Below are positions 1 to 64,000 of a stretch of 64,000 nucleotides of DNA, piece after piece. The translations under genes were made by a program, and so were the position numbers. The notes under the pieces are model-generated. The model saw only the letters and a program-made list of their open reading frames with translations, did no database searches and was not told the origin of the DNA. The DNA lies in contig NZ_AUJY01000008.1 in the NCBI RefSeq assembly GCF_000424465.1, forward strand, positions 62,001-126,000, read 5' to 3'. The number at the start of each line of letters is the position of its first letter. Position 1 is the first letter of the stretch. This DNA comes from Butyrivibrio hungatei NK4A153 (GTDB taxonomy: Bacteria; Bacillota; Clostridia; Lachnospirales; Lachnospiraceae).

Positions 1-145
1 CGACTGTGCAGAATGTTGCTTAAAGGATATATGTAAAAGCGCCCTGTAGGAGTGTTTCTTGATTCTACTCAAGTTCTCTTTTTATACAATATGATAAATT
101 ATTGGTGGATTGGAACGTTATACACATGAATCCAAAGGAGAGAGA

Positions 146-2104
146 ATGAGAGATATCGAATATCTTAAGCTTCTCAGCAAGGAGTTTCCCACTTCAAGGA
201 AAGCCGGTGCTGAGATTATCAATTTGCGGGCAATCTGCGCACTCCCAAAGGGGACTGAATATTTCTTTTCGGATATTCATGGGGAGTATGAGAGTTTCTC
301 GCATCTTTTACGAAGTTCATCAGGTATTATAAGAGCCAAGATAGAAGAGACTTTCGGAAATATGATGTCCGAAGAGGATCAGCTTGAGCTTGCAAATCTG
401 ATCTACTACCCGAATGAAACAATTGAAAAAAAGAGACATGATGAAAATGCCACAATAAAGCAGCTTCACGACGGACAGAAGATTACGATAAACAGACTTG
501 TTGCAATATGCAAAGTCGTAAGCTCCAAATACACAAGATCCAAGGTGAGAAAAAAGATGCCGCCCGATTACGCATATGCCATTGATGAGCTGATGCATCT
601 TGATATGAACGATTTCAATAAAAAGGCCTACTACAACGAGATCATAAACGGAATAATCGAGATCGAGTCGGCGGATGAATTCATCATCGCACTCTGCGAG
701 CTGATTCAGAACCTCACGATCGATTCGCTTCATATAATAGGAGATATTTTTGACCGTGGTCCAAGGCCTGACCTTGTAATGGAAGAGATCATGAATTTCC
801 ACGACGTCGACATTCAGTGGGGGAATCATGATATCGACTGGATGGGCGCTGCATGCGGAAATACGGCGTGTATCGCAAATGTCTTGCGAATAGGAACAAG
901 CTATAACTCTTTTGATGCCCTTGAAGACGGCTACGGAATAAACTTAAGACCGCTTTCCATGTTTGCTGCCGAAGTTTACGGAGACGATCCGTGCGAAAAT
1001 TTTAGGCCGCATCTGCTTGATAAGACGGAGTATGATTCCGTGAATCCCGATCTTGCCGCGAAGATGTGCAAGGCAATCAGCATTATCCAGCTAAAACTTG
1101 AAGGGCAGATCATAAAACGCCATCCTGAGTACGGGCTTGAGGACAGGCTCCTTCTTGAACGGATTGACTTTGGAAGCGGTGAGATAGATATTCAGGGAAA
1201 AAAATATAAATTAAGCGATACAAACTTCCCGACTATTGATCCGAAGGCTCCTTACGGGCTCACACCTGAAGAAGAGGAGCTTATGCATACCTTAAAGCTA
1301 AGTTTTATGCATTCCAAGCTTCTTAGAAAGCATGTGCAGTTTCTTTATTCACACGGGGCGATGTACAGGACGATAAATAATAACCTTCTTTATCATGGTT
1401 GTATTCCGATGGATGACGATGGGAATTTTGCCTGTATGACGACTTTAGACGGCAGTTTTTGCGGCAAGGAACTTATGGATTACCTTAATTCCAAAATCCA
1501 CGATGCTTTTTTCCTCGACATCAGAGATGACAGGGAGAAAAAACAGGATGCCATTGATTTTATGTGGTACTTGTGGTGCGGTCCGAAGTCGCCTCTTTTT
1601 GGAAAAGACAAGATAACTACATTTGAACATCTTTTTCTTAAAGAATATAAGGAACTGTGCGTGGAAAAATACAATCCGTATTATAAGTATTCGGCGGAAG
1701 AGCGATATGCTGACAAGATTCTGAAGGAATTCGGCCTTGATCCCGAGTGGGCACATATAATAAATGGACATGTTCCGGTAAAGACAATGAAGGGAGAGAG
1801 CCCCGTTAAGGCAAACGGAAAGCTCTATATAATAGACGGAGGTCTTTCAAAAGCCTATCACGAGCAGACGGGAATTGCGGGATATACACTAATATACAAT
1901 TCAAATCATCTTGCGCTTGCGGCACATAAGCCGTTTGTGAAGGGACAGGAGAATACTCCGACAATCCGGATAACGGAAACGACCAAGAAACGCATACTTG
2001 TAAAAGATACGGATATCGGAAAAACGCTGATAGGACAGATTGAGGACCTTAAGGAACTTCTTTTGGCCTATGAAAGCGGACTTATCAGGGAAAATAGTCA
2101 TTAA
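146..2104 (+). CDS. fbp: Fructose-1,6-bisphosphatase, class III
   Basis: Hydrolyses fructose-1,6-bisphosphate to fructose-6-phosphate in gluconeogenesis, in the cytoplasm. The 652-residue length matches the Firmicutes class III enzymes (Bacillus Fbp about 670 aa). Metallophosphatase motifs are visible: SDIHGEYE near residue 45, GDIFDRGP near 200 and WGNHDIDWMGA near 225, plus a histidine motif (INGHVPV) near residue 540. A TTG twelve codons upstream (110) keeps the frame open, but the ATG at 146 has an ideal AAAGGAG at 134-140, so I start there. It stands alone, with the next gene behind its own promoter. Family assignment is firm. Confidence 0.95.
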   Translation: MRDIEYLKLLSKEFPTSRKAGAEIINLRAICALPKGTEYFFSDIHGEYESFSHLLRSSSGIIRAKIEETFGNMMSEEDQLELANLIYYPNETIEKKRHDENATIKQLHDGQKITINRLVAICKVVSSKYTRSKVRKKMPPDYAYAIDELMHLDMNDFNKKAYYNEIINGIIEIESADEFIIALCELIQNLTIDSLHIIGDIFDRGPRPDLVMEEIMNFHDVDIQWGNHDIDWMGAACGNTACIANVLRIGTSYNSFDALEDGYGINLRPLSMFAAEVYGDDPCENFRPHLLDKTEYDSVNPDLAAKMCKAISIIQLKLEGQIIKRHPEYGLEDRLLLERIDFGSGEIDIQGKKYKLSDTNFPTIDPKAPYGLTPEEEELMHTLKLSFMHSKLLRKHVQFLYSHGAMYRTINNNLLYHGCIPMDDDGNFACMTTLDGSFCGKELMDYLNSKIHDAFFLDIRDDREKKQDAIDFMWYLWCGPKSPLFGKDKITTFEHLFLKEYKELCVEKYNPYYKYSAEERYADKILKEFGLDPEWAHIINGHVPVKTMKGESPVKANGKLYIIDGGLSKAYHEQTGIAGYTLIYNSNHLALAAHKPFVKGQENTPTIRITETTKKRILVKDTDIGKTLIGQIEDLKELLLAYESGLIRENSH

Positions 2105-2134
2105 TTTCTTATAAATAGTTTATAAAAAAGTTAT

Positions 2135-2163
2135 TTGACGTATTTTGCCCATTTGTTTAAAAT
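2135..2163 (+). promoter_or_regulatory. Sigma-A-type promoter for the mini-protein gene
   Basis: TTGACG (2135-2140), a 17-nt spacer and TAAAAT (2158-2163) give a near-consensus housekeeping promoter. The inferred start near 2170 leaves a leader of about 70 nt before the gene at 2240. Confidence 0.6.
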
Positions 2164-2239
2164 AACTATAACCTAGAAAGTTTGTGCATATTTATTTTTC
2201 ATGTAGAGAAACAGAGAGACGAAGGGAAAAGGGTCTGAT

Positions 2240-2437
2240 ATGGATACTAACGGACTTAGTGCTGAACAGCAGGCTTTATTGGCCAGTATAATGGGTAAAT
2301 CCTCACAGGCCGGAGGGGGCGGATTCAATCCTTCGACACCGGCAGCGCCCGGAGGAGCAGCGCCGTTACCTGCAGATAATGGGAAGATGCTCAGCCAGGC
2401 AGAAATAGACGCCCTGATTGCATCAATGGGTAAGTGA
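2240..2437 (+). CDS. 65-residue mini-protein with FliM/FliN-type N-terminal motif
   Basis: A short cytoplasmic protein with no signal peptide or membrane segment. Residues 50-64 read MLSQAEIDALIASMG, which is very close to the N-terminal peptide of flagellar switch proteins FliM and FliN/FliY (MLSQDEIDALL), the segment that binds phospho-CheY in FliM. Residues 6-20 (LSAEQQALLASIMGK) look like a second, weaker copy. The two are joined by a Gly/Pro/Ala-rich linker (residues 24-46). No switch-protein body follows; the ORF stops and a terminator comes next. It has its own promoter and a GGGAAAAGGG ribosome site. A free CheY-binding or switch-mimicking peptide is an inference only. Confidence 0.7.
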   Translation: MDTNGLSAEQQALLASIMGKSSQAGGGGFNPSTPAAPGGAAPLPADNGKMLSQAEIDALIASMGK

Positions 2438-2483
2438 GGATACGAAGAGAGTAATTTATAGAGGGTTTTTATTTGTTTTTTTG

Positions 2484-2512
2484 CGTCGACACATATGTGT
2501 CGGCGTTTTTTT
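2484..2512 (+). terminator. Intrinsic terminator
   Basis: The perfect palindrome CGACACATATGTGTCG (2487-2502), extended by G-U and G-C pairs, is followed by seven T. It ends the mini-protein transcript. Confidence 0.8.
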
Positions 2513-2645
2513 GCGCTTAATGGGTTTAAGAATCGCAGAAAATATATTATCATTATATTGTGAATAATTAATTGTTTATCAGAGTATTAAATTCACGAGG
2601 CCTTTGTTTCTTATCGGATAGCCTAAATGTCTGGAGGGGAATAAC

Positions 2646-2945
2646 ATGTATATTGCGATGCAGTGCAGTGACAGCAACGGGACACTAAATACGGAAGTTT
2701 GTACCTTCTGCGGAATAAGATATGACACCAGGTATAAATCGGCGGTCATTTCCACGGAACATATCAATCATGACTATGTTATCCCGATGGAAGCAAAAGA
2801 TTATGAGAACGCTGTAAAACAGATAATGGACGCGCTTAAGAACCATGCGGATATTATAAACATTGAGCAAGGCATTGTTTGCCGCGGAAGAAAAGGGGAA
2901 TCAAGACACGTTGAACCACAAAAGCTGGTGATAGTGCAGATATGA
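2646..2945 (+). CDS. Conserved-looking hypothetical protein with CxxC
   Basis: A 99-residue soluble protein that I do not recognise. It has one CxxC (CTFCG, residues 19-23) near the N terminus and a helical middle section; the C terminus is basic. A strong GGAGGGG site precedes the ATG, and it lies only 17 nt before the flavodoxin, so the two are probably co-transcribed. A metal- or redox-related role would fit the CxxC and the neighbour but is a guess. Confidence 0.7.
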   Translation: MYIAMQCSDSNGTLNTEVCTFCGIRYDTRYKSAVISTEHINHDYVIPMEAKDYENAVKQIMDALKNHADIINIEQGIVCRGRKGESRHVEPQKLVIVQI

Positions 2946-2962
2946 CAACGAGGAGGAATACA

Positions 2963-3445
2963 ATGGATAAAAAAGTATTGGTGGCTTATTTTTCTGCCAG
3001 CGGAGTTACTGCGAAAGTTGCAAAAGAGCTTGCTTCTTCTATAGGAGCTGACATTTACGAGATTGTTCCGAAAGAGAAATACACATCGGAAGATCTTAAT
3101 TGGCAGGATGAAAAATCGCGAAGCAGTATAGAAATGAAAGATGTCGCGTCGCGTCCCGAGATTGCGGATAATTCTGCAAATGTGGACACGGCAGATGTAA
3201 TTTTCATCGGATTTCCCATCTGGTGGTATACAGCACCACACATCATAAACAGTTTCCTTGAATCCTATGATTTTGCAGGTAAACATGTAGTTCTCTTCGC
3301 AACATCGGGTGGAACCGACATAGAGAAGAGTGTAAAAGACCTCCAGAATACCTACACTCGAATCCGCTTCGACGGAGGTAAAAAGATAAGCGTCGGAACT
3401 CCCGCAGACGAGCTTAAAGCTTGGGCAGGAAAATACGTATCGTGA
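2963..3445 (+). CDS. Flavodoxin
   Basis: A 160-residue FMN-binding electron carrier of the flavodoxin_4 type. The N-terminal phosphate loop reads YFSASGVT (residues 8-15 from this start), followed by alternating strands and helices, the hydrophobic strand ADVIFIGFPIWWYTAPH around 78-94, and TSGGT near 114. An upstream in-frame ATG at 2942 overlaps the previous gene's end, but AGGAGG at 2951-2956 sits six bases before the ATG at 2963, which decides the start. Second gene of a two-gene operon, closed by a terminator. Confidence 0.9.
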   Translation: MDKKVLVAYFSASGVTAKVAKELASSIGADIYEIVPKEKYTSEDLNWQDEKSRSSIEMKDVASRPEIADNSANVDTADVIFIGFPIWWYTAPHIINSFLESYDFAGKHVVLFATSGGTDIEKSVKDLQNTYTRIRFDGGKKISVGTPADELKAWAGKYVS

Positions 3446-3455
3446 AATATTGAAG

Positions 3456-3488
3456 GATGTAGTCATCGTTCCGGCTACATCTTTTTTT
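3456..3488 (+). terminator. Intrinsic terminator after flavodoxin
   Basis: GATGTAG (3456-3462) pairs with CTACATC (3475-3481), followed directly by seven T. Confidence 0.75.
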
Positions 3489-3591
3489 GCGCTTTTATAC
3501 AAAAATTTTTCACAGATAAGAATATTTTCACATGCTATCATTCATAATGAAAAGATTTAACAGGGAGATATAGGAGAAAGAAGGAAAAGGT

Positions 3592-3966
3592 ATGAAGAAA
3601 AGAGGTTTATTGTTACTGCTTGATCCTGCGGAGCCTGCAAAGAAAGCTACGGTGTACACTCGGACTATGAGTGATGGCTTTAGGTATTCTGAGCTGAATT
3701 GTTGGGTGGACCGATATAAGGCATATATTAAATTTTATGATGACAATACAGGTGAGCTGGATCTGAAATACAACGGCGATGGCGGATATTACAAATTTAC
3801 ATATGACGATAATAAAATCCATGTTACCGGTTGGATTAATAATACCGATGCAGGGGTCGGTGACAAAATAGACGGAATAGAATATGAATACAAGATTGAA
3901 GGAAATACGCTCAAGTTTAAAGATGAAGAGGGCGAGTGGTCGGACTTTGTCAAAGAAGAGAATTAA
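3592..3966 (+). CDS. Hypothetical protein with interrupted signal peptide
   Basis: A 124-residue protein starting MKKRGLLLLL and then running straight into DPAEPAKKA. This looks like a lipoprotein signal whose hydrophobic core and lipobox cysteine were lost by a small deletion. The rest is a Tyr/Asp/Gly-rich beta-strand protein ending YEYKIEGNTLKFKDEEGEW, a pattern common in small lipocalin-like secreted lipoproteins of Lachnospiraceae. An AGGAGA/GGAAAAGG site precedes the ATG. As it stands the product should be cytoplasmic; it may be a decaying gene. Confidence 0.55.
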   Translation: MKKRGLLLLLDPAEPAKKATVYTRTMSDGFRYSELNCWVDRYKAYIKFYDDNTGELDLKYNGDGGYYKFTYDDNKIHVTGWINNTDAGVGDKIDGIEYEYKIEGNTLKFKDEEGEWSDFVKEEN

Positions 3967-3998
3967 GCTTGCCTTTGCACGATCGATTACTGCTCTGG

Positions 3999-4083
3999 GC
4001 TCATTGTAGTGTCCGGCACAACATGAGCAAAAATTGCATATATACGCCGCAGCAATCGGTACATGTTTTTTTCCACCGTTTAT
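3999..4083 (+). repeat. Half copy of a long palindromic intergenic element
   Basis: From GCTCATTGTAGTGT onward this matches the right half of the palindrome at 22080-22235, through GGCACAA, GAGCAAAA, ATATA and CGCCGC to a final ACCGTTT-like end. The left half is absent. It lies directly upstream of the leuS promoter. Confidence 0.6.
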
Positions 4084-4111
4084 TTGACATCCGTTTTGCT
4101 TGTGGTAAAAT
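4084..4111 (+). promoter_or_regulatory. leuS promoter
   Basis: TTGACA (4084-4089), 16-nt spacer, TAAAAT (4106-4111). The leader of about 65 nt has a small hairpin (CTATGCT near 4124 with AGCATAG near 4146). No T-box consensus is present although many Firmicute leuS genes have one. Confidence 0.7.
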
Positions 4112-4184
4112 TTTGTAGATAGTCTATGCTTTTATTCATTAGCTGAGCATAGTTTGAATAGTTATATTGGAGGAGTAATATCTC

Positions 4185-6605
4185 ATGTCAGAAGTATACA
4201 ATCATCATGTAGTTGAAAAGAAGTGGCAGCAGGTCTGGGACGACGAGAAGGCTTTCGCTGCAACAAATGACTTCACAAAGCCTAAGTACTATGCGCTTGT
4301 AGAATTTCCTTATCCTTCGGGACAGGGACTTCATGTAGGACATCCGCGTCCTTATACAGCGCTTGATATTGTAGCAAGAAAGCGCAGAATGCAGGGATAT
4401 AACGTACTATATCCTATGGGCTGGGATGCGTTCGGACTTCCTACAGAGAATTATGCCATTAAGAATCATATTCATCCCAAGATCGTTACAGAGAATAACG
4501 TAAAGAGATTCAAAGAGCAGCTTCATTCACTCGGATACTCTTTTGACTGGGACAGAGAGATAAATACAACAGATCCTAAGTACTATCACTGGACACAGTG
4601 GATCTTCAGAAAGCTCTTCGAAGAAGGACTTGCTTACAAGAAGGAGATGCCTATCAACTGGTGTACTTCATGTAAGGTTGGTCTTGCAAACGAAGAAGTT
4701 GTTAACGGTGTCTGCGAGCGTTGCGGATCACCCGTTGTTCGTAAGGTAAAGAGCGAGTGGATGCTCAAGATCACTGAGTATGCAGATAAGCTCATCGACG
4801 GACTTGATACTGTTGATTATATCGAGAGAGTTAAGGTTTCACAGAAGAACTGGATCGGACGTTCAACAGGTGCCGAGGTTGATTTTGCGATAAAAGATAC
4901 CGAGGACAAGCTTACAGTATATACAACAAGATGCGATACACTCTTCGGAGCTACTTATATGGTAGTTTCACCCGAGCATCCTTATCTTGATAAGTACAAG
5001 GACAAGATTGCAAACTTCGACGCTATCCTTGCTTACCGTGAGGAAGCTGCAAAGAAGTCTGACTTCGAGCGTTCTGAGCTTGCCAAGGATAAGACAGGTG
5101 TGCAGGTTGAAGGTATCGTTGCCGTTAATCCCGTTAATGGAAAAGAGATTCCTATCTGGGTTTCAGATTACGTACTCATGAGCTACGGAACAGGTGCTAT
5201 CATGGCGGTTCCTGCACATGATGACAGAGACTGGGAATTTGCAAAGAAATTTGATCTTCCTATCATTCAGGTTGTTGCAAAGGATGGCGAGGAAGTTGAT
5301 GTTAACGCTGCTGCATTTACAGACGTTGCAACAGGAGTACTTGTTAATTCGGGATTCCTCAACGGTCTTTCTGTAGCAGATGCCAAGGCTAAGATGATCG
5401 AGTTCCTTGAGGAAAAGAAGATCGGTCATGCCAAGGTAAATTATAAGCTTCGTGACTGGGTATTCTCACGTCAGAGATATTGGGGTGAGCCTATCCCTGT
5501 AGTTCATTGTGAGAAATGCGGATATGTATCTATCCCTGAATCTGAACTTCCTCTTCTTCTTCCCGAAGTAGAGAGCTATGAGCCTACAGATAACGGTGAG
5601 TCACCTCTTGCAGCTATGACAGACTGGGTAAATACGACATGTCCTTGCTGCGGCGGACCGGCTAAGAGAGAGACAGATACAATGCCTCAGTGGGCAGGAT
5701 CTTCATGGTACTTCTTAAGATACTGCGATCCTACAAACGATAATGAGCTTGCAAGCAAAGAAGCTCTTAAATACTGGATGCCTGTAGACTGGTATAACGG
5801 AGGAATGGAGCATACAACACTTCACCTTCTTTATTCAAGATTCTGGCACAAATTCCTCTACGATCAGGGCGTTGTTAACACTCCTGAGCCTTATCAGAAG
5901 AGAACTTCTCACGGAATGATCCTTGGTGAGAACGGCGAGAAGATGAGTAAGTCAAGAGGAAACGTAGTTAACCCTGACGATATCGTAAGAGATTACGGTG
6001 CAGATACACTTCGTACATATGAGATGTTCATCGGAGCATTCGACCTTGCAGCAAGTTGGTCAGAGGACGGAGTTAAGGGATGCCGCAGATTCCTTGACAG
6101 AGTATGGAAGCTTCAGGATATCATGACTGAGGAAGAGGGTTATTCAAAAGATCTTGAGACCAAGATGCACCAGACAATCCAAAAGGTTTCATTTGACTTT
6201 GAGAACCTTAAGTACAATACAGCTATCGCAGCAATGATGGCACTTATAAATGACTTCTACAAGAAGAATGCCGTTACAAAGGGCGAGTATAAGACTCTTA
6301 TCACACTCCTTAATCCTGTTGCGCCTCATATCACAGAGGAAATCTGGCAGACAATCGGAGGTGAGGGTCGTTTGTATCAGCAGAGCTGGCCTGAATTTGA
6401 TGAAGCCAAGACAGTTACTAACACTGTTGAGATCGCAGTTCAGATCAACGGTAAAGTAAAGGCAACTCTCAATATCAGCAAAGATGACCCTAAGGACGAA
6501 GTTATCGCAAAGGGTAAAGAGCTCATTGCTGACAAGCTTGAGGGCAAGACAATAGTAAAAGAGATTTATGTTCCGGGAAGAATTGTAAATATCGTTGTGA
6601 AGTAA
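4185..6605 (+). CDS. leuS: Leucyl-tRNA synthetase
   Basis: Charges tRNA-Leu with leucine. The 806-residue protein has every expected landmark: the HIGH-equivalent [12 protein letters not shown] near residue 46, the CP1 editing domain with its threonine-rich and [15 protein letters not shown] motifs (about 335-350), the zinc-ribbon cysteines (CTSCK, CERCG near 160-180 and CEKCG, CPCCGG further on), and the class I KMSKS loop ([10 protein letters not shown] near 585). The C-terminal anticodon-binding domain is complete. GGAGGAG at 4169-4175 supports the ATG at 4185. Single-gene transcript. Confidence 0.98.
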
Positions 6606-6634
6606 CTTCCGTAACTGAATAATTAAGAATAAAG

Positions 6635-6725
6635 AAGAAGCAGTAATTGAGGTGACCCCCAAAAGTTAGATTTTTGGTCTAACTTTTGGGGGGCGGTACA
6701 AAATGAACTGTTGCTTCTTTTTTTA
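6635..6725 (+). terminator. leuS terminator interrupted by a perfect 15-bp hairpin
   Basis: An outer stem (AAGAAGCAG near 6635 with CTGTTGCTTCTT near 6708) ends in a T run. Nested inside is a perfect inverted repeat, CCCCCAAAAGTTAGA (6656-6670) with TCTAACTTTTGGGGG (6678-6692). The inner ends, starting TGAGGTGACC on the left and ending GGCGGTACA on the right, resemble IS3-family terminal repeats joined without any transposase. Confidence 0.6.
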
Positions 6726-6825
6726 TGCAAGCGAAAAAATCTCTTAGATGATATAATGTTAATAGATGTGCCAAAAAACATTACACCAATTGGCATAAGA
6801 TTATTGGAAAGAGGTAGAATGCGGG

Positions 6826-8469
6826 ATGTCAGGAGGAGTGTACGATACAATCAATAGGATTTTCGATACCTTTGCGGTAACGTCGAGAAGCCGATATGTA
6901 TATGTCTATGACATGGCAAAAAATATCTCGAGGTGGTCACTTAACGCAGTTGATTACTTCGGACTTACAAGCGAGTATATTTATAATGCATCGGCTGTAT
7001 GGGAAAGCAAGATCCACCCTGATGACAGAGAAAAGTATAACGAGTATCTCAAGCAGGTTTTTGTCGGTGTTAAGCTTGATCCCAATTTTGAATACAGGGC
7101 AAGAAACAAAAACGGCGAGTATGTTGCGTGCTCATGCAGGGGTGTCGTAATAAAAGACTATGTCGGAAAGCCCTCTTTTTACGCATGTTCAATAACAAAC
7201 AAAGGAATAATAAACAACAACGATCCGATAACTCTTTTGCCCAACCAGTATGAAATGCTGAATGACATGAGAAGTCTTAAGAATAATAAAAAGACCTATG
7301 CCGTTCTTATGATCAATTTCATCGACTTTGGTGATGTAAACAGGCGTTACGGATATATGACCGGTAACAGTGTGCTCAGGGCGCTTGCGACTAAGCTTGC
7401 GACGGACGGTGCACCGATAGGAAAGGCATACAGAGGCGAGGGAACAATCCTTGCGCTCATCAGCGAGAACATAGATCTTGAGCCGCTTAAAAGACTCTTT
7501 ATGAGGCTTAAGACTTATTCAAGAGAAGGTATAATGGTCGAAGGAAAGCGTGTTGTCAATGAACTTGGCGGCGGCATAATAATCGCGACCGATTTTGATA
7601 TAGACGAGCATTCGATTTATACGAGCGCGAAGTATGCGCTTAATTATTCCAAGACGCAGAAGCACGGAAATCTTATGGTTTTCCAGAACGATACGGCGGA
7701 AAGCAATAAGAGTAACATGGCTCTTGTAAATGAAGTAAGAAACAGCGTCATAAACGGATATCACGGCTTCTATCTTGAGTATCAGCCGATCTTTTCGGTT
7801 ACCGACAATCAGCTTGTGGGAATGGAAGTGTTCGTAAGATGGGAAAAAGAACCTTTCGGCTCGGTTTCGCCATCGGAGTTCATCCCATGGCTTGAGCAGG
7901 ATCCTGTTTTCTATGCGCTTGGAAACTGGATTCTTGAGACGGCGCTCGGAGAGGCGCTTGAGATAAAGAGAAGTCAAAAAGATTTTTACCTCAGTGTAAA
8001 CCTTGCATTTATGCAGCTTGAAAGATCCGAGTTCAGAACAGTTCTTTTGGAAATCTTGCGAAGAACGGGATATCCGGCAACAGGCCTGTGCCTTGAACTT
8101 ACAAACAGCAGCAGTCAGCTTGGAATGGAACATCTAAAGAGCCAGATTGAATTCCTTAAGTCATGCGGGCTTAAGATAGGGCTTGATGCGTCAGACTTTG
8201 CGGCAATGGATCTTGTAAGGCATCTGCCGATAGACCTTATCAATCTCGTTCCTTCAATGACGGGGGGAATGGAGAATAACATTACTACTAAGTACATGGT
8301 GGAAGCCGTTACTTCTTTTGCCCACAGACTTAATATAAGGACGTGTTTCACAGGCATAGAGGATGAGGAGACGCTTAAGATTGCCAAGCAATATCCCATT
8401 TCTGATATGATGGGATATTATTTCGGGCATCCGTGCAGGATAGAGGAGTTTAAGAGAGAGTACCTTTGA
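6826..8469 (+). CDS. PAS-GGDEF-EAL protein with degenerate catalytic motifs
   Basis: A 547-residue soluble c-di-GMP-type signalling protein. Residues about 15-125 form a PAS/PAC domain (IHPDDREKY, then FEYRARNKNGEYV). Residues about 135-290 are a GGDEF fold whose signature is replaced by AYRGEGTI, so diguanylate cyclase activity is unlikely. Residues about 305-545 are an EAL fold in which EALLRW is EVFVRW, the metal-binding N is in NLAF, and the DDFG region reads LDASDFAAM, so phosphodiesterase activity is also doubtful. A ligand-binding or scaffold role is inferred. The gene lies 44 nt before a hypothetical gene and probably shares its transcript. Confidence 0.85.
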   Translation: MSGGVYDTINRIFDTFAVTSRSRYVYVYDMAKNISRWSLNAVDYFGLTSEYIYNASAVWESKIHPDDREKYNEYLKQVFVGVKLDPNFEYRARNKNGEYVACSCRGVVIKDYVGKPSFYACSITNKGIINNNDPITLLPNQYEMLNDMRSLKNNKKTYAVLMINFIDFGDVNRRYGYMTGNSVLRALATKLATDGAPIGKAYRGEGTILALISENIDLEPLKRLFMRLKTYSREGIMVEGKRVVNELGGGIIIATDFDIDEHSIYTSAKYALNYSKTQKHGNLMVFQNDTAESNKSNMALVNEVRNSVINGYHGFYLEYQPIFSVTDNQLVGMEVFVRWEKEPFGSVSPSEFIPWLEQDPVFYALGNWILETALGEALEIKRSQKDFYLSVNLAFMQLERSEFRTVLLEILRRTGYPATGLCLELTNSSSQLGMEHLKSQIEFLKSCGLKIGLDASDFAAMDLVRHLPIDLINLVPSMTGGMENNITTKYMVEAVTSFAHRLNIRTCFTGIEDEETLKIAKQYPISDMMGYYFGHPCRIEEFKREYL

Positions 8470-8513
8470 CACAGGCGAAGTATAGTGAATTACGGAATTG
8501 AGAAAGGATTACG

Positions 8514-9251
8514 ATGAGCAGAACCTTTCGTTATATTCAAAATGATGATGTTCTTAAGTCTTTCATAAAGTTTAGGGATACCATTCTGATTGAAAGACCG
8601 GTGGTTATTGCGCGTCACGGAGACTACAGCCTTACTATGACGAGAGTTTCCGACAATTCACTTAAGCTTACTATTGTTAATACGGAAAAGAAAAAGAAAG
8701 TTTTCAGCAGGACTTACGATGTAGATAAAACTACAGATGCGCTTGTTTCCAGAGGGACGAGGCATGCTTGCCAGAAGATGGCTGAGCTTAGCGATGAAGA
8801 AGTGGACAGAAAAAGACTCCAGATCTGGAAATGGTATGTCCTTGACTGGCAGGAAGAGAATATCGATAAGGATGGCGAGATACTGAAAGCGGAGATTACC
8901 TGGGAGGATTATGTCGATAAGACCAAGAACGACGTGCTTGATATCGAGGCTTTTCTCCACGGTGATTATCTGAACCTCGGAAATACGCTGATGCTTATAG
9001 AAAAGTATATGCCGGACGCCGGACATCGCGATATGTTCAGGAAATTCGCAATTGAAGACATTATGGAGATGACGAGCGAAGATACTAAGGATAAGTCGAT
9101 CGCGGAGGCTGAAAACAGGGTTCAATCAGAAGAAGTCAAAAAGCACACTTATCAGTTTACGGTAAGTGTCGAAGCCACGGACAAAGAACACGCAAGACAG
9201 GCGCTGTTATTTTATCTTGCGGGAGATGAGAGAATAAAAGTACAAAAATAA
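8514..9251 (+). CDS. Hypothetical protein with DpnD/PcfM-like C terminus
   Basis: A 245-residue soluble acidic protein. The N-terminal half is mixed alpha/beta and unrecognised; the middle is helical. The last 35 residues (HTYQFTVSVEATDKEHARQA) have the beta-strand/helix pattern of small DpnD/PcfM-like modules. It follows the PAS-GGDEF-EAL gene in the same direction, with a GAAAGGA site before the ATG. Function unknown; the weak domain resemblance is from memory. Confidence 0.65.
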   Translation: MSRTFRYIQNDDVLKSFIKFRDTILIERPVVIARHGDYSLTMTRVSDNSLKLTIVNTEKKKKVFSRTYDVDKTTDALVSRGTRHACQKMAELSDEEVDRKRLQIWKWYVLDWQEENIDKDGEILKAEITWEDYVDKTKNDVLDIEAFLHGDYLNLGNTLMLIEKYMPDAGHRDMFRKFAIEDIMEMTSEDTKDKSIAEAENRVQSEEVKKHTYQFTVSVEATDKEHARQALLFYLAGDERIKVQK

Positions 9252-9293
9252 AGCACCAACCTTTCATAATGAAAAAAAGATTGATGCTTTCTT
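9251..9293. terminator. Bidirectional terminator between convergent genes
   Basis: AAAGCACCAACC pairs with GATTGATGCTTT across an A-rich loop with two G-U pairs; T-rich on both strands. It sits between the plus-strand gene ending at 9251 and the minus-strand small gene ending at 9312. Confidence 0.6.
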
Positions 9294-9311
9294 TATTTGG
9301 AACTGAACTAA

Positions 9312-9557
9312 TCACCTGATTTTAACGAACGCTAATGCTTTTTTCTCTGTATTGTTCTCCTTCCTGTGGATAAGCTCCGTTGTATGTACGGTGTACTCTG
9401 AAGTGTATTCTTCATCCGATACATTTCCGGCTCCCATCATATCGAGTGCTTTGAATTTGCCGTAGGAAAGGTTCTGCTCTTTTGCCTTAATTGCATCTGC
9501 CATGATCTCGATGCAACTTTGGCTGATGTTATTCTTGGCCTTAGCTGAACGTCTCAT
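9312..9557 (-). CDS. Small basic hypothetical protein
   Basis: An 81-residue protein beginning MRRSAKAKNNISQSCIEIMA, with no membrane segment or known motif. An ATG seven codons upstream exists (9578), but AGGAGG followed by a seven-base A tract lies directly before the ATG at 9557, so the shorter start is chosen. It stands alone between convergent and divergent neighbours. I do not recognise it. Confidence 0.6.
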   Translation of the reverse strand: MRRSAKAKNNISQSCIEIMADAIKAKEQNLSYGKFKALDMMGAGNVSDEEYTSEYTVHTTELIHRKENNTEKKALAFVKIR

Positions 9558-9903
9558 TTTTTTTCCTCCTCGTCTCATAAGAAATATTCAATTCATAAGA
9601 AATAAAATTACTAAATGATTTGCTTGTAAATTAATAGGCCCCTCAACCTATTGTGGTTTTGATACAAGATTTCATTCAATGAATACATTATATACTATTT
9701 ATCATAGAAATAATAGTGATATTTAGCCACTTTAACCCGTTAAAATATAAAAATTTTATGAAATTATCTTTCTTTTTCACATAAGGAAAACGACGCTTAC
9801 ACAAATTAGAGTGTTTTTGCACCTGCTTGCATTTAATTTTAAATTGTGTACAATATAATATGATTCGAAGTTGTTTTATTTTTTGGTTGATTATGAGGTT
9901 TAT
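9558..9903. promoter_or_regulatory. AT-rich divergent promoter region
   Basis: Serves the small minus-strand gene and the DUF3737 gene. Plus-strand promoter: TTGCAT (9827-9832), 16-nt spacer, TACAAT (9849-9854), with transcription expected near 9861. A TATAAT-like box on the minus strand lies at 9688-9693 with a poor -35. Nothing else recognised. Confidence 0.5.
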
Positions 9904-10746
9904 ATGAAGAATATTGTAGAGAACAAGCAGTTTGATGAGGAGAGAGCTCTTTATAATCTCACTGATGCAGAGGTTAGGAATTGTAGATTCGAAGGACCTG
10001 CAGACGGCGAGTCTGCGCTTAAAGAGGCAAGGGATATAAAGGTGGAAGAGTGCAGTTTTTCCCTAAGGTATCCACTTTGGCACGTGACGAACTTTGAGAT
10101 TGATAAGTCTTCTATGAATGAATTTACGAGGGCAGCTCTCTGGTACGATAAAAACGGAAAGATAAAGGATTCCAAGCTTGGCGGTATTAAGGCTCTTAGA
10201 GAGTGCAAGGATATAATCATCGAGAACAGCGATATTGTGTCTGAGGAGTTTGGATGGAAGTGTGACAACATCACGCTTAAAGATACGAAAGTTGAATCAA
10301 TGTATCTGTTCCTTGACAGTAAGAACCTGAAACTTGATAATGTCGAGATGAAGGGCAAATACTCTTTTCAATATGTTGAAAACATGGAAATATCAAATTG
10401 CAACTTTGATACCAAGGATGCTTTTTGGCACACTAAGAACGTTACGGTAAGAGACAGCATCGTTAAGGGTGAGTACCTTGCATGGTATTCGGAAGGGCTT
10501 ACACTTATTAACTGCAAGATAATAGGAACGCAGCCGCTTTGCTACTGCAAGGACCTTAAGCTTATCGATTGTACGATGGAAGGCTGCGATCTTTCTTTTG
10601 AATATTCGGATGTAGAAGCGAGTATAATAGGTAGCATAGATTCAGTCAAGAACCCGAGATCGGGCAAAATAACAGCAGATGCCGTCGGTGAGATCATCAC
10701 GGAGGCACCTGTAATAGAATGCAGCGGAGAGGTTATCATAAGATGA
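9904..10746 (+). CDS. DUF3737 family protein (beta-helix repeats)
   Basis: A 280-residue protein built from about ten short repeats of the type (K/N)-(D/E)-hydrophobic-x-hydrophobic-(E/D)-(N/D)-(C/S), for example KDIIIENSDI, DNITLKDTKV, KNLKLDNVEM and ENMEISNCNF. This suggests a right-handed parallel beta-helix and matches DUF3737. The upstream in-frame TTG at 9871 lies only about 10 nt after the predicted transcription start, and GAGGT at 9895-9899 supports the ATG at 9904. Its stop overlaps the patatin start (ATGA), so the two are translationally coupled. Function of the family is not established. Confidence 0.8.
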   Translation: MKNIVENKQFDEERALYNLTDAEVRNCRFEGPADGESALKEARDIKVEECSFSLRYPLWHVTNFEIDKSSMNEFTRAALWYDKNGKIKDSKLGGIKALRECKDIIIENSDIVSEEFGWKCDNITLKDTKVESMYLFLDSKNLKLDNVEMKGKYSFQYVENMEISNCNFDTKDAFWHTKNVTVRDSIVKGEYLAWYSEGLTLINCKIIGTQPLCYCKDLKLIDCTMEGCDLSFEYSDVEASIIGSIDSVKNPRSGKITADAVGEIITEAPVIECSGEVIIR

Positions 10747-11573
10747 AAAAAGGGCTTGTTTTGGAAGGCGGAGCAATGAGAGGCATGTTCACTTGCGGCG
10801 TGCTTGATGTTTTTCTGGAAGAGGGGATTGAATTTGACGGAGCCGTGGGAGTTTCCGCGGGAGCTACGTTTGGCTGTAATATCAAGTCAAAGCAGCACGG
10901 AAGAGCGCTCAGATATAATAAGAAATACTGCGCGGACAAAAGATATCACAGCATCTCATCTCTTTTGACAACAGGCGACATCTACAACGTAAAATTTTGC
11001 TACGACGAACTTCCTTACAAGCTTGATAAATGGGACATTGAGACATTTAAGAATTCACCGATGGAGTTCTACTGCGTTGCAACGGACATAACAACCGGCA
11101 AGCCCGTATATCATAAGTGCCTTACCGGGGAAAAAGACGACATAATCTGGATACAGGCATCCGCTTCAATGCCGCTTGTATCAAGACCTGTAGACATAGC
11201 CGGTGGCAAATACTTAGACGGCGGAATATCAGATTCCATCCCGCTTAAGTTTATGGAAGAGCAAGGCTACGATAACAACCTCGTCATTGAAACCCAGCCT
11301 GTCGACTACATCAAGAAGCCGCAATCATATATGCCGCTTGTCCGCTTTATGCTCCGCAAATATCCCAACATGATTAAGGCGATGGAAGAGCGCTACATCA
11401 TGTATAACGAGGAGAAGAAGTATATCAGAGAAAAAGAGCTCGCCGGCGAGATTAAAGTCATCCGTCCCGACGCGCCCTTAAATATCAGTCCTGTCGAAAA
11501 AGACCCTGCACAGCTCCAGCGTGTCTATGACCTGGGCAGAGCCAAAGCACTTGAATATTTGTCAAAGCAGTAA
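10743..11573 (+). CDS. Patatin-like phospholipase family protein
   Basis: A 276-residue serine hydrolase of the RssA/YjjU-like patatin group, expected to act on lipids or acyl esters in the cytoplasm or at the inner membrane face. It has the oxyanion loop GGAMRG (9-14), the nucleophile elbow GVSAG with Ser38, and the catalytic Asp159 in DGG. The start overlaps the DUF3737 stop by the ATGA arrangement. The substrate cannot be told from sequence. Confidence 0.9.
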   Translation: MKKGLVLEGGAMRGMFTCGVLDVFLEEGIEFDGAVGVSAGATFGCNIKSKQHGRALRYNKKYCADKRYHSISSLLTTGDIYNVKFCYDELPYKLDKWDIETFKNSPMEFYCVATDITTGKPVYHKCLTGEKDDIIWIQASASMPLVSRPVDIAGGKYLDGGISDSIPLKFMEEQGYDNNLVIETQPVDYIKKPQSYMPLVRFMLRKYPNMIKAMEERYIMYNEEKKYIREKELAGEIKVIRPDAPLNISPVEKDPAQLQRVYDLGRAKALEYLSKQ

Positions 11574-11637
11574 GATGAGTGTTTGCCATGATTGCTATTA
11601 AATCAGGCAAAAGCTCATTACCGTAATGCGCTTTTGC

Positions 11638-12900
11638 TTACTTGGAGAGCAGATCCATGTAAATATGTGCATTATCTGTCTTTATCATATTGATCGCAAA
11701 CGCGTCATATTCTGACGGATCGCCCAGCTGCGAAGTAATGCTTGATTCGTCATATCCGTTGCCAATCACGATGGTAAGATCAAGATTGAGGGAGTAGGCG
11801 TACAGCTGCAGCAGCGGCTGGTACGTCTGGCTAAGGAAATCATCTTCGGTACTGTAGATGTTTAGCCACACCTTTTTTCTTGGATGCTCATCTTCATTAA
11901 GCTGGTGCGTTACTTCTTCATACGGCGCTCTCGGATCGAGGTGCGATATATAGTTTTCACTTGTAACGGCAAGGTTTAGTGCCAGGAAGGCGCGCTCCCT
12001 GTCGGCATAGTAATAGTCAGCATCGCGAAGAACGTTTCCGGCATCGTCTATCACACCGATTCCGGTGTTTACATCAACTCCGTCAAGACAATTTCTTAGA
12101 ATGCGCAGCGTAAGGTATGCCTGAATTTCGGCTCTTTGGCTGATACTTCCGCAAAAGCCGTCCTTTATGGCAGCTACGCAGTCTCCGTTTGCATCATATC
12201 CAAATACGGGAACACCGTTACTGTGAGCCCATTTATCAAACATCTTAAGTCCCATTCCGTCGTTGTTGGAAATAATAACATCTATGCTGTCGCCAAACAG
12301 GCTTACCCATTCATCAATGGCAACGCCCGCAGCTTCCGCATTCCAGGTTGCGCCATTAGGAGATGCCATCTCTTTTGACGCAAGCTCTCTTATGATATAG
12401 TCTTTTCCCGCTATTGTGATGCTTCCGTCTGTTACGATCTTAGAACTTCCATCGAGGTTTAGTCCGACGGCATCGGGAATTATCACATCATCTTTTTTTA
12501 CGGCAGTTCCGCAAGCTTTTCTTGCTCCGCGCGTTCTTGCGGCGGATATATTGTGCCCCGTATCGCCTATGGCAAGGACATAGCCGATGATTCCGTCACC
12601 GTTTCTGTCAAGCGAAGCATCGCGGCCCATTATGTATTTGATGATCATCTCGCCTTGCAGCGTTGCACCCTGCTCCATATCAACACCGACGTAGTATGTA
12701 TTATTGTTAAAAGTTATGGCGTCGTAATCAATTTCGCCGGTCTCGCTGTTTGAAGGCTGTCTGTTAAACCAGACAACAGGCTTGTCCTTATTTGAGATAT
12801 TCGCACCGGTCATCGAATTGCTTGCCGTTTCGGCGCAAGCGGAAGAAGTTACCATTCCGGCTAAGAGAAGCGGGATAATAATTTTTTTTCCAAAATTCAT
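11638..12900 (-). CDS. Exported galactose-binding-type sugar-binding protein, circularly permuted
   Basis: A 420-residue exported protein with a signal peptide at 1-23 (SSAC|A or ACA|E; lipoprotein or SPase I substrate). Residues 38-320 follow MglB from its internal strand VPVVFFNKEP onward: PVVWFNRQP (41-49), calcium loop DRNGDGIIG (98-106), GHNISAAR (115-122), ATWNAEA (184-190), SNNDGMG (211-217), PVFGYDAN (231-238). Residues 343-420 then match the part that normally comes first: VWLNIYSTEDDFLS (344-357) like VTIYKYDDNFMS, and AFAINM (400-405) like ALAINL. Ligand residues H116, R122, W186, N212/213, D236 and D353 are spread over both parts. Last gene of a GGDEF/HD-GYP operon, 12 nt after the HD gene, with AAGGAG before its ATG. 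Confidence 0.85.
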   Translation of the reverse strand: MNFGKKIIIPLLLAGMVTSSACAETASNSMTGANISNKDKPVVWFNRQPSNSETGEIDYDAITFNNNTYYVGVDMEQGATLQGEMIIKYIMGRDASLDRNGDGIIGYVLAIGDTGHNISAARTRGARKACGTAVKKDDVIIPDAVGLNLDGSSKIVTDGSITIAGKDYIIRELASKEMASPNGATWNAEAAGVAIDEWVSLFGDSIDVIISNNDGMGLKMFDKWAHSNGVPVFGYDANGDCVAAIKDGFCGSISQRAEIQAYLTLRILRNCLDGVDVNTGIGVIDDAGNVLRDADYYYADRERAFLALNLAVTSENYISHLDPRAPYEEVTHQLNEDEHPRKKVWLNIYSTEDDFLSQTYQPLLQLYAYSLNLDLTIVIGNGYDESSITSQLGDPSEYDAFAINMIKTDNAHIYMDLLSK

Positions 12901-12912
12901 ACGATCATCTCC

Positions 12913-13845
12913 TTACAGATTGTCTTCCCTGAAATCGTTTGCGAGGAAAAGAGCCATCTTATCTTTTACACTTCTGGTGCAACCCTCGACTTTTTCGCGC
13001 GGGATCGAGCAGAATATCTTGACGATTTCCTTATCAAGCTGCGAACCTGCAGCAATCTTCAAAGAACCGATAGCGTCGTCGTAGGATCTCGAGGGCTTGT
13101 AGGACCTTACCATGACTATCGCGGAATACGTGTCGGCAACTGCTATTATCCTCGATGCGAGAGGAATTTCGTTGCCTTTAAGTCCGTAGTAGCCGTTTCC
13201 GTCAATTCGCTCGTGATGGTACAAGATCCAGTCGGATATATTGTCAAAAGAGTGAATTTGCTTAAGTACCTGCACACCGATGTTTGTGTGCTTTTTTATA
13301 AGATCCCATTCGCCGCTTTCAAGTTTTCCCGGTTTGTTCAGGATCTTGCTCGGGATTCCGAGTTTTCCGACATCGAGGAAAAGAGCCGCATAGCGCAGAT
13401 TCTCACATTGAATTGTCTTTTTATATTTGTACGGAAGGTAGTCATATATGAGCATGGCAATCTCCATAACGTGGATGGAGTGGCCGTCGAGGTTGGTGTC
13501 GCGCGCTTCGATCATTCCGATCAGGCTCTCTGCGATCTCCTTTGTCTTGGACTTCACATTTGTTATGACTATGAATATCCAATTGGTGAAAAGAAACATT
13601 ATCAGGGACAGAATGACCACTACAATCCCGCTTAGGATATTGTCGCGGCTAATGAACATTGCAGCTACAAAGAAGAAGCATGTGGCTATGTAGAGACAAT
13701 AGGAAGCATAGAGGATCACTTTTTTCTTCCCGTCAAATGTAGTAATGACATCTCTGTGAATGGTGAAAAAAGAGATACACTCCAGAGTGGTGTAGACCGC
13801 TATTATGATTCCACATAAAATAAGGGCTTTTACAACAATGATCAT
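12913..13845 (-). CDS. Membrane HD-GYP-type protein with lost metal ligands
   Basis: A 310-residue protein. Three hydrophobic segments (about 4-26, 43-65 and 70-96) are followed by an HD-GYP-like domain (105-285). The canonical HD pair reads L157-D158 (AALFLDVGKLG), GYP reads GYY (218-220), and the late ADxYDA motif reads ADTYSA (237-242). H122, H186 and HHE (210-212) are kept. At least two metal ligands are therefore gone, and c-di-GMP hydrolysis is doubtful. AAGGAG lies 7 nt before the ATG. It sits between a GGDEF gene (32 nt) and the sugar-binding gene (12 nt), which suggests it couples the external sensor to c-di-GMP turnover or acts as a binding partner. Confidence 0.85.
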   Translation of the reverse strand: MIIVVKALILCGIIIAVYTTLECISFFTIHRDVITTFDGKKKVILYASYCLYIATCFFFVAAMFISRDNILSGIVVVILSLIMFLFTNWIFIVITNVKSKTKEIAESLIGMIEARDTNLDGHSIHVMEIAMLIYDYLPYKYKKTIQCENLRYAALFLDVGKLGIPSKILNKPGKLESGEWDLIKKHTNIGVQVLKQIHSFDNISDWILYHHERIDGNGYYGLKGNEIPLASRIIAVADTYSAIVMVRSYKPSRSYDDAIGSLKIAAGSQLDKEIVKIFCSIPREKVEGCTRSVKDKMALFLANDFREDNL

Positions 13846-13877
13846 ATCTGCACTCCTTATGGAAAAGAGGAAAAACT

Positions 13878-15026
13878 TCAGCCTACCGTGATGCGGTTTC
13901 TTCCCTGTTTTTTGGATTGGTAGAGAGCTTCGTCGGCACGCTTATAGATTGCATCCATGTCTTTGTCATCGCCCGTGACGGCGGTAACACCCAAAGAAGC
14001 GTTAATGCCGCTTAGTTCGCCAATCTGCACTGCATTTAGATTTGTAAGAATATATTGCAAAAGAGATATTACATTTTCCATGTTTTTCTGACCGCGTATG
14101 AGCATTATATACTCATCGCCGCCGAGTCTTCCTGCGATGCTGAATTTGTCGCGCACGGCTCTTTCTGTAAAAGACCATTTCTCAAACATATCAATATTTA
14201 AGGCTTCTACTATGGTGTGTGATGTCGTCTGGATTGCCTTGTCACCCATCTGATGTCCGAGTTTGTCGTTTATCTCTTTGAACTTATCAAGATCCAGAAG
14301 ACATATGGCGAGGAATTCATCGCGCCTTATCGGATCTTTTATGATCTGATCGGCTATCGCAAAAAAACGAGCTCTGTTAAGAAGATCCGTCAAAGTATCA
14401 AAACTTGAGCGTATCTCGAGGTCGCGCTGAATCTGAATATTTTTTTGAAGAGTATAGAACTGTGTCATTTTATTGTGCTGGAAGAAGTAATGCAGAATAA
14501 GCGAAAGAGCAAGGAAAACAATTATATTGTACATATCAAGTTCTGCGAGGGAATGTGGTTTGAACTTGAACGAAGTGTATAAAAAGACACTGCAATAGAA
14601 GATAAGAAGTACAGTAAATCTTATCATGGTATCGATATATGTAACGGAAAGAAGGACAACTATGACAAGATACATAGTTGCGGCAAGATAGGGCTGCGAG
14701 ACCGATGAGAATATTCCGAAAACAATCAGGATAATTGAGCTTGCATGAACAAAGAAAGTTGAGTACCTAGCACAGAATTTTTTGAGCACAATAAAAACGA
14801 CCTCAAAAACCAGAGACAGGATCATAAACGAGTAATACATGTTGAAATTTCTTCTTGTCAGCCCAAACTCGTTCAAAAGACACAGGATCATAAAGGTGAG
14901 GGTCATCAAAAGAAGCCAACTGTTAATAATTAACAGGTGCGTGTAATTTGTGTCATGTATGAGTTTTTTACAATCATCATAGCGATGCTTTTCGAATCCG
15001 TAGTAGTTTATCTTTTGCCAATACAT
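13878..15026 (-). CDS. Membrane diguanylate cyclase (GGDEF)
   Basis: A 382-residue protein with about six hydrophobic segments between residues 28 and 185, no recognisable sensor domain, a short linking helix, then a full GGDEF domain (about 205-380). The active loop is intact: RLGGDEY, with FDTLTDLLNRARF and LLDLDKFKEINDKLGHQMGD upstream and ADEALYQSKKQGRN at the end. The usual RxxD inhibitory site five residues before GGDEY is absent (DKFS there), so product inhibition may be missing. First gene of the operon, with GAGGT before the ATG. It should make c-di-GMP at the membrane. Confidence 0.92.
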   Translation of the reverse strand: MYWQKINYYGFEKHRYDDCKKLIHDTNYTHLLIINSWLLLMTLTFMILCLLNEFGLTRRNFNMYYSFMILSLVFEVVFIVLKKFCARYSTFFVHASSIILIVFGIFSSVSQPYLAATMYLVIVVLLSVTYIDTMIRFTVLLIFYCSVFLYTSFKFKPHSLAELDMYNIIVFLALSLILHYFFQHNKMTQFYTLQKNIQIQRDLEIRSSFDTLTDLLNRARFFAIADQIIKDPIRRDEFLAICLLDLDKFKEINDKLGHQMGDKAIQTTSHTIVEALNIDMFEKWSFTERAVRDKFSIAGRLGGDEYIMLIRGQKNMENVISLLQYILTNLNAVQIGELSGINASLGVTAVTGDDKDMDAIYKRADEALYQSKKQGRNRITVG

Positions 15027-15278
15027 AGTCAGACCTCATAGCCGGTATTGCCATCAAATTAACTATTTACAGTATAATTATACGCTATTTACAGAAAATG
15101 CGAAACAGGGAAAAGTGTGAGGGGGAGGTGGAGCATATCGGTTATAGCTTTAGCTGTAGGAGAGGAATTGCTTTTGGGAGGAATGGATGTTTTACGGCCA
15201 AGATGTTGCTATCAAAATATTTAAGCTTAAGATTTTGTGGTTAAGATGTTGCGGAGAAGGAGAATTTGAACACGTTGT

Positions 15279-15600
15279 ATGGTCTTAGAGAGTGTATTGG
15301 GGCTGTAGGACCATGCGTTTCATGAATTTGAAGTGGGTATGAGAGAGTTTTGTGGCTGAGGGTATGGTCCTAGAGAATGTATTGGGGCGATAGGACCATG
15401 CGTTTCATGATTTCACAGGGATTATGAGAGAATTTTGGAGCCGAGAGCATGACCCTAGAGAGAAGTATTTGGCGATAGGACCATGTATCATGCAAAATCA
15501 CGGGCTCTGTAAGCGGTTTGCGCCCGAAAAAGCATGACCCCAGAGAGTGTTTTTTATTAATAGGACCATACATCACATAAAAAACACATTCAGTGCCCTT
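15279..15600. repeat. 85-bp tandem repeat array, 3.6 copies, each with a hairpin
   Basis: Units start at 15279, 15364, 15449 and 15534, an exact 85-bp period. Each unit opens with an inverted repeat, ATGGTCCTA (or a variant) ... TAGGACCAT, about 36 nt long, followed by a less conserved TTTCATGA / TATGAGAGA portion. The fourth unit is partial. The surrounding stretch 15027-15895 contains no credible gene; its 5' part (15060-15278) shows nothing I can name. Confidence 0.8.
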
Positions 15601-15692
15601 TTTCAAGGCGGTTATGTGATATTATTACATGTGTTATTTTACTATGTGAGGTTCCTACTATTTAATATACCGCCGAGATGCCGGCGAATGGG

Positions 15693-15738
15693 AAAGCTTT
15701 CTTACTACATTAGTTTGTAGAGGAAAGCTTTTTATATG
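15693..15738 (+). repeat. 46-bp hairpin repeat, copy 1
   Basis: AAAGCTTTC and GGAAAGCTTT form a stem around a TTACTACATT...TGTAGA loop, with T-rich end. An almost identical copy lies at 16975-17020; the two flank the leucine-rich-repeat gene as direct repeats. It could act as a terminator. Confidence 0.75.
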
Positions 15739-15768
15739 TGGTCCCTTGGGGACGGGGGTAGTGGACCA
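15739..15768 (+). repeat. 30-bp GGGGACGGGG hairpin repeat, copy 1
   Basis: TGGTCC ... GGACCA ends enclose CTTGGGGACGGGGGTAGT. Related copies at 37547, 39219, 41170 (minus), 43912 (minus), 50045 and 50086 (minus). Confidence 0.8.
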
Positions 15769-15895
15769 TTCTCATTAAGTGAGTGTAGATAAATGCACCG
15801 TAGTCGTTGAATATATTAGAAATGAGGAGCAGAATAGTATTAAAGAATTACCGGATACTGATTATTTTAATGGAACGCGAAAGTGAAAAGAACTG

Positions 15896-16948
15896 ATGGA
15901 AAAGATTAAGAATACGATATTAAACAGGAAAAAAATCATATTCTCTATCATTGTAGTTCTGATAGCCATATTAGGATATAAGTTATTTTGTCTTTCACTT
16001 GTAGGAAAGATGTATTTGAACGGTGATTATCTGTTTAAGATTGAAAAAGATCATGCAGTGCTAAAAGAGTACACCGGTACTTCTGAGATAGTAAAGATAC
16101 CAAAGAAGATAGCAGAAAAACCTGTTACAGAGATTTTCTATAATGCATTTAGCAGAAACCTCAATATCAGAGAAGTTGAATTTCCATCAACTATGCGAAT
16201 TATAGATAACCATGCCTTTGATCAGTGTTCCAATCTTGAAAAAATAAAGTTTAACGGTTGTTTGGATGAAATAAGATACAGAGCATTCGGAGGCTGCGAA
16301 AAATTAACTGAATTAGAGTTCTTCCCCAATTCAAAAACCCAGGTTTTTCCTTGGGCATTTGAAAGTTGTTCCAATCTTAAAACGGTTAATGTAAATAACG
16401 CTCCGATTACTTTAGAGTGGTATGCTTTCGCTAGTTGCTTAAGGCTTTTAGAGATAGTTGGTGCGGATAATATGCGTGCGGATATTGGTTCTTTCTTTCA
16501 TTCAGGACTGGAATTTACGGTGAAGCGGGAGAATGGATTTACATATTTTTCAAATTTTCTGCTGGGTTACACAGGAAATGAAAAGGATATATATATACCG
16601 GAAGGTATCAGATTTATAAGTTATAGATGTTTTGGATATCTGGATTATTATGACGTATCCGGTATTCATTTTCCAAAAGGTTTTACAACAAAGCGTTTTT
16701 TGCTTGAATTCAATAAGGATATGATAAAAAAGAATGGAAAGGTAAAGCTTTATTTTGCAAATACTGAGGCTTTTTTTGAAGATTATAAAGACAACACCGA
16801 TGAGCTTTTCTTTCAACCTAATGCAAATGAAAATGATGAGTATATAAACTTTCTTATTGAGGATTGCATTATTGTAGGACCTGAAGATAGCGCCGCAGTT
16901 CAGTTCGCGAAGAATCATGGAATTGAATATACTATAGAGGAATCTTAG
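15896..16948 (+). CDS. Membrane-anchored leucine-rich repeat (BspA-type) protein
   Basis: A 350-residue protein with an N-terminal membrane anchor (about 13-34) and no lipobox. An extracytoplasmic domain follows, with five or so LRR_5 repeats: NAFSRNLNIREVEFPSTM, HAFDQCSNLEKIKF, RAFGGCEKLTELEF and WAFESCSNLKTVNV (about 83-190). A degenerate LRR tail (IYIPEGIRFISYRCF) and an unrelated C terminus complete it. Such proteins are usually surface-exposed binding proteins. Flanked by two copies of a 46-bp hairpin repeat. The ribosome site is weak (AAAGTGAAAAG). Confidence 0.8.
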   Translation: MEKIKNTILNRKKIIFSIIVVLIAILGYKLFCLSLVGKMYLNGDYLFKIEKDHAVLKEYTGTSEIVKIPKKIAEKPVTEIFYNAFSRNLNIREVEFPSTMRIIDNHAFDQCSNLEKIKFNGCLDEIRYRAFGGCEKLTELEFFPNSKTQVFPWAFESCSNLKTVNVNNAPITLEWYAFASCLRLLEIVGADNMRADIGSFFHSGLEFTVKRENGFTYFSNFLLGYTGNEKDIYIPEGIRFISYRCFGYLDYYDVSGIHFPKGFTTKRFLLEFNKDMIKKNGKVKLYFANTEAFFEDYKDNTDELFFQPNANENDEYINFLIEDCIIVGPEDSAAVQFAKNHGIEYTIEES

Positions 16949-16974
16949 GAGTAACAATTTTATGCGAAAACCAA

Positions 16975-17020
16975 AAAGCTTTCTTACTACATTGATATGT
17001 AGAGGAAAGCTTTTTATATG
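16975..17020 (+). repeat. 46-bp hairpin repeat, copy 2
   Basis: Same sequence as 15693-15738 apart from a few loop bases. It follows the leucine-rich-repeat gene by 27 nt and would serve as its terminator. Confidence 0.75.
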
Positions 17021-17129
17021 ATATAATAGAAGGCAGTTATAGCTTGTTTTTTCAGTGATTTAGTAATTTTATATTTTAGATTTCAGTGCACCACAGCTTT
17101 AAAAATATCAAAAAAAGCGGAGCAACTAC

Positions 17130-18734
17130 ATGACTACTGCAGATCAGACGCAAGAAATTCTTTATGTAATCACGAATCACAAATTTCCAAGCGAAAATTG
17201 CAAAGTATATGTGACTCTGCAGAGGAGAAGAATGACCGGTTTAATCAGGCTAATATTTTGAAATTGATCTATTGTCATCATGATATTACCGAACAGGATT
17301 TGCAATACGCACATGAATGCCTGGTTTCCTCACACAAGGCGCCCAAGTCTTGGTTTGGCCCGAAGAAGACTGTCTGCAAAAAATTACTGGGAGCTACATA
17401 TAATAACGAAAGAAAAAGAGCTTTTCAATGAGGCACAAAACTATGGGATTGGATTTATCGACGGGAAGTATCTTGTAGAATGGCAAGAGTGGAATCCTCC
17501 GGGTGATAAACCACATACATGGTTTAGAAGTATACCTTATGCCAATTATTATGATGCATTTACGACATTAAAACGCATAGCTGAATATGATGTGTCGTTT
17601 GAGTACAAAATAGTAAGGTTGGTAATAAAAATGTATTTTATGCACTATGATAGTGAAACGGTAAATAATAATATTATAAGAAACAGCGATGTTTACGTGG
17701 ATAACTCGGAAGGGGGATTAAATGGCCCATTTAAGTTATTACATGTAGAAACCAAACCTTTAGGATGTGAAAATCAGTATAGTCTGAAAATGTCAGGGGA
17801 TGGGAAACTTGCCTCTTGGTATAACCTTAAAGTAACAAACACAAGAGTAGAAGCATCGAAACGTTTTGCTTTTATTGGGGTATTGGCAAAGATTGTTTGG
17901 TGGATTGTTTTTATCTATACAACAATATGCGCTTATATGATTTCGGATCTATATGAGGCCTATCAGGTAGAGCCGGGAGATTATCAGATTTTAGCAGTTT
18001 TGTATGGAGCTCTTTTGATAGCTGCTTATATGTATGATGGCTGGAATAAATCTACCGAGAAGATACTTGAATTGTACATGAACAACTTTGCACTGGGCGA
18101 CGCGAATGTGGAATTAATGGATAAAAAGCTATCTGATATGTATCATGACACCATGAGTAAGGTGGCAAGAAATAGGGCGGAATACGGAGCGGAAGTTATT
18201 AGTGACGAGCTTAAAGCTGAATTAAGTATTGAAAGTAAAGTAAATGTAGAGATTTCTTTCCTTATTCCAAGAGAGAAGCGTTGTGACAGTTTTTTGGCAA
18301 AAAAGAATTTATCGGATCCTGTTGCGGGATTGAAAGAGGCTGTAAGCAGATGCTATTCATCGGATGATCCGGAGGAAGAATGGGAAGACGATCCACTTAT
18401 TCTATTGGATAAGATGGAAGAGATTTTTTTATTACCTCTTGGAAACGATGTTTGTGATGCATTAACAAGTATTCTTTCATATTCTGAAAATGATGACTTA
18501 GAGGACATCAGAAAAACGGCAAGTGAATATTATAATGCAGTAGAAGATGAGATTGGGCGACCATATGCTTTCTATAGAACTGCGCATCCTTTGACAGAAA
18601 AGCAAAAGAGAGCATTAGGGGCGGTTTGTCATATGGATAAAATTGATAAATTGTTTGTTGCTGAATATCAGGAATATCTTATGTATGTTCTTATCTATGA
18701 TAAACATGAACATTCGGCGTATTACGGTATCTGA
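17130..18734 (+). pseudogene. Frameshifted gene for a two-helix membrane protein
   Basis: The frame starting at ATG 17130 (GGAG seven bases upstream) reads MTTADQTQEILYVITNHK and leaves phase near 17210. A second frame then carries the coding pattern (DSAEEKNDRFNQANILKL...) to a stop at 17431. The third frame takes over near 17400 (ITKEKELFNEAQNYG) and runs to 18734. So two shifts separate three coding pieces. The long 3' piece has two membrane segments (about 17866-17945 and 17980-18045) followed by an acidic cytoplasmic region. No family recognised. Real decay or two assembly errors are both possible; the 3' part alone could still be translated. Confidence 0.55.
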
Positions 18735-18777
18735 AAATAATTACATTAAAAGATTTATTATTTTCTTATAAAAAATA

Positions 18778-18806
18778 TTGTGTTTTTATGGGAAATAAAA
18801 TATACT
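18778..18806 (+). promoter_or_regulatory. Promoter of the AbiF-associated RNA
   Basis: TTGTGT (18778-18783), 17-nt spacer, TATACT (18801-18806). Transcription would start near 18813, just before the hairpin RNA. Confidence 0.6.
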
Positions 18807-18812
18807 AGTAAC

Positions 18813-18862
18813 AACAGAACCCAACACGCCTCTCAACGATGCGGACCACGTTGGGTCTTTTA
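18813..18862 (+). ncRNA. Candidate AbiF-associated structured RNA
   Basis: ACCCAAC (18819-18825) pairs with GTTGGGT (18850-18856), enclosing CGC (18827-18829) with GCG (18841-18843) and an asymmetric internal loop (ACCAC). It is followed by TCTTTT. It has its own promoter and lies 18 nt before the Abi_2 gene. Upstream structured RNAs are a known partner of AbiF genes; the match to that motif is by layout and from memory. Confidence 0.6.
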
Positions 18863-18879
18863 ATTCTTAGGAGAAATTT

Positions 18880-19755
18880 ATGGGGGAATTGAAGCAACAT
18901 CAGCCGCCAATGACGATTGATGAACAAGTTGAGAACTTAAAAGTACTAGGACTCACAATAAAAGATGAAGAATATGCTAAAAAGATACTGAATGACATAT
19001 CTTATTTTAGACTGATCAAAGCCTATAGTTTAGGCTTTAAACCTAAAAACGGAAAGTATTCTTCCGGAGTAACATTTGAACAAATCGTAGAATTGTATTT
19101 ATTCAATGCCAATTTCAGGCAACTTACCTTTGCAGAAATAGAAAAGATTGAAGTTAATGTTAGATGTAGAATAGCAAATTATTTTGCGGAAACATATGGT
19201 GTTCTGGGGTATAAAGAGTCTTCAAATTTTATAAATAAGAAACGTCATGATGTTTTTTTGGAAGATATAAAGGAAGAAGTTGGAAGGAATTCAAAAGCTC
19301 CTTTTGTAAGAAACTTTGAGGAAAATTATGAAGGTGCCGAATTACCTATTTATGCTCTGGTAGAGGTGTTCAGTTTTGGAACTTTGTCAAAGTTCTATAA
19401 GAATATGAAAAATGCAGATAAGAAAGCTGTAGCTAAGAGCTTTGGGATTGGATACACATATTTGGAAAGTTGGTTAGAGAGCATTTCTTATGTCCGTAAT
19501 ATATGTGCACATTATGGACGACTGTACAATGCTAAATTATCAAAAACTCCAATTTTATATAAGGAATATTCACAAGCAGGTATAGGAAATAATAGAATGT
19601 TTGGTGTTCTTCTTTGTATGAAGCAGATTTTGAAAAATGATTCTCATTGGAATCTATATGTAAATGAAATTGCTGAATTGATAGATAAATATGAAAAAGT
19701 AGATGTGAAAACAATGGGATTTAATGATGACTGGAAAGAATTATTGGAGCTGTAA
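18880..19755 (+). CDS. Abi_2/AbiF family HEPN RNase-like protein
   Basis: A 291-residue soluble protein of the AbiD/AbiF (Abi_2) family, all-helical with a HEPN catalytic motif RNICAH (R206-x4-H211) inside SYVRNICAHYGRLYN. N-terminal family motifs are present: EQVENLKVLGL (15-25), LNDISYFRLIKAYS (37-50) and FAEIEKIEVNVRCRIANY (84-101). HEPN enzymes of this type cleave RNA and cause growth arrest during phage infection; the upstream small RNA is expected to restrain it. AGGAG precedes the ATG. It sits in an accessory zone beside a decayed gene, in line with horizontal gain. Confidence 0.9.
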   Translation: MGELKQHQPPMTIDEQVENLKVLGLTIKDEEYAKKILNDISYFRLIKAYSLGFKPKNGKYSSGVTFEQIVELYLFNANFRQLTFAEIEKIEVNVRCRIANYFAETYGVLGYKESSNFINKKRHDVFLEDIKEEVGRNSKAPFVRNFEENYEGAELPIYALVEVFSFGTLSKFYKNMKNADKKAVAKSFGIGYTYLESWLESISYVRNICAHYGRLYNAKLSKTPILYKEYSQAGIGNNRMFGVLLCMKQILKNDSHWNLYVNEIAELIDKYEKVDVKTMGFNDDWKELLEL

Positions 19756-19821
19756 AATGGGTAGTGTATTGAAGACGAATCGTATTTTTGTAAACACAGA
19801 CTTCAAAATAAAATTTTATGC

Positions 19822-19850
19822 TTGACAACTCATATATGTGAGAGTAGAAT
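19822..19850 (+). promoter_or_regulatory. Strong promoter with palindromic spacer
   Basis: Consensus TTGACA (19822-19827), 17-nt spacer, TAGAAT (19845-19850). The spacer contains CTCATATATGTGAG (CTCA...TGAG), a possible operator between the two boxes. It drives no ORF. Confidence 0.7.
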
Positions 19851-19856
19851 CATAAA

Positions 19857-19910
19857 ACATAAAGACAAGGGCGTCTTAGAGAATAACTCTAAGGCGCTTT
19901 TTCTGTTTTT
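19857..19910 (+). ncRNA. Candidate small RNA, about 50 nt
   Basis: Bounded by the strong promoter at 19822 and a terminator hairpin GCGTCTTAGAG (19871-19881) / CTCTAAGGCGC (19887-19897) with a T-rich tail. No start codon with a ribosome site lies inside. It may be an independent regulator or the remnant of a lost gene's transcription unit. Confidence 0.45.
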
Positions 19911-20098
19911 CGGGCTGTAACTGTGTGTTTATGCCCTGATGCAATCGGTATAATATTTCCGGAGTATTATAATCTCGGTTGTATACAAGTATTCGTGGAT
20001 TAAAGAATATTTGTGGAATCGTTGAAAAATCGAGGAATGAGGCGGTTTTTCACAGAAGCGATTTATAAATAAAAAATAATATCAATTCTGATGCAATG

Positions 20099-20150
20099 GG
20101 GCATCAACCTTCTACGGTATTAGTAGATGGCTGATGTCCTGTTGTTTTTT
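20099..20150 (+). terminator. Attenuator-like hairpin upstream of amtB
   Basis: CATCAACCTTCTAC pairs (11 of 14 positions) with GTAGATGGCTGATG, then a T run to 20150. An adjoining perfect inverted repeat, TTTTTGTTCAA (20146-20156) with TTGAACAAAAA (20171-20181), ends immediately before the amtB ribosome site. The rest of 19911-20098 shows nothing recognised. Confidence 0.5.
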
Positions 20151-20198
20151 GTTCAAAAACGAAATAGATATTGAACAAAAAGGGAGAGGAGAAATTGT

Positions 20199-21968
20199 AT
20201 GAGTGAAGAAATCTTAAGTGCAATAGACAGTAGTGTCTTCGGTGTCTGGTTCCTCATTGGAGCAGCATTAGTATTCTGGATGCAGGCCGGATTTGCAATG
20301 TGCGAGGCCGGTTTTACAAGAGCCAAGAATACCGGAAACATCATAATGAAGAACCTTATGGACTTTTGTATAGGAACCGTAGTTTTCATCTTAATCGGAT
20401 TTGGACTTTTTCTCGGTGAGGATATGGTCGGAATCATCGGAAAACCCGGATTTGACATTTTTACAAACTATGCAAACTTTGATTGGTCCAACTTTGTATT
20501 TAACCTTGTTTTCTGTGCTACTACAGCAACAATCGTTTCAGGATCGATGGCTGAGAGAACTAAGTTCTTATCATATTGTGTGTACTCGGCAGTCATTTCA
20601 GCAGTTATCTATCCTATTGAAGCACACTGGACATGGGGCGGCGGCTTCCTTTCGCAGATGGGCTTCCACGATTTCGCAGGTTCCAACTGCATTCACATGG
20701 TAGGTGGTATTTCAGCACTTATCGGTGCAGCAATCCTTGGACCCCGAATCGGTAAGTTTGAAAAAGACAAGAACGGAAAAGTTACAAAAGTAAATGCTTT
20801 CCCCGGTCACAACCTTGTAGCTGCATCACTTGGTGTATTCATCCTTTGGCTTGGATGGTACGGATTCAACGGAGCAGCTTGTACTTCAATCGATCAGCTC
20901 GGATCTGTATTTGTAACAACAACAATAGCACCTGCACTTGCAACAGTAACATGCATGATCTTTACATGGGTTAAATATGGTAAGCCTGATGTTTCAATGT
21001 GTCTCAACGCATCACTTGCAGGTCTTGTAGCTATCACAGCTCCTTGTGATGTAACAGATGCTTTTGGTTCGATCATCATCGGAATCGTTGCCGGACTTCT
21101 TGTTTGCTTCGGTGTTTGGTTCCTTGATTATAAGCTTCACGTAGACGATCCCGTCGGAGCAGTTGCAGTACATTGCTTAAACGGTATCTGGGGAACACTT
21201 GCTGTAGGTCTTTTTGCAACAAATACAGCACCCGGTTATTCAATCGCCGACTCAGCAGGAAATGAGCTTGTAGGTCTTTTCTACGGCGGCGGATTCAAGC
21301 TCCTTGGATTACAGTTCATCGGTATGATCTGCACAGCAGCTTGGACAGCAGTAACTATTACAATTACTTTCCTTGCTATTAAGAAGATTATGGGACTCAG
21401 AGTTACAGAGGAAGAAGAAATCCTCGGACTTGACTCCACAGAGCATGGACTTGCATCAGCATATTCAGGATTTGCCATCATGGATGTTTCAAACACCTTG
21501 AATATGTCAGTTAACGAAAATACAGACCTCGGAGTAAGTTCTTACGAAGAGGCTTCAGAAATACAGAAGAAAGCTTCGGTGCCTGTTGTTACAGCACCTG
21601 TACATACAGAATCAGGAATTCATAAAGTTGTTATTATCGCTAAGTTGTCCCGCTATGACAAACTGAGACGTGCGATGAACGAACTCGGCGTAACCGGGAT
21701 GACTGTTACTCAAGTCATGGGTTGCGGCATCCAGAAAGGCTCAGGCGATATGTATCGCGGAGTTGAGATGGACGCAACCCTCCTTCCTAAGATCAAGTTG
21801 GAAGTGGTTATCAGCAAGATTCCTGTTGAAGATGTAATTGAAGCTGCTAAAAAGACTCTTTATACCGGCCACATCGGAGATGGAAAGATCTTCGTTTACA
21901 GCCTTGAAAACGTCGTAAAGATTCGTACCGGCGAAGAAGGAGCAGCGGCGTTGGCTGACGTTGAGTAG
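20199..21968 (+). CDS. amtB: Ammonium transporter fused to a PII regulator
   Basis: A 589-residue fusion. Residues about 10-420 are an Amt/Mep/Rh channel with eleven membrane helices and the twin-histidine pore (DFAGSNCIHMVGG and VHCLNGIWG). After a linker (about 420-472), residues 473-589 are a full GlnB/PII domain (HKVVIIAKLSRYDKLRRAM ... GDGKIFVYSLENVVKIRTGE). In the T-loop the usual uridylylated tyrosine is Met (YRGVEMDATLLPK), so control by uridylylation is unlikely; ATP/ADP/2-oxoglutarate sensing by the tethered domain is expected. It heads the nitrogen cluster. GGGAGAGGAG precedes the ATG. Confidence 0.95.
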   Translation: MSEEILSAIDSSVFGVWFLIGAALVFWMQAGFAMCEAGFTRAKNTGNIIMKNLMDFCIGTVVFILIGFGLFLGEDMVGIIGKPGFDIFTNYANFDWSNFVFNLVFCATTATIVSGSMAERTKFLSYCVYSAVISAVIYPIEAHWTWGGGFLSQMGFHDFAGSNCIHMVGGISALIGAAILGPRIGKFEKDKNGKVTKVNAFPGHNLVAASLGVFILWLGWYGFNGAACTSIDQLGSVFVTTTIAPALATVTCMIFTWVKYGKPDVSMCLNASLAGLVAITAPCDVTDAFGSIIIGIVAGLLVCFGVWFLDYKLHVDDPVGAVAVHCLNGIWGTLAVGLFATNTAPGYSIADSAGNELVGLFYGGGFKLLGLQFIGMICTAAWTAVTITITFLAIKKIMGLRVTEEEEILGLDSTEHGLASAYSGFAIMDVSNTLNMSVNENTDLGVSSYEEASEIQKKASVPVVTAPVHTESGIHKVVIIAKLSRYDKLRRAMNELGVTGMTVTQVMGCGIQKGSGDMYRGVEMDATLLPKIKLEVVISKIPVEDVIEAAKKTLYTGHIGDGKIFVYSLENVVKIRTGEEGAAALADVE

Positions 21969-21975
21969 GCTGTGA

Positions 21976-22042
21976 GAACTTAGCGAGGTTTTACCGAGCT
22001 TAGTTCGAACGTCTTACGTCGAGCGAAGCGAGAGGTAAGTTC
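21976..22042 (+). repeat. Two tandem hairpins of the CGAGGT...CGAG family
   Basis: Hairpin A: GAACTTAGC (21976-21984) with GCTTAGTTC (21998-22006). Hairpin B: GAACGTCTTAC (22007-22017) with GTAAGTTC (22035-22042). Both carry CGAG in the loop. A second pair lies at 42819-42900 with different stem bases that still pair. Confidence 0.7.
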
Positions 22043-22079
22043 CTTATTTAAAGGTATAAAGGTAAATAAATTCATGCAA

Positions 22080-22235
22080 CAAAGGCGTTTGCGCAATAGC
22101 CATTAAGGCAATATATACAATAGTTTGCGATTTTGTGCCACTACGATGAGACTGACAGGCTCATCGTAGTGTTTGGCACAATCGGAGCAAAATATTGTAT
22201 ATATTGCCGCCCAGGCTATTACACAGACCGTTTGA
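22080..22235. repeat. 156-bp imperfect palindromic element
   Basis: The two arms mirror each other across a 9-nt centre (22151-22159). The inner arms ACTACGATGAG / CTCATCGTAGT are perfect. Further out GTGCC/GGCAC, GCAATATATACAAT/ATTGTATATATTGC, AATAGCC/GGCTATT and finally CAAAGGCGTTTG / ACCGTTTG still correspond. No ORF inside. A right-half copy lies at 3999-4083. MITE-like in shape. Confidence 0.7.
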
Positions 22236-22266
22236 ATAAATGAAACACCGGGAGGAAGGATAAAGT

Positions 22267-23850
22267 ATGTGCGCAATTCTTACATACGCTAGAGCAGATG
22301 CTGCTCAGGAATTTTTTGAAGAAATGTTATATAAGACTCATTCCAGAGGCCCCGACATGTCGAGAACTCTGAAAGTCAGCGAAGGATGGATGGGATTTAA
22401 CAGACTCTCCATCATGGGACTGAATGAAGCGGGGATGCAACCCTTTTCATTAAATGGAAACGCAGTTATATGTAACGGAGAGATATATGGATTTGAGCAT
22501 ATCAAAAAATATCTCATTTCCCTGGGCTACAGCTTTAAGAGCGAAAGTGATTGCGAGATACTGCTTCCTCTTTATGAGAGGCTCGGAACCAAAATGTTCG
22601 GACTTTTGGATGCCGAATTTGCATGTGTGATCTATGACGCGGCAAAGAGAAAGTTCATAGCCGCAAGAGATCCGATCGGTATCAGACCTCTTTATTACGG
22701 ATACGACGATGAAGGACACATCCTTTTTTCATCGGAACCAAAGAATATCATAGGTACATGTCGGAAAGTTATGCCTTTCCCGCCCGGACATTACTACGAG
22801 GACGGGGAATTTGTATGTTATAAGGATATGACTGACGTAAAAGAAATTTCGACAGACAGCCTTGAAGTCATAACAACAAAGATACACGACAAGCTCGTAA
22901 ACGGAATAGAAAAAAGACTCGACGCTGATGCGCCCGTAGGATTCCTTCTTTCCGGAGGGCTTGATTCATCACTTGTTTGCGGTGTTGCCGCAAGACTTTC
23001 GGACAAGCCGATTGAGACATTTGCGATTGGAATGGATATCGATGCAATCGACCTTAAATATGCAAGGGAAGTTGCGGAGTACATTCACAGCAATCACCAC
23101 GAAGTCATAATCACCAAAGATGATGTGATAGGCGCACTTGAGCCTGTTGTTGAGGCACTTGGAACTTTCGATATCACAACGATAAGAGCTTCCATAGGAA
23201 TGTATCTTTTGTGCAAATGGATACATGAAAACACCGATATCAAAGTAGTTCTTACAGGTGAAATCTCAGATGAGCTCTTTGGTTATAAATATACGGACTT
23301 TGCTCCGAGCGCCGAAGCCTTCCAGGAAGAGGCAAAAAAGAGAGTGAGAGAGCTTCACATGTACGATGTCCTCAGGGCAGACAGATGTATCAGCGTAAAC
23401 TCACTCGAAGCAAGAGTTCCTTTCGGAGATCTTGATTTTGCAAGTTATGTAATGAGCATAGATCCCGAAAAGAAGCTCAACACATACGGAATCGGAAAGT
23501 TCTTATTAAGAAAGGCTTTTGAAAAAGATGAAGTTATTCCAAGATCGATCCTTATGAGAGAAAAGGCAGCTTTCTCAGATGCCGTAGGACATTCGCTCAG
23601 GGACGACCTTATTGAATATGCTGAAGGGAAATACTCTTTTGCAGATCTTGAAACAATGAAAAAGAAGTACACTCATGCAACTCCATTTACAAGGGAGTCT
23701 CTCCTGTACAGAGAACTGTTTGAGAAGTACTATCCCGGTCAGTCAGATATGGTAGTAGATTTTTGGATGCCCAATAAGAGCTGGGAAGGATGCAATGTTG
23801 ACGATCCTTCCGCAAGAGTTCTTTCAAACTACGGAGCATCAGGAAAATAA
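22267..23850 (+). CDS. asnB: Asparagine synthase (glutamine-hydrolysing)
   Basis: A 527-residue two-domain enzyme making asparagine from aspartate, glutamine and ATP. Cys2 is the N-terminal glutaminase nucleophile (MCAILTYA), with RGPD (about residue 28) and NGEIY (about 74). The C-terminal synthetase domain has the PP-loop LLSGGLDSSLV (about 225) and LTGEISDELFGYKY. GGGAGGAAGG precedes the ATG. It is 24 nt before glnN, so asnB-glnN-gltB-gltD probably form one operon. Confidence 0.95.
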   Translation: MCAILTYARADAAQEFFEEMLYKTHSRGPDMSRTLKVSEGWMGFNRLSIMGLNEAGMQPFSLNGNAVICNGEIYGFEHIKKYLISLGYSFKSESDCEILLPLYERLGTKMFGLLDAEFACVIYDAAKRKFIAARDPIGIRPLYYGYDDEGHILFSSEPKNIIGTCRKVMPFPPGHYYEDGEFVCYKDMTDVKEISTDSLEVITTKIHDKLVNGIEKRLDADAPVGFLLSGGLDSSLVCGVAARLSDKPIETFAIGMDIDAIDLKYAREVAEYIHSNHHEVIITKDDVIGALEPVVEALGTFDITTIRASIGMYLLCKWIHENTDIKVVLTGEISDELFGYKYTDFAPSAEAFQEEAKKRVRELHMYDVLRADRCISVNSLEARVPFGDLDFASYVMSIDPEKKLNTYGIGKFLLRKAFEKDEVIPRSILMREKAAFSDAVGHSLRDDLIEYAEGKYSFADLETMKKKYTHATPFTRESLLYRELFEKYYPGQSDMVVDFWMPNKSWEGCNVDDPSARVLSNYGASGK

Positions 23851-23874
23851 ATATTAAAAACGGAGGAAATTAAA

Positions 23875-25983
23875 ATGATCGATGCAGAGAAATTAACAGA
23901 AGAATTTGGATGTCTTGTTTTTAATGACAAGGTTATGAAAGACAGGCTTCCTAAGGACATATACAAGGCAGTTCACAAGACAATTGAGAAAGGAACACAT
24001 CTTGAGCTTGATGTAGCAAATTGCGTTGCTGCAGTAATGAAAGAGTGGGCAGTAGAGAACGGTGCAACACACTTTACACACTGGTTCCAGCCTATGACAG
24101 GTCTTACAGCCGAGAAGCATGACAGCTTCATTTCACCTACAGAAGACGGCAAGGTTATCATGGAGTTCTCAGGAAAAGAGCTCGTAAAGGGTGAGCCTGA
24201 TGCTTCAAGTTTCCCTTCAGGAGGACTTCGTGCAACATTCGAAGCAAGAGGATATACAGCTTGGGATCCTTCATCACCGGCATTTATTAAAGACGGATCT
24301 CTTTACATTCCTACAGCATTCTGCTCATACGGCGGAGAAGCTCTTGATAAAAAGACACCTCTCTTAAGATCAATGGAGGCTCTTTCAAGAGAAGCTGTTA
24401 AGATGCTCAAGCTCCTTGGATATGAGGATGTTAACAGAGTAAGCACAACAATCGGTTCAGAGCAGGAATATTTCCTTATCGATAAAGAAGATTACAAACT
24501 CAGAAAAGACCTTCTTTTCACAGGTAGAACACTTCTTGGTGCGCCTGCAACAAAAGGTCAGGAGATGGAAGATCACTACTTCGGTGTAATTAAGCCTAAG
24601 GTTTCAGCATATATGCACGATCTTGACGAGGAACTCTGGAAACTCGGAATTCCCGCAAAAACAAAGCACAACGAGGTTGCTCCTTCACAGCACGAGCTTG
24701 CACCTGTATTTGAGACAGCAAACATCGCTGTAGATCACAACCAGCTCACAATGGAAGTTATGAAGAAAGTTGCTGACAAGCACAACTTCGCATGCCTCTT
24801 ACATGAGAAGCCATTCGAGGGAATCAACGGTTCAGGTAAGCACAACAACTGGTCTGTTTGCACAGATACGGGAATGAACCTCTTAGATCCCGGTAAGAAC
24901 CCCGGTGAGAACACTCCTTTCCTTGTATTCCTTATGGCAGTTATCGCAGCTGTTGATGAGTATGCACCACTTCTTAGACTTTCCGTTGCATCTGCAGGAA
25001 ACGATCACAGACTTGGCGGAAACGAGGCGCCTCCGGCAATCATTTCAATTTTCGTTGGTGACGAGCTTAGCGAAGTACTTAAGGGTGTTGAAGAAGGAAA
25101 CGCATACCACAGCAAGGGCAAAGTACAGATGGGTATGGGAGCAGAAGTTCTTCCTCACTTCACAAAGGACAACACAGACAGAAACAGAACATCACCTTTC
25201 GCATTTACAGGTAACAAGTTCGAGTTCCGTATGCCCGGTTCTGCAGTTTCTGTAGCAAACGCAAACATCGTTCTTAACACAGCTGTTGCAGAAGAAATCA
25301 CAAAGATCTATGCAAAGCTTGAAGGTGTTTCAAAGGAAGAGCTCAGCGATAAGTTAGCAGAAGTTCTTAAAGAGACACTTAAAGAGCACAAGAGAGTTCT
25401 CTTTAACGGAAACGGATATACAGACGAGTGGGTAGAAGAGGCTGCAAAGAGAGGACTTCCCAACCTTAAGTCACTTCCCGATGCACTTCCTTACTTCAAG
25501 GAAAAAGAGTCAGTTGACCTCTTCACAAAGCACGGCATCTTCACTAAGGAAGAGATTGATTCAAGATATGAGATTCTCCTTGAGAACTACTCAAAGTCAA
25601 TCCACATCGAGTCTTTGACATTGCAGGAAATGGCTAAGAAAGACCTCATGGAAGGACTTATCGCATATCAGAGCGATCTTCTTGAAGAGGCAGCAGGAAA
25701 GAAGAGCCTTCTTGGAGAAAAGAGTGCAACATTCGAGATAGAGACACTCAGAGCAATTGACGAAGCTCAGGGTAAGATGAGCGAAGCTCTTAAGAAACTT
25801 GCAGCTGATACAACAGTTGCTGAGGGTAAGACTGAAGTTCTCGAACAGGCTTCTTACTACCAGAAGACAATTCTTGCAGACATGGATGAAGTGAGAAAGT
25901 ATGCAGATGCTGCAGAAGCACTTGTTCCTGACAGCTATCTCGGATATCCGACATACGGACAGATGCTTTTCTCATTAAGATAA
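23875..25983 (+). CDS. glnN: Glutamine synthetase, type III
   Basis: A 702-residue GSIII (GlnN) enzyme forming glutamine from glutamate, ammonia and ATP. Its length and motifs differ from the 440-470 aa type I enzyme: [10 protein letters not shown] (about 200), [12 protein letters not shown] (about 265), [14 protein letters not shown] (about 315) and [14 protein letters not shown] (about 380). It sits between asnB and gltB with short gaps (24 and 22 nt) and a GGAGGAAA ribosome site. With gltBD it forms the GS-GOGAT ammonium assimilation pathway fed by the AmtB fusion upstream. Confidence 0.97.
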
Positions 25984-26005
25984 AAAGGAAAAAGGAAGGA
26001 TAAAA

Positions 26006-29000
26006 ATGGAAACTTGGATGAATGAACATGATGCCTGCGGTATAGGTGCAGTCATCAATATAGACGGAAGTGCAGACAACAAAGTTCTTGACGATGCGCT
26101 CAAGGTAGTAGAAAAACTTGAGCACAGAGCAGGAAAAGATGCAACAGGAAAAGTCGGTGACGGTGTAGGAATACTTGTACAGATTTCTCACAGATTCTTT
26201 TCTCTTGAAGCAAGAAAAATCGGTATTTCTCTTAAAGAAGCAGGCGATTACGGAATAGGGATGTTCTTTTTTCCTCAGGACCCTATGAAGCGTATGTTTG
26301 CAAAGCGCATGCTTGAAGTCATTGCAGAAAAAGAAAACCTTAAGGTACTCGGTTGGAGAGATGTTGAGACTCATCCCGAAATTCTGGGAGAGGTTGCAAG
26401 AAACTGTATGCCTCATATTTCTCAGTGCTTTATTGAGAGACCTTCGGATGCGGCAAGAGGAATTGAATTTGACAGACGTCTTTACTGCCTTAGAAGAGAG
26501 TATGAGAAATCTTCTGAAGATACTTACATCTGTTCATTTTCATCCAGAACCATTGTTTATAAGGGAATGTTCCTTGTAGGACAGCTTCGTAAGTTCTACG
26601 AGGACCTCCTTTCTCCTGATTACAGAACAGCGATTGCGCTTGTGCACAGCCGCTTTTCAACTAACACAACTCCTTCGTGGCAGCGAGCTCATCCGTACAG
26701 GATGATCGCCCACAACGGAGAGATCAATACTATTCGCGGAAACAGCGACAGAATGCTTGCCAGAGAAGAGACTATGTCTTCGGACGTTTTCGGTGACGAT
26801 CTTTCAAAGGTTTATCCCGTTATCTCATCTTCGGGTTCTGATTCCGCAATGCTCGACAATACACTTGAGTTCCTTTACATGAATGGAATGGATCTTCCGC
26901 TTGCAATGATGCTCGCAATTCCCGAGCCTTGGAAGCACAACGACTTCATGGATAAGGACAGAAAAGATTTCTATCACTACTATGCGACAATGATGGAGCC
27001 ATGGGACGGCCCTGCGGCAGTTCTTTTCACAGACGGCGAAGTATTTGGCGCAACACTTGACAGAAACGGTCTCAGACCGTCCAGATATTATGTTACAAAG
27101 GACGGAAGACTTATCCTTTCATCGGAAGTCGGTGTCCTTGATATTCCTGAAGAGAATATCGTAAAGAAATCACGTCTTTCACCGGGACATATGCTCCTTG
27201 TTGATACAAAAGAGGGACGCATAATCTCTGATGAAGAGTGTAAGAACAAGTACTCACAGGCTAAGCCTTACGGTGAGTGGCTTGACAGATATCTTTTACA
27301 CCTTAATAAGCTCAGCATTCCCAACAAGAAGATTCCTACACATACACAGGAGATGAGGGATAAGCTCTACAAGGTGTTCGGATATTCATATGAAGATGTT
27401 AAACAGCAGATTCTTCCAATGGCGATGAACGGCATAGAACCTACAGTTTCCATGGGTACAGATGTACCTCTTGCTATGCTTTCAACTCATCACCAGCCGC
27501 TTTTTTGCTATTTCAAGCAGCTCTTTGCGCAGGTTACAAACCCGCCGATCGACTCTCTTCGTGAGAAAGTCGTTACAGATACAACCGTTTATATCGGTTC
27601 CGACGGAAATCTGTTAAAAGAAAAGAGCGACAACTGCAGAGTTTTGGAAGTTAATAATCCGATACTTACAGGCGTTGACCTGATGAAGATAGAAGCTCTC
27701 AATCAGCAGGGCTTTTCGGTGAGAAAAATCTCACTTTTGTATTACAAGAATACTCCCGTCGAGAGAGCTTTGGAGCAGCTTAACATATCTGTAGACAGAG
27801 CCGTTGCAGACGGAGTTAACATCATTATCCTTTCAGACAGAGGAGTTGACGAGAACCACATGCCGATTCCTTCATTGCTTGCGGTTTCATCTGTTGAGCA
27901 GCATCTTGTAAGGACAAAGAGACGCACAGCCGTATCACTCATCCTTGAGAGCGGCGAGCCAAGAGATGTTCACCAGATCGCTACACTTCTTGGTTTTGGT
28001 GCAAGAGCGATTCATCCTTATCTTGCTCAGGAGTGCATTGCCGAGCTCATAGATATAGGAATTTTGGACAAAGATTATCATACCGCTATTGCGGACTACA
28101 ACAAGGCACTTCTGGGCGGCGTAGTAAAGATCGCTGCAAAGATGGGTATCTCTACTTTGCAGTCCTATCAGTCTGCGAGAATTTTCGAGGCTATTGGTCT
28201 GTCAAAAGAGCTTGTTGATAAATACTTTACAGGAACAACCAGCAGAGTTGGCGGAATCGGCATAGAGGAGATTGGTGAGGATATTGAGCTTCGTCACGAT
28301 AAGGCATTCGATCCTCTCGGACTTTCAACCGATTCAACACTTGATTCTATCGGCTTCCATGCGCTCAGAAGCGGTGATGACAAGGAAGACCACATGTATA
28401 ACCCTAAGACTATCGTTACTTTGCAGAGAGCGGTAAGAGAGGGCGACTACGATAGATTCAAGGAATACACACAGATGGTTGATGACGAGGACAGACCTCA
28501 TACATTGAGGGCTCTTTTGTCCTTCGTACCTGCTAAAAAGCCTGTTCCGATCGAAGAGGTTGAGAGCGAAGAAGAGATTGTTAAGCGCTTCCAGACAGGT
28601 GCTATGTCATACGGTTCTCTTTCAAAAGAGGCACACGAGACACTTGCCATAGCTATGAACAGACTCGGCGGAAAGTCTAATACCGGTGAGGGCGGTGAAG
28701 ACGTTGCACGTTTTGGAACTGAGAGAAACAGTGCCGTTAAGCAGGTTGCATCGGGAAGATTCGGCGTTACAAGCAGATATCTTCAGAGCGCACAGGAAAT
28801 TCAGATCAAGATGGCGCAGGGAGCAAAGCCCGGAGAGGGCGGACACCTTCCCGGAAAGAAGGTATACCCTTGGGTTGCAAGCACACGTTTCTCAACACCC
28901 GGTGTTGCACTCATTTCACCTCCGCCGCACCATGACATCTATTCAATAGAAGATCTTGCGCAGCTTATTTATGACCTTAAGAATGCAAACGACAGAGCAA

Positions 29001-30556
29001 GAATCTCTGTTAAGCTTGTTTCTGAAGCAGGCGTTGGAACAATAGCTTCAGGTGTTGCAAAAGCAGGAGCACAGGTAATCCTTGTATCCGGATATGACGG
29101 AGGAACAGGTGCCGCACCTTCATCTTCGGTTCACCATGCGGGACTTCCGTGGGAGCTGGGAGTAAGTGAAGCACACCAGTCACTTGTAGATAACGGACTT
29201 AGAAGCAGAGTAGTTCTTGAGGCAGACGGTAAGCTCATGACAGGTAGAGATGTTGCCATCGCAGCACTTCTCGGCGCAGAGGAGTTTGGTTTTGCAACAG
29301 CTCCCCTTGTATGTATGGGCTGCATGATGATGCGTGTATGTTCAAAAGACACATGCCCTGTCGGAATCGCAACTCAGAACGAAGAGCTCAGAAAGAGATT
29401 TACAGGTAAGCCTGAGTATGTCATGAATTTCATGCTCTTTGTCGCAAGACAGCTTCGTGAGATCATGAGTGAACTCGGATTCAGAAAGCTTACCGATATG
29501 GTAGGAAGAACAGATTGCCTTAAGATGAGAAGTGTTCGTGGGGCCAGATGCAAGGACGCTGCAGATCTTAGCAGAATTCTTGACAGCAAGTATGCCGGAA
29601 TTGAAAAGAATCACTTCGATCCTAAGGATGTATATGATTTCGGACTTGTTAATACTTTGGATTCAAAGGTTCTTATTCCTGAGTATGAAAAAGGAAAGAA
29701 TGCACTTAAGGCTTATGCTGTAAAGGCAAATGAAGATGAGGAAAGAAGAGCATCCGAATCTGAGAGAGTAAAGATGAAAGTCGATATCTCAAGTACCGAC
29801 AGAAGCTTTGGAACACTGCTTGGAAGCAGAGTTACAAGTGACTTTAAGAATACTCTTCCCGAGGATTCCGTATTTGTCGAAGCATACGGCGGTGGAGGAC
29901 AGTCATTCGGCGCATTCCTTCCAAAGGGCGTTACGCTTAAACTTTACGGTGATGCCAATGACGGATTCGGCAAGGGACTTTCAGGCGGTAAGGTCATCGT
30001 AAGACCTTCAGAGAAAGCTACGTACAAGGCACATGAGAATATAATCATCGGTAATGTCGCTCTTTACGGTGCTACTGCCGGAAAAGCTTACGTATGCGGT
30101 GTTGCGGGAGAGAGATTCTGCGTAAGAAATTCAGGCGCAATCGCTGTTTCCGAAGGATGTGGAGATCACGGTCTTGAATATATGACAGGCGGAAAAGCGG
30201 TTATCCTTGGAATGACAGGTAAGAACTTTGCTGCCGGTATGAGCGGCGGAATCGCTTATGTACTTGATAAGGAGCATACTCTTTATCTTAGAATGAACAA
30301 AGATATGGCATCTCTTTATGAAGTGACCGAAAAGTACGATATTGCAGAGCTTAAGTCGATTCTTGAAGATTATGTAAAAGAGACCGGCTCTGAATACGGA
30401 AAAGAAATCCTTAAGAACTTTGACAGCTATATTCCCGACTTTAAGAAGATAGTTCCCAACGACTATCAGAAGATGCTTACGGCTATAAGCAAGTTTGAGG
30501 AACAGGGAATAGACCACGACCACGCAGTGTTGGAGGCATTTAAGGAATTGGCATGA
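26006..30556 (+). CDS. gltB: Glutamate synthase, large (alpha) subunit
   Basis: A 1516-residue NADPH-GOGAT large subunit. The nucleophile is Cys11 after a ten-residue propeptide (EHDACGIG). The N-terminal amidotransferase domain is followed by the central domain, the FMN/3Fe-4S synthase domain (VSGYDGGTGAAPSSS; cysteines in CMGCMMMRVCSKDTCPVG) and the C-terminal beta-helix (about 1270-1430, repeated GG-x-A/V motifs). It transfers the glutamine amide to 2-oxoglutarate. GGAAGGA lies seven bases before the ATG. Followed by gltD after an 83-nt gap that carries a hairpin repeat. Confidence 0.98.
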   Translation: METWMNEHDACGIGAVINIDGSADNKVLDDALKVVEKLEHRAGKDATGKVGDGVGILVQISHRFFSLEARKIGISLKEAGDYGIGMFFFPQDPMKRMFAKRMLEVIAEKENLKVLGWRDVETHPEILGEVARNCMPHISQCFIERPSDAARGIEFDRRLYCLRREYEKSSEDTYICSFSSRTIVYKGMFLVGQLRKFYEDLLSPDYRTAIALVHSRFSTNTTPSWQRAHPYRMIAHNGEINTIRGNSDRMLAREETMSSDVFGDDLSKVYPVISSSGSDSAMLDNTLEFLYMNGMDLPLAMMLAIPEPWKHNDFMDKDRKDFYHYYATMMEPWDGPAAVLFTDGEVFGATLDRNGLRPSRYYVTKDGRLILSSEVGVLDIPEENIVKKSRLSPGHMLLVDTKEGRIISDEECKNKYSQAKPYGEWLDRYLLHLNKLSIPNKKIPTHTQEMRDKLYKVFGYSYEDVKQQILPMAMNGIEPTVSMGTDVPLAMLSTHHQPLFCYFKQLFAQVTNPPIDSLREKVVTDTTVYIGSDGNLLKEKSDNCRVLEVNNPILTGVDLMKIEALNQQGFSVRKISLLYYKNTPVERALEQLNISVDRAVADGVNIIILSDRGVDENHMPIPSLLAVSSVEQHLVRTKRRTAVSLILESGEPRDVHQIATLLGFGARAIHPYLAQECIAELIDIGILDKDYHTAIADYNKALLGGVVKIAAKMGISTLQSYQSARIFEAIGLSKELVDKYFTGTTSRVGGIGIEEIGEDIELRHDKAFDPLGLSTDSTLDSIGFHALRSGDDKEDHMYNPKTIVTLQRAVREGDYDRFKEYTQMVDDEDRPHTLRALLSFVPAKKPVPIEEVESEEEIVKRFQTGAMSYGSLSKEAHETLAIAMNRLGGKSNTGEGGEDVARFGTERNSAVKQVASGRFGVTSRYLQSAQEIQIKMAQGAKPGEGGHLPGKKVYPWVASTRFSTPGVALISPPPHHDIYSIEDLAQLIYDLKNANDRARISVKLVSEAGVGTIASGVAKAGAQVILVSGYDGGTGAAPSSSVHHAGLPWELGVSEAHQSLVDNGLRSRVVLEADGKLMTGRDVAIAALLGAEEFGFATAPLVCMGCMMMRVCSKDTCPVGIATQNEELRKRFTGKPEYVMNFMLFVARQLREIMSELGFRKLTDMVGRTDCLKMRSVRGARCKDAADLSRILDSKYAGIEKNHFDPKDVYDFGLVNTLDSKVLIPEYEKGKNALKAYAVKANEDEERRASESERVKMKVDISSTDRSFGTLLGSRVTSDFKNTLPEDSVFVEAYGGGGQSFGAFLPKGVTLKLYGDANDGFGKGLSGGKVIVRPSEKATYKAHENIIIGNVALYGATAGKAYVCGVAGERFCVRNSGAIAVSEGCGDHGLEYMTGGKAVILGMTGKNFAAGMSGGIAYVLDKEHTLYLRMNKDMASLYEVTEKYDIAELKSILEDYVKETGSEYGKEILKNFDSYIPDFKKIVPNDYQKMLTAISKFEEQGIDHDHAVLEAFKELA

Positions 30557-30560
30557 ACAG

Positions 30561-30600
30561 CGCATCGGCGCGACAAGAGTCACAAGTGACTCTTGAGCTA
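30561..30600 (+). repeat. GCGCATCGGCGCG + palindrome element, copy 1
   Basis: GCGCATCGGCGCG is followed by the near-perfect palindrome CAAGAGTCAC AA GTGACTCTTG (30574-30595). It lies between gltB and gltD. A second copy with the same lead sequence and a different but equally perfect palindrome is at 52059-52097. Confidence 0.65.
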
Positions 30601-30639
30601 ATGGGTTACTTCACTTCATATATAAATAGGAGATGTAAA

Positions 30640-32130
30640 ATGGGAAAAGAAACAGGCTTTCTTGAATATAGAAGAACAAATAATAAAGATATCCTGCCTG
30701 AAGACAGAATTCTTAACTTCGAGGAGTTTCATGCTCCTCTTGATGTAAAGGAGAGAAGAGAGCAGGCCGCAAGATGTATGAACTGCGGAGTTCCGTTCTG
30801 TCAGTCTGCAATGAATCTTGGCGGAATGGTAACGGGATGCCCTCTTCACAATCTCATCCCCGAGTGGAATGATGAGATTTACAAAGGACACGACGGACAT
30901 GCTTTTGCAAGACTTCATAAGACAAGTAACTTCCCTGAGTTTACGGGAAGAGTATGTCCGGCACTTTGCGAAAAGGCATGTATGTGCGGACAAAACGGCG
31001 ATGCCGTAACAGTTCACGACAACGAGCTTTACTTAATAGAAACAGCTTTTGAAAAGGGCTATATCAAACCCGTAGTTCCTGAAATAAGGAGCGGCAAGAA
31101 AGTTGCTGTAATCGGAAGCGGCCCTTCGGGACTTGCCGTTGCCGATGAGCTTAACCACAGAGGACACAGTGTTGAGGTTTTTGAGAGAGACGATGAGATC
31201 GGAGGACTTCTCATGTATGGAATCCCCAACATGAAGCTTGATAAGAGCGTTATAAAAAGACGCAGAAAGCTCATGGAGGAAGAGGGCGTTGTATTCCATA
31301 CAAATTCAGACGTTGGGAAAAATGTGAGTGCGGCAAGCCTTAATGAGAAATTTGATGCGGTGGTTCTTTGCTGCGGTTCCAAGAAACCAAGACCTCTTAA
31401 TGTAGCAGACCCCGAGAAAATCAAGGGTGTTTACAATGCCGTTGATTTCCTTACACAGACAACAAAGGCACTTATGCAGTGCTCTGATAAGAGTGCACAG
31501 ACTCTTTCAAAGCACGGCGGATTTATAGATGCAAAGGGCAAGAATGTTGTTATCGTAGGTGGTGGCGATACAGGTAACGACTGTATCGGAACGGTTATAA
31601 GACACGGAGCAAAGAGTGTTACCGCTCTTGAGATGATGCCTAAGCCTCCTGTAAACAGAGCTGCTTCCAATCCATGGCCCGAATGGCCCAAGGTTCTTAA
31701 GACTGATTACGGTCACGAGGAAGCAATCCATGTTTTCGGTGAGGATCCGAGAGTCTATGAGACAACGGTAAAGAATGTTACAACCGACAGCAAGGGAAAT
31801 ATCAAGAAGATCGAAACTGTTAAGGTTACTTTCAAGGACGGTAAGTTAACAGAAGTTCCGGGATCCGAGAAGACCCTTAAGTGTGATATCCTTCTTATAG
31901 CTGCAGGATTCATCGGTTGTGAAGACTATTCGGCAGATGAATTCGGGCTTAAGAAGAGTCAGCGCGGAACGGTTGTTACAGAGGCTGACAGCTATCATGT
32001 ACCGAATACAAAGCTCTTTTGCGCAGGTGATATGCACCGTGGACAGTCGCTCGTTGTTTGGGCGGTCTATGAAGGACGAAGCTGTGCTAAAGAAGTGGAC
32101 GAATATTTGATGGGCTATACAAATTTATAA
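30640..32130 (+). CDS. gltD: Glutamate synthase, small (beta) subunit
   Basis: A 496-residue iron-sulfur flavoprotein that passes NADPH electrons to GltB. It has N-terminal cluster cysteines (CMNCGVPFCQ near 44, GCPLHNLIPEW, CPALCEKACMCG near 108), an FAD-binding GSGPSGLAVADELNHRGH (about 155) and an NADPH-binding VIVGGGDTGNDC (about 308). The frame is open for 29 codons upstream, but AGGAG at 30628-30632 before ATG 30640 fixes the start. Last gene of the nitrogen cluster, closed by a terminator. Confidence 0.97.
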   Translation: MGKETGFLEYRRTNNKDILPEDRILNFEEFHAPLDVKERREQAARCMNCGVPFCQSAMNLGGMVTGCPLHNLIPEWNDEIYKGHDGHAFARLHKTSNFPEFTGRVCPALCEKACMCGQNGDAVTVHDNELYLIETAFEKGYIKPVVPEIRSGKKVAVIGSGPSGLAVADELNHRGHSVEVFERDDEIGGLLMYGIPNMKLDKSVIKRRRKLMEEEGVVFHTNSDVGKNVSAASLNEKFDAVVLCCGSKKPRPLNVADPEKIKGVYNAVDFLTQTTKALMQCSDKSAQTLSKHGGFIDAKGKNVVIVGGGDTGNDCIGTVIRHGAKSVTALEMMPKPPVNRAASNPWPEWPKVLKTDYGHEEAIHVFGEDPRVYETTVKNVTTDSKGNIKKIETVKVTFKDGKLTEVPGSEKTLKCDILLIAAGFIGCEDYSADEFGLKKSQRGTVVTEADSYHVPNTKLFCAGDMHRGQSLVVWAVYEGRSCAKEVDEYLMGYTNL

Positions 32131-32148
32131 AGAAAGAATATTAGGGAA

Positions 32149-32200
32149 AACTCCTTTATCCATCAACTCTCTGACGGGGGTGATGGGTAGAGGAGTTTTT
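32149..32200 (+). terminator. Terminator of the nitrogen operon
   Basis: AACTCCTTTATCCATCA pairs with TGATGGGTAGAGGAGTT through several G-U pairs; five T follow. Confidence 0.85.
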
Positions 32201-32251
32201 GCTATGTAAACTCATTTATAACAAATGATTACAACAAATTTAACTTTTATG

Positions 32252-32280
32252 TTGCAAAAGTAGGGCGAGTGCTCTATAAT
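32252..32280 (+). promoter_or_regulatory. Promoter of the lipoprotein pair
   Basis: TTGCAA (32252-32257), 17-nt spacer, consensus TATAAT (32275-32280); leader of about 60 nt. Confidence 0.75.
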
Positions 32281-32348
32281 AATAACTACCAAGGCTGAAT
32301 ACTTGTAAGAAAATGTTAAGCTAGTTTTTATAAAAAGAGGAGTTAATT

Positions 32349-32858
32349 ATGAGAAAAAGCCTAATAGTTATGGTAATGTGTCTGGTCGTTGCATCAGGGT
32401 GTATGGGATGCGGATCAGAAAAAGAGTTAAGCGTTAACGATGTTGAAATTAATCCTATAGTTGAAGATAAACCTGTAGTAGTAGATGAAAACGGTAAGGC
32501 TATTAAGAGCGATAAGATTGCTGACGATCTTGAAACAGTTTTTGAGAAATTTGAGGGCTCATGGATATTTGATTCAAGACGGGGGGCAGCGGTCATGATC
32601 GAAAGAGCAAATGAAACAGATTATGTTTTACCGGGAGCATCATGGGTGGTAGCTATTTCAGGTGGCGACATAATGACAGATAAAGATGTTGTTGATTATA
32701 CCCAAAGTACTATTTCTTTTTGTAAAAAGAATTCTGATGGGGATTACTATTATAAATTGTCTTTTGGGGATGACGTTAAGAGCATCGAGATGGCGTGTGG
32801 TGACACACAGAACGCAGCAGATTCGGTACTTATCTGCAACGAGAAAAGTGAGGGATGA
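32349..32858 (+). CDS. Small lipoprotein
   Basis: A 169-residue predicted lipoprotein with signal MRKSLIVMVMCLVVASGC and lipid-bearing Cys18. An acidic linker is followed by a beta-rich domain (GSWIFDSRRGAAVMIE, YVLPGASWVVAISGGDI). No family recognised. GAGGAG precedes the ATG, and the next lipoprotein gene starts within its last codons (ATGA), so they are coupled. Confidence 0.75.
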   Translation: MRKSLIVMVMCLVVASGCMGCGSEKELSVNDVEINPIVEDKPVVVDENGKAIKSDKIADDLETVFEKFEGSWIFDSRRGAAVMIERANETDYVLPGASWVVAISGGDIMTDKDVVDYTQSTISFCKKNSDGDYYYKLSFGDDVKSIEMACGDTQNAADSVLICNEKSEG

Positions 32859-33943
32859 CTTCTATGAAATTTAGTAATACGGAAGCCATAGCCGGTAATT
32901 TATTTTTTTTACTAATGATACCTGCCGTACTTTTTGTAGGTTGCTCATTAGATGGTAATATGCCCGGGGGGACAGATGAGGCTATAGATAACAAAATTGT
33001 TGATGTAAGCAGTGCAGGCGATTATTCAAAGGAGGGGAATGATAGTAGCACATATGATAATGCTTTAAGCGCAGTAGATTTCGAAAGCTTCCTGGGAGTC
33101 GAGGGGATGACTCCTGCGGATTATAATGCTGAAGAGTTTTGGAGCGCTAATGATGTCGCAAAGCTTATTGAGGAGTATGAAAGTATTGAGATAGTGAGCT
33201 CCAGCTATGAGGATGGAGCTTCACAACCTCTTTACACCAACAATTATTGGTATTCAAAGGAGTACAGTGCGAACAAAAATGAGCCGGGAGATTCCTTTAT
33301 TGTCAAAGATAATGTCAGGGCGGTAAGTCGTCCGAGCTATATGAACTCAGATAATAAGGAAGAGACCGGAATAATGATCGAGCTTTATTCTTCGCCGGAT
33401 TGCAGAATGGCGAACGTTGCAGAAAATGTTTATGCGAAGAATGATGAAATGCCGATCGGGCGTTGCCTTAAGGGAAATGGAGAAGTGTATTTTGAGATAG
33501 AGAGAATAATAGATTATTCAAATGAGGAGGCGCTCGATAATAAGGAACTTAAGGAGAAGACCACAAAATGGGGAATGGTCTTTGACGAGGAGACTAAGGT
33601 ATTAAAAAGAGCTGCGATCACTTCCGCAAATGTTTTGGGAGGAGTTATTGATACTCGTTATTATGAAGTGAAACTTGGAACCGGTATGCCGGAAATGTTT
33701 ACAGCTTTGAAGAATGTTCTTGATGAAGATCTCGCAGCTTCGGATGAGGATTCCAGAAATATACATTTTGTATACGGAAACGGAAATCCTGTAAAGAAGG
33801 AATGCGACTATAAAGTCAAGAAGGGAACTAATGTAATTTTTGAGACATCGAAGGATAATCTGTTTCTTGATGAAAACGGAACTGTTCCTTACGATCCGTC
33901 AGATCTTACAAGCAACATAACGGTTTATAGAATAAAAAAATAA
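32855..33943 (+). CDS. Lipoprotein, function unknown
   Basis: A 362-residue predicted lipoprotein: hydrophobic stretch 12-29, lipobox LFVGC with Cys30. An acidic Ser/Asp linker leads into a globular domain starting about residue 75 (FESFLGVEGMTPADYNAEEFW). The start at 32855 overlaps the previous stop (ATGA); ATG at 32864 is the alternative. The C terminus ends in a KNVTVYRIK-like strand. I do not recognise the family. Confidence 0.75.
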   Translation: MTSMKFSNTEAIAGNLFFLLMIPAVLFVGCSLDGNMPGGTDEAIDNKIVDVSSAGDYSKEGNDSSTYDNALSAVDFESFLGVEGMTPADYNAEEFWSANDVAKLIEEYESIEIVSSSYEDGASQPLYTNNYWYSKEYSANKNEPGDSFIVKDNVRAVSRPSYMNSDNKEETGIMIELYSSPDCRMANVAENVYAKNDEMPIGRCLKGNGEVYFEIERIIDYSNEEALDNKELKEKTTKWGMVFDEETKVLKRAAITSANVLGGVIDTRYYEVKLGTGMPEMFTALKNVLDEDLAASDEDSRNIHFVYGNGNPVKKECDYKVKKGTNVIFETSKDNLFLDENGTVPYDPSDLTSNITVYRIKK

Positions 33944-33989
33944 TGACATAATTACATAGATAGCACTGTAATCGTGAGGACAGATATGT

Positions 33990-34165
33990 ACAATTTGTAC
34001 GTTAAATCCTAAATTGTATATATTTGTCTTTGCGAATACAGCGAAGACAAATATTTATCTTACTTACCCTAATTTAAAACAAATTTATTTAATAGGAAAT
34101 TTCTCCGGATTTCCTATTGAATAAAGATTAAACCCTACAAGCTGATCACTTGTAGGGTTTTAATT
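33990..34165. terminator. Cluster of hairpins between convergent lipoprotein genes
   Basis: Three inverted repeats in series: ATATTTGTCTT / AAGACAAATAT (about 34018-34062), AATAGGAAAT / ATTTCCTATT (about 34092-34119), and AAACCCTACAAG / CTTGTAGGGTTT (about 34131-34162). The last has T or A runs on both sides and should terminate both ways. Confidence 0.65.
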
Positions 34166-34186
34166 GTACATTTTTTTAATTTAGGG

Positions 34187-34792
34187 TTAAGTGCTAATTG
34201 CTATATTTGTTGCAACGCCGTTCTCAACCGTGATCTCTAAGTAAAGTTCTGAATCTGCAAGATCGGCGAGTTGCTTCTTGAATTCATCGGCCGTCTGTAC
34301 TTCCGGTCCGCCTTCTCCGCCTTGGAGCTCGTAGTTTGTATTTTTATCGACAGCGAAAGAAAATATACCGTCTTCTGAAACGGAAATAACATCCTGTGAT
34401 GCATTTTGGCGGTAACCGTAGCTACCTGCGATACAGAATGCATCATCTGAAAGTTCTGATGCGTAAACTATTTTCTGCTGAGCGCCTGTCTCATCGGGAA
34501 CACCGGCCTCATCCTTCTTTGATGCTATGAGATATGAGGAATAAATTCCGTCGGTAATTGTCTCAACTGCATCCTTCTTAAGCTTTCCTTCGGCTTTTGG
34601 AGAAGATTCCTTGGAAGTGTCCGCAGCTTCTTCCTCTACATCAAGGTCTTCAACATCCTCGTCATCAGAATTTGATCCATCTATAAGTCCTGTAACTTCC
34701 TCGCTAACCTGATCGAAAACGTCTGACGAACAGCCCATTGAAAATGCTCCAATGCACATGCAAAAGAGCATAATCAGTACTTTTCTCTTCAT
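34187..34792 (-). CDS. Lipoprotein, tandem paralogue A
   Basis: A 201-residue predicted lipoprotein with lipobox SMGC (Cys21), a long acidic linker (about 40-65: DDEDVEDLDVEEEAAD) and a C-terminal domain (about 75-201) with DGIYSSYLIAS, AGSYGYRQNA and a terminal strand LEITVENGVATNIAIS. The same layout and motifs occur in the next gene upstream (34948-35583), so they are tandem duplicates, each with its own terminator. Function unknown. Confidence 0.8.
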   Translation of the reverse strand: MKRKVLIMLFCMCIGAFSMGCSSDVFDQVSEEVTGLIDGSNSDDEDVEDLDVEEEAADTSKESSPKAEGKLKKDAVETITDGIYSSYLIASKKDEAGVPDETGAQQKIVYASELSDDAFCIAGSYGYRQNASQDVISVSEDGIFSFAVDKNTNYELQGGEGGPEVQTADEFKKQLADLADSELYLEITVENGVATNIAIST

Positions 34793-34891
34793 AACTTATT
34801 TCTCCTCAAATATTAAATCTTTCTTAATTTTATCACTAGTTTTTTAAAAATCAACAGATGAAGGGGAGGACATTTTTAAGGAAAAATATGT

Positions 34892-34931
34892 AAAAAAAAT
34901 CCTCATGGACAACTAAATGTCCATAAGGATT
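34892..34931 (-). terminator. Terminator of paralogue B
   Basis: Read on the minus strand, AATCCTTATGGACA / TGTCCATGAGGATT is followed by a T run (A run at 34892-34898 on the plus strand). Confidence 0.75.
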
Positions 34932-34947
34932 CTGAAAAACGATATTA

Positions 34948-35583
34948 TTATGAGCTGATTGAAACTGACTTAGCAACGCCACCTTCAACAGTTACCATAA
35001 GTATGAGCTCTGAATCGGCACAGCTTGAAAGAACCTGTTTGAAACTATCCAAAGGAACCTCTTCGGGACCGTCCACTCCGCCGAGCATAGTGAACTTTGT
35101 GTTAGCATCAACCTTGAATGAGAATGAATCATCATCTGAGTTTGATTCCATCTCGCCGCCCTCAACACTGCTGTAGCCATATACACCTTTAATAAGTAAC
35201 TCACTGTTTGTAAGTGCTGTATCATAGGCTATACATGAAACATTTCCGTCTTCGTTAGGATTTCCGGCACGGTTCTGACCCGATGATTGAAGAGTAGCGG
35301 TATAGAAACCGTCCTCGGTTACGGGAGTTGCACTTCCGTTCTTTACAAGATCGCTGTTCTTGAAAGGATCTTCTCCGTTGCTTTCCTGTGCAACAGATAC
35401 AGACTCGCCGTCCTCTGTCTGAATATCACTTGGTGCTTTTACCTCAGAATCATCAACTGTTTCTATCTCAAGATCGTTAACATCTTCCAAATTCTGGAGC
35501 TCTTTAAGATCGTCAAGCGAACAACCCATTGCCATAACTCCAATGCACATGCTAAGTAGCACGCCAATTATTCTTTTCTTCAT
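34948..35583 (-). CDS. Lipoprotein, tandem paralogue B
   Basis: A 211-residue predicted lipoprotein, lipobox AMGC (Cys21), acidic linker, and C-terminal domain matching paralogue A (DGFYTATLQSS, KGVYGYSSVEG, FSFKVDANTKFTMLGGVDGPEEV, LMVTVEGGVAKSVSIS). An in-frame TTG at 35601 is upstream, but GAGGAGAGAG before the ATG at 35583 marks the start. Role unknown. Confidence 0.8.
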   Translation of the reverse strand: MKKRIIGVLLSMCIGVMAMGCSLDDLKELQNLEDVNDLEIETVDDSEVKAPSDIQTEDGESVSVAQESNGEDPFKNSDLVKNGSATPVTEDGFYTATLQSSGQNRAGNPNEDGNVSCIAYDTALTNSELLIKGVYGYSSVEGGEMESNSDDDSFSFKVDANTKFTMLGGVDGPEEVPLDSFKQVLSSCADSELILMVTVEGGVAKSVSISS

Positions 35584-35764
35584 AAAAAACTCTCTCCTCA
35601 AAACATTAATTCTTTCTTAATTTTACCACAACATTTTATTTTATCAAGCATTTATCGTTGAAAAATAAATAATAATACATGACCTGCTAAATCAGGTTTT
35701 ATCTTGCATATAAGAGGACACTGACCTATAATGTACTTTAAATTTTTTGTTTTGGAGATCTGAG

Positions 35765-36931
35765 ATGTTTAGTAAGATTTGTAAGTTTATAAAAAAAGAA
35801 GCTGTACTCACAATTTCTTTTGTACTGGCGGTTGTTTCAAGTTGTTTTATCCGTCCCGATGCGGAATATATAGGGTATATAGATTTTAGGACGCTGAGTA
35901 TTCTTCTTATGCTAATGCTTACGATGGCAGGGCTCCGGAAGTTCGGAGTTTTCAAGCAGGCGGGAGAGTATCTTGTCTGCAAGGCGAAGGATACAAGAGA
36001 GATGATAGCGATTCTTGTTGCACTTTCTTTTTTCTCCGCAATGGTAATTACAAATGATGTGGCGCTTATAACTTTCGTGCCGTTTACGATAATATCCCTT
36101 GAGATCGCGGGACGTACCGATATGCTTATTATTACGGTAGTTCTTGAGACAATTGCGGCTAACCTTGGAAGCATGCTTTTGCCGATAGGAAATCCGCAGA
36201 ATCTCTATCTTTATTCAAAGGCGGGAATGTCTCTTAAAGAGTTTTTGGGATGTATGCTTCCTTATTCGGTGTTCGCGTTTGCACTCCTTGCTGCGGTTAT
36301 CTATTTTAAGGCTGACAGGTCGGGTATAGAGAAGAGCGGGAAAAACAGTTATATGAGAACCGGTAAGGAAAAGAGATTGATCGCATTGTACGCGCTTACT
36401 TTCGTATTTGCGATCCTTGTTGTTGTAAGAGTTGTTCCTTATGAAATAGCACTTGCCTCAGTACTTGCACTTGTACTTATATTTGATGCAAAGACGCTTT
36501 CAAAGCCTGATTATTCATTGCTATTTACGTTTGTTTTTCTTTTTGTCTTTATCGGAAATATGAAGAGGATTCCGGCTTTTTCAAATGCTCTTTTATCCGC
36601 CGTTAACGGAAATGAAGTAGTGCTTTCCGTTGCGCTCAGTCAGGTTATAAGTAATGTCCCTGCGGCGATTCTTTTATCCGGATTTACGGGAAACTATGAA
36701 AAGCTGATAGTAGGAACGAATTTCGGCGGACTTGGAACACTTATCGCGTCAATGGCGAGCCTTATCTCTTTTAAGCTCTATTGCAATACCAAAGATGCGA
36801 ACAAGAATAAGTACATTCTTGTGTTTACGGGATATAATCTGCTGTTTCTGGCGGCTCTTTCTTTTGCCAGAATGGGACTTTCTTCCGGAGCCGGCAGGAC
36901 GGTAATGAACAGCCTTTCGTTTATAAAATAA
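35765..36931 (+). CDS. SLC13/ArsB-type permease
   Basis: A 388-residue integral membrane protein with about ten helices. It carries the ion-transporter-superfamily pattern: TNDVALITFVPF (about 95), a first hairpin with ANLGSMLLPIGNPQNLYLY (about 135-155), and the mirrored second hairpin SQVISNVPAAILLSGF (about 300) with GTNFGGLGTLIASMASL (about 325). The substrate could be an anion, citrate-like acid or arsenite; no ars genes are near. GGAG precedes ATG 35765. Confidence 0.8.
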   Translation: MFSKICKFIKKEAVLTISFVLAVVSSCFIRPDAEYIGYIDFRTLSILLMLMLTMAGLRKFGVFKQAGEYLVCKAKDTREMIAILVALSFFSAMVITNDVALITFVPFTIISLEIAGRTDMLIITVVLETIAANLGSMLLPIGNPQNLYLYSKAGMSLKEFLGCMLPYSVFAFALLAAVIYFKADRSGIEKSGKNSYMRTGKEKRLIALYALTFVFAILVVVRVVPYEIALASVLALVLIFDAKTLSKPDYSLLFTFVFLFVFIGNMKRIPAFSNALLSAVNGNEVVLSVALSQVISNVPAAILLSGFTGNYEKLIVGTNFGGLGTLIASMASLISFKLYCNTKDANKNKYILVFTGYNLLFLAALSFARMGLSSGAGRTVMNSLSFIK

Positions 36932-36969
36932 AGGGCGTAAATAGATTCATATAGAAAAGAGGTATAAAT

Positions 36970-37530
36970 ATGTACATGGAACCTGAGAAAATTACTTGCA
37001 AGAATGGCAAAGAATACAAGATGACATCAATAGGACCTGACAACGTAGTGGAATACTTGGATTTAATGTATCAGGTTTCAAGTGATACACATTATATGAC
37101 CAGGTACGGCGATGAAGTTAAGCGTGATGAAGCGGGAGTGGAGGCTGAGAAAGCCAGACTTAAAAAACTTGCGGATGACGATCGTCAGGCTATGATCTCT
37201 GTTTTTGACGGGGAGAAGATAATAGGAAATGTTGCGGTTTACAGTAGCGGAGCGATTCACAGGAAAGTGGCTCACCGTTGCAGCATGGGAATCGCTATCA
37301 GAAAAGAGTACCGCGGAATGGGACTTGGAAATATACTTGTGAACCGTGCGATCGAATTCGCCAAGGAATCGGGCTATGAGCTCATGGAGCTCGGAGTGTT
37401 TTCTGACAATGAACCGGCGCACTCTTTATATAAGAAGATGGGCTTTACCGAGTGGGGATGCCTTCCCGATGCGTTCAGGCTTGATTGCGGCAAGAGTGTT
37501 GACGAGATAACAATGTATAAGAAGCTCTAA
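36970..37530 (+). CDS. GNAT acetyltransferase
   Basis: A 186-residue acetyl-CoA-dependent N-acetyltransferase of unknown substrate. The CoA pyrophosphate loop is EYRGMGLGNIL (about 114-124), followed by helix ILVNRAIEFAKESGYE, and ends with FSDNEPAHSLYKKMGF. AGAGG site upstream. It lies 38 nt after the permease in the same direction. Confidence 0.85.
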   Translation: MYMEPEKITCKNGKEYKMTSIGPDNVVEYLDLMYQVSSDTHYMTRYGDEVKRDEAGVEAEKARLKKLADDDRQAMISVFDGEKIIGNVAVYSSGAIHRKVAHRCSMGIAIRKEYRGMGLGNILVNRAIEFAKESGYELMELGVFSDNEPAHSLYKKMGFTEWGCLPDAFRLDCGKSVDEITMYKKL

Positions 37531-37546
37531 GAGGTATGGCTACCGA

Positions 37547-37576
37547 TGGCCCTTTGGGGACGGGGTTAGTGGTCTA
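37547..37576 (+). repeat. 30-bp GGGGACGGGG hairpin repeat, copy 2
   Basis: TGGCC ... GGTCTA ends around CTTTGGGGACGGGGTTAGT; the changed stem bases still pair by G-U. Confidence 0.8.
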
Positions 37577-37602
37577 TTTTACATGCGATAAAGGAGAGTT
37601 GA

Positions 37603-38454
37603 ATGCGAGTAAGTGAAAGTTGTGCGGAATGTCTTTTTAACCAGCAAAAGAATCTTACGGATGATAAGGATTATCTTGCTGAGATAAAGGCGATAATAGA
37701 CGGAAGAGATGAAGATGATACGGCGCCGTATCTTGTATATAGAATTAACAGTGTTTATGAGGGACGCTTTGGTAAAAAGGCTTCCTATAAGGATGTGAAG
37801 AGAAAGTACAACGACCTTGTGATGTCCATGGAAGATGACCTTAGAAAGAAGATAGAGAGCTCGGAAGATCCGCTTTTTAAGGCGCTCGTTTTTGCGAGAA
37901 TCGGAAATTATATAGACTTTGGTGCGATGAACAATGTTGATGAGAATACATTTCTTGCTTTGTTCGATGATCCGAAGATGAGAAGCGAGGATGAGGCTGA
38001 TATCAAGTCACTTTTTGCACAGTGTGAGACTGCAAAGAAGTTCCTTTTGGTTGCTGATAATTGCGGAGAGATCGTGCTGGATAAGCTGTTTCTTGAGCAG
38101 CTTGTAAAAAAGTATCCGCAGCTTGAAGTGTCAGTTATGGTAAGAGGCGCTGATGTGCTTAACGACGTAACACTTGAAGATGCCGAATATGTCGGACTCA
38201 GCAAAAAATACAGGATTATCCCAAACGGCAATTCTGCGGCGGGAACAATTTATCATATGTTGTCGGATGAGGCCAGAAAGGCTATAGACAGCGCGGAGAT
38301 CATTCTTGCAAAAGGGCTTGGAAACTATGAATCAATGTGTAAACAGGGGAGACATATCTTTTTCTCATTCCTGTGCAAATGCGAGCTTTTCACAAGCAGA
38401 TTCAATGTGCCGAGACTAACAGGGGTGTTTGTTGAGGAGAGAATAGCGGATTAA
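37603..38454 (+). CDS. DUF89/ARMT1-type damage-control phosphatase
   Basis: A 283-residue member of the DUF89 family, metal-dependent phosphatases proposed to remove damaged phospho-metabolites. Motifs: N-terminal CAECLFNQ (8-15, the CxxC variant seen in the microbial subgroup), LLVADNCGEIVLDKL (about 146-160), VRGADVLNDVTLEDA (about 179-193) and AKGLGNYESM (about 240-249). The Asp and Asn residues are the metal/substrate ligands of the family. AAAGGAG site precedes the ATG. Confidence 0.85.
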   Translation: MRVSESCAECLFNQQKNLTDDKDYLAEIKAIIDGRDEDDTAPYLVYRINSVYEGRFGKKASYKDVKRKYNDLVMSMEDDLRKKIESSEDPLFKALVFARIGNYIDFGAMNNVDENTFLALFDDPKMRSEDEADIKSLFAQCETAKKFLLVADNCGEIVLDKLFLEQLVKKYPQLEVSVMVRGADVLNDVTLEDAEYVGLSKKYRIIPNGNSAAGTIYHMLSDEARKAIDSAEIILAKGLGNYESMCKQGRHIFFSFLCKCELFTSRFNVPRLTGVFVEERIAD

Positions 38455-38526
38455 GATTTAAACGGCACCCGGTGTTAGCATCGGTGTGCCGATTATTATA
38501 AAAAGGTTATGGAGGAGGAAGAAATT

Positions 38527-39216
38527 ATGAAGACTATCGGACTTATCGGAGGAATGAGCTGGGAGAGCACGATTACTTATTATGAGATTCTTAATAAGGA
38601 AACGGTGGCGAAACTTGGCGGATTCCACAGTTCTAAGATTATGATGTACAACGTTGATTTTGCCGAGCTTGAGGAAAATATGAGTAAGGGCAACTGGGAC
38701 GGCAATGCGCAGATTCTTACCGATGCGGCAGTGAGGCTTGAGAAGGCGGGGGCTGATTTTATCGTGATCGCTACCAATACAATGCACAAGCTTGTTCCGC
38801 AGATTGAGGAAAAGATAAATGTTCCGATTCTTCATATTTCCGATGCCACCGCCGATGCGATAAAGCGCGACGGTCACAAGAAAATTGCGCTTCTTGGAAC
38901 TAAGTTTACAATGACACAAGACTTCATCAAAGACAGACTTGTTAAAGCGGGACTTGAGATAATGATTCCCGATGAAGAAGATATCGAGCTTGTAAACAAC
39001 GTTATCTTCGATGAACTTTGTCTTGGAAGGGTACTTGATTCCTCTCGCAAGGAGTATCAGAGAATCATTTCATATATGAAGGATCGCGGCGCAGAGGGCG
39101 TTATCCTTGGCTGCACCGAGATCGGTATGCTGATCAAAGAGGAGGACAGTGTTCTTCCGACATATGATACGACAATCATTCATGCAACCGAGGCTGCAAG
39201 GTTGGCACTTGCGTGA
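38527..39216 (+). CDS. Aspartate/glutamate racemase family (YgeA-like)
   Basis: A 229-residue PLP-independent amino-acid racemase. GGMSWESTITYYEILN (8-23) is the substrate-carboxylate loop. The first catalytic position, Cys in classical Asp/Glu racemases, is Thr in IATNTMHKL (about 78-86) as in the YgeA subgroup. The second cysteine is kept in ILGCTEIGML (about 195). The GGAGGAGG site fixes ATG 38527 over an in-frame one at 38509. Substrate could be broad; activity with Thr/Cys is inferred from YgeA-type relatives. Confidence 0.85.
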   Translation: MKTIGLIGGMSWESTITYYEILNKETVAKLGGFHSSKIMMYNVDFAELEENMSKGNWDGNAQILTDAAVRLEKAGADFIVIATNTMHKLVPQIEEKINVPILHISDATADAIKRDGHKKIALLGTKFTMTQDFIKDRLVKAGLEIMIPDEEDIELVNNVIFDELCLGRVLDSSRKEYQRIISYMKDRGAEGVILGCTEIGMLIKEEDSVLPTYDTTIIHATEAARLALA

Positions 39217-39218
39217 AG

Positions 39219-39248
39219 TGGTCTCTTGGGGACGGGGTTAGTGGCCTA
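39219..39248 (+). repeat. 30-bp GGGGACGGGG hairpin repeat, copy 3
   Basis: TGGTC ... GGCCTA ends enclose TCTTGGGGACGGGGTTAGT, three bases after the racemase stop. Confidence 0.8.
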
Positions 39249-39314
39249 TTTTGATAAAAATAGATCATGACTCCGTCTTTTTTGACCTATTATAATAGAA
39301 TAGAAGGGATAAAG

Positions 39315-39728
39315 ATGAAGATAAGAATAACAAATGATGGAAACGAGCAGGATATTGCGGATGTCTTTGAGATGCTTAAGGCGTATAATTTAAGTAAGCT
39401 TGAAACCTCGGATGTAGATCCGGTCGGCGTTTACTATGATGATGAGAGCGGTAGGAAACTTGCGGGGCTTACAGGCGAGACTTTTGGAAACTGGCTATGT
39501 ATCAAGTACCTGGTTGTGGATGAGAGCTTAAGAGGGCAAGGCATCGGGAGCAAGCTGCTTAAGGCTGCTGAGGAAGAGGCTAAGAAGCGCGGCTGCAAGT
39601 ATTCTTTCGTTGATACATTTTCTTTTCAGGCGCCTGCGTTTTATGTGAAGCATGGATATAATGAAGTCTTTGCGTTAAAGGAGTACCCGATAACGGGAGC
39701 GAGATATTACTATACTAAGGAATTGTGA
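39315..39728 (+). CDS. GNAT acetyltransferase
   Basis: A 137-residue N-acetyltransferase with the acetyl-CoA loop SLRGQGIGSKLL and the following helix, a beta-bulge strand WLCIKYLVVDE, and the terminal Tyr-containing segment FQAPAFYVKHGYNEV. An open frame upstream begins at 39267, but AGGGATAAAG before ATG 39315 fits better. Substrate unknown. Confidence 0.8.
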   Translation: MKIRITNDGNEQDIADVFEMLKAYNLSKLETSDVDPVGVYYDDESGRKLAGLTGETFGNWLCIKYLVVDESLRGQGIGSKLLKAAEEEAKKRGCKYSFVDTFSFQAPAFYVKHGYNEVFALKEYPITGARYYYTKEL

Positions 39729-39836
39729 TAGACGAGGCGCGTATATGAAGTAGCTGACCGATGGATGATTGAGGGAATCACAGGTAAGAATTGCATGAGA
39801 GACGGGGCTGAGAGTAACATGATATATGCGCAGAGT

Positions 39837-40190
39837 AAGTATAGATAGTTTGTGAAGGAACTGTGCGGTGCAAAAATGAAGAAGTGCACCGTACGGATAA
39901 CCTGAGAAGGGACTGTGTGGTGCAAAAATGAAGAAGTGCACCGTACGGATAACCTGAGAAGGGACTGTGCGGTGCAAAAATGAAAAAGTGCACCGTACAG
40001 ATAGCTTGTGGAAAAACTGTGCGGTGCAATAATTAAGGAGCATACCGTACAGATAGTTTATGAAAAAACTGTACGGTGCAAAAATGAAAAAGTGCACCGT
40101 ACGGATAACCTGAGAAGGGACTGTGTGGTGCAAAAATGAAGAAGTGCACCGTATGGATAACCCGTGAAGGAGATGTGCGGTGAAAAAATA
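39837..40190. repeat. 52-bp tandem hairpin array 1
   Basis: Units begin at 39861, 39913, 39965, 40017, 40069, 40121 and 40173 (the last partial), with exactly 52 bp between each, and half a unit in front. Each unit has the inverted repeat TGTGCGGTGCA ... TGCACCGTAC around a loop of about 12 nt (AAAATGAAGAAG), then a linker like GGATAACCTGAGAAGGGA. Linkers and loops are also similar, so this is a satellite-like array, not CRISPR. The rest of 39729-40339 has no gene. Confidence 0.9.
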
Positions 40191-40339
40191 AAATGGCCCC
40201 CAAGAAGTGGACATTGCCAAAAAGCATTTTGGCAGGATTTCAAACAACGAATTCGACATGTGGACACAAAAGTAGCTGTAAATTTATGTGAAAAGTTAGC
40301 TAATATGCGAAGCATAGTGGAGCAAAAGGAGGACAATCT

Positions 40340-41077
40340 ATGCCAAACGAAAACGGAACATGGATAATGTACGGCGTATCATGGAATGATCCTGAGTGCC
40401 TTCACAGCGTGGAAGAGGCGATTGATTACATAAATGAGGTAGGTTTTTTGCCTTTGTTTAAAAATGAGATTCCGGGCTTTTCGATTGAGGAAAGGACTGT
40501 GCCGAAATATTGGTGGTGCGGCGATCCGGAAGTTGACCCGTGGGAGTGGAGAGAGCTTATAGCGCGGAGCGGCAAGGTTGCCTATGGGAAGTTCTTTGAT
40601 AAAAAGGCGGGATTTATCTCTGAGAAATGGCTTCCGTATTTTGTGAATGTCCGCAGGGACGGCTATGACTTTGATGCGCTTTGGGAAGATGGCAAGGCAT
40701 CGGCGAAGCAGCGCAAGATTATGAATCTTTTTGCTGAAGAAAATGAAGATGCAGAATATTATTCCAATGAACTTAAGGCGCAAGCGGGCTTTGGCAAGGG
40801 CGGAGAAAAGAACTTCGACGGCACGATGACAGGACTTCAGATGCAGACTTATCTTTGCGTTCGTGACTTTAGGCAGCGCAAGAACAGGCTTGGCGAAGAG
40901 TATGGTTGGCCAATCGCGATATACTGCACGCCTGAGCATTTGTGGGGATATAAGCATGTGACTAAGGCGTACGGCGAAACGCCGCAGGAATCTGCAGATA
41001 GAATCATGAAATATATGAACGAAACCTATCCTATTGCGACAGAAAAACAGATTAAGAAGATAATAGGATTAAAATGA
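40340..41077 (+). CDS. Probable AlkZ-related protein
   Basis: A 245-residue soluble protein rich in Trp and Lys, with WIMYGVSWNDPECLHSVEEA at the start, PKYWWCGDPEVDPWEWRELI (about 55-74), KVAYGKFFDKKAGFIS and a helical C-terminal half with GFGKGGEKNFDGTMTGLQMQ. It resembles Clostridial proteins annotated as AlkZ-related; I cannot point to glycosylase catalytic residues. GGAGG precedes the ATG. The last codons lie in a 53-bp unit repeated after the gene. Confidence 0.55.
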   Translation: MPNENGTWIMYGVSWNDPECLHSVEEAIDYINEVGFLPLFKNEIPGFSIEERTVPKYWWCGDPEVDPWEWRELIARSGKVAYGKFFDKKAGFISEKWLPYFVNVRRDGYDFDALWEDGKASAKQRKIMNLFAEENEDAEYYSNELKAQAGFGKGGEKNFDGTMTGLQMQTYLCVRDFRQRKNRLGEEYGWPIAIYCTPEHLWGYKHVTKAYGETPQESADRIMKYMNETYPIATEKQIKKIIGLK

Positions 41078-41158
41078 ATATGCCAATTGCAACTGAATAG
41101 AAAAACAAGAGGATTATTGGACTGAAATGCATATGCCGATTACGACAGAAAAACTCAA
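41030..41158. repeat. 53-bp tandem duplication of the gene's 3' end
   Basis: Copy 1 (41030-41082) includes the last codons and stop of the preceding gene (CCTATTGCGACAGAAAAACA...). Copy 2 (41083-41135) and a partial copy 3 (from 41136, CCGATTACGACAGAAAAACT) repeat it with divergence. Confidence 0.7.
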
Positions 41159-41169
41159 AAGACAAAAAA

Positions 41170-41199
41170 TGGTCCTCAATCCCCGTCACCAAGAGACCA
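41170..41199 (-). repeat. 30-bp GGGGACGGGG hairpin repeat, copy 4 (inverted)
   Basis: On the minus strand TGGTCTCTTGGTGACGGGG ... AGGACCA. Same family as the copy at 15739. Confidence 0.75.
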
Positions 41200-41222
41200 C
41201 GGGGACTTGTTTTGGCGGATAT

Positions 41223-41264
41223 ACTGCGGAAATTTAGGATTAAAAAAATTTCCGCAGTTTTTTT
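41223..41264 (+). terminator. Intrinsic terminator
   Basis: ACTGCGGAAATTT pairs with AAATTTCCGCAGT, followed by seven T. It separates the AlkZ-related gene from the sigma-factor operon. Confidence 0.85.
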
Positions 41265-41323
41265 GTAACCTTTTATGCCACCCGATTGTATTATTTATAT
41301 AAGGCTTTATAAAGGAGTAGTTA

Positions 41324-41806
41324 ATGAGAATACCTGTACAGGAATTGGTAGAAATGTACAAGGACAACATATACGCCGCGGCGTTTAACATATGCAAGAG
41401 TGCAGCAGATGCAGAAGATGTGGTTCAGGATACATTTTTACAATATTACATGACAAAAAAAGAATTTGATGACGAAAAGCACATCCGATACTGGCTACTA
41501 AGGGTGGCAATCAATAAAGCAAAAAATATTCAGCTTTCATTCAGAAGAAAAAATGAAACCACGTTGGAAGAATATATAGAAACGCTTACATTTGAAACAC
41601 CTGAAAGTAGAGATCTTTTTGCGGAAGTTATGAAATTGCCTGAGAAATATCGTGTTGTGATCCATCTTTTCTACTATGAGGATTACAGCATAAAAGAGAT
41701 AGCAAAGATACTTAAGCTGACAGAGAGCAGCGTTAAAGTAAGGCTATCGCGCGGACGTGCCAAATTAAAAGATTCACTTAAGGAGGGATGGGAAGATGAG
41801 CAATAA
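41324..41806 (+). CDS. ECF-type RNA polymerase sigma factor
   Basis: A 160-residue sigma-70 family protein with only regions 2 and 4: region 2 (YKDNIYAAAFNICKSAADAEDVVQDTFLQYY, about 12-42) and region 4 (LPEKYRVVIHLFYYEDYSIKEIA, helix-turn-helix to about 150). AAGGAG precedes the ATG. The downstream gene overlaps by 11 nt and encodes a single-pass membrane protein, the usual arrangement for an ECF sigma and its controller. Targets unknown. Confidence 0.92.
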   Translation: MRIPVQELVEMYKDNIYAAAFNICKSAADAEDVVQDTFLQYYMTKKEFDDEKHIRYWLLRVAINKAKNIQLSFRRKNETTLEEYIETLTFETPESRDLFAEVMKLPEKYRVVIHLFYYEDYSIKEIAKILKLTESSVKVRLSRGRAKLKDSLKEGWEDEQ

Positions 41807-42506
41807 AGAAAATTATAAAAAGGCTTTTTCGGTACTTAAGTCCTCCTGCGACTTTACTTTGGAGGAAAAAAGAATGAACAGAATTAAGAGAGAAAATACA
41901 CATAGAAATCTTTTGGTGGCGGCAGTAGCTATGCTTGTGGTTTTGGTAGGTTCGGGTACTGCGTATGCAGCTGATTTAGGCGGAATCAAGAAGACGGTTC
42001 AAATGTGGGTTCACGGTAATAAGACTGATGTTTCATATGAGTTCGATGAAGAAAAGAATAATTATGTAAAAACATATGTTAATGAGAATGGCGAAGAAGT
42101 GCAGGAAGATGTCTCTGTATGGCATGGGGATAATACGCCGTTGGAAGAAGATGAATTGATAGAGTATGAAAGTGATAATGTTTCTTATGAGAAAACGGAT
42201 GACGGAAGGTTTATGATTTATTACCAGAACAAGGCAGTTGATATCACCGATAAATTCACAGACGGAACGTGTTATATACATGTTGTGGGTGAAAAAGGTG
42301 AAAAATATATAAGAATTAAACTTACTGAAAATGGTGATGATTATAGAGAAATGATTGACGGTCCTAAGCCTTTTGTAGATTATGTGGATAAAAAAGGTGT
42401 TCATCATTATGAAGATGTTAAGCTTGATGAAAACGGCAATCTTAGTGAATCTACTAAAGAAGCTTATAAAAGATGTTTTCATAAATTTATTGAAGCTGAA
42501 GAGTAA
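41796..42506 (+). CDS. Anti-sigma-like single-pass membrane protein
   Basis: A 236-residue protein: a cytoplasmic N terminus (about 1-35), one membrane segment (LLVAAVAMLVVLVGSGTAYA, about 38-57), then an acidic extracytoplasmic domain with EEKNNYVKTYVNENGEEVQED and VDKKGVHHYEDVKLDENGN. Overlap with the sigma gene (11 nt) implies translational coupling. By position it should hold the sigma factor at the membrane until an external signal; no classical zinc-binding anti-sigma motif is seen. Confidence 0.75.
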   Translation: MSNKENYKKAFSVLKSSCDFTLEEKRMNRIKRENTHRNLLVAAVAMLVVLVGSGTAYAADLGGIKKTVQMWVHGNKTDVSYEFDEEKNNYVKTYVNENGEEVQEDVSVWHGDNTPLEEDELIEYESDNVSYEKTDDGRFMIYYQNKAVDITDKFTDGTCYIHVVGEKGEKYIRIKLTENGDDYREMIDGPKPFVDYVDKKGVHHYEDVKLDENGNLSESTKEAYKRCFHKFIEAEE

Positions 42507-42770
42507 AAAACTCCCAATATAGATTATGTTTAAGCTGTGACAAGAAAAGCTTATACCAACCGATAAATTATACTGATTATGCATCCCGGAAATACTGTGA
42601 TAGCATATTTACATACAAAACAATTGTTATATGTTGAAACGTTGATCAAGGCGGTTTGTGTGTATAAAATCATAAAAGAAATCCTCTTACAGAAAGCTTT
42701 TGCCTATATCGTATCCCGTGTGCCATCGGGGAACGAACGCTTTGATCAATATTTCCTTAGCGCGACCGGA
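42507..42770. other. Intergenic stretch without recognised content
   Basis: Between the anti-sigma-like gene and the terminator at 42771. A 72-codon frame (42579-42797) has no good ribosome site, reads into the terminator stem and lacks recognisable features. No T-box or SAM riboswitch consensus was found upstream of cysK. Confidence 0.4.
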
Positions 42771-42813
42771 AGACCGGAGGTTATTTGTATAGGATAACCT
42801 TCGGTCTTTTTGT
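42771..42813 (+). terminator. Intrinsic terminator
   Basis: AGACCGGAGGTTAT pairs with ATAACCTTCGGTCT; a T run follows. Confidence 0.85.
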
Positions 42814-42818
42814 GTAGA

Positions 42819-42900
42819 GCACTTAGCGAGGTATTTTCGAGCTTAGTGCGAGCCATGGGGATATACTTAACGAGGTTATGTCGAGTATAGTATATATCCC
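42819..42900 (+). repeat. Two tandem hairpins of the CGAGGT...CGAG family, second locus
   Basis: GCACTTAGC (42819-42827) with GCTTAGTGC (42841-42849), and GGATATACT (42859-42867) with AGTATATATCC (42889-42899). Both loops carry CGAGGT and CGAG. The stems differ from those at 21976 yet still pair. They lie just upstream of cysK. Confidence 0.7.
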
Positions 42901-42923
42901 AAGTGCAGTTTTAGGAGGACATC

Positions 42924-43907
42924 ATGGGAAAAATTTATGAAGCTATAACAGAACTTATCGGGCATACACCACTACTTAGATTAAACGGATATATAAAAAA
43001 GAATGGTTTGGATGCGGATATTTTGGGAAAAATAGAGTTTTTTAACCCTAATCAGAGCATAAAAGACAGGATTGCGCTCAGCATGATAGAGGAAGCTGAG
43101 AAAAACGGCAGTTTGAAAAAAGGCGGAACTATATTGGAAGCAACCAGTGGGAATACCGGTATAGGACTTTCGGCAATTGCGGCAGTGAAAGGTTATAAAA
43201 CGCACATCTACGTGCAAGATACAGTGAGTGAAGAACGTTTTAAGGTAATGAGGGCGTTCGGAACCGAGGTGTCTAACATGAGTGACATTCCGGAAGTTGA
43301 TAAGGCTCTTAAAGAAAATAATAATGATTATGTTGCCGGATATGCAGCTTTTTATGAGAAATTTTTGGGAAAAGATGATAGTGTTTTTCTTGTAAATCAA
43401 GATGCAAATCCGGCTAATCCTGAGATACACTATAAGACAACAGGGCCGGAGATATGGGAAGACAGTGAAGGAACAGTTGATATTGTGGTTGCTGCTGTCG
43501 GAACAGGGGGAACAGTTACCGGAGTTGGTAAATATCTTAAAGAAAAGCGACCTGATATAAAAGTAATAGCTGTTCAACCCGGAGAAAATTCTATTCCTTC
43601 GAAAGATAATCCCAATCCGGAAGAAATTGCGGGAGTACATCCTTTTGTAGGAATTCCTGCTGAATTTGTACCGTCAAATCTTGATGATAGATATTATGAT
43701 GAGTGTTTTCCTGTTGAAACAAGCCAGGCCTATGAAGCTGCAAGAGAAGTAGCAAGGACTGACGGTATATTGATCGGAGCTTCGAGCGGAGCAATTCTGT
43801 ATGCGGCTACTCAGGTTGCGAAAAGAGAAGAGAATAAAGATAAGACAATAGTTGCTATTTTTCCTGACACGGGATTGCGATATCTGTCAACTAATCTTTT
43901 TGGGTAA
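42924..43907 (+). CDS. cysK: Cysteine synthase (O-acetylserine sulfhydrylase)
   Basis: A 327-residue PLP enzyme making cysteine from O-acetylserine and sulfide. PLP lysine is K47 in NPNQSIKDR, substrate loop EATSGNTGIGL (about 71-81), PLP-phosphate loop VGTGGTVTGVGKYL (about 192-205), and SSGA near the C terminus. Length is normal (about 310-330). TAGGAGG precedes the ATG. The middle has a somewhat longer insertion (DYVAGYAAFYEKFLGKDDS). O-phosphoserine or cystathionine-type variants cannot be excluded. Confidence 0.9.
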   Translation: MGKIYEAITELIGHTPLLRLNGYIKKNGLDADILGKIEFFNPNQSIKDRIALSMIEEAEKNGSLKKGGTILEATSGNTGIGLSAIAAVKGYKTHIYVQDTVSEERFKVMRAFGTEVSNMSDIPEVDKALKENNNDYVAGYAAFYEKFLGKDDSVFLVNQDANPANPEIHYKTTGPEIWEDSEGTVDIVVAAVGTGGTVTGVGKYLKEKRPDIKVIAVQPGENSIPSKDNPNPEEIAGVHPFVGIPAEFVPSNLDDRYYDECFPVETSQAYEAAREVARTDGILIGASSGAILYAATQVAKREENKDKTIVAIFPDTGLRYLSTNLFG

Positions 43908-43911
43908 AAAA

Positions 43912-43941
43912 TGGACCACAAACCTCATCCCCAAGAGACCA
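43912..43941 (-). repeat. 30-bp GGGGACGGGG hairpin repeat, copy 5 (inverted)
   Basis: On the minus strand TGGTCTCTTGGGGATGAGG ... GTGGTCCA, directly after the cysK stop. Confidence 0.75.
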
Positions 43942-43976
43942 TATGGGTCAAAAAATACTAAGGAGAAAAACATAAC

Positions 43977-44462
43977 ATGTACATAAGAACAGCGACAATA
44001 GAAGATCTTGATGCAATCGCTCAGGTGGAAGCGGAGTGTTTTCCGCCGACGGAAGCTGCGACTGCAGCAGAGTTTAAAGAAAGGCTTGAATATTACGCAG
44101 AGCATTTCTGGCTTATGTTTGACGGGGATTTGCTTATAGCTTTTGTGGACGGATTTGTCACAAATCAAAAAGATCTTACGGATGATATGTATGAAAATGC
44201 CGCGCTGCATGATGAAAACGGTGATTGGCAGATGATATTCGGAGTTAATACCATTCCTGAGTATAGGAAAAACGGATACGCCGGAGAACTTATAAAAAGA
44301 GCTATCGAAGATGCAAAAAAGCAGGGCAGGAAGGGACTTGTTCTTACATGCAAAGACAGACTTGTGCATTACTATGCAAAATTTGGTTTTAAAGACGAGG
44401 GTGTAAGTGAAAAGTCTACGCACGGTGGTGCAGTCTGGAATCAGATGAGGCTGACATTTTGA
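43977..44462 (+). CDS. GNAT acetyltransferase, arylalkylamine-type
   Basis: A 161-residue acetyltransferase resembling bacterial homologues of arylalkylamine N-acetyltransferase: VEAECFPPTEAATAAEFKERL (about 18-38), acetyl-CoA loop EYRKNGYAGELIKRAIEDA (about 102-120), and terminal VHYYAKFGFKDEGVS. The CoA loop is R-K-N-G-Y-A instead of the common R-x-x-G-x-G. AAGGAG precedes the ATG. Confidence 0.8.
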   Translation: MYIRTATIEDLDAIAQVEAECFPPTEAATAAEFKERLEYYAEHFWLMFDGDLLIAFVDGFVTNQKDLTDDMYENAALHDENGDWQMIFGVNTIPEYRKNGYAGELIKRAIEDAKKQGRKGLVLTCKDRLVHYYAKFGFKDEGVSEKSTHGGAVWNQMRLTF

Positions 44463-44555
44463 TAAGTGAAAAAGAATGACCGCCGATCTCGATAACTCTA
44501 TAGCGATGCAATGATATTTCGTGGAAACGTGCTTCTTATATGCTAAAATAATATG

Positions 44556-44568
44556 TGTGATCGTCACA
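44556..44568. promoter_or_regulatory. TGTGA-TCG-TCACA palindrome
   Basis: A perfect dyad TGTGATCGTCACA about 100 nt upstream of the Gfo/Idh/MocA gene and about 17 nt after a TAAAAT box. The half sites are Crp-like but the 3-nt gap is shorter than for Crp, so another regulator is more likely. Confidence 0.35.
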
Positions 44569-44671
44569 TGTAAACAGGAAAACATTCTTTTGGAAAAAAC
44601 GCAGAATCCCGCATTTACTGAGGATTTTGTGGAAAAAGAATCCGAAACGCACAGTAAGATGAGGTATTTAT

Positions 44672-45646
44672 ATGGCAAATATCAAATGGGGTGTACTTGG
44701 AACTGCGAATATAGCAAGGGGATGCACGATTCCCGGAATGCAGCTTGCAGACAGCTGTGAGCTTTACGCGATTGCGGGAAGGGATAAAGAAAAGGCTGAG
44801 TCATTCATGGAAAAATTTGGTTTCCGGAAGGCTTACGGAAGCTATGAGGAGCTGCTTGCCGATAAGGATGTGCAGGCGGTATACGTTCCTTTGCCAAACC
44901 ATCTACATCGCGAATGGGTTATCAAGGCGCTGAAGGCCGGGAAGCATGTTCTTTGCGAGAAACCGCTTGCTCTAAATGAGGAGCAGGAAAAAGAGATGTT
45001 TGAAACCGCCAATGAAAACGGCGTGCATCTCATGGAAGCGTATGCATATCTTCACAGCCCTTATATTCAGAGTCTTAAAAAAGATGTCTTCAGCGGCGTC
45101 ATAGGCGATGTTGATTATATCGAGACAGCTTTTTTGACACAAGGTTATGAAGATGACATAAGAATCTACAAGGAGATGGGCGGCGGTGCGATGTATGACC
45201 TTGGATGTTACTGTACGACTATGATCCTTTCGCTTATTGATTCAAATCCGGAATATGTCAAAGCGGTTGCGGAATATAACGAGCATGGCGCGGACATCTC
45301 GACATCGACGATAGTTCGATTTGCCAACGGAGCAAGAGCTTCTTTTAACGTGGGAATGATCCTGGGAAAAGAAAAGCCTGCAAGACTCGACAGATTGTAT
45401 ATTCATGGAAGCAACGGCCACATAATCTCTGATGTTGAATACAATCAGCAGGGTGATGTGAGCTACAAGATATTTACGCAGGGAAAAGAGATTGAGAGGA
45501 AAGTCAGCATTCCGCAGAACTATTTCCTGGAAATCCAGCAGATGAGCAAATGCGTTGCCGGAGAGGCGGTACCATTTATAACGCCGGAGTTCTCGATGTC
45601 TAACGCAAAGCTGATGGATATGGTGCTTAAAGAGATTGGATATTGA
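44672..45646 (+). CDS. Gfo/Idh/MocA family oxidoreductase
   Basis: A 324-residue NAD(P)-dependent dehydrogenase, probably acting on a sugar or inositol-like substrate. Rossmann motif GVLGTANIA (7-15), the family signature VLCEKPLALNEEQ (about 92-104), MEAYAYLHSP, and the C-terminal sheet domain with GGGAMYDLGCYCTTMI (about 169-184). GAGGT before the ATG. Stands alone, closed by a terminator. Confidence 0.9.
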   Translation: MANIKWGVLGTANIARGCTIPGMQLADSCELYAIAGRDKEKAESFMEKFGFRKAYGSYEELLADKDVQAVYVPLPNHLHREWVIKALKAGKHVLCEKPLALNEEQEKEMFETANENGVHLMEAYAYLHSPYIQSLKKDVFSGVIGDVDYIETAFLTQGYEDDIRIYKEMGGGAMYDLGCYCTTMILSLIDSNPEYVKAVAEYNEHGADISTSTIVRFANGARASFNVGMILGKEKPARLDRLYIHGSNGHIISDVEYNQQGDVSYKIFTQGKEIERKVSIPQNYFLEIQQMSKCVAGEAVPFITPEFSMSNAKLMDMVLKEIGY

Positions 45647-45660
45647 AGATAAAATAAAAT

Positions 45661-45704
45661 GCTTTACAATCCGTTTTGTATGAGAAGGGTTGTAAAGCGT
45701 TTTT
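45661..45704 (+). terminator. Intrinsic terminator
   Basis: GCTTTACAATCC pairs with GGGTTGTAAAGC, then a T-rich tail. Confidence 0.8.
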
Positions 45705-45762
45705 GCACTTTATGGAAAAATAAAGTGTAAAAATTGCACCTGAAATAACGCGAAAGTGCAAT
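45703..45762 (+). promoter_or_regulatory. Two inverted repeats upstream of the HTH-MNT gene
   Basis: IR1: TTGCACTTTAT (45703-45713) / ATAAAGTGTAA (45720-45730). IR2: ATTGCAC (45733-45739) / GTGCAAT (45756-45762), abutting the start codon. All arms share TTGCAC. Likely operators for autoregulation by the HTH domain of the gene that follows. Confidence 0.5.
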
Positions 45763-45763
45763 A

Positions 45764-46240
45764 ATGAGTTCAATAAAAGAATTAAGGATAGAAAAAAATC
45801 TTACTCAACAACAGGTAGCTAATCTTGTTGGAATCTCCCTTAGATCATATAAGTCGTATGAGAATGATAAATTAAAAGAAGACTCTATAAAATATAATTA
45901 TATATACGATAGACTTCAAGAGATAAACCCGTTAGATGAAGAACATGGAGTATTGGAAATTGATTATATAAAAACAAAATGTATGGAAGTTTTTAAAGAT
46001 TATCCTGTGCATTACTGTATTTTGTTTGGTTCTTATGCAAAGGGAAAAGCGACGGAAACGAGTGATCTGGATTTGCTTATATCTTCGGATGTAAAAGGAA
46101 TTAAGTATTACGGAATGGTAGAAAAGCTTAGGAATACTCTTCATAAGAAAATAGATGCGCTTAATCTTGAACAACTTAAGGATAATTTGGAATTGACTAA
46201 TGAAATATTAAAGGACGGGATAAGAATTTATAGTACATGA
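45764..46240 (+). CDS. HTH-nucleotidyltransferase (MntA-type antitoxin)
   Basis: A 158-residue fusion: residues 1-55 are an XRE/HTH_3 DNA-binding domain (RIEKNLTQQQVANLVGISLR), residues 60-158 a minimal nucleotidyltransferase with GSYAKGKATETSDLDLLI (about 88-105), the GS-x(n)-DxD signature. MNT proteins of this class AMPylate and silence HepT toxins. Here the downstream HepT is reduced to a fragment, so the antitoxin appears orphaned. The attached HTH and the operator-like repeats upstream suggest autoregulation. Confidence 0.85.
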   Translation: MSSIKELRIEKNLTQQQVANLVGISLRSYKSYENDKLKEDSIKYNYIYDRLQEINPLDEEHGVLEIDYIKTKCMEVFKDYPVHYCILFGSYAKGKATETSDLDLLISSDVKGIKYYGMVEKLRNTLHKKIDALNLEQLKDNLELTNEILKDGIRIYST

Positions 46241-46322
46241 TTATGGAAATGTAGATCTTAATATTGTTTATGAAACACTAAAGTATGATATTCCGGAATT
46301 GATGGAACAGTTAAGAGAGTGA
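46224..46322 (+). pseudogene. HepT (DUF86) toxin remnant, C-terminal fragment
   Basis: In the +2 frame relative to the MNT gene, and overlapping its last codons, a 32-codon reading ends at the TGA at 46320-46322. It gives IVHDYGNVDLNIVYETLKYD then IPELMEQLRE. This is the typical HepT C terminus, including the His-x-Tyr of the RX4HXY motif. The N-terminal two thirds and the motif's arginine are missing, so a deletion fused the MNT gene's end to this tail. Confidence 0.7.
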
Positions 46323-46368
46323 ACATTACTTTATTTACGGGAACGCATGGTGGTTTGCAAAAATATCG

Positions 46369-46397
46369 TTGCATTTAAAGAGGTATTTTGCTACACT
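46369..46397 (+). promoter_or_regulatory. Promoter of the rsgA leader
   Basis: TTGCAT (46369-46374), 17-nt spacer, TACACT (46392-46397); expected start near 46404. Confidence 0.55.
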
Positions 46398-46440
46398 TTG
46401 TATTGAAATAAAAAATCTTAAAGAAAGCGAGGTACATTTG

Positions 46441-46506
46441 ATGCGTGTTATGAAAACAGAGATTGTAATTAAATACAGTATGATGACCTCGGTATGTGCT
46501 TTTTGA
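46441..46506 (+). CDS. Candidate 21-residue leader peptide
   Basis: ATG preceded by AAAGCGAGGT encodes MRVMKTEIVIKYSMMTSVCA-F and stops at TGA. The ribosome site CGAGGT (46428-46433) can pair with ACCTCG (46486-46491) inside the ORF, and a terminator follows at 46538. This is the layout of translation-sensing attenuators upstream of ribosome-protection genes; the downstream gene is an RsgA paralogue. No similarity recognised. Confidence 0.45.
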   Translation: MRVMKTEIVIKYSMMTSVCAF

Positions 46507-46537
46507 TTTTTATTGAATCTTTTATATTTGAGTTTAC

Positions 46538-46571
46538 GACCGTGGCTTGTTTGAGTCACGGCCTTTTTATT
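46538..46571 (+). terminator. Terminator between leader peptide and rsgA
   Basis: ACCGTGGCTTG...GAGTCACGGC stem with a following T run. If the leader and rsgA share a transcript it would act as an attenuator; otherwise rsgA needs a promoter in 46572-46740, where I see only a GC-richer stretch with two ACGGAGGTG repeats. Confidence 0.65.
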
Positions 46572-46751
46572 CCTAAATACTATCTATTTGCCTGATTCAA
46601 GGCGCATATTCAATTTGCACAAGGTCTTCATATCTGTAACGAACGCAGTCTCTGGGAACGGAGGTGTGAAAGTTAGGAGCTTTGCCGTTTTAGGACGGAG
46701 GTGCAGGCTTTTTAAAAAATATAAGTCAGAAGAATTAAGGAGACCAAAACA

Positions 46752-47732
46752 TTGAATAATAATATATTTACTGGAAGAATTTCGGAAGTTGAAAGAAGCA
46801 ATTATACGATAATTTTTGAAGGAAAAGATGTTACTGCAAGGCTTAAAGGTAATTTGCGCGGGGAGGATCCTGAAAAGCTCCCTGTAGTCGGAGATTATGT
46901 CACATTTAATTACAACCCGATAGGTGATTCCGTGATCACATCTGTCTGTGAGAGAACGAGTTTTTTGCAAAGACCCGATCAGGCAAAGACAGGTGTTATG
47001 CAGTATATGGTTGCAAATGCAGATTATTCGTTTATTGTGACATCGTTAAATGACGATTATAGCTACAACAGAATAGCGAGATATGTCAGCGTTGTGCTGC
47101 AGGGTGGCTCGGTGCCTGTTGTAGTGCTTACCAAGTCAGATCTGTGCGGTAATGTCGGAAGGTATGTGCGAGAGGTGGAATCCATATCCGACAAAGTCAG
47201 AGTACATGCTATTTCTGCGATTTATGACATAGGGCTGGATGAGCTTAATGAATATCTCATCCCCGGAAAGACAATATGTCTTCTGGGTTCCTCGGGAGCG
47301 GGAAAATCAACGCTTCTAAATGCTTTAGTTGGTGATGACGTGATGAAGACCGGAAAAATCAGAGAGTCCGATTCAAAGGGAAGACATACAACGACGCACA
47401 GACAGCTTATTCAGCTTGCAAGCGGAGTTTCGATAATCGACACTCCGGGTATGCGAGAGATTGGAATGGCTAAGACTGAGGAGGGTATTGATAATACTTT
47501 TTCAGATATTCTTGAGCTTTCATGCATGTGCAAGTTCAGCGATTGCAAACATGAATCTGAGCCGGGATGTGCGGTGAGGGCAGCGATTGAAAGAGGAGAG
47601 TTGTCTGAAGAAAGATTGGAACTGTATAGGAATCTGGGACGAGAGAATGTGCGAAATTACGCTAAGAAAAAAGAAATATCAAAGTGGGCAAAGAAGATGA
47701 AGAACTTCAAAGATAAGAATAATTGGGGCTGA
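46752..47732 (+). CDS. rsgA: RsgA-like ribosome-dependent GTPase
   Basis: A 326-residue circularly permuted GTPase acting in 30S ribosome maturation. Order of motifs is G4 (TKSD, 127-130), G1 (GSSGAGKST, 179-187), G3 (DTPG, 230-233), as in RsgA/YjeQ. An N-terminal OB-fold (1-75) and the C-terminal zinc site C258, C260, C265, H267, C273 are intact. It starts with TTG, supported by AAGGAG at 46737-46742. Firmicutes often have a second RsgA copy; the isolated position away from the prkC/rpe cluster and the leader suggest this is such a paralogue. Confidence 0.9.
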   Translation: MNNNIFTGRISEVERSNYTIIFEGKDVTARLKGNLRGEDPEKLPVVGDYVTFNYNPIGDSVITSVCERTSFLQRPDQAKTGVMQYMVANADYSFIVTSLNDDYSYNRIARYVSVVLQGGSVPVVVLTKSDLCGNVGRYVREVESISDKVRVHAISAIYDIGLDELNEYLIPGKTICLLGSSGAGKSTLLNALVGDDVMKTGKIRESDSKGRHTTTHRQLIQLASGVSIIDTPGMREIGMAKTEEGIDNTFSDILELSCMCKFSDCKHESEPGCAVRAAIERGELSEERLELYRNLGRENVRNYAKKKEISKWAKKMKNFKDKNNWG

Positions 47733-47742
47733 TTCTAAGTAA

Positions 47743-47782
47743 CAAAAAAGCTGGCAGGAATTAAAAACTGTCAGCTTTTAAA
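47743..47782. terminator. Bidirectional terminator
   Basis: AAAAGCTGGCAG pairs with CTGTCAGCTTTT, with A and T runs on either side, between convergent rsgA and the lipoprotein gene. Confidence 0.75.
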
Positions 47783-47798
47783 GTACATTGTTATTTTG

Positions 47799-48857
47799 TC
47801 AGTCATCATAACGGAATTCCTGAACTCCGCCGCCGTCGTATCCGCCGTAAGTTAAAACGTTGCGGTTACAATCAAGCTTAAGGAAGTATCCGCCTGTAAG
47901 GGTAGAGTACTTATCGTCTGTTGCCTGAACATTGAGAGAATTGCTACCACAAAGATAATAATCTGAAAAACCGTCTCTCTCAGCACGGGTATTGTCTGTC
48001 ATTAAGAAATAGTCCAAAGGTGTGTTATCATCAAATAAATCAGGGCTACTGAGTCCCTGTGTAGGATCGACATGATAATCTTTTCCACCTATGGAAACAA
48101 AACTCCACTGATGGTCACCGTTAATATTATATCCACTGATGACGTCGGCTTCGACGCCACACTGTAAAAGAAGATAGGAGTAAAGGTCGCTTAACTCCTG
48201 GCTTATGCCTTTGTTATCCATTAAAGCCCTGTAAGCTCCAATGTTGTCAGCTTTTCCGGCTAAGTAGTCTTCATACATCTCGTAGTCATATACGAAGTTC
48301 TGTGAGATGTACACATATAAGTTCAAAGCTTTTTCAAATTCGGAATAGCTTGGATCAACGTTTGCATTTAACGTATCAATAACTTTATCTTCAAATGCTT
48401 TCTCTCGGGAATGAAATTCATCCTTTGTGATATTGTATTTAATCTTTCCAACTCCGTCTTCGAATCCGGTTGTCTGATCGGCTGAAATACATGATACCGC
48501 AGCCGGGAAGAAGTGGCTTAAAAGATCTCCTTCAATACATTCTATGTATGTAGCTTCATCAGGGCATTCGAAGGTATCTTCCCCGGATTTCAATGCTTTA
48601 CATAAATTGAAAAATGAAGCCTTTGTTTTTTCGCCATAAATTGTAGCGGCTTTTTTTGAGAAAACATTTTCGTTAAATTTAAATGTGTTTGCAGCTATTG
48701 TGTTATTCTGTGAAGTTGTATCGTCTGCTGGCTCTGCACTAAGCGGCATATCTTCGACTGATATGGAAGTGACATTCGTGGCATTACTTGCATTTGTACC
48801 GCATGCGGTGAGTGCAAGTGTAGCAATCAGCACAATAGATAAATAGCTTTTTCTCAT
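47799..48857 (-). CDS. Lipoprotein with transglutaminase-like fold, active Cys replaced
   Basis: A 352-residue predicted lipoprotein (lipobox LTAC, Cys19). The C-terminal half is transglutaminase-like: AYRALMDNKGISQELSDLYSYLL aligns with the GxCxxYAxLxxxLL helix, then GDHQWSFVSIGGKDYHVDPTQG holds the His and Asp of the triad. The catalytic cysteine position reads Ser (GISQ), so it is probably not a transglutaminase or protease. Three in-frame ATGs (48872, 48863, 48857) occur; GAGG spacing favours 48857. Outer-surface protein of unknown role. Confidence 0.75.
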   Translation of the reverse strand: MRKSYLSIVLIATLALTACGTNASNATNVTSISVEDMPLSAEPADDTTSQNNTIAANTFKFNENVFSKKAATIYGEKTKASFFNLCKALKSGEDTFECPDEATYIECIEGDLLSHFFPAAVSCISADQTTGFEDGVGKIKYNITKDEFHSREKAFEDKVIDTLNANVDPSYSEFEKALNLYVYISQNFVYDYEMYEDYLAGKADNIGAYRALMDNKGISQELSDLYSYLLLQCGVEADVISGYNINGDHQWSFVSIGGKDYHVDPTQGLSSPDLFDDNTPLDYFLMTDNTRAERDGFSDYYLCGSNSLNVQATDDKYSTLTGGYFLKLDCNRNVLTYGGYDGGGVQEFRYDD

Positions 48858-49372
48858 TTTCATTTTCCTCATACAAATTGATATAAAGATACCATGTTTT
48901 GGGGAAATAGTATAGGTGGAAATTGCCGATTTTATCGTTAATTATGACTCGAATTATGAAAAAATGTTACAGCAATTTTTGCAATGTATGCAATGCTGTA
49001 TTGCATATTGCACAAAAATAGTATCTAAAACATGTGGAAAATGGTTAGATAGATGTACCGATACTATGTAACTTTGTAGAATGTGTACAATTTTGCCAAA
49101 GGAATTTTGGGTAATAATCCATGCAAAAATTAATAATATTTCAGTGGGAATATTATTTCGTGAAGGTGAAATTATTTCCGAAGATAGATGTCTTTTCGCT
49201 ATAATAGTTTGAAAAAGGAGCGAAAAAGCTTCTGTTGTATACGAAATTACGATAGATGCCGGCTAAACGATTTATTGATAAGTTTTCGTGGCGCATTTCC
49301 GGAACTCTACGATACGTAGGTGGTGGTAGCTTTATGTGCAGATTTACAATGGGTACATGGAGGTAAAAGAAA
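48858..49372. promoter_or_regulatory. Long AT-rich intergenic region with a TGCAAT palindrome
   Basis: Divergent promoter region of 515 bp with no ORF. TGCAATGTATGCAAT (48980-48994) mirrors ATTGCATATTGCA (49000-49012), an operator-like cluster of four TGCAAT/ATTGCA half sites. A TATAAT lies at about 49200 without a clear -35. GTACATGGAGG near 49355 is the downstream gene's ribosome site. Confidence 0.45.
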
Positions 49373-50047
49373 ATGAATCAATATGTTACAGGTGCAGTCA
49401 TCAAGGAACTGCGCGAAAAAAATAAAATGACACAGCTTCAGCTTTCTGATAAGCTGGGAGTTAGCGACAAGACAATCTCTAAGTGGGAGACAGGAAAGGG
49501 ATATCCTGATATCACGTTACTTGAGCCGATTGCGGATGCATTTGGAGTGTCAATCACGGAACTTATTTCCGGAAACACCATTCATAATGAGAATGTTTCT
49601 GCAAATATGATGAGGTCCAAGTTTTATGTGTGCCCCGTTTGCGGGAATGTGATCCATAGTATGGGAGAGTCGGTGATTCAGTGCCATGGGATTCAGCTTA
49701 CGCCGCTTGAAGCAGAGACTTCGGATGAGCAGCATATGGTCTTTATCGAACGAGTTGAGGATGAGTATTACGTGCGGTTTGACCATGAAATGACGAAGGA
49801 GCATTATATTTCTTTTGCGGCAGCGGTATCGTCAGATGACATGCAGCTATTAAAGCTCTATCCGGAAGGCAGGGCTGAAGCGAGATTCAAGATTCGCGGA
49901 GTTAAGAAGCTTTTTTTCTACTGTAACCGCGACGGGCTGTATTCCGTTGATATTGTAAAAGGCATTGATGATAAGGAAAGCGGTTACGACGACGTTGAGG
50001 AGCGAAGAGCACTTGAGAAGGCAGCAGATATGCTATTTGGGAAATGA
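49373..50047 (+). CDS. XRE regulator fused to a desulfoferrodoxin-like domain
   Basis: A 224-residue fusion. Residues 7-65 are an XRE helix-turn-helix (LREKNKMTQLQLSDKLGVSD). From residue 83 the sequence follows desulfoferrodoxin/superoxide reductase: CPVC (87-90) and C104-H105 in place of the usual Cys-Cys, H121, HEMTKEHYI (H138, H144), and YCNRDGLY (C184). Four of the five catalytic iron ligands are kept; the last His is D187. A redox- or iron-sensing transcription factor is the likely reading. Its stop codon lies inside a GGGGACGGGG repeat. Confidence 0.8.
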   Translation: MNQYVTGAVIKELREKNKMTQLQLSDKLGVSDKTISKWETGKGYPDITLLEPIADAFGVSITELISGNTIHNENVSANMMRSKFYVCPVCGNVIHSMGESVIQCHGIQLTPLEAETSDEQHMVFIERVEDEYYVRFDHEMTKEHYISFAAAVSSDDMQLLKLYPEGRAEARFKIRGVKKLFFYCNRDGLYSVDIVKGIDDKESGYDDVEERRALEKAADMLFGK

Positions 50048-50114
50048 ACCTGGGGGACGGGGGTAGTGGTTCATTTTTGAAATAATGAGCCACAAACCCC
50101 GTCCCTTGGGACCA
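50045..50114. repeat. Inverted pair of GGGGACGGGG hairpin repeats, copies 6 and 7
   Basis: Copy 6 (50045-50073): TGAACC ... GGTTCA around TGGGGGACGGGGGTAGT. Copy 7 on the minus strand (50086-50114): TGGTCCCAAGGGACGGGGTT. Head-to-head, they can fold into one long hairpin between the XRE fusion and the GNAT genes. Confidence 0.8.
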
Positions 50115-50133
50115 AAAGGAAAGGACTGACAAG

Positions 50134-50655
50134 ATGATTGAAACAGACAGACTACGACTTAGAAACTACACCATGGAGGATTTCGATGCTCTTTATGAGA
50201 TTTTGTCAGATCCTGAGACTATGCAGCATTATCCTGCGCCGTATAATGAAGAGTGGACAAAGAAGTGGATCACATGGAATCTGGATAACTATGAAAAATA
50301 CGGTTTTGGCCTATGGGCTATTGAGCTGAAAGAGACAGGAGAATTTATCGGTGACTGCGGGATAACTATTCAGAATATAGATGGAGAGCAGCTTCCCGAG
50401 ATCGGATATCACATAAACAAGAAATACTGGCGCAAAGGGTATGCCAAAGAGGCCGCCCGCGCCTGCAGGGACTGGGCGTTTAATAATACTGACTATGATA
50501 TTTTGTATTCTTATATGAAGTATACCAACGTCGGCTCATATTCTACAGCGCTTGCGAACGGTATGAAGAAGATAAAAGAATACCCCGATCCGCACAATGA
50601 AATCTCATATGCATATGCGATAACACGTGATGAATGGAAAAAGGTGGTAGGATGA
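50134..50655 (+). CDS. GNAT acetyltransferase, RimJ/RimL type
   Basis: A 173-residue protein with the RimJ/L-type start MIETDRLRLRNYTMEDFDAL, strand motif FIGDCGITIQ, PEIGYHINKKYWRKGYAKEAARACRDWAF (about 88-116) containing the CoA loop, and SYSTALANGMKK. It acetylates protein N termini or small amines. Overlaps the next GNAT by ATGA. Confidence 0.88.
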   Translation: MIETDRLRLRNYTMEDFDALYEILSDPETMQHYPAPYNEEWTKKWITWNLDNYEKYGFGLWAIELKETGEFIGDCGITIQNIDGEQLPEIGYHINKKYWRKGYAKEAARACRDWAFNNTDYDILYSYMKYTNVGSYSTALANGMKKIKEYPDPHNEISYAYAITRDEWKKVVG

Positions 50656-51101
50656 AAATATGTAAAGCTTTTAAAGAAGACTTGGATGAGATATTAAAAC
50701 TTCAGTATCTCGCGTATCAGAGTGAGGCAAAACTTTTTAAAACACAGGATATTCCTCCTCTTGAGCAGACGCTTGAGGAGGTTGAGCATGAATACAACAC
50801 GGGGGGAATTTTGAAGATGGTGGCGGAAGATGGTACCATCATCGGTTCAGTCCGTGCCTATGTAGAAAATGGCACAGTATATATTGGCAAGCTCATGGTT
50901 CATCCTAAGTACAGATGCCTTGGGAATGGAACAGCTCTTTTGAAGGCAATTGAAGAATTACATCCGAATAAAAGATTTGAGCTTTTTACATCTACCAGAA
51001 GTGTCGATAATATCAGGTTATACGAGAAATGCGGTTATAAGATATTCGGGCAAAAAGAAGTAACGGATGAGCTGACTTTTGTATATATGGAAAAGTGCTG
51101 A
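50652..51101 (+). CDS. GNAT acetyltransferase
   Basis: A 149-residue acetyltransferase; start ATG overlaps the previous stop (ATGA), with AAAAAGGTGG upstream. CoA loop HPKYRCLGNGTALLKAIEEL (about 84-103; R-C-L-G-N-G) and terminal TRSVDNIRLYEKCGYKIFGQ. The substrate is unknown; two translationally coupled GNATs suggest related substrates. Confidence 0.85.
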   Translation: MKICKAFKEDLDEILKLQYLAYQSEAKLFKTQDIPPLEQTLEEVEHEYNTGGILKMVAEDGTIIGSVRAYVENGTVYIGKLMVHPKYRCLGNGTALLKAIEELHPNKRFELFTSTRSVDNIRLYEKCGYKIFGQKEVTDELTFVYMEKC

Positions 51102-51274
51102 TTTAAGGTAAGCGGAAGCTGACATTTTAGGATGAATTGACTGCAAAAGCAGAAAGTGTCAAATTGAGTCAACCAACAATACAAAAAAGAATGTAGGTTG
51201 CAATTTAAGAAGCAGAATCACATCATAAGATACAGAAATGATGAATGTTTACAACTGAAAAAGGAACAGGTTTT

Positions 51275-51964
51275 ATGAGCAAGATTAACACGGTAATTTT
51301 TGATATGGACGGAACAGTGTTGAACACACTTGATGATCTGACGACGTCCGTAAATTATACAATGGAGAAATTCGGATTTCCACAGAGGACGCTCGAAGAT
51401 TATAGGCGCGCGTTTGGAAACGGCATAAGGAAGACAATCGAGCTTACGGTACCGGAAGGAACTTCGCAGGATGTGATAGACGAGATGGTGCCGGTATTTA
51501 AGGAGCATTATGATGTGCACTGCCTTGATAAGACGGGACCTTACGCGGGCATAATCGAGCTTATGAGAGAACTTAAAAAGCGCGGTTACAAGATGGCCAT
51601 TGTTTCCAACAAGATTGATTCTGCGGTAAAAGAGCTGAATCAGAAGTTCTTTTCCGAAGTGGTTGAAGTTGCGATCGGAGAGCAGGACGGGATAAAGAGA
51701 AAGCCTGCGCCCGATATGGTCGTAAAAGCAATGGATGAACTTGGAAGCTCTGCTGAAGAAGCGGTATACATCGGTGATTCTGAGGTTGATTTTGCAACGG
51801 CAAAGAATTCGAATCTTCCGTGCATATCGGTGTTGTGGGGCTTTAGAGATAAGGCTTATCTTGAGGAGATAGGAGCAAGTATTTTTGCGGAAGAGCCCGA
51901 TAATATATTGGAAATTCTTACTCAGCTTAGCTCTAAAAAAGTAAGAGCACAGCTTCAGGATTGA
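51275..51964 (+). CDS. gph: HAD hydrolase, phosphoglycolate phosphatase-like
   Basis: A 229-residue HAD-superfamily phosphatase of the Gph type. Nucleophile loop FDMDGTVLNT (about 9-18), alpha-helical cap (about 20-85), motif II IVSNK (about 108), motif III KRKPAPDMV, and motif IV YIGDSEVDFATAKNS. An ATG ten codons upstream (51245) is less well placed than 51275 with AAGGAA. The physiological substrate is uncertain among small phosphate esters. Confidence 0.85.
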   Translation: MSKINTVIFDMDGTVLNTLDDLTTSVNYTMEKFGFPQRTLEDYRRAFGNGIRKTIELTVPEGTSQDVIDEMVPVFKEHYDVHCLDKTGPYAGIIELMRELKKRGYKMAIVSNKIDSAVKELNQKFFSEVVEVAIGEQDGIKRKPAPDMVVKAMDELGSSAEEAVYIGDSEVDFATAKNSNLPCISVLWGFRDKAYLEEIGASIFAEEPDNILEILTQLSSKKVRAQLQD

Positions 51965-51982
51965 GGCTGTGCTTTTTTATTT
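51946..51982 (+). terminator. Terminator overlapping the HAD gene's end
   Basis: AGCACAGC pairs with GCTGTGCT across the stop codon; six T follow. Confidence 0.8.
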
Positions 51983-52039
51983 GAAATTCCTATCAAATAA
52001 AAAGCGCTCCGCTATGGATGCGACCGATGCGCAGATGAA

Positions 52040-52103
52040 TTATGCAAGCTAAAGCTTGCGCGCATCGGCGCGCAAAGAGTTGCAGAGCAACTCTTTGTTC
52101 TAA
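52040..52103 (+). repeat. GCGCATCGGCGCG + palindrome element, copy 2
   Basis: Small hairpin GCAAGCTAAAGCTTGC (52044-52059), the common CGCATCGGCGCG (52060-52071), and palindrome CAAAGAGTTGC AGA GCAACTCTTTG (52073-52097). An inverted match to GCGCATCGG (CCGATGCGC) lies just before, so the whole may fold as one long structure. Confidence 0.65.
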
Positions 52104-52215
52104 GATGGATAAAGAAATGAGACGTTTGAAAAAGATATAATATAGCTGTCAGCTTTTGCCTTTTTAAATCGTTTTATAAGTGAAAGGCAAAATATTGAAA
52201 AAAGGAGCATTTTAC

Positions 52216-52719
52216 ATGGACGAAAAAGAAGTAAGGCGGGTGGTGGAGACGTACTCCGATATGATTCTCCGAATCAGCTGCAATTATTTGCAACATACGT
52301 TTGATGCGGAAGATATTTGTCAGACTGTGTTGCTTAAGTTGATTTCCTGCGATTTATCTTTTGACACAAATGAACATGAAAAAGCATGGCTGATACGCAC
52401 TACGATAAATGCATGCCACGATCTTCGAAAGAGCGCTTATTCAAGGAAAATGGTAGGGCTTGATGCTATCACGGAAAAAGAAGCTCCGAAGGCGCCTGAT
52501 TCAGATCTTTTGGAGGAGATAAAGAAGTTGCCCCTAGGCTATCGCATGAGCATTTATCTTCATTACTACGAAGGATACTCGGTAAAAGAAATTGCGAAAA
52601 TCATGGGAAAGTCGCAGTTTGCTGTTTCACAATATCTTTCGCGAGGACGGCGTGAGCTTAGAAAAAAGCTGGAGACAGGTGGTGACTATGGTGCAAAGGC
52701 AGGTGAAATCTATGAATGA
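52216..52719 (+). CDS. ECF-type RNA polymerase sigma factor
   Basis: A 167-residue sigma-70 protein with region 2 (YSDMILRISCNYLQHTFDAEDICQTVLLKLI) and region 4 (YRMSIYLHYYEGYSVKEIAKIMGKSQFAVSQYLSRGRREL). AAAGGAG eight bases before ATG 52216 is preferred to an ATG at 52180. The downstream gene overlaps by 8 nt. Same architecture as the pair at 41324-42506, a second membrane-coupled sigma system. Confidence 0.92.
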   Translation: MDEKEVRRVVETYSDMILRISCNYLQHTFDAEDICQTVLLKLISCDLSFDTNEHEKAWLIRTTINACHDLRKSAYSRKMVGLDAITEKEAPKAPDSDLLEEIKKLPLGYRMSIYLHYYEGYSVKEIAKIMGKSQFAVSQYLSRGRRELRKKLETGGDYGAKAGEIYE

Positions 52720-53524
52720 AAATATTATTGTATCTTATAAAAAAGCTATGAATGAACTTTGTTTTTCAAAAGATCAAAAGGAGGATATGATCGGTAGACT
52801 CACTGAGGTAGGGAGTTTCAAGAATGTTGTGCAAAAAAAGAAAAAGCTAAGTGTAAAGAAGATTGTTGCTTTAACTGCGGCATGTCTGGCTGTTCTTGGA
52901 GGCTGCGGAGTTGCAGTGGGGAAGGCTACAGGAGTTGTCGCTTCATTTAGCCCTGACACTTTTTTCTCCAAAACATCTGATTTTAGTCGTCTGGACAAAC
53001 TTGAGAAAAAAGTAGGAATAGGCGTCACTGCGGTGGAAACATTCAGTAACGGGTATAAGTTTGACTCGATGGATGTTGAGGATTTCCGTACGGTGGATGA
53101 TGAAGACAGAACAGTAGGACGATTTAAAGAGTTAAGAATTGAGTATGTATGCGATAATAAGGCTCAGATCAGTGTAAATATGGAATCTGCTTTGGTAAAC
53201 GGTCACATTGATGATGATCCGGGCGTTGCTTTAAGAGCCAATGAGATGCGGACTGTTGACGGCATAAATGTCTACTACAACTATGATGAGTATTTGGGAC
53301 TTCCGGCGTCAAAAGATATCTCACCAACCGAAGAAGAGCTTAAGCGTGAAGAAACTGACGATCACTTTTTTATCAGCATCGGCAGTGATCAGCGCGAGAC
53401 ATATTATGTATCAAGCGTAGTTTTTGAAATGGGTGATGTGCGATATTCCATAATGACATTTGATGAGAATATAATGTCCGATGAGCTATTTGGAATGGCG
53501 GAGGAAATAATAAAAGCAAGGTGA
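52712..53524 (+). CDS. Anti-sigma-like single-pass membrane protein
   Basis: A 270-residue protein: cytoplasmic part 1-48 (YKKAMNELCFSKDQKEDMI), membrane segment about 50-70 (IVALTAACLAVLGGCGVAVG), then an extracytoplasmic domain of about 200 residues (DFSRLDKLEKKVGIGVTAVE, later YYVSSVVFEMGDVRYS). The long open frame continues upstream inside the sigma gene, but AGGTGA seven bases before ATG 52712 fixes the start. Presumed regulator of the sigma factor by position and topology. Confidence 0.75.
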   Translation: MNENIIVSYKKAMNELCFSKDQKEDMIGRLTEVGSFKNVVQKKKKLSVKKIVALTAACLAVLGGCGVAVGKATGVVASFSPDTFFSKTSDFSRLDKLEKKVGIGVTAVETFSNGYKFDSMDVEDFRTVDDEDRTVGRFKELRIEYVCDNKAQISVNMESALVNGHIDDDPGVALRANEMRTVDGINVYYNYDEYLGLPASKDISPTEEELKREETDDHFFISIGSDQRETYYVSSVVFEMGDVRYSIMTFDENIMSDELFGMAEEIIKAR

Positions 53525-53557
53525 GTGTCAGAAAAAAATATAAATGATGGCGAAGGA

Positions 53558-53588
53558 AGCAGGTATCTGTTGGATATCTGCTTTTTTT
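53558..53588 (+). terminator. Intrinsic terminator
   Basis: AGCAGGTATC pairs with GATATCTGCT, followed by six T. Confidence 0.75.
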
Positions 53589-53704
53589 ACATCAAAAAAT
53601 GACAGATAATATCGCAGAATATGATAAGTGGCGGTATCGTAGAAATGCTACAATATAAAAGTTATGTGGAAAATGACGGCTATTCTTTTTACGGAGGGCG
53701 AGAT

Positions 53705-54568
53705 ATGAAGAAGCAAACCGAAGTTTACAAGCTTTCAAACGGTGTGGGAATTCCTTGCATAGGATTCGGAACATGGCAGACACCTGAGGGTGATGTAGCT
53801 GTTGAAAGCGTGAAATGTGCTATAGATGCGGGGTATCGTCATATTGATACGGCGCAGGTATATGGAAATGAAGAAGGTGTCGGCAAGGGCATCAGAAGAG
53901 GAATCATCGACAATAAATTACAGAGAGAGGATATCTTTGTTACGACCAAGATCTGGAACGATAAGCATAGCTATGAGCTTACCGTCAGCTCTTTTGACGA
54001 ATCATTAAAAAAGCTGGGGCTTGATTATGTCGACCTGCTTTTGATCCACTGGCCCAATCCGGCTATGTTCAGAGACCGTTGGGAGGAGGCAAATGCCGAG
54101 ACCTGGAGAGCGATGGAGAAATTTTATGAAGCGGGAAAAGTGCGTGCGATCGGTATCAGTAATTTCAAGCAGCACCACATCGATGCGCTCATGAAGACTG
54201 CAAGGATCAAGCCGATGGTGAATCAGATCAGGCTTTGTCCGGGAGCTACGCAGGATGAGCTTGTCGCATACTGCAGGGAAAAAGGAATGATTCTTGAAGC
54301 GTACAGCCCGCTTGGAACAGGCAAGATTTTTGATGTTCCCGAGATGAAAGAGCTTGCGGAAAAATACGGAAAGAGCATTGCGCAGATCTGCATTCGCTTT
54401 AGCATACAGATGGGATATCTTCCTCTTCCGAAGTCGGTTACACCTGCAAGGATTGAAGAGAACTTCAAGGTGTTTGATTTTGAACTAGAGGAAGCTGATG
54501 TTAAGCGCATCGCCGACCTTAAGGGCTGCGTAGGATATGAGACAGACCCTGATACAGCGCCATTCTAA
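53705..54568 (+). CDS. Aldo/keto reductase
   Basis: A 287-residue NADPH-dependent carbonyl reductase of the AKR5-like group. The catalytic tetrad is visible: Asp and Tyr in DTAQVYGNE (about 48-56), Lys in TTKIW (about 80), His in LLLIHWPNP (about 113). The NADPH-binding end has PLPKSVTPARIEEN (about 248-261). The frame is open 28 codons upstream, but GGAGG sits before ATG 53705. Physiological substrate unknown. Confidence 0.9.
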   Translation: MKKQTEVYKLSNGVGIPCIGFGTWQTPEGDVAVESVKCAIDAGYRHIDTAQVYGNEEGVGKGIRRGIIDNKLQREDIFVTTKIWNDKHSYELTVSSFDESLKKLGLDYVDLLLIHWPNPAMFRDRWEEANAETWRAMEKFYEAGKVRAIGISNFKQHHIDALMKTARIKPMVNQIRLCPGATQDELVAYCREKGMILEAYSPLGTGKIFDVPEMKELAEKYGKSIAQICIRFSIQMGYLPLPKSVTPARIEENFKVFDFELEEADVKRIADLKGCVGYETDPDTAPF

Positions 54569-54672
54569 GCAGAGTTGGCAAAGATTTTTGCATGTGAAAC
54601 GCTTTGCCTGACTTTTGTTATGACATTTGAAGATTATGCAAAGAATCTGCATAGAGACAGAAAGGATCACCG

Positions 54673-55599
54673 ATGAAATACATTGACATAATGAACGGAC
54701 CACAGAACGCATCTGCTATTATTCAGGGGTGCATGAGAATGCCTTCTCTTTCGAAAGAGGAAGCCGCAAAGGTTATAAAAACTGCCCACGAGCGCGGAAT
54801 CAATTATTTTGATCATGCGACATGCTATGGAATGGGAGAGGCTGAAACGCGCTTTGCAGAGGCTTTTCCGCTCACAGGAATTAAGAGGGAAAAGATATTT
54901 ATTCAGAGTAAGTGCGGCATCTGCCCCGAGAGATCTGAGTTTGACTGGACAAAAGAGAATATTATAGCGAGCGTTGACGGCATTCTTGGCAGGCTTAAAT
55001 GCGAATATATCGATACACTTCTTTTGCACAGGCCGGACCTTTTGTTTGACCCTGAAGAAGTTGCGGAGGCTTTTGATGAACTTGAGGAAGCAGGTAAAGT
55101 GTGCCGTTTCGGTGTAAGTAATCTGATGCCTATGCAGATTGAACTTTTGAAAAAATATGTAAAGCAGCCGCTTGTCATCAATCAGGTGCAGCTTTCACTT
55201 GAGCAGTCGCAACTGATCGACCAGTCGCTTTACATGAATAACAAGACAACGGATATGTCTATAAACAGAGACGGAAGTGCGCTTGATTATTGCAGATTGA
55301 ATGACATTACGATTCAGGCGTGGTCACCGCTTCAGATCGGTATGTTTGGCGGTACGTTTATCGACAATCCCGATTATCCTGAGCTTAATAAGGTACTTGC
55401 AGAACTTGCGGATCGCGAGCATGTATCCAAAACAGCAATTGCGATTGCATGGATTCTTCGCCATCCCGCCAAGATGCAGGCAATCATCGGGACAATGAAT
55501 GTCGATCACATCAATGATGCGTGCGATGCCACAAAAGTTGAGCTTTCTCATCATGACTGGTATGCGCTGTATCTGGCAGCAGGGAAGTTCCTGCCGTGA
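54673..55599 (+). CDS. Aldo/keto reductase, YdhF-like
   Basis: A 308-residue AKR of the YdhF group. FDHATCYGMGEAE (about 46-58) carries the Asp and Tyr, QSKCGICP the Lys, LLLHRPD the His, then WSPLQIGMFGG and IIGTMNVDHINDAC for cofactor binding. AAAGGATCACCG site upstream. Not closely related to the preceding reductase. The sequence after the stop (55600-55690) contains degenerate repeats of this gene's 3' end. Confidence 0.88.
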   Translation: MKYIDIMNGPQNASAIIQGCMRMPSLSKEEAAKVIKTAHERGINYFDHATCYGMGEAETRFAEAFPLTGIKREKIFIQSKCGICPERSEFDWTKENIIASVDGILGRLKCEYIDTLLLHRPDLLFDPEEVAEAFDELEEAGKVCRFGVSNLMPMQIELLKKYVKQPLVINQVQLSLEQSQLIDQSLYMNNKTTDMSINRDGSALDYCRLNDITIQAWSPLQIGMFGGTFIDNPDYPELNKVLAELADREHVSKTAIAIAWILRHPAKMQAIIGTMNVDHINDACDATKVELSHHDWYALYLAAGKFLP

Positions 55600-55690
55600 T
55601 GTAGCGCATCTGGTAGAAGGGGAAGGTTCTTCTGTGGTGCGGCTGCATTTGGCAGCAGGAGAGTTCTTGCTGTTATGCGGCTATGTTGAG
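55564..55690. repeat. Degenerate 38-40-bp tandem duplication of the reductase 3' end
   Basis: The gene end (TATCTGGCAGCAGGGAAGTT, CCTGCCGTGATG) is repeated as CATCTGGTAGAAGGGGAAGG and CATTTGGCAGCAGGAGAGTT after the stop codon, with about 38-bp steps. Confidence 0.55.
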
Positions 55691-55761
55691 TGCTTACGCC
55701 ATTTGTTTTGTTAATGAAATATGGATGTGTATGGCTCTTCGGAAAGAGAAATCTTTTGCGA

Positions 55762-55812
55762 GGAGCTTTTATATATCATAGGAAGTGCTTTCCTATGATA
55801 TATAAAAGCTCC
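55762..55812. repeat. Perfect 23-bp inverted repeat
   Basis: The arm at 55762-55784 (GGAGCTTTTATATATCATAG then GAA) is the exact complement of 55790-55812 with a five-base loop. Followed by further hairpins, including AGCATTTCGC GAGC GAAATGCT (about 55871-55892) with a T run. No gene between 55600 and 56547. Confidence 0.85.
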
Positions 55813-55926
55813 GAAGGGTTGCGCAGCTCGCGGAATGGTAGATAATTGCTTTGCAATACCGCTCGCGCGCAGCATTTCGCGAGCGAAATGCTTTTTCAAT
55901 TGAATTTGAGGAGATTTCTCCGGAAT

Positions 55927-56310
55927 TGTACGGTGTGGAAAAGAAAAGAGGCACCGTATGGATGATATATGAAGGAAGTGTACGGTGCGGAAGTTGAGAA
56001 ATGCACCGTACATAAAAGCTGTGGATGATATGTGTGGTGCGAAAATGCGAACAGGCACCGCACAGAAAAGCTGTGGAGAATGTGTGCGGTGCGGAAAAGC
56101 AAACAGGCACCGCACAGAAAAGCTGCGGAGAATGTGTGCGGTGCGGAAAAGCAAACAGGCACCGCACAGAAAAGCTGCGGAGAATGTGTGCGGTGCGGGA
56201 AAACAAATAGGCACCGCACAGAAAAGCTGTGGAAGAAATGTACGGTGCGTTAGACAAAAAATGCACCGTACGGGTGGTTCGCGACGGAAGTGTACGGTGA
56301 CGAAGAAAAA
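55927..56310. repeat. 52-bp tandem hairpin array 2
   Basis: Eight units starting at 55927, 55979, 56031, 56083, 56135, 56187, 56239 and 56291, all exactly 52 bp apart. The core TGTRCGGTGC ... GCACCGYACA is the same as array 1, with compensating A-T and G-C stem variants between units. Linkers (AGAAAAGCTGCGGAGAATG) differ from array 1. All three minus-strand frames are open for long stretches, giving false repetitive ORFs. Confidence 0.9.
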
Positions 56311-56547
56311 TCTTATCTGTGAGGAGGAAAATTGTGAAAATGAAGGTGCGCTACAGCACATTGCTGTTATAATGGTGAGTATGTATATAGCACGCTATGA
56401 TAGTGGCATAATATCATTGAATATGATGCCATTGTAGTATCGACTAGGATTGCATGACAGCACTGGCAATGACAGTATAGTAGCATTATGGAATCATAGC
56501 AGACATGATAATGGCGGCAACAGAGAAAGCGAGAACATCCTAAGGAT

Positions 56548-57030
56548 ATGAAGAATACATCACAAATAGAAAGACTAAAGAAAATAGTAGAAACACTTCG
56601 AAGTGAAAACGGTTGCCCGTGGGACAAGGTACAGACGCATACAAGTCTTAAAGCAGGTTGTATAGAAGAGGCTGCGGAGGTTATCGGTGGAATCAATATA
56701 CTTGATGAGACCGGTGATGCGGAGAACCTCAAGGAAGAGCTTGGAGATCTTTTGTTTCAGGTAATGTTTCATTCGGTGATTGCTGAGGAAGAGGGGTTTT
56801 TTACATTCGAAGATGTGGCAAAAACGGTTGCAGATAAGATGGAACGCAGGCATCCGCATGTTTTCACCGATGTAAAGTTTGAGACTGAGGAAGAACTTCA
56901 TGCCGCCTGGGCAGAGATAAAGAAGCAGGAAAAAGCGGGAAAAGAATGGCACGCTGATTATCTTTTCGGTGCATTTGAAGAAGCGCATGATCTTATAGAT
57001 AAAGCGCAGGAGAGAAAAGGTTTCAAGTAA
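56548..57030 (+). CDS. mazG: MazG-type nucleotide pyrophosphohydrolase
   Basis: A 160-residue single-domain MazG that hydrolyses non-canonical or excess NTPs to NMPs. CPWDKVQTHTSLKAGCIEEAAEVI (about 23-46) and EELGDLLFQVMFHSVIAEEEG (about 64-84) supply the Mg-binding acidic residues; the C terminus has ERRHPHVF and WAEIKKQEK. Shorter than the two-domain E. coli enzyme, as usual in Firmicutes. The upstream region 56311-56547 holds no clear gene. Confidence 0.9.
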   Translation: MKNTSQIERLKKIVETLRSENGCPWDKVQTHTSLKAGCIEEAAEVIGGINILDETGDAENLKEELGDLLFQVMFHSVIAEEEGFFTFEDVAKTVADKMERRHPHVFTDVKFETEEELHAAWAEIKKQEKAGKEWHADYLFGAFEEAHDLIDKAQERKGFK

Positions 57031-57051
57031 TCTTCGCAAGGAGGGCAGCGC

Positions 57052-57450
57052 ATGGAGTACAGAATAGTTGAAGATATAAACGAAATGAAACTTGATGATA
57101 TCGTGCGACTTCTTCGGACGACGTATTGGGCAGATAAGCGCCCTGTGGAAAAGATTGAGAAGTCTGTGCAAAATTCCAAGTGCTATGGCTTGTACCTTGA
57201 GGAGGCAGAGAATCTCGTAGGATTTGCGAGGATTATCACCGATTATGCGACAAACTATTATCTGAGCGATGTTATAATCGATGAAAAATATAGGAACAAA
57301 GGGCTTGGAAAGGCGCTTGTGTCACACATAGTTTCATCGCCGGAACTTCAGGGGCTTCGAGGTATATTGGTCACAAAGGATGCGCAGAAGCTTTATTCGC
57401 AGTATGGATTTGAAGTTGTGGATGGCAGAGTGATGCTGAGAAATCCGTAA
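57052..57450 (+). CDS. GNAT acetyltransferase
   Basis: A 132-residue acetyltransferase with the CoA loop KYRNKGLGKALVSHIV (about 84-99) and the terminal DAQKLYSQYGFEVVDG. The N-terminal TYWADKRPVEKIEKSV matches the small GNAT subgroup with that conserved segment. AAGGAGG precedes the ATG, 21 nt after mazG. Confidence 0.85.
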   Translation: MEYRIVEDINEMKLDDIVRLLRTTYWADKRPVEKIEKSVQNSKCYGLYLEEAENLVGFARIITDYATNYYLSDVIIDEKYRNKGLGKALVSHIVSSPELQGLRGILVTKDAQKLYSQYGFEVVDGRVMLRNP

Positions 57451-57498
57451 GAGGCGGCGATTTAAGCATAACCGATAGCATCGGCAGCAGGAGAATAA

Positions 57499-58012
57499 AT
57501 GAGATCTTTTTTAAGACTTACTGATTATAAAAAAGAAGAATTGCGGGAAATCTTTAACATAGCCGATAACATCAATCGTTACGAGGGCTTTTTGACCGGA
57601 AAGACGGTTGTCATGTTTTTTCCTGCAAACAGCATCAGGACGCGAGTGGAAAGAAGCGTCGAAAGCTTTTGGATTTTCTTTGACGCAGAGTTGTCCCGAT
57701 GAGTTTCGGATTCCGGAGACAGACTGCATCGAGAATTTGAGAGATGCAATCGTGGGAAAAGATATTGTGTGTACGGATTCTTTTCCTTCGGAGATGCTTA
57801 ACGGCGATAATAAATATCAGGTTACGAAAGAAATAATGGATCTTGCAAATGCCGGAGCAGTGCTGAATCCTTGCCCGCCGTTTTACAGAGGCGAAGAGGT
57901 TTCGTATGATGTGATTGATTCTGAGTATTTTGTGGGGTATGAATTCAAAAAGAACCTGCTCAGAGTGCAGCAGGCGATTATTGTCTTTTGCATGGAAAGA
58001 AGTGTCCGATAA
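57499..58012 (+). pseudogene. Ornithine/aspartate carbamoyltransferase, internally deleted
   Basis: The 5' piece (57499-57660) encodes a carbamoyltransferase N terminus: RSFLRLTDYKKEELREIFNI and GKTVVMFFPANSIRTRVERS (carbamoyl-phosphate loop). From about 57690 another frame gives the C terminus: DIVCTDSFPSEMLNGDNKYQ, NPCPPFYRGEEVSYDVIDSE and VGYEFKKNLLRVQQAIIVF. About 130 central residues are missing and the frame is broken. The family normally has about 300-330 residues. The gene is dead. Confidence 0.75.
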
Positions 58013-58082
58013 TGTTTTTGAATTAGTATATGGTTTTAACAGATTAAAAGCGTTTCTTTGGTTAGAAATGATGGAGGGGGAA

Positions 58083-59168
58083 ATGAATATCAGAATAGGT
58101 TTTTTGCAAATACATCCAGGGACAGACATCGAAGAAAACCTTGCGCTTGGGAAAAAGGCGTGCGCCGAGGCAAAAGAAAAAGGCGCGGATATAGCTCTTT
58201 TCCCCGAGATGTGGAGTGATGGGTATCGCCTGCCTCAGGACAAGGCGGAGCTCAAGAAGCTTGCAATCTCGAAGAATAGCTTTTTTTTAGAAGAATTCCG
58301 TGCGCTTGCGGCAGAACTGCAGATGGCAATAGGAATTACTTTTCTTGAGGCAAATGATCCAAAGCCTCTTAATTCCGTGATTATTTTTGATAAAGATGGA
58401 AAAGAAATCCTGCATTATTCCAAGGTTCACACCTGTGCGTTTGATCTTGAAAAAGTGCTTTCGGGCGGGGATGACTATTACACGGCCGAGCTTGATTTTG
58501 GGAGAGGAACCGTGAAGATCGGCTCGATGATCTGCTTTGACAGGGAGTTTCCCGAGAGTGCCAGGATTCTGATGATTAAGGGCGCCGAGCTTATTTTGGC
58601 GCCGAATGCCTGTCCTATGGAAATCAACAGATTGGCGGCGATTAGGACAAGAGCTTACGAGAACATGGTTGCTGTGGCGACCTGCAACTATCCGGAAGGG
58701 CATCCTGACTGTAACGGACACTCGACGCTCTTTGACGGAGTTCCGTGGAATGAAGACGGAGTCAGGGATATGTGCGTATTCGAGGCTTCGGGCGAATCAG
58801 GCGTGTATGTCGCTGAGCTTGACCTTGATAGTCTGCGTGCGCACAGAAGAAATGACATCATGGGCGATAAGTATAGAAGGCCCGATAAGTATGGAATTCT
58901 GGCAGATGTCGGTTCAAAGAATGAGAAAGTTAATATGATTCTCTGCGGCGAAGTTGTGGAAAAAGATGACGCAGATGCAGAGAAGGTCGGTGTTGTCTCG
59001 GTTGTCTATGTTTCTTCTGATGAGCTTAAGATAAAGGAGAAACTCGATGAATTGCAAAAGTCTAATCCGGATAAGTTCTATATGGAATACACAACGCCGT
59101 TTGATGCTAATCTGACTGAACTTGAACATTACCCGTCTATCGAGGTTTCGAAAGAGGATTTACAGTAG
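58083..59168 (+). CDS. Nitrilase-family carbon-nitrogen hydrolase with extra C-terminal domain
   Basis: A 361-residue amidohydrolase. The Glu-Lys-Cys triad is in LFPEMWSDG (about 42), HYSKVHTCAF (about 109-118) and MICFDREFPESAR (about 146-158). The catalytic core ends near residue 275 (MGDKYRRPDKYGIL). The last 80 residues (KVNMILCGEVVEKDDADAEK ... ELEHYPSIEVSKEDLQ) are not part of the usual fold. The frame is open into the pseudogene upstream, but GGAGGGGG before ATG 58083 fixes the start. Substrate unknown; possibly an omega-amidase or carbamoyl compound. Confidence 0.85.
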   Translation: MNIRIGFLQIHPGTDIEENLALGKKACAEAKEKGADIALFPEMWSDGYRLPQDKAELKKLAISKNSFFLEEFRALAAELQMAIGITFLEANDPKPLNSVIIFDKDGKEILHYSKVHTCAFDLEKVLSGGDDYYTAELDFGRGTVKIGSMICFDREFPESARILMIKGAELILAPNACPMEINRLAAIRTRAYENMVAVATCNYPEGHPDCNGHSTLFDGVPWNEDGVRDMCVFEASGESGVYVAELDLDSLRAHRRNDIMGDKYRRPDKYGILADVGSKNEKVNMILCGEVVEKDDADAEKVGVVSVVYVSSDELKIKEKLDELQKSNPDKFYMEYTTPFDANLTELEHYPSIEVSKEDLQ

Positions 59169-59280
59169 AGAATTTGTTGAGAGTGCAGTATCAGTATTTA
59201 ATGTGTTTCTTAAAGTATATTTTTTAATCGGAAAAGAAGTTACGTAAAAGATTATGCTTGAAATAATGGAGCAAAGAACA

Positions 59281-59985
59281 ATGAAGAAGATTTTATTTAT
59301 CGGAAACAGCCACACATATATGAATGATATGCCGGAGCTTGCAAGGCGCATGATCGAGGAAGCGACGGGAGAAGCATGTGAGGTATTCGCGTTGACTTAT
59401 TCCGCAAGACCGCTTAAGTGGCACTTGGGGGAAGAATATTTTGCGGTGCGGTTTAATATCCTGCATGGCGGGTATGACTACTGTGTTATTCAGGAGCAGG
59501 CGCATCCTATGCCTCCCGAGAAGGATACGGTAGAGTGCGCGGACAGGATAATCAAGTTGTGTAAAAAAGTAGGTATCGAGCCGATTATTTTTGAAACCTG
59601 GGCGGAGAAGGCGAAGCCTGAAAATCAGGCAAAGATGAATAAAAGATATAGGGCAATTGCAGAGCAGCAGGGAGTGACATTGGCGCCAATCGGAGAAGTA
59701 TGGGAGCGTGTGCTGCAGGCACTGTCCAAGTTGCCGGATGCGAATCTTTATGACCTTTATTACCGCGACGGTGCTCATGCATCTGCCGTCGGTGATTATC
59801 TGGTTGCTACAGTTCTTACCAAGGTGATTACAGGTAAACTTCCGAAAGAAGATTTTTTGACCGCGTTCGACTTTAGTCTCCCCGATGATGAATGGTTGCA
59901 TGTAAAAGAAAACGTGGAAGAGGAGACTACGTGCCTGCCGCGAGAGGTGGCGCAGGTGATCAGAGACTGTGCGGAGTTGGACTGA
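59281..59985 (+). CDS. SGNH-type hydrolase
   Basis: A 234-residue protein with the SGNH/GDSL start FIGNSHTYMNDM (block I Ser in GNSH) and a C-terminal Asp-x-x-His in YYRDGAHASAVGDYL (about 167-181). The middle block YDYCVIQEQAHPM replaces the usual GxND. Cytoplasmic, no signal peptide. An esterase or deacetylase role is likely, substrate unknown. GGAG before ATG 59281; an in-frame ATG at 59254 lacks a site. Confidence 0.75.
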   Translation: MKKILFIGNSHTYMNDMPELARRMIEEATGEACEVFALTYSARPLKWHLGEEYFAVRFNILHGGYDYCVIQEQAHPMPPEKDTVECADRIIKLCKKVGIEPIIFETWAEKAKPENQAKMNKRYRAIAEQQGVTLAPIGEVWERVLQALSKLPDANLYDLYYRDGAHASAVGDYLVATVLTKVITGKLPKEDFLTAFDFSLPDDEWLHVKENVEEETTCLPREVAQVIRDCAELD

Positions 59986-60029
59986 GACTTAATTAAAAAG
60001 ACATTATAGAGAATGACAGGAGGAAACAA

Positions 60030-60650
60030 ATGCTAGACAACAAGGGATTTAACTTATGGGCTGACGGCTATGACAAGGCGGTAGGTATTTCAGAGGAGGC
60101 AAATACCTATCCGTTTGCGGGATATAAGAGCGTTCTTGGTGGCATTTTTGATGAGATTATGCACAAAGAAAAGGCTGCTGTTCTGGACATTGGATTTGGG
60201 ACGGGAACGCTTACGACCAAGCTTTATGAGAATGGGTGTGACGTGTACGGACAGGACTTTTCTCAGAGGATGATCGAGCTTGCAAAAGAAAAAATGCCCG
60301 ATGCGAATTTGTATCAAGGCGATTTTTCAAAGGGGCTTGTTACGGAGCTTAGTGCGCACAAGTATGATTTTATCTTGGGAACATATTCGTTGCACCATTT
60401 GACGGATGAGAAGAAGGTCTTTTTCTTCAAAGAATTACTGGATCTTCTTGATGAGGGCGGAAAGCTCCTAATCGGAGATGTGGTGTTTGAGACGAGAAGC
60501 GAACTTGAGAAGTGCAAAGAAGAGGCCGGCAGTGCCTGGGATGAGGATGAAATCTATTTTGTGATAGATGAACTTCGCAAGGCGTTTCCTGAGCTTGAGT
60601 TCGAGCAAAAGTCGTATTGCTCGGGGATTATAAGTATAAGTAAGAACTGA
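60030..60650 (+). CDS. Class I SAM-dependent methyltransferase
   Basis: A 206-residue methyltransferase. Motif I AVLDIGFGTGTLTTKLYENG (about 49-68), acidic motif II VYGQDFSQRMIELAKEKMPD, motif IV DFILGTYSLHHL and LLDEGGKLLIGD. The start NLWADGYDKAVG resembles the YrrT-type group. GGAGGAAA precedes the ATG. Substrate not determinable. Confidence 0.88.
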   Translation: MLDNKGFNLWADGYDKAVGISEEANTYPFAGYKSVLGGIFDEIMHKEKAAVLDIGFGTGTLTTKLYENGCDVYGQDFSQRMIELAKEKMPDANLYQGDFSKGLVTELSAHKYDFILGTYSLHHLTDEKKVFFFKELLDLLDEGGKLLIGDVVFETRSELEKCKEEAGSAWDEDEIYFVIDELRKAFPELEFEQKSYCSGIISISKN

Positions 60651-60702
60651 AGATGGTGTGGGCTGTAAGGAATGAGTTTTGTCGTTCGGAGGGAGGAAAG
60701 GT

Positions 60703-61398
60703 ATGGCCACAACAGAGTTGGTTACAACAGAGTGGTTTCTTACATTTATGACAATAGTCAATTTGATACTTAGGATACTCCTTTTAGCAGTGATTGTTAT
60801 GGGGGTAATCAAAGGGATACGTTATATCAAGAAAATCATTAAATTCATTGATAAAGCTGAGAAATACATTGATGAAAAAGATACAGCTAATTTTTCCAAA
60901 ACAGAAAGAAAACTTTCAATCGCTGACTATATCAAGCTGTACAAGGAGTGCGGCTATATCATGGAGATGCGCAAGTACGTCGGACATGCACCGATTATGT
61001 CATGCTCGTGCGGAGTGATAATTGAAAATGCTGCAGGAGAGATTCTTTTACAGAAAAGACGTGACAACGGCTGCTGGGCACTGATCGGCGGTGCGATGGA
61101 AATGGGCGAGACTTTTGAAGAAGCTGCAAAAAGAGAAGTTAAGGAGGAGTCGGGGCTTTCGCTCGGAGAACTTGAAATCTTCAAGATTTGCTCAGGACGT
61201 GACTGCATTATTGAGTATCCGAACGGGGATGTGACTTTTGGCCCGGGAATTATTTTTTTAACCAAAGAATACGAGGGTGAAATCGAAGTAGATCCCAAAG
61301 AGGTTATTGAGCACAGATTCTTTAAAAAATCGGAGATTCCGGAGAACCTGAATGGGTTCGATAAGGCAGCCATATTGGAATGGGCGAGCAGGGCTTGA
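60703..61398 (+). CDS. Membrane-anchored Nudix hydrolase
   Basis: A 231-residue fusion: a membrane helix (about 12-38, FLTFMTIVNLILRILLLAVI) and a charged helical linker (39-85), then a Nudix domain (about 92-225) with the complete Nudix box GAMEMGETFEEAAKREVKEESG. The domain resembles small Nudix proteins that begin KYVGHAPIMSCSCGVIIENA. GGAGGAAAGG precedes ATG 60703. The N-terminal anchor is unusual for this family and may be a fusion of a short membrane ORF to a Nudix gene. Confidence 0.85.
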   Translation: MATTELVTTEWFLTFMTIVNLILRILLLAVIVMGVIKGIRYIKKIIKFIDKAEKYIDEKDTANFSKTERKLSIADYIKLYKECGYIMEMRKYVGHAPIMSCSCGVIIENAAGEILLQKRRDNGCWALIGGAMEMGETFEEAAKREVKEESGLSLGELEIFKICSGRDCIIEYPNGDVTFGPGIIFLTKEYEGEIEVDPKEVIEHRFFKKSEIPENLNGFDKAAILEWASRA

Positions 61399-61466
61399 GA
61401 CATAATTGAAAAAGATATTTTGGAAGAGACAAGTGCCTATATATGATTTTTTTCACGGAGAATGAC

Positions 61467-61820
61467 ATGAATTGCAAGATTACTTCATTATATATTTGCG
61501 TAAAAGACATGGAGCGGGCCGTAAAGTTCTACGAAGTTTTTTTTGCCTGCCCTGTCACTGAACGCGACGAGATATACAGCGTTTTCAACATCGGCGGATT
61601 CAGGTATGGCTTGTTTGCATATCAGAAGATGAACGAAGAGCATGTATTCGGTAGCAATTGCTTGCCAAGTGTAAGCTTTGAAAGTGTGGATGAGCTTAAA
61701 GCTAAGCTTGTTGGGAAAGAAATTTGTTTTCCTTTGACTAGGATAAAGAATAATTGGGTTGCGGAGTTCGTTGATTCCGAAGGAAATCATGTGGAAGTGA
61801 CTGCGCCGGTGAAGGATTGA
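61467..61820 (+). CDS. VOC (glyoxalase/bleomycin resistance) family protein
   Basis: A 117-residue single VOC domain: ITSLYICVKDMERAVKFYEV (about 5-24), RYGLFAYQKM, CLPSVSFESVDELKAKLVGK and AEFVDSEGNHVEVTAP. The metal-ligand Glu at the end of the last strand is present, but the first His is not obvious. GGAG precedes ATG 61467. Function unknown. Confidence 0.8.
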   Translation: MNCKITSLYICVKDMERAVKFYEVFFACPVTERDEIYSVFNIGGFRYGLFAYQKMNEEHVFGSNCLPSVSFESVDELKAKLVGKEICFPLTRIKNNWVAEFVDSEGNHVEVTAPVKD

Positions 61821-61932
61821 GGAAAAGTGCAGAGATGTTATTGCGCCGGTTAAGAAATGGTGAAAATCACAGATATATTGTTGTATCGATGAAGCTGGCG
61901 GTGAGATTTTTTCACTTTTTACTACAATTATC

Positions 61933-62350
61933 TGCTCATAATCGAAAAAGTTGAAAAATGGTATATCAATTTATCTGCCTATATTTCGAAGAGCGAAGAT
62001 AGAGGCAGTGCAAAAAACAAGAATAAAATTGTGAAATGGGTGAGATGGCCTGCTCATTTCTCATGAAGTAAGAAAATAGGCAGTGCATTTTGAAGTGAAA
62101 TGGATAGAAAAAGCAGGAAAACCACTGCTTATATGTAGCGAAATGATAAAATAAGCAGAATGGAGTGCCTGCCTATATTATTAAAGGATGAGATATGAGC
62201 AGTCCGAGTGAAGGCTCACGTGGAAAAATAGCTCAAAATTCTCTGCCTAAAATATCTTAAATGATGTTCTAGGCAGAACCGGTGCAGGTAAAGTGGCTTT
62301 TTATAGCCTGATAGCGACTGCCTATTTATGGCAAACTAAAGGAAATAGCA
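61933..62350. repeat. Array of 32-bp imperfect hairpins at about 75-bp intervals
   Basis: Six 32-bp units of form TGCCTAT...(A)TAGGCA start at 61976, 62051, 62126, 62170, 62244 and 62319, with a diverged one at 61933. Steps are 75, 75, 44, 74 and 75 bp. Only the ends are conserved; the centres differ. The last unit ends 11 bases before the HD-gene start codon. No gene is present in 61821-62361. Confidence 0.7.
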
Positions 62351-62361
62351 GAGAAACTAAG

Positions 62362-62934
62362 ATGAATGCTTCAATAATTGAAAATGCAAAAAGTTACATA
62401 GAGGAAATTTTCAGTAATAACGCGGATGGACATGACGCGGCGCATTCGATGCGGGTTTATGCAAATGCTATGAGACTGGCGGAGCGTTATCCCGGGTGTG
62501 ATAGCGAGGTCGTGGCGCTTGCGGCTTTATTACATGATGTTGATGATCATAAGTTGTTTGATACGAAGGACAATGCTAATGCGAGAGCTTTTTTGACAAG
62601 TAATGATCTTGAAGAAAAAGAGATTGAGCAGATCTGTGCTATTATCAACGGAGTTTCTTTTAGCATGAACAGGGGCCAAAGGCCGGAGAGCATTGAAGGG
62701 CAGATAGTGCAAGATGCGGATAGGCTTGATGCGATTGGAGCAGTGGGAATTGCAAGAACATTTGCGTACGGCGGAAAAGTCGGAAGATCTTTGGATGATT
62801 CAATTCAGCACTTTTATGACAAGCTCTTGCTGTTAAAGGATGAGATGAATACCGAAGAAGCAAAGAAAATGGCTCTTCATCGTCATGAGTACATCAAAGG
62901 GTTTATTGAGGAGTTTAATACAGAAACTAAATAA
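62362..62934 (+). CDS. HD-domain phosphohydrolase (YedJ-like)
   Basis: A 190-residue HD-superfamily protein: GHDAAHSMRVYANAMRLAE (about 25-43), the HD pair in ALLHDVDDHKLF (about 62-73), VQDADRLDAIGAVGIARTF (about 113-131) and the terminal HRHEYIKGFIEEF. This matches the small YedJ/HD hydrolases thought to act on nucleotides. The frame is open upstream through the hairpin array, but homology begins at ATG 62362. Its ribosome site is weak (AGCAGAGAAA) and lies just after the last hairpin unit. Confidence 0.85.
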   Translation: MNASIIENAKSYIEEIFSNNADGHDAAHSMRVYANAMRLAERYPGCDSEVVALAALLHDVDDHKLFDTKDNANARAFLTSNDLEEKEIEQICAIINGVSFSMNRGQRPESIEGQIVQDADRLDAIGAVGIARTFAYGGKVGRSLDDSIQHFYDKLLLLKDEMNTEEAKKMALHRHEYIKGFIEEFNTETK

Positions 62935-62962
62935 ATACATAATTGAAACGGAGAAATTAGAA

Positions 62963-63733
62963 ATGAACGAGATAAAAATAGATTGGAACAGCATGGCAAA
63001 GGCATATGAGGAGTTTAATAATGCAGAGGATTCTTATAGCTACTGCATTGAGTGGCCGTGCATTAAGGAAATGCTTCCTGATTTGAAGGGAAAGACAGTA
63101 GTGGATTTAGGCTGTGGTACGGGGATATTTACTTTTCTTTTGGAAAAGAGTGAGCCGGCGAAGATTGTAGGAATCGACCTTTCGGAAGAAATGCTTAAGA
63201 TTGCGGGAGAAAAAGCCGGCGCAAGCGGTTCAAAGGCTGAATTTGTGCAGCATGATGCAGCTACTTGCAAAGAGGTGATAGATGAGCCTGTCGACTTTAT
63301 TTTTTCATCGACAACAAGTCATTACATTGAGAATTTGAAGCAGCTGTTTGAGAATGTGGCAAAAAGCCTTAAAGAAGGCGGGGAATGTATCTTTTCCGTG
63401 ATCAATCCGGTATATTCGGCGATGTATCCTGTTGAGCATGAAGATGGTTCTTTTCCTGAGGACGAAGAGTGGAATGTCAGATATATGGACAAAGCGATGA
63501 GGGCTTACATCCAGCCGTGGCTTGAGTACAACGATGACTACGAGAATCATCTCAGCAAAAGTTATCATCATATTTTTTCGGACTATGTAAATGCCATAGT
63601 TGGTGCGGGACTAAAGATTGAGAAGGTGTGTGAGCCGATGGCGCCCGAAGAATGGAAGGAAACGCAGGCTTACAGATACGAGAGCTTTGTTGAAAATCCG
63701 GTGTATATGATCATCAAGATGAAGAAGGCGTAA
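62963..63733 (+). CDS. Class I SAM-dependent methyltransferase
   Basis: A 256-residue methyltransferase. Motif I KTVVDLGCGTGIFTFLLEKS (about 43-62), IVGIDLSEEMLKIAGEKAGA (motif II), VDFIFSSTTSHYIENLKQLF (motif IV). C-terminal YRYESFVENPVYMIIKMKKA resembles uncharacterised and tRNA-modifying relatives. GGAG before ATG 62963; 28 nt after the HD gene, same transcript. Substrate unknown. Confidence 0.88.
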   Translation: MNEIKIDWNSMAKAYEEFNNAEDSYSYCIEWPCIKEMLPDLKGKTVVDLGCGTGIFTFLLEKSEPAKIVGIDLSEEMLKIAGEKAGASGSKAEFVQHDAATCKEVIDEPVDFIFSSTTSHYIENLKQLFENVAKSLKEGGECIFSVINPVYSAMYPVEHEDGSFPEDEEWNVRYMDKAMRAYIQPWLEYNDDYENHLSKSYHHIFSDYVNAIVGAGLKIEKVCEPMAPEEWKETQAYRYESFVENPVYMIIKMKKA

Positions 63734-63803
63734 AACATAAGGGGCCGGAATAGCTGATGAAAGGCGGAGCTGACATCAGCTTATATTAGGAGACATAAGA
63801 AAA

Positions 63804-64000
63804 ATGGACAAGAAAATAATTGATTTTTTGATAAAAGCGAAGCAGGCAACTTATGCTGGAAAAGGCGCGGAGACTACACCGTCCAGGGAAAAATCGCATG
63901 ATCTGATCTATAAAGATGGAAATTATATGTACTACGATACGTACCTTGGCGGCAATAAGTTTGCAGGCGAGGAGGCGCTTTGGAGTGATGGCGAGCCGTT
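63804..64000 (+). CDS. DUF5680-type protein, partial at window end
   Basis: Starts at ATG 63804 with AGGAG upstream and runs off the window. The 65 visible residues (FLIKAKQATYAGKGAETTPS, then YYDTYLGGNKFAGEEALW) match the N terminus of DUF5680 proteins. Function of the family not known. Confidence 0.75.
   Translation, partial: MDKKIIDFLIKAKQATYAGKGAETTPSREKSHDLIYKDGNYMYYDTYLGGNKFAGEEALWSDGEP

Follow-up and report, generated by a model that had tools for sequence, protein, structure and literature searches.

A galactose-binding lipoprotein of the MglB type whose first part stands at its C-terminal end raises two questions: whether it is a natural circular permutant, and what such a protein does where no transporter gene adjoins it. 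We addressed both in Butyrivibrio hungatei NK4A153, in a 64-kb stretch of contig NZ_AUJY01000008.1 (hereafter the window) in which a 420-aa ORF at 11638..12900 (-) encodes the solute-binding protein (SBP). An initial annotation of the window had read this protein as a naturally circularly permuted MglB.

Residues 39–274 (12079..12786, -), which correspond to the segment that is internal and C-terminal in MglB, matched PF13407 with 62.8 bits over profile positions 80 to 256 only. Residues 342–411 (11668..11877, -), the segment that is N-terminal in MglB, matched PF18610 (E 2.3e-30; 105 bits, cut-off 36.8). A truncated PF13407 followed by a C-terminal PF18610 is the arrangement of the TpMglB-2-like family. 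Against the NCBIfam MglB equivalog, NF011924, the SBP scored 84.2 bits, which is below the cut-off of 420 and places it outside that group. Searched by itself, the C-terminal segment gave no match to PF13407 or to the NCBIfam MglB model. Separate profile searches had been suggested as a check on the permutation; they agreed with it for the main part, and for the C-terminal segment they gave the very absence of a match that had been named as evidence against it. We consider this absence to be outweighed by profile–profile alignment, in silico rotation, shuffling and the predicted structure. With hhalign, a profile of the C-terminal segment from 18 relatives aligned to columns 54–126 of six unpermuted SBPs (E 8.6e-5, but with a probability of only 60% for this short segment), and the main part aligned to columns 134–332. 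Joining the ends and rotating the sequence raised its score against an HMM of the six unpermuted SBPs from 52.7 to 74.4 bits at best, and the rotated protein gave one uninterrupted single-domain match running through the old ends; two relatives gained similarly. When the C-terminal segment was shuffled 300 times, the best score was 60.4, compared with 71.3 for the real segment.

Residues 342–420 are folded confidently in the AlphaFold2 model of the SBP (pLDDT 87.8, pTM 0.84), and the model is colinear with the TpMglB-2 structure from residue 33 to 420, so this segment is part of the MglB fold; we reject the possibility that residues 343–420 form a separate domain. Sequence-order alignment to the unpermuted MglB structures listed was limited to residues 26–325 of the model. 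Acquisition of the permuted segment from another gene has been raised as a possibility for this family on the basis of 13% identity (PMC4990184). For the window SBP we reject an origin in an unrelated gene, since hhalign, rotation and shuffles favour homology to the MglB N-terminus. A21 and C22 are invariant in the four aligned Butyrivibrio copies and, in our reading, would fit a relaxed lipobox. We conclude that the window SBP belongs to the known TpMglB-2 (PF18610) family, as a circularly permuted binding lipoprotein of the glucose/galactose type.

The permutation itself is not new, having already been published. The initial annotation knew of no well-described natural permutant of this fold; TpMglB-2 (Tp0684) of Treponema pallidum is one, with its structure solved (PDB 5jx2/6bgc/6bgd), its permutation described by Brautigam et al. 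in 2016 and a KD for glucose of 1.1 uM reported (PMC4990184). The subclass is called ‘Type Ic / Cluster Bc’ in that paper, which also reports relatives among spirochaetes and Gram-positive bacteria of the gut (PMC4990184). The window SBP shares the colinear permuted fold, and differs from TpMglB-2 in carrying about 14 extra residues within positions 139–157 and in having GGDEF and HD-GYP genes as neighbours rather than a permease gene.

PF18610 was found in four of 61 genomes in a sample of relatives (the source genome and three others, all among the 37 of the genus), in 45 of 397 genomes sampled from the family and in two of 398 sampled from the phylum. Named relatives of the window SBP occur in Butyrivibrio sp. 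M55 (93% identity), B. hungatei XBD2006 (81%), Butyrivibrio sp. LB2008 (71%) and the MAG RGIG8267 (64%). After duplicates were dropped (L087 = L006, L088 = L007, L098 = L005 and L166 = L100), five distinct Butyrivibrio loci were compared with 46 other permuted loci: 35 of the 45 non-own places in the family sample, one in the phylum sample and 10 of 14 named loci. The SBP genes of L021, L063, L075 and L169 were identified from all-frame ORFs. The 46 come from Lachnospiraceae, Oscillospiraceae, Erysipelotrichaceae and Olsenella, and the transporter-type proteins have the same part order as the window SBP at 53–59% identity. MglA and MglC genes adjoin the SBP gene at 42 of the 46; of the remaining four, one has MglA and then the contig end, two are cut by a contig end and one (L076) has neither. 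No related GGDEF or HD gene lies at any of the 46 within the stretch fetched. In contrast, no MglA or MglC gene stands beside the SBP at any of the five Butyrivibrio loci, which thus lack the MglBAC importer arrangement. In a tree built by a quick method and midpoint-rooted, with a warning of long branches, the five Butyrivibrio SBPs fall on one side of a well-supported branch and the 46 others on the opposite side, and the five have the longer branches. At L057, L058, L060 and L071, the permuted MglB-MglA-MglC operon is immediately preceded by an unpermuted MglB-like SBP gene, and both forms are thus neighbours there.

The survey of homologues thus bore out a shared order of parts, and it speaks against the idea that permutation serves to pass ligand state to a membrane partner: the 46 other members have the same order, 43 of them with an adjacent MglA gene. 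We therefore reject the permutation as an adaptation to c-di-GMP signalling. The membrane signalling partner that had been suggested is supported at the level of gene context. At all five Butyrivibrio loci the SBP gene is third in the order GGDEF, HD-GYP, SBP. In the window, a gene for a six-TM diguanylate cyclase (GGDEF; 382 aa, 13878..15026, -; PF00990 E 8.1e-30, with membrane helices from model and hydropathy) is followed after 32 bp by one for a membrane HD-GYP-like protein (310 aa, 12913..13845, -; PF13487 E 5.4e-27), and this after 12 bp by the SBP gene. Ribosome-binding sites are of the AAGGAG type, with AAGGAG itself in the 12-bp gap before the SBP. An SBP and a c-di-GMP enzyme are therefore encoded in one operon, without transporter genes. 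Upstream of the GGDEF gene there is a 10-of-12 promoter match (15104-15077); promoter-like sites between 11500 and 16000 are not in excess (9 found, 10.3 expected from shuffles). The 64-kb window contains no tRNA and no Rfam match at gathering score, and hence no known riboswitch. The module is flanked by two ORFs, one uncharacterised (9871-10746) and one for a patatin-like phospholipase with DUF6363 (10719-11573). Both flanking ORFs are present at all five Butyrivibrio loci, as judged by similar ORF starts, and the module therefore seems to have been inherited in place.

The SBP might instead be an orphan transporter subunit that hands its sugar to an ABC permease from another locus, with chance or regulatory convenience explaining why it stands beside c-di-GMP genes. 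The source genome gives this some room: it has 16 PF13407 hits, the window SBP included, and other sugar SBPs and ABC genes that the window SBP might serve, with MglA-like ATPases near PF13407 SBPs (L101, L102, L108, L111). One other family member, that of L076, also has no adjacent MglAC. However, when MglC of a transporter-type locus was used as query, the source genome gave at best a partial 96-bit match, compared with phmmer scores of at least 776 for adjacent MglCs (from a different program), and no cognate MglC was found beyond that match. The gene order kept at five of five loci, and the unrelated SBP families whose genes take the place of this SBP gene at 15 further loci described below, also argue against it. 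Overall we regard an orphan subunit as unlikely. L076 (G826:C1:783000-798000) is a second permuted MglB on a long branch, in a genome that also has a full mgl operon (L075); it is a possible independent orphan sensor.

The sugar pocket bears on both this reading and another. The ten glucose-contact positions were taken from Table 2 of PMC4990184. By alignment, nine of the ten appear to be kept in the window SBP as the TpMglB-2 or EcMglB residue, as a transporter subunit would also have it. The initial annotation's statement that ligand residues are mostly kept needs one correction, the loss of a contact Asp. The position of EcMglB D154 and TpMglB-2 D91 is codon 118 of the window SBP (12547..12549, -), and is occupied by Ile, Ile, Ile, Ser and Ile in the five Butyrivibrio copies and by Asp in 46 of the 46 others; the five thus lack both the transporter genes and the contact Asp that mark the transporter-type set. 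In E. coli MglB, this Asp bonds the anomeric hydroxyl of the sugar, and from its loss a C1-substituted sugar is a reasonable guess for the ligand in Butyrivibrio. At 210 positions the residue is conserved in 44 or more of the 46; all five Butyrivibrio SBPs differ at 22 of these, among them 118, 120, 252, 256, 350 and 354, which are sequence neighbours of contact residues. Longer branches and a lost contact residue would also be seen if the SBP were decaying after leaving a transporter and its adjacency to the other genes had no function. We consider this highly improbable, given that gene order is kept in five of five loci, that several of the changed residues adjoin pocket residues in sequence, and that SBP dN/dS (0.12–0.15) is similar to that of its two operon neighbours, the range for all three genes being 0.07–0.15 between the window and three relatives.

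The GGDEF protein carries the signature GGDEY at residues 302–306 (14109..14123, -), which agrees with GG[DE]E[FY], and on this motif it would be an active diguanylate cyclase. The signature is also GGDEY in L006 and L007, SGDEY in L005 and GGDEC in L100; in the 13 other loci compared, a set to which L167–L170 do not belong, it is GGDEF. In the model of this protein (pLDDT 87.2, pTM 0.61), six long helices lie at the N-terminal end, and there is no large outer domain to offer an SBP a docking site. Among full-length structural matches, ImcA of Pseudomonas aeruginosa ranks best (PDB 8wcn; TM 0.63–0.64 over 386 columns, 19–20% identity). S108, K156 and D164 are invariant in 22 of 22 loci, and from model and hydropathy we place them on outer loops. 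In the HD-GYP-like protein, Leu157 (13375..13377, -) replaces the His of the HD motif (FLDVGK). Of the 20 module HD proteins, 16 were aligned, and 15 of these have lost the His; L154 is the one that keeps HD. The five proteins of the permuted-MglB clade all read LD for HD, and GYY or GYH for GYP. An active HD-GYP phosphodiesterase has both motifs intact, and catalysis would thus be lost here. Since dN/dS is 0.07–0.15, the protein is kept despite its altered motif. It is probably a regulatory or c-di-GMP-reading partner rather than a phosphodiesterase.

Residues 1–201 of the GGDEF protein, its membrane part (14424..15026, -), served as a marker for other modules. As a query, it found 18 strong loci in 79 genomes of the genus and at least four further strong loci in the 397-genome family sample, where up to 8 candidates were scored in each genome, giving a set of 22 loci found, all with E <= 1.6e-44. 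An SBP gene is adjacent at 20 of the 22: permuted MglB at five, SBP_bac_1/8 at 10 (L133–L139, L154, L167 and L168), DctP at four (L131, L153, L155 and L169) and NMT1 at one (L132). L170 consists of GGDEF and HD genes only, and L156 ends 124 bp after the gene. An HD gene is adjacent at 20 of the 22, the exceptions being L155 and L156, and at L154 the SBP gene comes first. None of these SBPs, sought with four SBP queries, was adjacent at 12 weaker GGDEF matches. As background, the source genome has 28 GGDEF hits, four of which, the module included, have a PF13407 or PF01547 hit no more than 3 kb away. On the GGDEF tree (20 rows), SBP family changes at least four times, with weak support for the deepest forks. 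Taken together, the loci are consistent with a plug-in c-di-GMP receptor of Lachnospiraceae in which a conserved six-TM cyclase and a pseudo-HD-GYP protein take interchangeable lipoprotein heads from at least four unrelated families, the permuted MglB being one that has left its importer and whose pocket is remodelled for a changed ligand; for this full description, we see the chances as evenly balanced.

Some SBP_bac_8-type modules have further neighbours. At L133, the module adjoins an alpha-galactosidase-like gene (Melibiase_2 by Pfam), with similar-looking ORFs at L134, L137, L167 and L168, and some of these modules (L133–L139, L167, L168) have two additional membrane GGDEF genes nearby, assigned by Pfam in L133 only. 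This suggests galactoside sensing by some SBP_bac_8-type modules. In the source genome, L176:2592-4436 (contig C7) encodes a Peripla_BP_3/LacI-type sugar-binding domain fused to GGDEF; by eye it has no signal peptide, and it may therefore sense a cytoplasmic sugar. Also in the source genome, L174 (contig C9:22000-33500) is a cluster of genes in the same direction: one for an SBP_bac_8 lipoprotein, one for a methyl-accepting chemotaxis protein (MCP) and two for GGDEF proteins, of which one has a 7TMR-DISM match below threshold. Such a cluster, and the dual role of E. coli MglB (PMC4990184), would fit a further reading, in which the window SBP is a chemotaxis sensor acting on an MCP, as E. coli MglB does, while the c-di-GMP neighbours tune motility in parallel. 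The three-gene operon contains no MCP gene, however, and we think this reading improbable.

We favour, with fair but not high confidence, a three-gene sensory operon in which the SBP closes on its ligand, docks and changes c-di-GMP synthesis. The lipid-anchored SBP would close around a sugar or sugar derivative outside the membrane; the closed form may then dock on the cyclase or the HD-GYP protein, at their short outer loops, and docking would change synthesis of c-di-GMP by the cyclase, the direction of control and the ligand being, like the docking itself, what we infer. Set against this model are the imperfect GGDEF motif in two of the five permuted-MglB loci (L005, L100), the loci that have no SBP (L170) or no HD gene (L155), the cyclase's want of a large outer domain, and the other sugar SBPs and ABC genes mentioned above. 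A signalling role for the operon is nonetheless likely, and the Butyrivibrio SBP is probably a nutrient sensor rather than part of an importer.

Butyrivibrio are fibre-degrading gut bacteria, and the operon context suggests how they may couple outside nutrients to c-di-GMP. As a permutant, the window SBP is one more member of a known family; the context adds more. The 46 mostly transporter-linked and five c-di-GMP-linked permuted MglBs, with 22 positions that separate them, offer a comparison of importer with sensor, and four SBP families on one membrane cyclase form a natural series for direct head-swapping tests.

Activation of cyclases by SBPs is a recognised principle (PMC9602780), and domains of the PBP clan are reported in c-di-GMP proteins (PMC8846402). 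Like the permutation, SBP-driven cyclases are thus already known; the new element is a three-part layout whose SBP heads are exchangeable, and among the papers listed by searches of open-licence PMC literature, none was seen to describe an SBP/GGDEF/HD-GYP operon laid out in this way. The nearest parallel is NspS-MbaA of Vibrio cholerae, in which a binding protein in the periplasm regulates a membrane-bound c-di-GMP enzyme (PMC8967002), and the Butyrivibrio operon would, by analogy, follow the same logic. However, MbaA is a single GGDEF-EAL protein, whereas in Butyrivibrio the GGDEF domain belongs to a six-TM protein and the degenerate HD-GYP domain to another; the SBP of the Butyrivibrio-type module also belongs to a different family from NspS and is exchanged between loci.
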